Source of the DNA: a virus
Reading direction: 5' to 3' (one strand)
IMG/VR virus record: IMGVR_UViG_3300025128_007302
Coordinates: 1 to 25,835 of that record
DNA length: 25,835 nt
A program made the position numbers and the translations under genes. Position 1 is the stretch's first letter. Every line of letters begins with the position of its first letter. The notes below the pieces were generated by a model. That model did not search any database, was not told the origin of the DNA, and saw nothing but the letters and a program-made list of their open reading frames with translations. Shown in pieces: positions 1 to 25,835 of the stretch.

Positions 1-2
1 AC

Positions 3-620
3 TATCAAAATACCGGTTATTATGAATATGATAATTTAAGTTATTATCAAAATAACTACGTACCGACTGTAGGACTCTATTACTATAACAATCTCCCATA
101 CTGGGGTTATTATGATGGGTGGTATTATTATTATGGTTTTAAACATATCTACCCATGGTGGTACTATTACAACTACATGCCTTCATACCATTATCATACT
201 CACACTCACGTGCATTGTCATGTAGGTAGTGATGGTCATGTCCATAGACCTCGAGGTAACTGGAGACACGACAATAAAAAACATTTAACATACAAACCTG
301 AAAATATTAACAAAACCGGTATAAATGTTAAAAATAACGACAATGTACCAGTTAAATGGAAAAACAATACTAATACTAGAATTAATAACAATACATCTAA
401 AACTAATCCGATGTTAAACACTAATTCTAATAAATCTAATATTAATAGAACCAATAATAACAAATCCAATATTAGAACCAATAATAACAAATCGAATATT
501 AGAACCAATAATAACAAATCTAATATTAATAGGACAAATAGTAACAAATCATCCAAACCAACGTATAATAAAAGTAACAATACTAACAAATCCCGCAACA
601 ATTCAAGAAAACCAAGATAA
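3..620 (+). CDS. Aromatic-, His- and Asn-rich repeat protein, 5' end outside the window
   Basis: The frame is open from the window edge (base 3) to the stop at 618-620, so the ATG at 177 is probably internal and the N-terminus is missing. The visible 205 residues fall into three zones: about 58 residues very rich in Tyr, Trp, Gly and Asn; a His zone (189-221) in which six His alternate with other residues (H-Y-H-T-H-T-H-V-H-C-H); and a basic Asn/Lys/Ser/Thr/Arg tail built from 9-residue repeats. No family is recognised. Alternating HxH is seen where metal is bound in trimeric phage fibres such as the T4 long-tail-fibre tip, but the Tyr/Trp-rich part looks more like exported low-complexity proteins of Bacteroidota. 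The next gene is 119 bp downstream behind its own promoter, so this is the end of an upstream transcription unit. Coding is likely; function is unknown. Confidence 0.6.
   Translation, partial: YQNTGYYEYDNLSYYQNNYVPTVGLYYYNNLPYWGYYDGWYYYYGFKHIYPWWYYYNYMPSYHYHTHTHVHCHVGSDGHVHRPRGNWRHDNKKHLTYKPENINKTGINVKNNDNVPVKWKNNTNTRINNNTSKTNPMLNTNSNKSNINRTNNNKSNIRTNNNKSNIRTNNNKSNINRTNSNKSSKPTYNKSNNTNKSRNNSRKPR
447..527 (+). repeat. 27-bp tandem repeat, three near-identical units inside the coding region
   Basis: Units lie at 447-473, 474-500 and 501-527. They differ at one position, the last base of a Ser codon (tcc/tcg/tct), and each encodes the 9-residue unit R-T-N-N-N-K-S-N-I. Degenerate copies flank them (about 420-446 and 531-550, the latter with an inserted AAT). 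The single difference is synonymous, so the protein sequence appears to be what is kept. Such tracts can expand or contract by slippage or recombination. Confidence 0.9.
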
Positions 621-649
621 ACCTGACATAATGTCACTCTTAACTCTTG

Positions 650-713
650 TGGTATACATTTTGTAATAAATGTTTGTGTATACCATAATTTTTCTTTACT
701 TTTGTGGGATACA
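650..713 (+). promoter_or_regulatory. Operator-like array over the sigma promoter
   Basis: TGGTATACA (650-658) is repeated as its exact reverse complement TGTATACCA (677-685) and again in direct orientation, imperfectly, as TGGGATACA (705-713). The wider direct repeat 647-662 versus 702-717 matches at 14 of 16 bases. Centres are 27 and 28 bp apart. The middle site lies between the -33 and -7 boxes and the last lies at the predicted start, where a bound repressor would block transcription. The binding protein is unknown. Confidence 0.55.
673..704 (+). promoter_or_regulatory. Bacteroidota-type promoter of the sigma gene
   Basis: TTTG at 673-676, a 20-bp spacer and TACTTTTG at 697-704 match the -33 TTTG / -7 TAnnTTTG consensus known from Bacteroides. 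The predicted start near 708 gives a leader of about 32 nt before the ATG at 740. This is the only promoter of this class found here with a conventional leader, and it implies that the host holoenzyme transcribes the phage sigma gene. Confidence 0.7.
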
Positions 714-739
714 TTTAAAACTAATTAAAATTTTATTAT

Positions 740-1537
740 ATGGCAAAACAAACATTCATAAATCAAGAAGAAATATCTCACTATCTAAGAGATGTAAGAA
801 AAAAAACAGTTTTAACTCCTAAACGGGAAAAAGAACTCGCGGTTAAAATACAAGACCCTTCTACCACACAAGAAGAAAAAGAAAAAATAGAAAAAGAATT
901 AATCGAAGGCAATTTAAGATTTGTAATAACCGTAGCTAAAGACTACCAAGGACAAGGTATTTCCCTTTCAGATTTAATTGCAGAAGGTAATTTTGGGTTA
1001 CTCAAGGCTATAAAAAACTTTGACTGGTCAAAAGGATTCAGGTTTATTTCCTATGCAGTCTGGTGGATTAAACAATCAATCCTCCAATCTCTAAATGAAC
1101 ATTCACGTACTATAAGACTACCAGTTAATATTGTACAAGAACTACAAAGGCAAAAAAGAAATACGGACGAGAATATAACTAAATTAGATAAAAAATTAGC
1201 TAATTTACCTAAAACAATTTCTATAGATAGACCTATAAATGAAGACGGTGACATGTTAATAGAGGTGATACCAAACGAAAATTCTATGAGACCTGATTCA
1301 GTGTTTGAAAATGAATTTACTCTTAAAAAAGAGTTAAAAGGTATTATGAAATGTCTTGATGACCGTGAAATTATAATAGTAAGAGAATATTATGGATTAG
1401 ATGGTGTACCTAAAACATTACAAGAAATAGGTGACGACTTCTCTTTAACTAAAGAAAGGGTAAGACAAATTAAAGAAAAAGCTCTTAGAAAATTAAGAAA
1501 TGATAGTTATTCTTTACTTGACTACCTAACTGAGTGA
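740..1537 (+). CDS. RNA polymerase sigma-70 family factor
   Basis: A 265-residue primary-type (RpoD-like) sigma factor. Region 1.2 is residues 6-38. Region 2 is about 57-130, with the polymerase-binding and -10-reading segments around NLRFVITVAKDY, DLIAEGNFGLLKAI and the aromatic stretch RFISYAVWWIKQSI. Region 3 is short (about 130-185). Region 4 is about 200-252, with the helix-turn-helix TLQEIGDDFSLTKERVRQIK. The order matches chromosomal RpoD of Bacteroidota (about 290 residues) but is trimmed in region 3, so it could redirect host polymerase to phage promoters. It has its own host-type promoter, an operator-like array and a 32-nt leader. The best candidate target is the ATATTTATA element found upstream of several genes here (inference). 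Confidence 0.93.
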   Translation: MAKQTFINQEEISHYLRDVRKKTVLTPKREKELAVKIQDPSTTQEEKEKIEKELIEGNLRFVITVAKDYQGQGISLSDLIAEGNFGLLKAIKNFDWSKGFRFISYAVWWIKQSILQSLNEHSRTIRLPVNIVQELQRQKRNTDENITKLDKKLANLPKTISIDRPINEDGDMLIEVIPNENSMRPDSVFENEFTLKKELKGIMKCLDDREIIIVREYYGLDGVPKTLQEIGDDFSLTKERVRQIKEKALRKLRNDSYSLLDYLTE

Positions 1538-1545
1538 TATTTATC
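1537..1545 (+). promoter_or_regulatory. ATATTTATA-type upstream element (8 of 9 bases)
   Basis: ATATTTATC directly follows the sigma stop codon (the motif starts on its last base) and ends 14 nt before the ATG at 1560. It is the weakest of the copies in this window. See the finding on the ATATTTATA family. Confidence 0.4.
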
Positions 1546-1559
1546 TTAAAAAAAGATAG

Positions 1560-2864
1560 ATGAAAAAAAGATTCTTTCCATTTTTAATTGCTTTATCAGC
1601 TTTAGCTGTTTCAGGTAGTGCTGCTTTTTATTCGGTGTTCGGTTTAAGTAAACTATTTGCCGGTGCAACCACTGAAGTATTAATTATGGCCGGTTCATTA
1701 GAGTTCGCTAAACTAATTGTAGCTTCACTACTATACCAATATTGGGGTACAATAAATAAATGGTTACGAACCTACCTATCAATCGCAGTATTTGTTTTAA
1801 TGGTAATCACATCTGGAGGTATATATGGATTTCTATCAGGAGCATATCAAGAAACAGCTACCAAGTCTGAATTTTTAGATAAATCATTAATTGTATTACA
1901 AACTAAACAAAATAGATTTGAAGAACAGAAGACAGACCTTACTTTAGAAAAGACACAGTTGAATACAACCATTTCCGATTTAAGAACATCCCTCTCAAAT
2001 CCAACATCAGTATCATATTGGGATGAAACGGCACAACAGGTAATCACTACTACATCTAGTTCTACCAGAAGGGCATTACAATCAGAATTAAAAACAACAA
2101 TCGCAGATAGGGATACTATTAATGTAAGATTAGAAGCTGTAATGGATTCGGTAATGAGAATTGATACAGAACTACTCGAATTAGAAATTAATAACGAAGA
2201 ACAAAGAGAATTAGGTCCATTAAAATACCTAGCAGCAACAACTGGTGAGGAAATGGGTACTGTTGTTAATTGGTTCTTATTACTTATTATATTTGTATTT
2301 GACCCTCTCGCTATTGCAATGGTAGTAGCAGCTAATTTTGCATTTGCTCAAATTAAACCTAAAAAAGAAATGGAAGTTCCTTCACCACACTACTCACCTC
2401 AACCTACCATTCCTAGAGAAGTTATAATGGAAGAACTAAGTCAAACAGAAATATCTAGAGAGTTAGATAAAAATGATAGGGAACCCAAAAAAGAATTATA
2501 TACAGAAGAAGATGAAAAACGAATGGATGTAATTGGGCAAAATGGTAATGAAGGTTTACATTACGATGTGTTAGAAAATGAAGAAAAAAACAAAGACATA
2601 ATACCAGTTATTTCAGAACCTATTAACCCCACCGATGAGGATTTGAATAGGTTAGAAAAATTTCTTAAACTAGATAAAAATGAAAAAAAAGAGGAAGAAA
2701 TTCCTTTAGATAGATTAACTGACACCACTCAAACTCTAACCAGTGAAGAGAATATGTCTGAAATTCCGGAAGAAGATGACCATAATACAAAATCTGTAAA
2801 AAAAACTCATATATTAGATGTTAACGGACACAAAATATTACGATATAGAAAATATAGAGAGTAA
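1560..2864 (+). CDS. Four-helix membrane protein with coiled-coil loop and acidic cytoplasmic tail
   Basis: A 434-residue protein with predicted membrane segments at about 5-33, 37-61, 70-95 and 236-263. Between segments 3 and 4 lies a long helical, coiled-coil-like stretch (about 100-220) rich in Glu, Gln, Thr and Leu. After segment 4 a charged tail of about 165 residues, dominated by Glu, Asp and Lys, runs to the C-terminus. The first helix could act as an uncleaved signal anchor. With an even number of helices the coiled coil and the tail are on opposite sides of the membrane from each other. No enzyme motif is visible. It lies just after the sigma gene and overlaps the amidase gene by 47 bp, so the two are co-transcribed. 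A role at the host envelope (signalling, exclusion, lysis timing) is possible but not shown. Confidence 0.85.
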   Translation: MKKRFFPFLIALSALAVSGSAAFYSVFGLSKLFAGATTEVLIMAGSLEFAKLIVASLLYQYWGTINKWLRTYLSIAVFVLMVITSGGIYGFLSGAYQETATKSEFLDKSLIVLQTKQNRFEEQKTDLTLEKTQLNTTISDLRTSLSNPTSVSYWDETAQQVITTTSSSTRRALQSELKTTIADRDTINVRLEAVMDSVMRIDTELLELEINNEEQRELGPLKYLAATTGEEMGTVVNWFLLLIIFVFDPLAIAMVVAANFAFAQIKPKKEMEVPSPHYSPQPTIPREVIMEELSQTEISRELDKNDREPKKELYTEEDEKRMDVIGQNGNEGLHYDVLENEEKNKDIIPVISEPINPTDEDLNRLEKFLKLDKNEKKEEEIPLDRLTDTTQTLTSEENMSEIPEEDDHNTKSVKKTHILDVNGHKILRYRKYRE

Positions 2865-3411
2865 CGGTAAAGTGGTAAAACAACAGATAATGTTAGGCCA
2901 TACATCTAGAAAAATTAAAGATTATAAAAAATCTTTAAAGTTAAGACATAATGGGAATTATGAAAAACTACCACACTTTATAATCTCTAAAACTGGTATT
3001 ATAGAAGAGATATTACCGTTAGACAAACCTACAAAATTCTTTGGTCACCCTTATGTAGATAATAATTGTATTTTTATTCTATTAGAAAATGAAGGATGGC
3101 TTAAAAAAAGTAAAACACAAAATCGTCTCTGTGACTGGCTAGGTAATATTTATAAAGGTGAAATAGTAGAAAGAAAATGGAGAGGTAATTTATTTTGGGC
3201 TACTTATACAGAGAAAGAGGTTAACAGTCTATGTGAATTACTAAATAAAATAACCGATAAATTTTCAATACCTAAAGAATTTATAGGACATAATGTAAAA
3301 GTAGATGGTGTAGAAAAATTTAAAGGAATAGTCTGTAGAAGTAACTATAGTGATTATTATACCGATTTAAGTCCTGCATTTAATTTTGAAAAAATAACAA
3401 AAATATTATGA
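2818..3411 (+). CDS. N-acetylmuramoyl-L-alanine amidase (Amidase_2 / PGRP-like)
   Basis: A 197-residue enzyme expected to cut the amide bond between N-acetylmuramic acid and L-Ala in peptidoglycan. It follows the Amidase_2/T7-lysozyme layout: a first ligand-type His in the strand IMLGHTS (H28), the PHFIISKTGIIEEI strand pair that follows in this family (H53), FIGHN (H158) and a Cys-containing loop GIVCRSNYSD (C173) followed by the usual Ser-Pro-Ala-Phe-Asn end. H28, H158 and C173 fit the His/His/Cys zinc triad of T7 lysozyme. No signal peptide is present, so it needs a holin or another route, or is virion-borne. The start at 2818 overlaps the upstream gene by 47 bp; a later start at M25 would leave little before H28, so 2818 is preferred. 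The stop overlaps the next gene as ATGA. Divergence is high, so the assignment rests on motif order. Confidence 0.72.
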   Translation: MLTDTKYYDIENIESNGKVVKQQIMLGHTSRKIKDYKKSLKLRHNGNYEKLPHFIISKTGIIEEILPLDKPTKFFGHPYVDNNCIFILLENEGWLKKSKTQNRLCDWLGNIYKGEIVERKWRGNLFWATYTEKEVNSLCELLNKITDKFSIPKEFIGHNVKVDGVEKFKGIVCRSNYSDYYTDLSPAFNFEKITKIL

Positions 3412-3974
3412 AAAAAATTACAAAACTTAAAAATTATAGAGAATATCTGGATAACCAGTACGATGATATGAAATCTCTTTTAAATAAATCTAGAATGCTT
3501 ATGGAACAAGAAGAAATAGACATCGAAGATGTAGACATTAAAGATGTGGAAAAAGAAAGAGAAGAAAAAGCAAGAGAATATAAAGTAAGTGGTGGTGTGA
3601 TAGTCATGCATGGTTCTGACGATGAAAGTTTAGACTTAACAGATGATGAAAAAACAACTTACCAAGAAACTATGGATGACTTTATAGAACAAGTATCTGA
3701 TTTAGTAGATTATTTACCTTTAAATGTATATGAGAACAATGTAGATTGGGGTGGGAGACTAGTAAAGTTTGATACTGAGTTTTTCTTTTCCTTAGGGGAA
3801 AGTAACGGTGTATTTATTACGTCTAAAATGGCAAAAGTAGACCAGGAGTTTACAGAAACACTAGAAAAACTAAAAAGTTATTATCAGATATTTTCAGCTA
3901 AATGGTCTAAAGTTTTAGCCAATAGAAAAACTACAGAAATGGATAAGGAGGATGAGCCAGCAAACGAACTATAA
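3408..3974 (+). CDS. Acidic protein of unknown function, 188 residues
   Basis: Starts at an ATGA overlap with the amidase stop, so it is translationally coupled to it. The N-terminal half (about 1-65) is highly charged and helical with a Glu/Asp/Ile-rich repeat-like stretch (IDIEDVDIKDVEKEREEK). The C-terminal half is more globular, with aromatic positions around NVYENNVDWGG and KLKSYYQIFSAKWSK. No signal peptide, membrane segment or catalytic motif is seen, and no family is recognised. It may be a partner of the amidase or of the membrane protein upstream. The stop is 3 bp before the next ATG. Confidence 0.75.
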   Translation: MKKITKLKNYREYLDNQYDDMKSLLNKSRMLMEQEEIDIEDVDIKDVEKEREEKAREYKVSGGVIVMHGSDDESLDLTDDEKTTYQETMDDFIEQVSDLVDYLPLNVYENNVDWGGRLVKFDTEFFFSLGESNGVFITSKMAKVDQEFTETLEKLKSYYQIFSAKWSKVLANRKTTEMDKEDEPANEL

Positions 3975-3977
3975 GGT

Positions 3978-4292
3978 ATGGAATTTTTAAAAAAATCATG
4001 GAAATTTATTATAGGGATACTAGGATTTATATTAGGGTTAGTGTGGTTTATGAATTCTAATTCTAACAAGAAAGTTAAAAAACTTAAAAAAGATATTAAA
4101 TCTAACGAAAATAAGACAAAGGAGGTTGATAAGAAAATTAATGATATACAAAAGAAAAAAGTTAGTACTAAAAAGAAAATAGATAAAACAAATCAAGAAA
4201 TTAAAAATGTTAAAAAGAAAAAGCCTGTAGTTAAAAAGAAGACGGGTAATAACGCTGCCAAGGCAGTGAGAGATAGGTTAAAGAAAAAATAA
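3978..4292 (+). CDS. Small membrane-anchored Lys-rich coiled-coil protein
   Basis: 104 residues: an N-terminal hydrophobic helix (about 9-27, FIIGILGFILGLVWFM) followed by roughly 75 residues made almost entirely of Lys, Asp, Asn, Glu, Val and Ile with heptad-like spacing, then a basic C-terminus (VRDRLKKK). This is an anchored, strongly basic coiled coil. In a lysis neighbourhood it could be a spanin-like or holin-like accessory; the basic tail could equally bind nucleic acid or teichoic or lipid phosphates. The gene follows 3408-3974 by 3 bp and precedes the Cys-rich miniprotein by 1 bp. No homologue is recognised. Confidence 0.72.
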   Translation: MEFLKKSWKFIIGILGFILGLVWFMNSNSNKKVKKLKKDIKSNENKTKEVDKKINDIQKKKVSTKKKIDKTNQEIKNVKKKKPVVKKKTGNNAAKAVRDRLKKK

Positions 4293-4293
4293 A

Positions 4294-4362
4294 ATGGAAA
4301 AATGTACCTGTACAAAATGCAACTGTGAAAAATCTTGTGATTGTTCTTGTTGTGTTTGTTAA
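4294..4362 (+). CDS. 22-residue metallothionein-like Cys-rich miniprotein
   Basis: ATG at 4294, stop TAA at 4360-4362. Nine of 22 residues are Cys in the pattern C-x-C-x2-C-x-C-x3-C-x-C-x-C-C-x-C (residues 4, 6, 9, 11, 15, 17, 19, 20, 22); the rest are Lys, Thr, Glu, Asp, Ser, Asn and Val, with no aromatic residue and no His. This is the composition and C-x-C spacing of a metallothionein domain, here reduced to one cluster able to hold a few Zn, Cu or Cd ions. It starts 1 bp after the stop of the previous gene behind an A-rich leader, in the same style as its neighbours. It has no signal peptide. It is too short to be certain it is translated; the tight fit between neighbours and the coherent composition argue that it is. 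Confidence 0.6.
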   Translation: MEKCTCTKCNCEKSCDCSCCVC

Positions 4363-4404
4363 AAACTTATAAAATAAACACTGTAATAACATAAAAAATT
4401 AAAC

Positions 4405-4884
4405 ATGAAAAAATTAAGTAAAAAACAAAGAAGAAAAAAAGCAGATAGATGGTTTGCTGCACATGGAATAAATCCTAATACACCTGATAGAAATAATGAC
4501 CATACAGTACTAGATTTAGTACCAAAACCACAATGGGGTAAACGTGATGAGAACACTACAACTTATGATTGTACAATTAATGTTGCAGGTTATCTCTTTT
4601 ATTCACATGTTTCATGTATTTTTACTGATGGAGATGGTAATACATATGAATATGAAGGGGGTGCTGGTGGTATAGGTATAGGTGATATTGAAGCTGAAGG
4701 ACTTATTTATTTTGGTAGTGAAGAAACATTATTAAAGGCTACAACATTTGGTGAAGCATTTATTGCTGAAGATGGTGGTACACTACAATTAACGTGGGGT
4801 ACTAGTGGTAATGCTACAGCAGTAGGTATAGGTGAAGGATTAGGAGCATTTGGTGGAAGTGGTTCTTGGAAGAAAGTAAATTAA
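4405..4884 (+). CDS. Gly-rich beta-strand protein of unknown function
   Basis: 159 residues. A very basic start (KKLSKKQRRKKADRW) leads into a region with no Lys/Arg cluster that alternates short hydrophobic strands with Gly-, Thr- and Asp-rich turns (DGDGNTYEYEG, GGAGGIGIGDIEAEG, GTSGNATAVGIGEG) and ends in GGSGSWKKV. The pattern suggests a beta-barrel or beta-solenoid. It loosely recalls the Vap-type barrels of Rhodococcus in its Gly-rich C-terminus, but the resemblance is too weak to name it. No cleavable signal peptide is seen. It precedes the exported thioredoxin-like gene by 11 bp and opens the envelope cassette. Confidence 0.75.
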   Translation: MKKLSKKQRRKKADRWFAAHGINPNTPDRNNDHTVLDLVPKPQWGKRDENTTTYDCTINVAGYLFYSHVSCIFTDGDGNTYEYEGGAGGIGIGDIEAEGLIYFGSEETLLKATTFGEAFIAEDGGTLQLTWGTSGNATAVGIGEGLGAFGGSGSWKKVN

Positions 4885-4895
4885 CAAATATAGAT

Positions 4896-5570
4896 ATGAA
4901 AAATTTATTATTAACTTTAGCATTGATTCTCGGGATGGGAATGAATGGTTATTCACAAACACCATTAACTACAGCTGTAGATTTTACTCATACGGATTTA
5001 GATGGTAATACCCACAATTTATTTTCTATTTTAAATAGTGGTAAATGGGTAGCGATTGATTTTCACGCTTATTGGTGTGGAACCTGTATGACCCTAGCTC
5101 CTGACTTTGGACAATCATTCCAAGATTACGGGTGTAACACAGGAGATGTGTTTTTTATGACGATAGAACTTGAAGGGACAACAAATCAATGTGAAGATTT
5201 TGAAAATACTTATGGCGGTGGTCATGAGGTACCTTATTTATGTAATGCTAGTAGTATACATAACGATTATGGTATTCAAGCATTCCCAACATTTATATTG
5301 ATTAATCCTAATGGTGATATAGTAGAACAAGATATATGGCCTTTTGATACTGGTATAATGGCTTCGACTTTATATAGTCATGGTTTAAACCCAGCAACGT
5401 GTAGTGGTGCAGTTTCTGTTGAAGAAATAGAAGATGTCTCATACAATTTTAATAATAACAATAATAGAATGTACGACTTATTAGGGAGAGAATATAAAGA
5501 TTACAACTCTATCCCTCTTGGGTCTATGTACATTCGCAATAACAATAAATTTATAAAAACAAAACAATGA
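4896..5570 (+). CDS. Exported thioredoxin-fold protein with T9SS type A-like sorting tail
   Basis: 224 residues from the ATG at 4896, which gives a clean signal peptide (1-20, ending GYS before QTP). The thioredoxin-like domain (about 25-165) has WCGTC (W60, C61, C64) and the cis-Pro motif AFPTF (P131), as in TlpA/thioredoxin oxidoreductases; extra Cys at 80, 99, 116 and 169 suggest disulfides in the mature protein. After an Asn-rich linker (184-190) the last 34 residues (MYDLLGREY ... SMYIRNNNKFIKT) match the short form of the T9SS type A sorting domain that directs cargo across the outer membrane in Bacteroidota. The tail is normally cleaved and the protein often attached to the surface. 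A phage gene with this tail would use the host T9SS. The stop overlaps the next gene as ATGA. Confidence 0.82.
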   Translation: MKNLLLTLALILGMGMNGYSQTPLTTAVDFTHTDLDGNTHNLFSILNSGKWVAIDFHAYWCGTCMTLAPDFGQSFQDYGCNTGDVFFMTIELEGTTNQCEDFENTYGGGHEVPYLCNASSIHNDYGIQAFPTFILINPNGDIVEQDIWPFDTGIMASTLYSHGLNPATCSGAVSVEEIEDVSYNFNNNNNRMYDLLGREYKDYNSIPLGSMYIRNNNKFIKTKQ

Positions 5571-6169
5571 AAAAAATTTTAGCATTAATTGTAATCGGAT
5601 TAGTAGGTTATTTTGGTTACACATATTTAAACACAGAAAATAAAACCGAAACTATCCAAGTAGAGGATGCACCTGTAAAGGTTTCGATTATGTACATTAA
5701 TTCTACTGACCAACCTCAAACAATTAGAGCAACTTGGGGTATCAATAAACCTGATACTACGGTTATTGCTCCTGGAGATTCAGTTAAGATTCAATCTAAT
5801 TGTAGTCCTAATGGTAGAGTATTACCTACAGAATGTTCAGAATTCCACTGTCAATTACTACCACCAGCTTCGTTAAAACAACCGAACCCATCGACAGGAA
5901 ACTTTTGGTTAAGTTATCAATTGGAACCAGGTGGCACTGTAAAGTGTATTCGTGACGGTCTATGGTATAGCAATCAAGATAATGAAGGAGCAGGACCTAT
6001 GGACAATTATATCTGGTCAGAATATACAAATTGGAAATATGAATTAGTGTGGAGTAATGACCCACATAACCAACAAGGAAATGAGATAGTTAATACGTTA
6101 GAAATAAAAACAGTTGAGTGTACATCCGTTGCGGACCCTTCGAGTCCATCAAAATTTTCATGTAACTAA
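5567..6169 (+). CDS. Membrane-anchored or exported protein of unknown function
   Basis: 200 residues. One N-terminal hydrophobic segment (about 4-21, ILALIVIGLVGYFGYTYL) acts as anchor or signal, followed by an acidic linker and a compact beta-rich domain with six Cys (C79, C89, C95, C127, C180, C199), probably disulfide-bonded outside the cytoplasm. The stretch INSTDQPQTIRATWG ... VIAPGDSVKIQSNC looks like an Ig- or thaumatin-type beta sandwich edge, but no family can be named. It is coupled by ATGA to the thioredoxin-like T9SS gene; a disulfide-handling partner next to a Cys-rich exported protein makes sense. The next gene starts 25 bp downstream. Confidence 0.75.
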   Translation: MKKILALIVIGLVGYFGYTYLNTENKTETIQVEDAPVKVSIMYINSTDQPQTIRATWGINKPDTTVIAPGDSVKIQSNCSPNGRVLPTECSEFHCQLLPPASLKQPNPSTGNFWLSYQLEPGGTVKCIRDGLWYSNQDNEGAGPMDNYIWSEYTNWKYELVWSNDPHNQQGNEIVNTLEIKTVECTSVADPSSPSKFSCN

Positions 6170-6194
6170 ACTAAATAAACTTAAATAATAAAAA

Positions 6195-7151
6195 ATGAAA
6201 AAACTATTAACCTTTCTTCTTATCGGAACAATGTTCGGATGTGGAGTAATCAATTTAAATAAAACAGTTAAAAAAGATTGTACAACTAAAAAAGAATGTT
6301 GTAAAAAAGATAAAATGGTGGAGGATATAAAAACTTCACAAACTTTTAAACCAAAATTCGATGTAGATGGGGCAACTTGTGGTGCATCACCAACCGTTAA
6401 TGCTAATTCAGTACAATTTGGTACGGCTGATTCAGACGGTGCAGGTAGAGTAGTTTCACAACAAGGATATAAAAGTATTACACAAATTAGAGCTAAAGCA
6501 GATTTTAGTCACTTAACTAGTAATTTTGTTGTTTCTACTTTTTATATGGTAAACAACCCTACTAACCCATCATTACAACCTAAAGGTAGTGATTATTGTG
6601 ACGCTGGAGGTAATAACCCACAATGGAACTGTCAAGAAGTAGACTTCTTTGAAACAAATAAAAATGTAGTATTCCAACATACTATGCATATTGGAGATGG
6701 AAGTAGTTCCGCACCTCAAAACTATCAAATAAGTTATTCTACGACGCAAGATACGTGTTTTACAGACTTAACACCAAAACAAGGATTAGTATCATGGGGC
6801 GGCATTAAATTAAGTGACCCAGTAGATATTATTATTGATTTGGATTCTAATGGTATGACGGTTACTTTTTCACAAGACACTATTTCTACTGTAGTTTATA
6901 AAATGGGTCCAGGATTTGATGGTTCTACTTTTGATGATGACCAAATTAAACGTTGGGAACAAGGAAGACAACAAGGATATTGGTTAGTTCTAAGTCAATG
7001 GCAAGATTTAAAAGGTCCATGGGCTCCAGGCTCTAAACAAAATTTATATAATTGGTCTTGTTCATTTGGGAATTTATGTGGAGCTTCTGAAGGAAACTAC
7101 TTTAAAGTTTATGACATTGAAGTAGACGCTGAATCTATAATAAAAGAATAA
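6195..7151 (+). CDS. Lipoprotein with GH16-like (laminarinase-type) glycosidase domain
   Basis: 318 residues. A lipoprotein signal ends in MFGC (lipidated Cys about 16), followed by a Cys/Lys-rich tether (CTTKKECCKKD). The main domain (about 55-318) has the GH16 catalytic signature E-V-D-F-F-E (E148, D150, E153), which fits the family pattern E-[ILV]-D-x-x-E with E148 as nucleophile and E153 as acid/base, and aromatic substrate-side residues (WGGIKL, YWLVLSQWQ, NLYNWSC). Family members cut beta-1,3 or beta-1,4 linkages in laminarin, carrageenan, agar or lichenan. A clan GH-B relative such as GH7 is the alternative. The many Cys indicate an extracytoplasmic location. It sits in the envelope cassette; its stop overlaps the next start as TAATG. 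Substrate is not predictable from the sequence. Confidence 0.65.
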   Translation: MKKLLTFLLIGTMFGCGVINLNKTVKKDCTTKKECCKKDKMVEDIKTSQTFKPKFDVDGATCGASPTVNANSVQFGTADSDGAGRVVSQQGYKSITQIRAKADFSHLTSNFVVSTFYMVNNPTNPSLQPKGSDYCDAGGNNPQWNCQEVDFFETNKNVVFQHTMHIGDGSSSAPQNYQISYSTTQDTCFTDLTPKQGLVSWGGIKLSDPVDIIIDLDSNGMTVTFSQDTISTVVYKMGPGFDGSTFDDDQIKRWEQGRQQGYWLVLSQWQDLKGPWAPGSKQNLYNWSCSFGNLCGASEGNYFKVYDIEVDAESIIKE

Positions 7152-7522
7152 TGAAAAAATTAATATTAATATTATTATTGTGTCTACCAACACTACTATT
7201 TTCTCAGAATACGTTTACGGATAAGGAGATGATAAAAATAGATTCACTATTCCAAGTGTATGAACAAACCGATAGTTTACAAAAAGTAGAAATTAAGTTA
7301 CTTAACACACAATTGTTAAATTATAGGAAATTACACGAACAAGATAGTTTACATATTGCTTTTCTTACAGAAAAAACAAATCTATTAGACCAACGTATAG
7401 AATTATACATCGATTTAACTAAAGAGTTAGAACCAAAGTGGTTTAAGAGACCAGGATTTCAGTTTTTTTTAGGAGCCGCAACAATTGTTGGTGCTTCTTG
7501 GGTGGTATCTAATGTTAAGTAA
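7151..7522 (+). CDS. Exported coiled-coil protein with C-terminal membrane helix (spanin-like architecture)
   Basis: 123 residues: signal peptide 1-18 (LILILLLCLPTLLFS, cut before Q19 in the usual Bacteroidota way), a helical coiled-coil-like region (about 22-95, Leu/Asp/Gln/Lys heptads) and a C-terminal hydrophobic segment (about 103-120). This puts a periplasmic rod on the inner membrane or, if the leader is retained, across the periplasm. Unimolecular spanins combine an outer-membrane lipoprotein end with a C-terminal membrane helix; here no proper lipobox is seen, so a spanin role is only suggested. It overlaps the GH16-like gene by one base and closes the cassette. The downstream gene starts a new unit after an ATATTTATA element. 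Confidence 0.7.
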   Translation: MKKLILILLLCLPTLLFSQNTFTDKEMIKIDSLFQVYEQTDSLQKVEIKLLNTQLLNYRKLHEQDSLHIAFLTEKTNLLDQRIELYIDLTKELEPKWFKRPGFQFFLGAATIVGASWVVSNVK

Positions 7523-7530
7523 TATTTATA
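7522..7530 (+). promoter_or_regulatory. ATATTTATA upstream element
   Basis: A perfect copy begins on the last base of the preceding stop codon and ends 3 nt before the ATG at 7534. Three nucleotides are too few for a normal leader, so a promoter here would give a leaderless transcript or the element acts at the RNA level. See the finding on this family. Confidence 0.45.
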
Positions 7531-7533
7531 GAT

Positions 7534-7773
7534 ATGGCACTCACTAAAACAGACAAACTGGAGATAGAAAGACTAATTCGTAAAGAGATTAAGGATTTTA
7601 TGAAAAAACCTCAATATAAAAACGAATTAAAAAAAATGATTCAATTAGAACTTAAAGACAAAAAGTTTAGAGGTGATATGATAGAATTAATGTCTAATGT
7701 TTTACTGGAACTATATAAAGCGTTCTGGTTTAGAAGAAGTTTTTGGCAATCAGAAATTAAAAGAGCAAAATAA
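7534..7773 (+). CDS. Small charged helical protein, unknown function
   Basis: 79 residues, almost entirely helical and highly charged, with repeated Lys/Glu pairs in the N-terminal 50 residues and an aromatic C-terminus (LYKAFWFRRSFWQSEIKRAK). No membrane segment or signal. It heads the block 7534-9836 behind an ATATTTATA element and overlaps the next gene by one base (TAATG). The block contains the two proteins with the shared E-A-T motif, so a role in virion assembly is plausible by context only. Confidence 0.78.
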   Translation: MALTKTDKLEIERLIRKEIKDFMKKPQYKNELKKMIQLELKDKKFRGDMIELMSNVLLELYKAFWFRRSFWQSEIKRAK

Positions 7774-8435
7774 TGAGTGTAAAATCTAACTTTGAAAAAA
7801 ATATGGATAAAGCTGTCAAACAAGGAGGTGCACAAATAGCCATGAAAGGTGGTGACGCATTCCTATTTAACCAACTCCTAAATGCTGGTCATGATATAGA
7901 AGGAAAAAATAAATGTCCTAAAGGGATGTATTATTGTAGTGAAGACGAAATCTGTAAACCAGACTCTCAAAAAATGGGTGAAATTGGTGATACAAATGAT
8001 GTAGAACAAGAAATGGGTGAAGCTACTACTTCTGCATCAGCAGGTGCATATGTTGGACCTTTAGGGTACGCAAAAAATAAAAAAAATTGGAGAGGAGCAT
8101 CTAAAACACAATGGCCAGGAGGTCAATTTGTAAAAGTAAAGAAAAAATGCTCTACCTTCCCTTATTGTAATCAAGGTGATATTAACGCTTTAGAATTAAC
8201 TTCTTCAGTATTAGAGAAAAAAATAATGAAAGAAGCGGTTGATAAGGTTTCTAAAAAAACTGGAAAGAAAAAAGAACATATAAGAGAACTTATAAAAAAA
8301 GAAATTGAAGAAATAATAAGGAGGTCACTTTATAAATCTCCAATAACATCTTTAGTGGGTACCGCTAAAATGAACACACCTATAGGAAAAATTTTTACAA
8401 TGAACCCAAAAGGTGTGACAAATAAGTATGAATAG
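7773..8435 (+). CDS. Probable virion or assembly protein with E-A-T motif
   Basis: 220 residues, basic overall. About 1-45 is a conserved-looking head; about 48-63 carries CPKGMYYCSEDEICKP, a Cys-spaced loop that may bind metal. Residues 83-96 are EATTSASAGAYVGP, which recurs with the same spacing as EATGSGSSGAFVAP in the next gene. Then a basic region with ASKTQWPGGQFVKVKKKCS and FPYCNQGD, and a Lys/Glu-rich helical C-terminus. Low-complexity Ser/Ala/Gly directly after Glu resembles a cleavable linker in phage head proteins. No family is recognised and no capsid or portal fold can be shown. Start ATG overlaps the previous stop by one base. Confidence 0.72.
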   Translation: MSVKSNFEKNMDKAVKQGGAQIAMKGGDAFLFNQLLNAGHDIEGKNKCPKGMYYCSEDEICKPDSQKMGEIGDTNDVEQEMGEATTSASAGAYVGPLGYAKNKKNWRGASKTQWPGGQFVKVKKKCSTFPYCNQGDINALELTSSVLEKKIMKEAVDKVSKKTGKKKEHIRELIKKEIEEIIRRSLYKSPITSLVGTAKMNTPIGKIFTMNPKGVTNKYE

Positions 8436-8444
8436 ATATTTATA
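8436..8444 (+). promoter_or_regulatory. ATATTTATA upstream element
   Basis: A perfect copy begins just after the stop of the preceding gene and ends 15 nt before the ATG at 8460, with an A/T-rich leader (TATAAAAAGAATTAATT). Confidence 0.45.
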
Positions 8445-8459
8445 TAAAAAGAATTAATT

Positions 8460-9836
8460 ATGTCAGATATATTAAGTAAAAACCCTCAATTAGAAGATGT
8501 TTTAAGAAAAGCTGTTGAGAGAGTGGGCACTCAAAACCATGCAAAAACACAAGATAACCAAGGTGCAGTCATTAGTAACGAAGGTAAAATAATGAACTAT
8601 GCAGACTCCAAAGGTCAACATCCACACAGAATTGCCCAAAAAAGTGAAAAAGCTGGATTTAAAAGTGGGTGGCATAAAGTTCTTGGTGAACAAGAAAACA
8701 AAAATGATAAAACAGCTATAGATTTAGAAGTTGAAAGACAAAAAGAGATAAAAAAAATAAAAACAGAAGTTAACGGTCACCCTAAGTCAGCGGTTAAAAG
8801 AATGATAGATGCCGTTAACAAGAAATATAAAAAACTAATAGACGCTGCAAAACAAAAAGAAAATTCTGACAATAAAGAAGAAGAAGTAGAGGAAGCTACA
8901 GGAAGTGGGAGTTCTGGTGCGTTTGTTGCACCAATGCAATGGAATGAAAGTGAAGTTGAATCCATAATGAAAAAAGTGGTTAAAGAAGAGGTAGCTAAAA
9001 ACGTAATAAAGAACAAAGTAGAAAAAATAGTAGATGAAGAACTTGGAGAAACCGACTTATCGTACTCCAAACGACATATAGAAGGGGAAAAAGACCCATA
9101 TAATTTTAGTTCTCAAGGACCTTTCCCTAATGTAGGTGAAGGAAGTGGATATAACTACGAATCAGGAGGGCCCTTACAATTTAACGAAAATGTTAAAGAA
9201 AAACTAAAAAATAGATTAGTAAACAAACTTAAAGAACAATATACAGAAAAACCCCTAAAGACACAGACAGGGTTTAAGGATGTTTCTGGATTTAAAAGTA
9301 ATACAGCAGTTAAAACTTTTGATACTGCTCATAAAGAGGCTGGGAAAGAAGGTGCCGACTTTGTAAAATCGGTAAATAAAAAAATGAAAGACTATTTAGA
9401 TATTGAAAATAATAGTCATCCGGAGTTCCCACACCAAAATAATTCTAAAACAGATTATAAATCACCAATGTATAGAAACACACCTGAAGAAGAAGACTTT
9501 ATTGATGACTTTAGGGGTATGGGACTACAAGATGCTAATGGTGTTGAAAGTCTAGATAGGATTAGTGACTACTTAGGTGGAGCTATGGAAACTGGTAACG
9601 CTCAAGTAGATAAAGATGGTAAAGCCTTGGGTAATGTGGTACCAAATAAGTTAGGAGACCGATTACAAAAAACTATGAAACGTAAAAAAGCTGCAATTGC
9701 AAAACAAAAATCCAGTATGACTAATCTTAGAGGGTATACCCCGGATGTACAAAAAGTCACCCAGGTTAAAGAAGATGTGAAAAAAGATGTGGACAATATG
9801 AAAAAACTATGGTCCTATACTGAAAAAACACAATGA
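8460..9836 (+). CDS. Large charged virion- or scaffold-like protein with E-A-T motif
   Basis: 458 residues, rich in Lys, Glu, Asp, Asn and Gln, largely without hydrophobic core except short segments. The first 80 residues read like a small folded head; about 85-145 is a charged helix (VERQKEIKKIKTEVNGH); residues 145-158 are EATGSGSSGAFVAP, the motif shared with the preceding gene; a second helix follows (ESEVESIMKKVVKEEVAKN) and the rest is disordered with Gly/Pro/Asn/Ser-rich stretches (GPFPNVGEGSGYNYESGGP). Acidic helices before the motif and a processed-looking Ser/Gly linker after Glu are what one expects of an internal scaffold or head protein cut by a prohead protease, but this is inference. 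It ends the block; the following 50 bp lead to a new gene. Confidence 0.72.
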   Translation: MSDILSKNPQLEDVLRKAVERVGTQNHAKTQDNQGAVISNEGKIMNYADSKGQHPHRIAQKSEKAGFKSGWHKVLGEQENKNDKTAIDLEVERQKEIKKIKTEVNGHPKSAVKRMIDAVNKKYKKLIDAAKQKENSDNKEEEVEEATGSGSSGAFVAPMQWNESEVESIMKKVVKEEVAKNVIKNKVEKIVDEELGETDLSYSKRHIEGEKDPYNFSSQGPFPNVGEGSGYNYESGGPLQFNENVKEKLKNRLVNKLKEQYTEKPLKTQTGFKDVSGFKSNTAVKTFDTAHKEAGKEGADFVKSVNKKMKDYLDIENNSHPEFPHQNNSKTDYKSPMYRNTPEEEDFIDDFRGMGLQDANGVESLDRISDYLGGAMETGNAQVDKDGKALGNVVPNKLGDRLQKTMKRKKAAIAKQKSSMTNLRGYTPDVQKVTQVKEDVKKDVDNMKKLWSYTEKTQ

Positions 9837-9886
9837 TAAACTTGTAATTTCCTTTACGAATTCTTCTCCATTAATATATTTTTAAT

Positions 9887-10366
9887 ATGGGAAGGAAAAA
9901 ATTTACACCAAATCAATTTTTAAAATATGTTACTGAACAAGTAACAATGGAAGAAATGGACCTATGGTTAAGAGCACATAATATTAGTGCAGAAAAATCT
10001 GGTTTATTTTTTGATTTTATATGTTCCCTTTATTTACTTATACAAGACACTTTTTTAGGTGAAGATACTATTATTACCTTAGAAGATAAAAAAGGTCATT
10101 TTACATGGTGTTGGGAAAAAAATATTGATAATTTTTATCAGGAAAATATCCATTTTAAAATGAAAGGTGAACACTATGAATATTTTTGGAATTTTTTTAG
10201 TGAGTCTTTTTATAAAGATAGTGATAAAGAAAGTATAGAAAAAATGGATGTGTACCTAAATAGGTTATTTAAGTTGTTTATAAAAAAAACAAAAAATGAA
10301 TTAGACGTATTAGCAGACATATATAAAATATTAGATAAATCACTTATAGTTGACTCTCAACCATAG
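9887..10366 (+). CDS. Unknown protein, 159 residues, aromatic-rich
   Basis: A soluble-looking protein with an unusually high count of Phe, Tyr and Trp (for example FFDFICSLYLLIQDTF, HFTWCWEKNIDNFYQ, HYEYFWNFFSESFYKD) and helical spacing. No signal peptide, membrane helix or motif is recognised. The preceding 50 bp contain ATATTTTTA (9876-9884), one base off ATATTTATA, ending 2 nt before the ATG. The gene starts a run of small unknown genes. Confidence 0.78.
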   Translation: MGRKKFTPNQFLKYVTEQVTMEEMDLWLRAHNISAEKSGLFFDFICSLYLLIQDTFLGEDTIITLEDKKGHFTWCWEKNIDNFYQENIHFKMKGEHYEYFWNFFSESFYKDSDKESIEKMDVYLNRLFKLFIKKTKNELDVLADIYKILDKSLIVDSQP

Positions 10367-10398
10367 TTTATCTATAATTAATAAAAACTAGTAAAGGT

Positions 10399-10623
10399 AT
10401 GATTAATAGATACATTGAAATATTCAAAAATAATGCGATTCTCACTAAACAAAAATTAGAATCAGAATTAGAAATGTTATTGAATGATAACACTATGGAT
10501 ATAGAAAAGAAAATAAAAAAAACAGAAAAAATAATTATAAAAATAAACGATATATCAAATGTATACACCACATTTGAATCGTACATAAACACAACTAAAT
10601 TAGAAAAAAATGGAAATACTTGA
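10399..10623 (+). CDS. Small helical protein, unknown function
   Basis: 74 residues, mostly Lys, Glu, Asn and Ile in a long helix (MLLNDNTMDIEKKIKKTEKI), probably a coiled coil. The 3' end overlaps the Hc1-like gene (starts 10610) by 14 bp, so they are coupled. No signal or membrane segment and no homologue recognised. Confidence 0.68.
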   Translation: MINRYIEIFKNNAILTKQKLESELEMLLNDNTMDIEKKIKKTEKIIIKINDISNVYTTFESYINTTKLEKNGNT

Positions 10624-10783
10624 AAAAATTTCAGAAGCTGTAGACTCTTTAAAAATGGATACAAATAAATTCTACACTAACAAAAATAAAAGTGCAGGAG
10701 TAAGAGCTAGAAAAACAGCACAGGCTTTAAAATCTTTAATGCAAGATTTAAGAAAAGATATATTAGAAAAATCTAAAGACTAA
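10610..10783 (+). CDS. Histone H1-like (Hc1 family) DNA-binding protein
   Basis: 57 residues, ATG 10610 to TAA 10781-10783. Two helices are separated by the loop FYTNKNKSAGVRARKTAQAL (21-40), which matches the core of the Hc1/histone-H1-like family common in Bacteroidota (F-Y-x-K-x-N-K-x-A-G-x-R-x-R-K-x-x-Q-x-L followed by a second amphipathic helix), and the length is that of the short bacterial forms. Lys and Arg lie on the loop and second helix, where these proteins touch DNA. Role: nucleoid condensation or protection, or host takeover. It lacks the long Lys/Ala tail of chlamydial Hc1. It overlaps the upstream gene and is followed 4 bp later by a small membrane protein. Confidence 0.72.
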   Translation: MEILEKISEAVDSLKMDTNKFYTNKNKSAGVRARKTAQALKSLMQDLRKDILEKSKD

Positions 10784-10787
10784 TAAA

Positions 10788-10967
10788 ATGGAAGGATGGG
10801 TATATAATTTAATTTTTATATTTTGTTCACTAACTATGGTACACTACACTTATAAAGTGTCGGTTGCTATTTTTGCGGCTAACATTAGACCATTCACCCT
10901 AAATAATTATGAAAAATTATTACTGGGTGTAAGTATGTCGTATTGGTTAACATTTTTAATATCATAA
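10788..10967 (+). CDS. Small two-helix membrane protein
   Basis: 59 residues, ATG 10788 to TAA 10965-10967. Two hydrophobic stretches, about 4-20 (WVYNLIFIFCSLTMVHY) and about 42-59 (KLLLGVSMSYWLTFLIS), flank a short loop with a few charges. This is the size of a holin or of a small accessory inner-membrane protein, but no signature allows a call. It fits exactly between 10783 and 10971 (4 bp and 3 bp gaps), which supports its being a real gene. Confidence 0.62.
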   Translation: MEGWVYNLIFIFCSLTMVHYTYKVSVAIFAANIRPFTLNNYEKLLLGVSMSYWLTFLIS

Positions 10968-10970
10968 AAT

Positions 10971-11399
10971 ATGGGGTTATCACAAGAAATATCTAAATAT
11001 GGTGAGTTTTTTCATAGTATTAGGACTCATGAAGGTACTTTTATGTTAGACTTAAAACTACCCTCTCACTGGGAGGTAGTAAAACTCATACAGTCTCTAG
11101 GTAGTGAAGTACAAACTAAAGTAAATGATAGTAATGAACAATTCCAGTTGATTACCTTTTATGGTGAAAAAAATGAAAATGGGATTATGATGGTAGAAAA
11201 AACAGTACAAGCTATGGTTAAATGGAATAAAGAAAATGAAGAAAAAAGAGATTTATTAGATACTAAAATGTTAGAGCTACAAAAAATATTTGAAGAAAAC
11301 GAAGTATCTTCATTACGTTCATTAGCTTTTGATTTTTCCGATACAGATAAAGAACCGATTGAATCAACCGATAAAACTAATTTAAAGTTAGATGAGTAA
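10971..11399 (+). CDS. Unknown protein, 142 residues
   Basis: Soluble, acidic, mostly helical (Glu/Lys/Asp-rich C-terminal half), with a more globular N-terminal half (LDLKLPSHWEVVKLIQSLGS, FQLITFYGEKNENGIMMVEK). No motif is recognised. The stop overlaps the next ATG (GATGAGTAA at 11391-11399), so the pair is coupled. Confidence 0.75.
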   Translation: MGLSQEISKYGEFFHSIRTHEGTFMLDLKLPSHWEVVKLIQSLGSEVQTKVNDSNEQFQLITFYGEKNENGIMMVEKTVQAMVKWNKENEEKRDLLDTKMLELQKIFEENEVSSLRSLAFDFSDTDKEPIESTDKTNLKLDE

Positions 11400-11595
11400 A
11401 AAAGGTGACTTAGAGAGGTGGTTTGAACGAGAGATAGGGAAAGATAAAAGAGAACTAGTCTCTCACAAAAAACAATTTATAAAAGAAATTCAAAAATTTT
11501 CACGAGAAGAATTATTGGACCAAATTAAAACACCTAAAAAAATAAGTAAATGGCAGAAGATAAAAGACAAAATGAAGAGTTTCTTTCACAACTAG
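11392..11595 (+). CDS. Small basic protein, unknown function
   Basis: 67 residues, strongly basic, helical (LERWFEREIGKDKRELVSHKK, PKKISKWQKIKDKMKSFF). The N-terminus overlaps the previous stop by 8 bp and the C-terminus overlaps the next gene by 46 bp. Nucleic-acid binding is possible from composition only. Confidence 0.6.
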   Translation: MSKKGDLERWFEREIGKDKRELVSHKKQFIKEIQKFSREELLDQIKTPKKISKWQKIKDKMKSFFHN

Positions 11596-11789
11596 CATCT
11601 ATATCTCAATCCTTTAATTTTATATCTAATAATATAAAAAATATAAGTATAGAGTTAGAGTTAGGTGAAGGGGTTTATTATAATTCTGTTAAAGAGGTCA
11701 CTAACATCACAAAGGTAATCTCTTCTGACTTAGATTCTAGATATATAGTTTATATAGATAATATTAAATTTACCATTATTAAGAGTTAA
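11550..11789 (+). CDS. Small protein, unknown function
   Basis: 79 residues in another frame over the last 46 bp of the preceding gene. The protein looks coherent (an Asn/Ser/Ile-rich helix followed by a strand pair, SRYIVYIDNIKFTIIK), which favours a real gene, though the overlap is unusually long. It converges on the minus-strand gene, overlapping its stop by 4 bp. Confidence 0.55.
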   Translation: MAEDKRQNEEFLSQLASISQSFNFISNNIKNISIELELGEGVYYNSVKEVTNITKVISSDLDSRYIVYIDNIKFTIIKS

Positions 11790-12412
11790 TAGGTAAAATG
11801 TTTATATAACATTTTTTTATCGAACCCCTTACCCACCAATACTTTATAGAGTTCTTTACGTTGAACGGTGCTTGTGTCAGGAACTAATAAACAATCACTT
11901 CTTCCATATTGATATAAATGTTTTTTAATACAATCTAAAAATCTATGACTATCATCAGTAGTTTTAAGAGAAAATAAAAAATATTTATCGTTTTCTTGTA
12001 CTACTAATTTATTGTTAAGTGTGAAAATATGTTTTATGTTTTTACTTTTAGTGTAAGTGGCAATAAAAGATTTAAAAAAAATACGTTTTTTAGTTTGATG
12101 GTCATAAATTTTTTCTTCCATCCAATAGTCACTGAATTCGTGCAAAAAATAAGGAGAATAGTTTAAAACAACCTCAACATTTCTACCTAATTCATCTTTT
12201 TTATAAATTTTTGATTTACTCTCTACGGTACTTATCACACCTAACTCGAAAGAGGTCTTTTTTCTTTTTGTGTAATTAACAGGGAATATAGGCTTTTTTT
12301 CTTTGAGAAATTTATTAAACTTAGAATAAATGTTTCTTTTTACGTTAGACGTAGCCAGAACTTTTTTAACATTATTATGCTGAATTAAAACTATTTTATA
12401 TTTTTTTACCAT
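11786..12412 (-). CDS. Unknown basic protein on the minus strand, 208 residues
   Basis: A Lys-rich, beta-strand-rich protein without signal peptide, membrane helix or known motif. It opens with KKYKIVLIQHNNVKKVLATS, has a middle region with several aromatic residues (NYSPYFLHEFSDYWMEEKIYD) and ends in a helical part containing RFLDCIKKHLYQYGRSDCLLV. The start codon (CAT at 12410-12412) directly abuts the dnaJ start (ATG 12413-12415), so the two genes diverge with no spacer. Its 3' end converges with and overlaps the plus-strand gene by 4 bp. It is one of only three minus-strand genes in the window. Confidence 0.78.
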   Translation of the reverse strand: MVKKYKIVLIQHNNVKKVLATSNVKRNIYSKFNKFLKEKKPIFPVNYTKRKKTSFELGVISTVESKSKIYKKDELGRNVEVVLNYSPYFLHEFSDYWMEEKIYDHQTKKRIFFKSFIATYTKSKNIKHIFTLNNKLVVQENDKYFLFSLKTTDDSHRFLDCIKKHLYQYGRSDCLLVPDTSTVQRKELYKVLVGKGFDKKMLYKHFTY

Positions 12413-13432
12413 ATGAAAGATTATTACAAAATATTAGGTATTAACACTACCGCAAGTCAAGAAGAAATAAAAAAAACTTATCGTAAACTTTCTAAAACCC
12501 ATCACCCTGATATGGGTGGGAATGAAAATAAGTTCAAAGAAATATCTGAAGCTTATGATACTCTGGGAAACGAATCAAAACGTAGAGAATATGATGATAA
12601 AAAAACTAATCCTTTTAATCAATTTGGTGGGGGTGGCCCAGGTATGGATGATATCTTTAATAGTTTTTTTAATCAAACACAACAACAACAAAGACCTACT
12701 CCTAGACACGGTAAAGATTTAAATCTAAAAATACATGTAACCTTAGAAGACATATATTTCTCCAAAGAAAAAAAGATAAAATACAGTAGAAAAAAAAGAT
12801 GTTTTAGTTGTAATGGTACTGGAGGAGAATGGAATTTGTGTGGTAAATGTAATGGACAAGGTAGGATACAAATGATGACAGGGAATAATTTTTTTAGAAA
12901 TATACAATCCGTAACCTGTCCTTCTTGTAATGGTAAAGGTAAAACTCCTAAAAATTTATGTGGGACTTGTGTAGGTCATGGACTTAGAGCGGAGGAACAA
13001 ATTTTTAAATTTAAACTACCACCAGATATTAAACCAGGACAAAGAATGAGTTATCCTGGATATGGGGACGAATCACCCCAAGGTAATCAAGGAAACCTTT
13101 TTGTAGAGATAAGGTTAAGTCACAACCAAACGTTTGAATTAGAGGGTAAAGATATAATTTATACAGCTAATATTAGTCCACTAGACATGTTATTAGGTAC
13201 TGAAATTATTATACCCCATTTTGATGGGTCAGTAAAAATAGATATTCCCTCATTAGGAGATTCAGATAAGGTTTATCAGTTAAGAGGTAAAGGAATGAAA
13301 GAAATGGGTGAGTGGCCTGGTAACCTATTAGTTAAGTTAAAAATTGTAAACCCTAAAAATATAACCGAGGAACAGATTGAAGTTTTACATAAATTACAAC
13401 AAGAGGGTAATTTTAAAAAAGTGAAAGAATAA
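12413..13432 (+). CDS. dnaJ: DnaJ (Hsp40) co-chaperone
   Basis: 339 residues. J-domain 1-65 with HPD (31-33) and the DnaK-contacting helix; short Gly/Phe region (64-85); Zn domain 127-190 with all four C-x2-C-x-G-x-G repeats (C130/C133, C143/C146, C169/C172, C183/C186), the second and third separated by the 20-residue insertion typical of DnaJ; then the two beta-barrel substrate domains. It is shorter than chromosomal DnaJ (about 370) but complete in order, and it stimulates DnaK ATPase and holds unfolded clients. No DnaK or GrpE is visible here, so it would use the host chaperone. The gene abuts the divergent minus-strand gene at base 12412, so its promoter must lie in that gene. Confidence 0.95.
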   Translation: MKDYYKILGINTTASQEEIKKTYRKLSKTHHPDMGGNENKFKEISEAYDTLGNESKRREYDDKKTNPFNQFGGGGPGMDDIFNSFFNQTQQQQRPTPRHGKDLNLKIHVTLEDIYFSKEKKIKYSRKKRCFSCNGTGGEWNLCGKCNGQGRIQMMTGNNFFRNIQSVTCPSCNGKGKTPKNLCGTCVGHGLRAEEQIFKFKLPPDIKPGQRMSYPGYGDESPQGNQGNLFVEIRLSHNQTFELEGKDIIYTANISPLDMLLGTEIIIPHFDGSVKIDIPSLGDSDKVYQLRGKGMKEMGEWPGNLLVKLKIVNPKNITEEQIEVLHKLQQEGNFKKVKE

Positions 13433-13580
13433 AATCCTTCACCATATAAAATAATTTTTCTAGTCCCATAACCCATGGGATTAGAATAAAAATCACCCCC
13501 AGAGTAACAAAAATTATTTTACTATTATCACTAGTATTATTCATAACACTTTTTTTGTTTTTACAATTTTTACATCCCAT
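13413..13580 (-). CDS. Small CxxC membrane protein
   Basis: 55 residues on the minus strand (ATG complement at 13578-13580, stop at 13413-13415), overlapping the 3' end of dnaJ by 20 bp. N-terminus MGCKNCKNKK (C3, C6) could bind metal or be lipidated; one membrane helix about 22-40 (IIFVTLGVIFILIPWVMGL); short hydrophobic end. The ORF fills most of the otherwise unexplained stretch between 13433 and 13667, which supports it. Upstream on the minus strand, ATATTTTTA ends 2 nt before the ATG, a one-base variant of the recurring element. The rest of the gap (13581-13667) is A/T tracts; I see nothing else firm in it. Confidence 0.55.
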   Translation of the reverse strand: MGCKNCKNKKSVMNNTSDNSKIIFVTLGVIFILIPWVMGLEKLFYMVKDFILSLF

Positions 13581-13667
13581 GTTAAAAATATAGTAAAAAA
13601 AAATACAATATAAACTGGCTATTTAATTTTTTTTTCGTATAATTGTAGTGTAATTAAAAAAAATAAA

Positions 13668-13880
13668 ATGGGATATAATATTATAAAAAAAATGAAAGAT
13701 AAGACTGGGAAAACCGTTCATATCTTAATGACAGATGGATTAAGTCAGATACTAGAACTTAAAAGTGAAAAAAAGGCAAAAAAAATGATAAAAGTCTTTA
13801 ATGAAAACTCTGATAGTGGTTGGGTGTATGAATTAAGACACTCACCTTGTCCTAACGAAACTGATTATCCTTTAGAATAA
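13668..13880 (+). CDS. Small unknown protein, 70 residues
   Basis: A soluble alpha/beta-looking protein with a Lys-rich middle (ELKSEKKAKKMIKVFNE) and the ending SPCPNETDYPLE. No motif recognised. A poor -7-like box (TATAATTG, 13638-13645) lies upstream without a -33 match. The next gene starts 10 bp downstream. Confidence 0.7.
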   Translation: MGYNIIKKMKDKTGKTVHILMTDGLSQILELKSEKKAKKMIKVFNENSDSGWVYELRHSPCPNETDYPLE

Positions 13881-13890
13881 AATAAATAAT

Positions 13891-14421
13891 ATGGAAAAAT
13901 TACAATATAAAATAAAAAATGGCCCTAGAGTAGAATCTAGTAACCAATTCATCATGAGAGACGGGACAATAGTAGCTATTTTCCAGGGGTTTAGAGGTGA
14001 AAACCCTGACCTGGATTTTATAGTAAAATATAAAGAACCTGATAAGAGATTAAGAACTCCTTCACATACTCATTGGATTGTAGACCTAATTGTTAAAGGT
14101 GAAGTACACCCCTTAGAAACACTGGATTTAGTTAAAGACCTAATTCAAATCTACGATAACGTTAATCCATTTGAAACCAAAAAAGAGAGAGATACTTATG
14201 AATTAACGTATTCTCTAGATTTAATAGAAAAATATTCTGGTTTAAATAATACCGGCTCTCTATCTATAGAACTTATAGGTACTCTGGTAGAATTGTTTTC
14301 TAAGTGTGAAAAACAAACTAGTGGGGCATTTATGTTTAAAAGTATGTTGACTCTAACACAAGACTATTTTGAAGGTAAAAAAGACTACTACCAAGTAATA
14401 GGGACATCAAAAAGAGTATAA
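13891..14421 (+). CDS. Unknown protein, 176 residues
   Basis: A globular protein with a beta-rich first third containing SHTHWIVDLIV and a helical remainder (LETLDLVKDLIQIYDNV, LSIELIGTLVELFSKCEK). No signal, membrane segment or catalytic signature. It is separated by 10 bp from the preceding gene and by 1 bp from the small membrane protein that follows, so it belongs to the same unit. Confidence 0.75.
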   Translation: MEKLQYKIKNGPRVESSNQFIMRDGTIVAIFQGFRGENPDLDFIVKYKEPDKRLRTPSHTHWIVDLIVKGEVHPLETLDLVKDLIQIYDNVNPFETKKERDTYELTYSLDLIEKYSGLNNTGSLSIELIGTLVELFSKCEKQTSGAFMFKSMLTLTQDYFEGKKDYYQVIGTSKRV

Positions 14422-14422
14422 A

Positions 14423-14539
14423 ATGGCAGAATTAGTAGGACAAATATTAGGTATTATGTGGGTGGTGATGTGTGTTTCTAGTGCGTTGTATTTCTTTATA
14501 AAATATCTTATATTAAAATATAAAGACCCTAAAATATGA
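14423..14539 (+). CDS. Tiny single-helix membrane protein, 38 residues
   Basis: ATG 14423 to TGA 14537-14539. One hydrophobic helix (about 4-30, ILGIMWVVMCVSSALYFFI) and a basic end (KYLILKYKDPKI). The stop overlaps the DruA-like start as ATGA, which is strong evidence that the small ORF is a real, coupled gene. Function unknown. Confidence 0.62.
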   Translation: MAELVGQILGIMWVVMCVSSALYFFIKYLILKYKDPKI

Positions 14540-15702
14540 ATGAACAATTAAACTTATTTAACACGGAAGAAGAATTTAACTTTGAGGAGATGAAACAAAA
14601 ACTCATCGATAATCTTGATATGCTTAAAGAGATGACAGTCCAAGAACAAACTCTTTATAAAAAATGGCAAGAAATGAATAAAGGTGGGAAAATGAGTAAA
14701 ATAAAAAAGAAACTCCTATCCTACCAAAAAAATCTATGGAAGCCCACGGATATTTATAATGTAGAAGAAACTATACAGGAAATAGAAGACCTAGAACCCT
14801 ATGTGGAAATAGCTACACAGGGTAAAGGAGTTACGGAGTGGGTAAACTATCGTAAACTTATTCATACAATGGAATGGGTTGCAAATCCGGGTAGAAATAT
14901 GAAATTCTGGGTTAGGGATAGAAAAACCCAAAAAGTTCTTGGTTTAATCTGTTTGGGTTCTGATGTAACAAGTATTAAAGCCAGAGACGCTTATATAGGT
15001 TGGGATAAAACCAATAAATTCGACCAACACAAATTAAATAATACAGCGATAGCTACTACTATCTGTTCCACACAACCAGGTGGTTATAATATGTTAATGG
15101 GTAAGTTAGTAGCGGCATTAACTACTTGTAAAACAATTAGGGATGCTTGGGAAGAAAAATATGGTGATAAGTTAATCGCTGTAGGTACTACTTCATTATA
15201 TGGGATAAATTCTATGTATAATGGAATGCCACATTTTAAGACCATGGGTGAGACTACTGGACAAGTAAGATTAAAACCAGATGATAAAGTTTATTTACCT
15301 TGGAATACTTGGTTAAAAAAGAATCACCCTGAAGAACATCATAAAGCAATAAACGCTACAGGACCTAAACAAAATATACTTAATAAAGTTTTTAAACATT
15401 GTGGTATAAAAGCTTCCACTTATGACCATGGATTTAAAAGAGGTGTTTATTTAGCTATGATGTATGATAATGGAAATGAGTTTCTAAGAGGAGAAGTGGA
15501 AGAAAGTAACTTAAAAATGAAACAAAAATTTATAGATGACGTAGAATATACTTGTCGATGGTGGAAACCAAAAGCGATTCGTAGGTATAAAAATCTTACC
15601 ACCCAACAACGAATCAAGAAAGAACAGTTATTTTATTGGGATGTAATAGACATGTCTTGGCAGTCAACTAAAGAAAATTATATTGGGGAGGTAGGGAGAT
15701 AA
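14536..15702 (+). CDS. DruA-like protein (DUF4338)
   Basis: 388 residues. After a helical N-terminal region (about 1-90), residues 120-245 show the order of conserved elements of DUF4338, the domain of DruA: strand with Val-Leu-Gly (134-137), ARDAYIGWD (149-157), the paired Asn before Thr (NNT, 168-170), a small-residue turn and a Leu/Met-rich helix (LMGKLVAAL), D-x3-E-x-YG (203-210), a Gly-Thr-Thr-Ser strand (217-220) with YG, and F-x3-GETTGQ (234-243). The C-terminus (250-388) is helical, basic and Trp-rich (CRWWKPKAIRRYK). In bacteria DruA belongs to Druantia anti-phage systems, and DUF4338 proteins also occur in phages and transposons. Its catalytic role is not known to me. No other Druantia gene is present. 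It could be a counter-defence or a homing/recombination protein. Confidence 0.6.
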   Translation: MNEQLNLFNTEEEFNFEEMKQKLIDNLDMLKEMTVQEQTLYKKWQEMNKGGKMSKIKKKLLSYQKNLWKPTDIYNVEETIQEIEDLEPYVEIATQGKGVTEWVNYRKLIHTMEWVANPGRNMKFWVRDRKTQKVLGLICLGSDVTSIKARDAYIGWDKTNKFDQHKLNNTAIATTICSTQPGGYNMLMGKLVAALTTCKTIRDAWEEKYGDKLIAVGTTSLYGINSMYNGMPHFKTMGETTGQVRLKPDDKVYLPWNTWLKKNHPEEHHKAINATGPKQNILNKVFKHCGIKASTYDHGFKRGVYLAMMYDNGNEFLRGEVEESNLKMKQKFIDDVEYTCRWWKPKAIRRYKNLTTQQRIKKEQLFYWDVIDMSWQSTKENYIGEVGR

Positions 15703-15714
15703 AAAATATAAAGA

Positions 15715-15924
15715 ATGAAAAAAGATAAATTAATACACACACAACATCTAAGTAATAGTGTTGTGGAAGTGTACATGACAAGAGATAAGGAGAAAGTGTA
15801 CCAAATAAAATGCTTAACCAATAATAGATGTAGAAAATATATTTTTGATGTCAATGGGTATATTGACCACAAAAAAATTGGGTACGAAAAAGTAAAACAA
15901 GAACTAGAAAATTTGGTAAACTAA
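15715..15924 (+). CDS. Small unknown basic protein, 69 residues
   Basis: A Lys-rich alpha/beta-looking small protein (EVYMTRDKEKVYQIKCLT, IFDVNGYIDHKK). No motif recognised. It follows the DruA-like gene by 12 bp. The -33 box of the next promoter lies in its last codons. Confidence 0.68.
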   Translation: MKKDKLIHTQHLSNSVVEVYMTRDKEKVYQIKCLTNNRCRKYIFDVNGYIDHKKIGYEKVKQELENLVN

Positions 15925-15943
15925 TATAAATTTCTTATCTTTG
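15912..15943 (+). promoter_or_regulatory. Bacteroidota-type promoter giving a leaderless mRNA
   Basis: TTTG (15912-15915), a 20-bp spacer and TATCTTTG (15936-15943) fit TTTG/TAnnTTTG perfectly. The -7 box ends 4 nt before the ATG at 15948, so the predicted start falls on or next to the initiation codon. It overlaps the 3' end of the previous gene. Confidence 0.68.
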
Positions 15944-15947
15944 TAGT

Positions 15948-16169
15948 ATGGAAACACAAGACAATATAGATATAAAAGAATTCAAAAGATGGATTACAAA
16001 TAACATATATCTTATTTTAAACAGTAGGCAAACAATATTGTTTAAAGAAATGAAAATGTCTTTTGAAGATATTAAATTATTTGGAAAAGAGAGTAATGTG
16101 AGAGGATATTACAAACTACACCAAAACAGGTTTCGAAAGAACCAACTTAACTGGATAACAAATTATTAA
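15948..16169 (+). CDS. Small unknown protein, probably translated from a leaderless mRNA
   Basis: 73 residues, basic, helical, with IKEFKRWITNNIYLILNSRQ, the middle EMKMSFEDIKLFGKES and the basic end HQNRFRKNQLNWITNY. The Arg/Lys pattern and short helices would fit a small nucleic-acid-binding protein, but no helix-turn-helix can be asserted. It has its own host-type promoter 4 nt upstream, which suggests early expression, unlike the co-transcribed genes around it. Confidence 0.68.
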   Translation: METQDNIDIKEFKRWITNNIYLILNSRQTILFKEMKMSFEDIKLFGKESNVRGYYKLHQNRFRKNQLNWITNY

Positions 16170-16190
16170 TCTTAAAAAAAATAGTAAAAA

Positions 16191-16475
16191 ATGGGTGCAA
16201 GCACAACAATGGAAAAAAGAGGTCATCATATCTGTAAAATGGTGAACTATGAAGTAAGACAAAAAATTACAAAAGAGACATCAAAAAGAATTGGCGGTAA
16301 ACTAGTTAAAACCCCAGGAAACAGTGAGGTGATGATTTATAAAAGAAAAAGTAAGATTGAGGGTGGGATGACTGATATAAAATTAGCAGCTCAAAAAGTT
16401 TATAATATCCTTAAAAAAGAAGGAAAAAATCAACTAGTAGATAAAAAATTAATTAGAAGATATAGTTTGGTTTAA
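16191..16475 (+). CDS. Unknown basic protein, 94 residues
   Basis: A soluble, Lys/Arg-rich protein with a Gly-containing middle (RIGGKLVKTPGNSEVMIYKRK) and a helical end (MTDIKLAAQKVYNILKKEG). No motif recognised. It is the last gene of its unit: a strong intrinsic terminator begins 4 bp after the stop. Confidence 0.72.
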   Translation: MGASTTMEKRGHHICKMVNYEVRQKITKETSKRIGGKLVKTPGNSEVMIYKRKSKIEGGMTDIKLAAQKVYNILKKEGKNQLVDKKLIRRYSLV

Positions 16476-16479
16476 CTTT

Positions 16480-16506
16480 AACCCCGATTAGTCGGGGTTT
16501 TATTTT
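16480..16506 (+). terminator. Rho-independent terminator
   Basis: AACCCCGA (16480-16487), loop TTAG, TCGGGGTT (16492-16499): an 8-bp stem followed by a T-rich tract (TTTTATTTTATCTTT, 16498-16512). It is the most GC-rich short element in the window and the only textbook terminator found. It separates 16191-16475 from the LRR gene. Confidence 0.9.
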
Positions 16507-16515
16507 ATCTTTAGA

Positions 16516-16524
16516 ATATTTATA
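16516..16524 (+). promoter_or_regulatory. ATATTTATA upstream element
   Basis: A perfect copy directly after the terminator and 10 nt before the ATG at 16535. Since the terminator isolates the downstream gene from read-through, a promoter must lie here, and this element is the best candidate. Confidence 0.55.
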
Positions 16525-16534
16525 AACAAAAGAA

Positions 16535-17794
16535 ATGGCACTACAGTTTACTGACATATTAACTAACATCATTTTAGAACAATCTAGAGAAGAGGTTCTA
16601 CTAAAGAAATTTACCCAACCTAAAAAGAAGGGTAAAAAACCTTTAATGTCTAAAGACGAGTTTTATATGTTAGTTAAAGCAGACCCTACTACTAGGGTTG
16701 ATAGTGATGGTGAAGACGATGAGTCGGAAGTAAAAAAGGTAGGGGCATATGCACAATGGTTAATTAAACAATATATGTCACTACAACAAGAGGCAGACAA
16801 ACACTATGCCTACGGTAGTCCAGATTGGGATGGTAAGTTAGCACAACTTAAAGATACATTCCAAGAAGACTTGTATAAAGTAACCGAAGACCTACAAAAA
16901 TTTCATAGATTTAAGTCTAGAGTATCAAAGGATAAAAGAGACATTAATAAAATATCTAGTCCAGATGAATTATATGATTTAACAAAAGGTTTTTCATTAG
17001 AACAAGCGACTACTACTAAAGCCGAAAGAGTTTTAAAGGATGCGGAATTAGTTTATGATGGGACTAATTGGGAGGTTTTAATTCCTAAATCTAAAGAAGC
17101 TTCATGTCATTATGGTTCAGGTACTAGATGGTGTACAGCTGGTAGTACTTCTAATTACTATGACCATTATTCTAAACAAGGACCTTTGTATATTATGGTT
17201 AGTAAGAAAGACCCTAGTGACAAATACCAGTTCCATTTTGAATCTAATCAGTATATGGATAAAGAGGATAGACAAGTAAATTTACCTACATTCTTAAATG
17301 AGAGACCAGAACTTAAAGAATTCTTTAAAGAAATGTTTAAAAGATTTTTAAGTAAAGACCAAAAACAAGGTAAAAGAGTACAAGTAAGATATCCTAGTGA
17401 TTCTGTGTCAAAATATATTGGGATTTACGGTTTTGATGAATTTATGGAAAGTTTACCCCAAGACCTAGAAAGGTTTGATTTTGAACATGGGGGTGGATAT
17501 GGAAACCAGGAAAAATTACCATCAAGACCTTTACCAGAAAGATTCACTAAATTTCCTAATTTAAAAATATTACACATAGAAGGATTACTAAATGAGATTC
17601 CTGAAAGTATTGGTAATCTTAAGAATCTTAAATTTTTATCTTTAGCTAAAAATCCTGAATTAAAATCACTTCCAGACTCATTAGCAGACCTGGAACAGTT
17701 AGAAGTTATTAATTTAAAAGATTCACCTAACGTTAAGGTTGGTCCTAGATTACAAGAAAAAGATGATTCCGAAGATTTGATTATTATTAGATAA
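16535..17794 (+). CDS. Leucine-rich-repeat protein with N-terminal WCTA domain
   Basis: 419 residues. N-terminus: FTDILTNIILEQSREEVLLKKF (6-27), a helical tag-like start also seen in shape in other proteins here. A helical region (about 65-165) precedes a central domain (170-250) whose core is the motif YGSGTRWCTAGSTS (193-206) followed by a beta-strand series (LYIMVSKKD, YQFHFESNQYMDKEDRQ). Residues 338-403 are three LRR units of the form L-x2-L-x-L-x2-N-P-x-L (FPNLKILHIEGL, LKNLKFLSLAKNP, LEQLEVINLKDSP), which make a curved protein-binding surface. The WCTA block resembles domains found in large-phage proteins but I cannot name it. It is transcribed alone between a terminator and the next host-type promoter. 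Confidence 0.75.
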   Translation: MALQFTDILTNIILEQSREEVLLKKFTQPKKKGKKPLMSKDEFYMLVKADPTTRVDSDGEDDESEVKKVGAYAQWLIKQYMSLQQEADKHYAYGSPDWDGKLAQLKDTFQEDLYKVTEDLQKFHRFKSRVSKDKRDINKISSPDELYDLTKGFSLEQATTTKAERVLKDAELVYDGTNWEVLIPKSKEASCHYGSGTRWCTAGSTSNYYDHYSKQGPLYIMVSKKDPSDKYQFHFESNQYMDKEDRQVNLPTFLNERPELKEFFKEMFKRFLSKDQKQGKRVQVRYPSDSVSKYIGIYGFDEFMESLPQDLERFDFEHGGGYGNQEKLPSRPLPERFTKFPNLKILHIEGLLNEIPESIGNLKNLKFLSLAKNPELKSLPDSLADLEQLEVINLKDSPNVKVGPRLQEKDDSEDLIIIR

Positions 17795-17809
17795 TTTTTT
17801 GTATATTTG
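17776..17809 (+). promoter_or_regulatory. Bacteroidota-type promoter giving a leaderless mRNA
   Basis: TTTG (17776-17779), a 22-bp spacer and TATATTTG (17802-17809). The -7 box ends 4 nt before the ATG at 17814, exactly the geometry of the promoter at 15912-15943. The spacer is at the long end of the known range. The -33 box is inside the last codons of the LRR gene. Confidence 0.6.
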
Positions 17810-17813
17810 TTAT

Positions 17814-18122
17814 ATGAATGTAGATGTATTAATATATGTGAATAATCTTAAAGAGTTTTTTAAAAACGATGAACAAGCATTTAAAGATATGTTTGGGACG
17901 CTAGATATAGATAAAGAATTATATTTTAAAAGACTCGAAGAGGTTGCAACCCAAAATTTTGAAGAAAAGGGGGAACCCACACTATCAACTACTCAGATGT
18001 TTGGTGTAGTACAAGAATTAATAACATCCCTTCCCCAAAACTCAGGATTTGAGTTACCCCCCGAGATAAAGGGTATTTTTGTACATGTGAAAGACGGATA
18101 CCCACCAATTTGCCTAAACTAA
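17814..18122 (+). CDS. Unknown protein, 102 residues, leaderless candidate
   Basis: The ATG at 17814 is preferred over the upstream in-frame TTG at 17799, because that TTG lies in the spacer of the promoter, before its -7 box. The protein is acidic and helical (FFKNDEQAFKDMFGTLDIDKE) and ends in a strand pair with GIFVHVKDGYPPICLN. No family recognised. A 19-bp palindrome starts 6 bp after the stop. Confidence 0.68.
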   Translation: MNVDVLIYVNNLKEFFKNDEQAFKDMFGTLDIDKELYFKRLEEVATQNFEEKGEPTLSTTQMFGVVQELITSLPQNSGFELPPEIKGIFVHVKDGYPPICLN

Positions 18123-18128
18123 TTACGA

Positions 18129-18147
18129 TTTAGATTGACAATCTAAA
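18129..18147. promoter_or_regulatory. Perfect 19-bp palindrome, operator or hairpin
   Basis: TTTAGATTG-A-CAATCTAAA is a perfect inverted repeat around one central base, 6 bp after the stop at 18122 and 33 bp before the next ATG. As RNA it would make an 8-bp stem with a GAC loop followed by AACACC, without a T-tract, so a dimeric-protein operator fits better than a terminator. Proposed function is inference. Confidence 0.6.
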
Positions 18148-18180
18148 AACACCTTATTATTTTTAAAATAAAAATTTATT

Positions 18181-18519
18181 ATGGCAAAAGATAATTCAGC
18201 AACAAAATTAGCAGCAAACCAACTACTGTTGGAAAAATACGAACCAATTTTGGTTATTAAAATAATGAGAATTCCTCCTGTAGAGGAATTACAAGCTTTT
18301 ACAAAAAAAATTCAGACGGATTTTGGGTATAATACGTTAGTATTACCAGGAGAGTTAGATACCTCTGTAGAAATTTTAAGTGTTTGTGATGTTGAAGTCA
18401 CAGATTTAGAAAAACTACAAAAAATGGTTTATGATAATATTAAATTATTAGAAGAGGATGGGGCAGAAGAAGTGACGTTTAAAACAGCAAAAGAAATAAG
18501 GGATGAAAAAAAGGACTAA
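18181..18519 (+). CDS. Unknown protein, 112 residues
   Basis: An alpha/beta protein (VIKIMRIPPVEELQAFTKKIQ, NTLVLPGELDTSVEILSV, LEKLQKMVYDNIKLLEEDG) with no catalytic motif I can name. The layout, strand-helix-strand-helix, suggests a small ferredoxin-like fold. It overlaps the nucleotidyltransferase start by 17 bp and so opens the metabolic block. Confidence 0.72.
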   Translation: MAKDNSATKLAANQLLLEKYEPILVIKIMRIPPVEELQAFTKKIQTDFGYNTLVLPGELDTSVEILSVCDVEVTDLEKLQKMVYDNIKLLEEDGAEEVTFKTAKEIRDEKKD

Positions 18520-19252
18520 AGGTGTTATTTTAGCTGGGGGTACGGGTAGTAGATTATATCCTTTAACAAAGGTTACTAATAAACACCTATTACCAGTCTA
18601 CGATAAACCTATGATATATTACCCCTTGGAAACCCTTAAAAAAATGGGTTGTAAAGATATATTAATTGTGTCTGGAAGAGAACATTGTGGTGATATATTA
18701 AATTTATTAGGTAGTGGTAGAGAAATGGGTCTTAAATTATCCTATGAAATACAAGACGAGGCGGGTGGAATTGCACATGCTTTAAGTCTCGCTGAAAGAT
18801 TCGTAGGGGCATCTAATGTAGTGGTGTGTTTAGGTGATAATATCTTTAATGAAAACTTAACAATAGATGGTTTCGAAGGGGGTGCAAAGATATTTTTAAA
18901 ATCTGTACATGACCCAGAAAGATTTGGTGTCGCTGAACTTAAAAAAGGGGAAGAGTGTAAAGTGTTATCTATAGAAGAAAAACCAAAAAAACCTAAATCT
19001 AATTTTGCGGTAACTGGTCTTTATATGTATGATAACAGAGTTTTTAGTTATATTAAAAATCTTGCCCCTTCTGAACGAGGAGAATTAGAAATTACTGATG
19101 TTAATAATTTTTATGTTAGAGATGGGTTAATGACTTGTCAGGTGTTACAATCTTGGTGGTCTGATGCAGGAACCTTTGAAAGTTTATTAAAAGCTTCATC
19201 ATTAGTAGCTAATAAAAAATTATGTGAGTGTTCCCCACACGAATTAGAATAA
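18503..19252 (+). CDS. Sugar-1-phosphate nucleotidyltransferase (RmlA-like)
   Basis: 249 residues. N-terminal Rossmann-like domain with the NTP loop GVILAGGTGSRLYPLT (7-22, R17) and NKHLLPVYDKPMIYYPL (26-42, K27), QDEAGGIAHAL (85-95), metal-binding CLGD (109-112), VHDPERFGVAE (135-145), EEKP (158-161) and a sugar-binding WSDAGTF (219-225). These are diagnostic of glucose-1-phosphate thymidylyltransferase (RmlA/RfbA). It transfers NMP to a sugar-1-phosphate, releasing pyrophosphate. It is short: RmlA is about 290, so the C-terminal helical part is missing, as in short homologues. The neighbouring phosphomannomutase and mannose isomerase mean that mannose-1-phosphate is also a possible substrate. 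Confidence 0.9.
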   Translation: MKKRTKGVILAGGTGSRLYPLTKVTNKHLLPVYDKPMIYYPLETLKKMGCKDILIVSGREHCGDILNLLGSGREMGLKLSYEIQDEAGGIAHALSLAERFVGASNVVVCLGDNIFNENLTIDGFEGGAKIFLKSVHDPERFGVAELKKGEECKVLSIEEKPKKPKSNFAVTGLYMYDNRVFSYIKNLAPSERGELEITDVNNFYVRDGLMTCQVLQSWWSDAGTFESLLKASSLVANKKLCECSPHELE

Positions 19253-19273
19253 AAATTATTAATTTGTTAAAAA

Positions 19274-19702
19274 ATGAGAAGAAAAATTTTAAGAAAGTAT
19301 AAAGATTTACATAGTGATAACCCACAAAATATAGGACCAGCACTTACACCCAAAACAAAAAGGAATAAAAATGATTGGGATTCTGATTACTGGTTAAGAG
19401 AACAATATAATAGAAATAGAGGGTACAAAGACCAAATTCCAACCCAAGAGGATATTATAGAATATAACAGAAAAAAAAATAGAGAAAACGAAATGGTAGA
19501 ACACCCTAATCATTATGGGGGTGAAGAAAATCCATATGAAGCTATTAAGGTAATTGAAGAGTGGAATCTTGGATTTAATTTAGGTAATACTATAAAATAC
19601 ATTTCAAGAGCAGGTAAAAAAAATAATACCATTGAAGATTTAGAAAAAGCAGAATGGTATATAAAAAGAGAAATAAATAATTTAAAAAAGGTAAAACAAT
19701 GA
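19274..19702 (+). CDS. DUF3310 protein with basic N-terminal extension
   Basis: 142 residues. Residues 76-140 match DUF3310: VEHPNHYGG, IKVIEEWNLGFNLGNTIKYISRAGKK (metal/nucleotide-type GN..KY..R.GKK core) and EDLEKAEWYIKREIN. The family occurs in many phages and includes T7 gp1.7, a nucleotide kinase. The first 73 residues are basic and Asp/Asn-rich and are not part of the domain; an in-frame ATG at 19493 (M74) would give a domain-only protein. The stop overlaps the next gene as ATGA. Function: probably dNTP metabolism, by family. Confidence 0.85.
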   Translation: MRRKILRKYKDLHSDNPQNIGPALTPKTKRNKNDWDSDYWLREQYNRNRGYKDQIPTQEDIIEYNRKKNRENEMVEHPNHYGGEENPYEAIKVIEEWNLGFNLGNTIKYISRAGKKNNTIEDLEKAEWYIKREINNLKKVKQ

Positions 19703-20229
19703 GAACATTATTATTAGCAGTATTAGTCGCGCTTGGACTAAACACAATACAAGCACAACAACCGCAACAACCTTATTTTTGCTGCGATTCAATAACATAT
19801 TGGATAGACCAAAGTCAAGGATTTAATATAGGACTTGATACATCAAATATAGTACATAATCCTGACTCTATGACAGTATATTGGGGAGTATGTACTGGAT
19901 TTGCAACAGCTGGCATGTGTTATGCAGGACAAGGTATGTATGAGTATTTTCCACAAATTACAACTTCAGATACAATTAAAGTAGCGTATGATGTATACAT
20001 TTACGAGAACGGTTCAGTAGAAGTATGTAGTGTAGAAGATTGGTTAGTATTTGACCAAAACTCTTTTTCATGGGTATTACTCAATATGTTACCAACAAAC
20101 ATAGAAGAACTTGCAATTGAAAAAATTAATGAAAATAAAATATATGATTTAATGGGTAAAGAATTAAGAGAAGTACCAGTAGGGGTTATGTATATTAGAA
20201 ATAATAAACTTTATATAAAAACAAATTAA
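19699..20229 (+). CDS. Exported protein with T9SS type A-like sorting tail
   Basis: 176 residues. Signal peptide 1-19 (LLLAVLVALGLNTIQA before QQ). The middle (20-140) is a Cys-containing beta-rich domain (C28, C29, C65, C74, C110) without a recognised family. Residues 146-176, KIYDLMGKEL ... VGVMYIRNNKLYIKT, match the T9SS type A tail and resemble the tail of the thioredoxin-like protein at 4896-5570 (shared Y-D-L-x-G-x-E, G-x-M-Y-I-R-N-N, I-K-T). The host T9SS would secrete it and cleave the tail. It is coupled by ATGA to the DUF3310 gene and is 1 bp from the cyclophilin gene. Confidence 0.78.
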   Translation: MRTLLLAVLVALGLNTIQAQQPQQPYFCCDSITYWIDQSQGFNIGLDTSNIVHNPDSMTVYWGVCTGFATAGMCYAGQGMYEYFPQITTSDTIKVAYDVYIYENGSVEVCSVEDWLVFDQNSFSWVLLNMLPTNIEELAIEKINENKIYDLMGKELREVPVGVMYIRNNKLYIKTN

Positions 20230-20230
20230 C

Positions 20231-20659
20231 ATGAAAGGTAAAATTAATACAGATAAAGGGACTATGGTGGTAGAGTTTTATGAAAAAGACGCACCTAATA
20301 CAGTAGATAATTTTGTTAAATTAGCAAAAGATGGTTTTTATAATGGATTAAAATTCCATAGAGTAATTCCAGGATTTGTCGCTCAAGGAGGATGTCCTAA
20401 TGGTAGGGGTGATGGTGGACCTGGGTATAAAATAGATTGTGAGTTAAATGGTGGTAATCAGTATCACGACAAAGGTGTTTTATCCATGGCACACGCTGGT
20501 AGAAATACTGGAGGGTCACAATTTTTTATTTGTCACAATAGACCTGGAACACAACATCTAGACAACCAACATACATGTTTTGGAAAAATTGTAGATGGGA
20601 TAAATATTATAGAACAAATCGTACAAGGAGATACATTTTCTGTGGAAATCGAAGATTAA
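20231..20659 (+). CDS. Cyclophilin-type peptidyl-prolyl isomerase
   Basis: 142 residues, a minimal cyclophilin. Catalytic FHRVIPGFVAQGG (42-54, R44, F49, Q52) and SMAHAGRNTGGSQFFI (85-100) match the CypA active site; the usual Trp of the cyclosporin pocket is replaced (HLDNQHTCFGKI, 109-120), as in most bacterial forms. It accelerates cis-trans isomerisation of X-Pro bonds. No signal peptide, so cytoplasmic. It lies 1 bp after the T9SS protein and its stop overlaps the cysteine synthase start by one base (TAATG). Confidence 0.95.
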   Translation: MKGKINTDKGTMVVEFYEKDAPNTVDNFVKLAKDGFYNGLKFHRVIPGFVAQGGCPNGRGDGGPGYKIDCELNGGNQYHDKGVLSMAHAGRNTGGSQFFICHNRPGTQHLDNQHTCFGKIVDGINIIEQIVQGDTFSVEIED

Positions 20660-21570
20660 TGAAAACAAGATTATCTGATTACGTTGGTAATACACCTCTT
20701 ATACCTATTAAAATAGGTGAATTAACTGTTTGGGGAAAATGTGAATTTATGAATCCAGGTGGTTCAGTAAAGGATAGAATGGCTACCTTTATTTTAAACG
20801 ATGCAGAAAAAAGAGGTATACTTAAAAAAGGTGATACTATTTGTGAAGCGACATCAGGTAATTCAGGAATCGCGTTTGCGATGTTAGCGGCAGAAAGAGG
20901 TTATAAAATAGAAATTTTTATGCCCAGAAACATGTCAGAAGAACGTAAACAAATGCTTCAATTCTATGGGGCAAATTTAAGAGAAGTGGATGAAGGGGAC
21001 TTTGATGGAGCTATCCTAAGAAGAGATGTCCTATGTCATACCCATGGATGGTTTAACTGTAACCAATTTAATAATCCTTTGAACATCCAAGCACATTATG
21101 AAAATACAGCTCCTGAAATTTATGAAGAATGGTCATTACCTAAAACTAGAGGTAGTTACCGACGAATAGATAGTCCTGCGGTTTTTATAGCTGGTACAGG
21201 GACGGGAGGAACTTTAATGGGTTGTGGAAAACGATTAAAAGAATATTGGAATAAACTAAAAGTAGTAGCTATTGAACCTGCAGAATCCGCTGTTATGTCA
21301 GGGGGTGATGAAGGTCTACATGGCATCCAAGGAATAGGAGACGGAAGCAAATTTTTAGTAGATTTGGATTTTGTAGATGAAATTAAAACAGTTAAGACAG
21401 ACTGTGCTAAAGAAATGGCAAAACATTTAGCTCTTAAATACGGTCTATTTGTTGGTATTAGTGCAGGGGCAAACGTCAAAGCAGCATTCCAATGGTTAAG
21501 AGATAACAATGAAAAAGAGGCAATAACAATTCTCTGTGATAGAGGAGAAAGATATTTTAGTTGTTTATGA
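20659..21570 (+). CDS. cysM: Cysteine synthase, CysM-like (O-acetylserine sulfhydrylase)
   Basis: 303 residues from ATG 20659, which overlaps the cyclophilin stop; the open frame extends further upstream but only inside that gene. PLP enzyme of fold type II: GNTPLIPI (10-17), NPGGSVKDRM with the PLP lysine K38, TSGNSG (65-70), the substrate loop, the glycine-rich phosphate loop GTGTGGT (near 177) and SAGAN in the C-terminal part. It makes L-cysteine from O-acetyl-L-serine and sulfide (or thiosulfate for CysM). MPRNMSEERKQMLQFYGANL and the ending ILCDRGERYFSCL favour CysM-type. Cysteine would supply the Cys-rich exported proteins and the metallothionein-like peptide encoded here. It is coupled by ATGA to the next gene. 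It is a metabolic gene one would not expect in a minimal phage. Confidence 0.93.
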   Translation: MKTRLSDYVGNTPLIPIKIGELTVWGKCEFMNPGGSVKDRMATFILNDAEKRGILKKGDTICEATSGNSGIAFAMLAAERGYKIEIFMPRNMSEERKQMLQFYGANLREVDEGDFDGAILRRDVLCHTHGWFNCNQFNNPLNIQAHYENTAPEIYEEWSLPKTRGSYRRIDSPAVFIAGTGTGGTLMGCGKRLKEYWNKLKVVAIEPAESAVMSGGDEGLHGIQGIGDGSKFLVDLDFVDEIKTVKTDCAKEMAKHLALKYGLFVGISAGANVKAAFQWLRDNNEKEAITILCDRGERYFSCL

Positions 21571-22265
21571 ATTATTTATTTGACGTAGACGGAACCCTAA
21601 CCCCGAGTAGGTTACCAATCGATAAAGATTTTGAAAAATTCTTCCTTGAATGGATGGATGGAAAAAACGTCTATTTGGTTACAGGCTCCGATAAAGATAA
21701 GACAATTGAACAGGTTGGAGAAAAAATTTGGAATAAATGTACACGTGTATACCAATCATGTGGTAATGCAGTTTATGAGAATGGAGAGTTGATAAGACAA
21801 TTAGATTTTCCTTTATCCGTTGATTTGGAAAAATTATTAAATGAATTTTTAATGTGGTCTCAGTGGATGGAAAGATTTACGACCCATATTGAAAAACGTA
21901 TAGGACTTATAAATTTTAGTGTTGTAGGTAGAGATTGCCCACAAGAAGTGAGAGATAGATACCATAAATGGGATTTAAAAGTAAAAGAAAGAGAAACATT
22001 CTGTCAAATCATTGAAGAAAAATTTCCTCATATAGAAGCCAGTGTGGGGGGTCAGATATCGATAGATATTCATTCTAAAGGAAAGAATAAAGCTCAAGTA
22101 CTAGATGAAATTGATGGTGAAATAGTTTTTTTTGGGGATAAATGTGAACCAGGAGGTAACGACTACCCCATTGTTGAAAGATTATTTCCTTTAATTGATG
22201 AACATACTATTCATAATGTTAAGGATTGGGGAGAGACTTATAAAATATTAAACCAATACGGTTAA
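21567..22265 (+). CDS. Phosphomannomutase, eukaryotic-type PMM family (HAD)
   Basis: 232 residues from ATG 21567, overlapping the CysM-like stop (ATGA); the TTG at 21561 is rejected. HAD motif I is FDVDGTLTPSR (5-15, D6, D8), motif II is VTGSDKDKTIEQ (38-49), motif III includes K175, motif IV is FFGDKCEPGGNDY (188-200, D191, D199). The cap domain has INFSVVGRDCPQEVRDRY (115-132) and SVGGQISIDI (159-168), the signature of PMM1/PMM2, unlike the bacterial AlgC-type enzyme. It converts mannose-6-phosphate to mannose-1-phosphate (some members also act on glucose). With the isomerase-like cupin and the nucleotidyltransferase this makes a GDP-mannose or similar route. Confidence 0.88.
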   Translation: MNYLFDVDGTLTPSRLPIDKDFEKFFLEWMDGKNVYLVTGSDKDKTIEQVGEKIWNKCTRVYQSCGNAVYENGELIRQLDFPLSVDLEKLLNEFLMWSQWMERFTTHIEKRIGLINFSVVGRDCPQEVRDRYHKWDLKVKERETFCQIIEEKFPHIEASVGGQISIDIHSKGKNKAQVLDEIDGEIVFFGDKCEPGGNDYPIVERLFPLIDEHTIHNVKDWGETYKILNQYG

Positions 22266-22269
22266 TGTT

Positions 22270-22419
22270 ATGACACTTAAAGAATTTAAAAAGCATCACG
22301 AAACATACACTAAAAAGTTTATGTTATATGGTAGAACTTTCGATTTAGATTTTAAAATGTATATGATTATACAAGGATTATCTGAAGAAGAATTTGATAA
22401 ATTAATACTAGACATCTAA
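22270..22419 (+). CDS. Small unknown protein, 49 residues
   Basis: ATG 22270 to TAA 22417-22419. A compact helical protein (LKEFKKHHETYTKKFMLYG, IIQGLSEEEFDKLILDI) with neither signal nor membrane segment. It fills the gap between PMM and the cupin and overlaps the cupin ATG by one base (TAATG), so it is coupled. No homologue recognised. Confidence 0.65.
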   Translation: MTLKEFKKHHETYTKKFMLYGRTFDLDFKMYMIIQGLSEEEFDKLILDI

Positions 22420-22763
22420 TGAATTACATAGAAGAAAGACCGTGGGGTAAATTTGAAATACTAGTCGATGGTGATTATTGTAAAGTAAAAAGAATAACCG
22501 TAAAGCCGGGTGGTCGGTTAAGTTACCAATACCACCATCAAAGAAGTGAAGTGTGGACAATTGTCCAAGGTGAAGCTTATATGTTGTTAGATGATGAGTT
22601 ACAATTGTTCAATTATGGGGAAACAATACTAATACCCCAAGGAACTAAACATAGAGTAGAGAATAAAGGACAAGAAGATTTAATCTTCATAGAAGTCCAA
22701 CACGGGTCATACTTTGGTGAAGACGATATAGTTAGAATTGAAGATGACTATAATAGAAATTAA
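22419..22763 (+). CDS. Mannose-6-phosphate isomerase-like cupin
   Basis: 114 residues. It matches the C-terminal isomerase cupin domain of ManC-type enzymes (MannoseP_isomer): ERPWGKFEIL (6-15), CKVKRITVKPGGRLSYQYHH (21-40), RSEVWTIVQGEAYM (42-55), LIPQGTKHRVENKGQ (71-85), FIEVQHGSYFGEDDIVRIEDDYNR (90-113). Metal ligands would be H39/H40, E44 and H79. It interconverts fructose-6-phosphate and mannose-6-phosphate. It is a stand-alone isomerase domain; no ManC nucleotidyltransferase half is fused, which fits a separate nucleotidyltransferase upstream. Two bases separate it from the next cupin. Confidence 0.9.
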   Translation: MNYIEERPWGKFEILVDGDYCKVKRITVKPGGRLSYQYHHQRSEVWTIVQGEAYMLLDDELQLFNYGETILIPQGTKHRVENKGQEDLIFIEVQHGSYFGEDDIVRIEDDYNRN

Positions 22764-22765
22764 TT

Positions 22766-23098
22766 ATGAAGATAAAGTTAGATAAAAAAAATAGTAATTT
22801 AATTAAAGAAAATACCACCTATACAGTTATAGATAATACAGATTTAGAAAACTTAGTAGTGTCTAAAACTATTTTACACCCCAAAAAAGAAACTACCGGT
22901 CACGCACACGAAGGACAAGAAGAAGTTTATCACTTTATAAGTGGGAAGGGTACCATGCAAATAGGTGTTATGGAACACGAAGTTAAAAAAGGTGATATAT
23001 TTTCTATTCCTGATGGTGCTTTTCATAAAGTTTGGAATCATAGTAATAAAAAAGATTTAATATTTATATGTGTTTTTGACGGTAGAAGAAGTCATTAA
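22766..23098 (+). CDS. Cupin_2 domain protein
   Basis: 110 residues with both cupin motifs: GHAHEGQEEVYHFISGKG (45-62; H46, H48, E52, G60) and IPDGAFHKVWN (81-91; H87). The fold binds a metal and small ligands; the activity cannot be told from sequence, though a sugar-modifying role fits the block. It ends the metabolic block; an ATATTTATA-like element follows the stop. Confidence 0.85.
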   Translation: MKIKLDKKNSNLIKENTTYTVIDNTDLENLVVSKTILHPKKETTGHAHEGQEEVYHFISGKGTMQIGVMEHEVKKGDIFSIPDGAFHKVWNHSNKKDLIFICVFDGRRSH

Positions 23099-23099
23099 G

Positions 23100-23107
23100 T
23101 ATTTATA
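23100..23107 (+). promoter_or_regulatory. TATTTATA upstream element
   Basis: TATTTATA follows the stop and continues into TATAAATA, so the same 13 bp read TATTTATA forward and TATAAATA forward. It ends 13 nt before the lysozyme ATG at 23121. Confidence 0.42.
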
Positions 23108-23120
23108 AATAAAATATCTT

Positions 23121-23708
23121 ATGCGTATAATCATTAAAGAGTCCCAATTTAAAAGATTATTAGAACAAAAATCTTTTAAATCCAAATTTGTAGATTGGAG
23201 AACTAGAAGTGCAGGACAACCTATTTTTGATTATGTTAGACAATGGGAAGATTTTGTACCCTTTACGTATGATGACTATTATTTCCCCCCAAGAGTGTTT
23301 ACAGGTTCTACAAGTAACGCAAACGGAACCCTAACTATAGGTTATGGTACTACAGACCCTAAGTACGCTTATCCAGGTAATACCATCACTAAAAAAGTAG
23401 CAGAACAAATTTCCCAACCAGATATTCAAGAAGCTGCAGATTGTATAAAAAGATGGCAAGGCAGAGCTAAACCAGGTGACAAATTTAGTTTTAATAATAG
23501 AAAAATAACATCAGGTATGTATTATGTGATGAGTGATATAGTTTACAACATGGGATGCCAAGCTTTTATAAAAACTAAAACTATAGAAAAAATAGAACAA
23601 GGGGAGTATAAAAAAGCTAAAGACTTTATACAAAATAAATTAGAATGGGGTCACCAAAAAAGAAAAGACCAAGCAGCAATAACTTTTTGTAAAGATGGGG
23701 TATGTTAA
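23121..23708 (+). CDS. GH24 lysozyme (muramidase) with N-terminal tag
   Basis: 195 residues. Catalytic Glu E43 in RQWEDFVPFTYDD (40-52), then TIGYGTT (72-78), and the family-typical RKDQAAITFCKDG near the C-terminus (corresponding to RRxxE..L..G). It cuts the beta-1,4 bond between N-acetylmuramic acid and N-acetylglucosamine. No signal peptide or membrane helix is present. The first 16 residues, MRIIIKESQFKRLLEQ, are not part of the fold and resemble the start of the DHH protein next door; they could be a sorting or packaging tag. An insertion between E43 and TIGYG is larger than in T4 lysozyme. Whether it is the endolysin or a virion-borne lysozyme is open; the amidase at 2818 is the other candidate endolysin. 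Confidence 0.88.
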   Translation: MRIIIKESQFKRLLEQKSFKSKFVDWRTRSAGQPIFDYVRQWEDFVPFTYDDYYFPPRVFTGSTSNANGTLTIGYGTTDPKYAYPGNTITKKVAEQISQPDIQEAADCIKRWQGRAKPGDKFSFNNRKITSGMYYVMSDIVYNMGCQAFIKTKTIEKIEQGEYKKAKDFIQNKLEWGHQKRKDQAAITFCKDGVC

Positions 23709-23716
23709 TATTTATA
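23708..23716 (+). promoter_or_regulatory. ATATTTATA upstream element
   Basis: A perfect copy begins on the last base of the lysozyme stop codon and ends 4 nt before the ATG at 23721. Confidence 0.45.
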
Positions 23717-23720
23717 TAAT

Positions 23721-25223
23721 ATGAAATCAGTATTAATCACAAAAAAACAATTTAATAACATTTCTGAGTCTTTAATTACAGAAAGTGGTATTCAGGACAT
23801 TAAAAAACTAGCGGAAAGATATCCTAAAGCTCAGATATATTTTCATTTAGATTTAGACGGGGTGGTATCAGCGATAGCGATGAGAGAATACCTTAATAAG
23901 TACGGGATAGAAACTATAGGGTTTAAAACCATCCAATACGGAGATAAAGAATTTGCATTAGTTAAACCAGATGCTAATAAAGATGTTATGCCGGTTTTAG
24001 TAGATTTCGCTCATGGTAAACCTGAATTTAAAATACACACGGACCATCACGATACCCAAACAGGTGTAGAAGACGCTGCTACACAATTTAAACCAGCTCG
24101 TTCTAATGTTGAAACAATTTCAGGGATAATTTCACCTACAGATATATTCCCTACTGGTGATATAGACCTTTTTAGAACAGTAGATTCTGCAGATTTTTAC
24201 CGAAAGGGTATTAAACCAGAAGAAGTGATTAACTTTGTATTTAAGTTAGATAAAGAAAAAGATATTGAAAAAAATAGACAAGCTGCTGGATTTGCACTTA
24301 ATAAATTGATTTTAGCTTATAAAAATAAGCCTGGTTTCCTAGAAAAATTAGCAATGTTCTCCAATCCGAGCATTGTTAGTATGTTTATGAAAGGGAAAGA
24401 ATTAGCCAATCAGATGGGTTTTCCAGGGGTAGAAACTCTCCAAACTAATTCAGAAGATTATAGAGAAAGACTAAAAAACTTTGATAAAGTACAACAAAAA
24501 GGTAAGATACTTGTACAATATGGTATACCTTCAGCTTTTAAACCTGGTTCTTACGATAGATATTCTTCATTAGAAATGTATCCTGATGTGGAGTATTTTC
24601 TAATGATTTGGCCTATGGGATTAATTCAAACCAGTTGTAATCCATTTAAATCAAAATTTGATGAAAATGTTAATTTAGGTGACATGGCAAGTGAGGTACT
24701 AGATGAGTTTAAATCTGAATTAGAATCTATAGATATACCCTTATCACAGATTAAAAGAATTAGTGAAAGAAGTGTAACATCTACTCTACAAAAATTGATT
24801 AAACAAAGTGATGAAGATTTTGGAGACGTAAAATCAGAAAAAGATTTTTTTGGGTTTAGATTTAAGGATTTAATCGCATTATATAAAGATAATATTAAAG
24901 GGATAAATCCTGATAAAAAATCTAGTTTTAATGATTTAATTACTGATATTGCCAATCGACCATATTCTGATTTATCATATAAACAAAAAAAAGTATTAGA
25001 CTATGTTTCTGTAAACGCTTATGATATTATTAAAGCAAACAGTGGTGGTCACCCTTGTATAACAAACATTTCAGGAATTAATTATCTTGGAAAACTAGGT
25101 GGTGATTTTCTTAAAAGAATAGCCAAAAGAATTTTAGAAAAGTTAAGTGAGAAAGTTAATAAAGAGGAATCTACATCACTTAAAGAATCTATAAAAAATA
25201 AATTAAAAGAATTCAGAAGATAA
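23721..25223 (+). CDS. DHH-family phosphoesterase with N-terminal tag
   Basis: 500 residues. After a tag-like start (ITKKQFNNISESLITE, 6-21) the DHH domain shows YFHLDLDGVVSAIAMREYL (40-58; D44, D46), PVLVDFAHG (91-99; D95) and the eponymous HTDHHD (106-111; D108, H109, H110). A DHHA1-like glycine motif, SGGHP, sits at 441-445. The family hydrolyses phosphodiester bonds in nano-RNA, cyclic dinucleotides, single-stranded DNA or polyphosphate. The central region (about 230-420) is not covered by the known fold and may be an insertion. It is about 150 residues longer than typical NrnA-like members. Virion-borne or cytoplasmic is undetermined. Confidence 0.85.
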   Translation: MKSVLITKKQFNNISESLITESGIQDIKKLAERYPKAQIYFHLDLDGVVSAIAMREYLNKYGIETIGFKTIQYGDKEFALVKPDANKDVMPVLVDFAHGKPEFKIHTDHHDTQTGVEDAATQFKPARSNVETISGIISPTDIFPTGDIDLFRTVDSADFYRKGIKPEEVINFVFKLDKEKDIEKNRQAAGFALNKLILAYKNKPGFLEKLAMFSNPSIVSMFMKGKELANQMGFPGVETLQTNSEDYRERLKNFDKVQQKGKILVQYGIPSAFKPGSYDRYSSLEMYPDVEYFLMIWPMGLIQTSCNPFKSKFDENVNLGDMASEVLDEFKSELESIDIPLSQIKRISERSVTSTLQKLIKQSDEDFGDVKSEKDFFGFRFKDLIALYKDNIKGINPDKKSSFNDLITDIANRPYSDLSYKQKKVLDYVSVNAYDIIKANSGGHPCITNISGINYLGKLGGDFLKRIAKRILEKLSEKVNKEESTSLKESIKNKLKEFRR

Positions 25224-25453
25224 TGTTTAATATTTTTAACAAATTAAAAGAATTTGTAGTACAACTCACTAATTTGGTATTTGTAATATTTTGTTTAGGT
25301 GTGATTTTACAGTTAATTATGGGAGAACCTATATTAGGTTGGGATGTGGTTGGAAATATAAGTAAAACATTAAATAGTTTGGGACAAAGTACATTTTTAG
25401 GGGTACTATCAATATTAGTTCTCTATCACTATTTTAGTAATCACTCAAAGTAA
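25223..25453 (+). CDS. Small two-helix membrane protein
   Basis: 76 residues. Two hydrophobic helices, about 12-33 (LTNLVFVIFCLGVILQLIM) and about 55-70 (FLGVLSILVLYHYF), joined by a loop (GEPILGWDVVGNISKTLN). The size and topology fit a holin, and it follows the lysozyme and DHH genes, but no holin family can be shown. It overlaps the DHH stop by one base and converges with the DUF192 gene, overlapping by 13 bp. Confidence 0.68.
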   Translation: MFNIFNKLKEFVVQLTNLVFVIFCLGVILQLIMGEPILGWDVVGNISKTLNSLGQSTFLGVLSILVLYHYFSNHSK

Positions 25454-25782
25454 ACAGAATCTCCACGACTTATCTTGTTTAAGGAACAATATCCTCCGGG
25501 CAACTCCAGAACCTTATCACCAATTCCTATATAACTTTTACAATAATTTTCTTTACAGGGTGGACAATTATGTGAGATATTAGTAATCTTATTTCCAGCT
25601 ATGAAAACTATATCTAAAGGAATTAAACAATTTTTCATCCAGAACGACCTTTCACCTATAGAATCAAAAGGAAATAACATCCCACCATTTAATTCTTTAC
25701 GACCCATCATCCCTATAGATTTACTATTAGGGCTACTCTTAATTTCTAAGGGGATAAGTTGATTATTGATAAACGCTTTCAT
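25441..25782 (-). CDS. DUF192 family protein
   Basis: 113 residues. Matches DUF192: SIGMMGRKELNGGMLFPF (22-39), SFWMKNCLIPLDIVFI (46-61), then the conserved hydrophobic ending with PGGYC. The fold is a small beta-barrel; functions are largely unknown, and most bacterial members are exported, whereas this one has no signal peptide. Extra Cys (about 71, 74, 79 and 97) may bind metal. It is on the minus strand with its own ATATTTATA element 6 nt upstream of the ATG, and converges on 25223-25453. Confidence 0.87.
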   Translation of the reverse strand: MKAFINNQLIPLEIKSSPNSKSIGMMGRKELNGGMLFPFDSIGERSFWMKNCLIPLDIVFIAGNKITNISHNCPPCKENYCKSYIGIGDKVLELPGGYCSLNKISRGDSVYFE

Positions 25783-25788
25783 ATATTT

Positions 25789-25797
25789 TATAAATAT
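25789..25797 (-). promoter_or_regulatory. ATATTTATA upstream element on the minus strand
   Basis: On the minus strand ATATTTATA ends 6 nt before the DUF192 ATG (complement 25780-25782). Its orientation relative to the gene is the same as for the plus-strand copies, which is evidence that the element is directional. Confidence 0.5.
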
Positions 25798-25803
25798 TAG
25801 ACT

Positions 25804-25835
25804 ATGGACAACAAAGATTTAGATAAAGAAATAGA
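25804..25835 (+). CDS. Start of an unknown gene, cut by the window end
   Basis: ATG at 25804 begins a frame that reads MDNKDLDKEI without a stop up to the edge. It diverges from DUF192 with a 21-bp gap containing the minus-strand ATATTTATA element. Only 10 codons are visible, so no function is proposed. Confidence 0.5.
   Translation, partial: MDNKDLDKEI

Follow-up and report, generated by a model that had tools for sequence, protein, structure and literature searches.

Among the closest described systems is HBP35 of Porphyromonas gingivalis, which needs its last 22 residues, with motifs D and E, to reach the cell surface through T9SS (PMC3120885); a review reports, in its available text, that these residues suffice for the secretion of GFP (PMC10202324). 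We follow the definitions of motifs D and E of the T9SS sorting domain in the accessible parts of these two papers. Phages carrying such cargo have also been described: Cryophage encodes proteins with T9SS sorting tails that, as far as the accessible text goes, are thought to use the host's system (PMC7468147), and T9SS sorting-domain proteins were found on contigs of BACON-encoding gut phages (PMC6949934, accessible text).

The window, by which we mean the whole 25,835-base IMG/VR virus fragment analyzed here, encodes a redoxin that resembles each of these systems in part. Like HBP35, it combines a thioredoxin motif with a T9SS-type tail (type A in HBP35), but HBP35 is bacterial, haem-binding and endowed with a longer CTD, whereas the phage tail has motifs D and E only. 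With the type A domain (TIGR04183/PF18962) it shares the C-terminal site, the order of D then E, the signal peptide and homologous cargo bodies; that domain is a 72-position model, in contrast to a phage tail of about 40 aa that has no motif A or B and is missed by the models. As in Cryophage, a tail cargo gene lies in a phage genome (here an IMG/VR record, with related cargo beside a terminase and a sheath gene), but the Cryophage cargo described in the accessible text comprises an endoglucanase, a GH39 protein and a PA14 protein with recognized type A tails, whereas the cargo here comprises redoxins and Cys-rich proteins with an unrecognized short tail. The BACON phages come from the gut and carry BACON repeats, and the accessible text mentions no redox cargo, unlike the redoxin cargo here. 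ResA/TlpA-like oxidoreductases have the fold family, CxxC motif and signal peptide in common with the phage redoxin, which differs from them by its additional T9SS-type tail and its phage genome. Phage T9SS cargo is thus already published, and the novelty lies in the short tail, in its occurrence across 86 contigs and in the redox pairing of the cargo; neither phage redoxins nor this short tail were found as T9SS cargo in the titles and abstract openings retrieved from the open literature.

Two tail-bearing genes and the DNA that carries them

The features of the two genes are as follows.

4896–5570, plus strand: coding sequence of 224 aa with an ATG start; signal peptide, ResA/TlpA-like redoxin, Asn-rich linker and short T9SS-type tail
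4896–4958, plus strand: predicted Sec signal peptide of 21 aa, starting MKNLLLTLALILGMGMNGYSQ, called by a heuristic rule on the sequence
4968–5330, plus strand: redoxin domain, from Pfam and NCBIfam matches; PDB relative ResA 4nmu, E 1.2e-14
5073–5087, plus strand: WCGTC active-site motif, whose two Cys do not vary among four phage relatives
5280–5291, plus strand: AFPT, with Ala, Pro and Thr conserved in four phage relatives
about 5442–5468, plus strand: Asn-rich linker YNFNNNNNR, from the sequence
5472–5492, plus strand: tail motif D-like YDLLGRE, from the sequence pattern and profile alignment
5520–5558, plus strand: tail motif E-like GSMYIRNNNKFIK, from the sequence and profile alignment
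19699–20229, plus strand: second tail-bearing coding sequence, 176 aa; signal peptide, Cys-rich Ig/FN3-like domain and the same short tail as the redoxin
20143–20226, plus strand: short tail of the second cargo, YDLMGKE...MYIRNNKLYIKTN, from the sequence and AlphaFold2

The original prediction had read a signal peptide, a WCGTC thioredoxin active site, an Asn-rich linker and a short C-terminal tail from the 4896–5570 product, and all four are borne out at the positions above, the signal peptide by the heuristic call and the active site together with thioredoxin-family Pfam matches above cut-off (AhpC-TSA, E 9.6e-10; Thioredoxin, 2.5e-9; Thioredoxin_8, 9.9e-9). The full tail reads YDLLGRE-YKDYNSIPL-GSMYIRNNNKFIKTKQ. 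The closest NCBIfam model for the protein is ResA (E 6.9e-12, under its curated cut-off), and the ResA/TlpA-like features present are the match to the thioredoxin fold family, the CxxC and a conserved cis-Pro region, AFPT being what we take to be the cis-Pro loop motif. An AlphaFold2 model of the redoxin reached a pLDDT of 40 and was set aside as unusable.

The second tail-bearing ORF was absent from the original prediction. The window has two matches to the codon pattern for the YDL-type motif (5472–5492 and 20143–20163), both in frame and close to an ORF end, whereas 100 dinucleotide shuffles averaged 0. The AlphaFold2 model of the Cys-rich protein has a mean pLDDT of 80, with an Ig/FN3-like sandwich predicted for the body and a strand pair across residues 151–176 (block means 85–87); the tail of the model shows this strand pair only, in contrast to the seven-stranded Ig-like CTD fold of type A. 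Foldseek searches with the model gave no match at E ≤ 0.001, and VIA-align retrieved generic Ig/FN3-like domains (best Z 8.7), from which no function was deduced.

We take the window to be phage DNA, from a marine virus of bacteria. It appears to be part of a 73.9-kb virus contig, on which six 200-base probes all fell at one offset and which carries the identical redoxin (88% identical on another contig), a phage-type primase (phrog_47, E 1.6e-38) and a phage-type exonuclease (phrog_298, E 5.6e-28). An endolysin is encoded in the window itself, and the 39-kb contig of a related tail redoxin, L193, also encodes a terminase large subunit and a tail sheath (phrog_34521, E 1.1e-128). Were the window instead a piece of bacterial chromosome, the redoxin would be ordinary host T9SS cargo. 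That reading could draw on the close redoxin relatives in chromosomes and on the 73.9-kb contig, where a scan of 19 proteins gave no convincing capsid, tail or terminase gene, one ATPase-like protein matching a terminase small subunit family at E 0.001. We rejected it as highly improbable given the IMG/VR virus record, the endolysin, the phage genes of the sister contig and the related contig with terminase and sheath. A terminase search of 25 viral records matched eight, seven strongly and one weakly (E 3.9e-5), the large subunit having no match in G001 or G002, the two sister contigs, both among the 25; the family also matches 11 of 14 control genomes, so that it is weak evidence alone.

Several other genes of the window were noted in passing. 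Host-type genes comprise a sigma-70 factor and DnaJ, from profile searches, and, by eye, an RfbA-like nucleotidyltransferase and a cysteine synthase (740–1537, 12413–13432, 18503–19252 and 20575–21570 for the four together). The 123-aa ORF at 7151–7522 begins much like a signal peptide and has a hydrophobic C-terminus, and by eye it resembles a spanin. The N-termini MRIIIKESQFKRLLEQ, FADFVNEM and FDTFINEA recur on phage proteins (window 23121–23708 and 23721–25223; L272:15065–19390) and, we presume, resemble T4-type capsid-targeting sequences.

The short tail against the type A sorting domain

The original prediction had assigned the tail to the T9SS type A layout and named the TIGR04183 HMM as the check, counting the lack of a match against itself. 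This check was negative for both tail ORFs of the window: TIGR04183 matched no window ORF at E ≤ 1 in the NCBIfam scan or at E ≤ 0.001 in a second search, and PF18962 had no match among the window ORFs. Across 44 phage-type tails (of 49 listed; 43 from viral loci and one from the MAG contig L115), TIGR04183 and PF18962 each matched one (E 0.012 and 0.056, respectively), which is roughly how unrelated families score in these scans, and TIGR04183 matched none of 18 Bacteroidales short tails (of 19 listed).

The short tail spans about 40 aa, with motif D followed by motif E at the extreme C-terminus and a Lys in motif E. Type A motifs A–B include a PNP region, and upstream of the short tail motifs A and B are missing, with no PNP-type motif B, in contrast to the TIGR04183 tails of bacterial genomes. 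When the profile of the 44 phage-type tails was compared with that of 20 TIGR04183 tails from bacterial genomes, none of 200 column shuffles reached the score, either locally or globally. In the global alignment the D motifs coincide and so do the E motifs, with the residues in between deleted; the plain local match was limited to motif D, so the link to T9SS is modest on tail sequence alone. Because the models miss it, the tail must not be filed as type A as modeled. Of the predicted layout, motifs D and E therefore stand, whereas motifs A–B and the TIGR04183 match do not. Since homologues of the cargo bear canonical tails, as described below, we read the negative HMM result as a limit of the models, and the original interpretation is partly supported, the tail being a short D+E form that chromosomal secreted proteins also carry.

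Searching the viral collection with the tail yielded 59 loci in one scan and the best 80 of 96 in another, together at least 86 distinct contigs, some of which probably duplicate a single virus almost exactly. The 179 viral loci contain 62 distinct complete tail ORFs. A signal peptide was called for 61 of them, the exception being an N-terminally short ORF, and for 127 of the 1202 remaining ORFs (Fisher p 1e-53; calls by a simple heuristic rule, with the window ORFs belonging to the same families). The bodies of these tail ORFs are Cys-rich Ig/FN3-like in 54 cases, thioredoxin-fold in seven and other in one. These counts leave out the bacterial MAG loci L112 and L115, with which they become 63 of 64 tail ORFs, 133 of 1237 others and families of 55, eight and one. 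On 14 cellular loci the signal peptide was present on 19/19 tail ORFs versus 26/79 other ORFs, and on 20 further, short Bacteroidales loci, where four complete tail ORFs were callable, on two of the four. The seed patterns select the short tail, so tail counts, including the 71 short to one canonical on viral loci, are biased toward the short form. Judged by these predicted signal peptides, the short tail is an export-linked module.

When the phage tails were searched for across the phylum, one of 296 genomes matched strongly and eight matched weakly. Among 50,697 deposited phages we found one weak redoxin match (28%) and no relative of the Cys-rich protein or of one large protein of the sister contig. 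A second short tail type, LLKIxDxLGRx...YxYDDGTVEKKIIIE, ends eight ORFs on 45 Flavobacteriales loci (L275, L286, L294, L296, L306, L309, L312 and L313); on 188 viral loci none was convincing, with one chance-like regex match.

Pairing of the cargo and its bacterial relatives

Both kinds of cargo occur together on seven of the eight contigs that carry the seven viral thioredoxin-fold tail ORFs, the window not being counted. On four of them the thioredoxin-fold tail gene lies 0 to 11 bases from the Cys-rich tail gene, and on three the redoxin and Cys-rich genes are about 14–15 kb apart, two of the three contigs being, at this locus, the window's own virus; the remaining contig, of 39 kb, had no Cys-rich partner when searched whole. 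At L034:11286–12996, a Cys-rich tail gene, a tail redoxin and a third exported ORF follow each other with one-base overlaps, and the same IMG/VR contig also has an ORF with a canonical-type tail, as detected with a profile from TIGR04183 tails. The third L034 ORF has a 20-residue signal peptide identical to that of the redoxin and no tail, and looks like an outer-membrane protein by eye. A 619-aa thioredoxin-like protein with the short tail was found on the 19.7-kb contig L115 of a MAG labeled Candidatus Pelagibacter; this MAG has no TIGR04183 match and no second tail, and the contig is probably a mis-binned phage contig.

Bacterial relatives were sought in 296 genomes of the order of G004 (home of L112; labeled Chryseobacterium gleum, and Flavobacteriales by that label), and 113 of them encode a protein related to the redoxin body (E ≤ 1e-10). 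TIGR04183 matched 14 of 22 cellular redoxin relatives, with a best E of 3.2e-14; these 22 are from 30 listed loci, the others being without a callable ORF over the match. A longer phage cargo points the same way: the 434-aa thioredoxin-fold protein aligns with bacterial L298 over 411 columns (36%), and where L298 ends in a TIGR04183 domain (E 2.9e-12) the phage homologue has the short tail. Near the chromosomal redoxin L315 lies RecF, which was confirmed, along with other neighbors assigned by eye, paa genes among them. L315 shares 45% identity with the window redoxin and, over 152 aa, 74% with phage L193. The match with L193 ends at residue 168, before the tail, and the tails differ, with ITDLLGRK...YNYDDGTVEKKIIIE on the chromosome and an intact short tail on the phage protein. 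From these comparisons, the redoxin was most likely taken from the T9SS-secreted redoxins of a Flavobacteriales host.

These data bear on whether the protein would leave the periplasm at all. ResA is a membrane-linked or periplasmic redoxin, and a ResA/DsbE-like helper exported by Sec only might, for example, fold phage or host envelope proteins, with the tail as a relic of the host gene that has no sorting role; that ResA is the closest curated model and that the official T9SS models miss the tail would fit. Such a relic is hard to square with a tail kept on 54 Cys-rich and seven thioredoxin-fold proteins of viral loci, or with L193, whose divergence from its host relative begins right at the tail and which ends in a different tail that is intact, not decayed, and we consider this explanation unlikely.

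The short tail also ends ordinary secreted bacterial proteins. Among them is the PDB arabinanase 4kca, whose tail matches the bacterial tail profile at E 4.3e-10 and the phage one at 0.0019, and chromosomal Cys-rich short-tail proteins are encoded beside thyA and near clpX (L317), near pyrR (L318) and, on the bacterial contig L319 (7407–15004), in a gene followed by ruvA and then by the T9SS translocon gene sprA. In Flavobacteriales (for example G004, G664 and G778), sprA and a redoxin relative are at most 5.3 kb apart in 27 of the 63 genomes that have both among the matches listed. The 28 such matches compare with about 1.7 expected at random placement in 1.5 Mb; the genomes are related, so the proximity events are fewer than counted.

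All 28 tail-bearing Bacteroidales genomes, several of which have weak tail matches, carry SprA, as do 277 of the 295 in total (p 0.24). Among Flavobacteriales, SprA is present in 27 of 31 tail-bearing genomes, hand-picked as matches reaching the tail, and in 209 of the 265 others (p 0.35). The base rate of T9SS in these orders is too high for this co-occurrence to discriminate, and we rejected it as proof of T9SS routing. PorU scored above cut-off in 13/13 short-tail genomes tested, and all four Flavobacteriales tail genomes without SprA have PorU; in G715, the home of L315 and its other tail type, PorU is below cut-off and SprA is present.

That SprA does not discriminate, together with a match limited to motifs D and E and lacking a PNP-type motif B, leaves room for the tail being the signal of other machinery, such as an outer-membrane anchor or a virion-incorporation tag, with a convergent likeness to T9SS motifs D and E. 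We think this improbable as well, given that homologous bodies bear canonical T9SS tails at the same end, that the same tail ends ordinary secreted bacterial proteins, the arabinanase among them, and that PorU accompanies the short tail in every genome tested.

Proposed route and its meaning

The reading we favor, and regard as likely, is that the redoxin is a phage-carried, host-derived thiol-disulfide protein that would be exported by Sec, routed by T9SS through its D+E tail and active on external disulfides. In a Flavobacteriales host that possesses T9SS, Sec would take it to the periplasm, and the host T9SS would recognize the C-terminal D+E tail and carry the folded redoxin across the outer membrane, where the CxxC site would act on disulfides of surface or secreted proteins. 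Likely substrates would include the Cys-rich Ig/FN3-like proteins that bear the same tail and come from the same phages. The export through the host T9SS that the original prediction had proposed is indirectly supported by the Sec signal peptide, the T9SS-type tail and the homologues with canonical tails, but not by the HMM. The comparisons establish the anatomy of the protein, the occurrence of its tail on secreted proteins encoded in chromosomes of T9SS-bearing genomes and its homology to host T9SS redoxins; secretion, redox activity and substrate are what we infer for the phage protein. In a bolder version, which we offer tentatively and consider rather unlikely, the two cargoes would form a two-part extracellular redox module, released by infected cells with a short tail that phages favor, the T9SS-secreted oxidoreductase forming or reshuffling the disulfides of the Cys-rich proteins. 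The result would be a new or remodeled coat on the cell surface that alters phage adsorption or cell–cell contact while infection proceeds. The roles named in the original prediction, altered receptors and superinfection exclusion, are possible as a matter of speculation.

The tail is nearly invisible to the curated models (one match in 44, E 0.012), which suggests that phage use of the host T9SS in Flavobacteriales is commoner than annotation shows. Nature appears to employ the minimal D+E signal that the deletion work on HBP35 indicated, and what T9SS recognizes thereby becomes testable with natural tail swaps, in which closely related bodies carry different tails in phage and host. A redoxin secreted together with Cys-rich surface proteins, as proposed here, offers a concrete hypothesis for what infected cells may place outside themselves.
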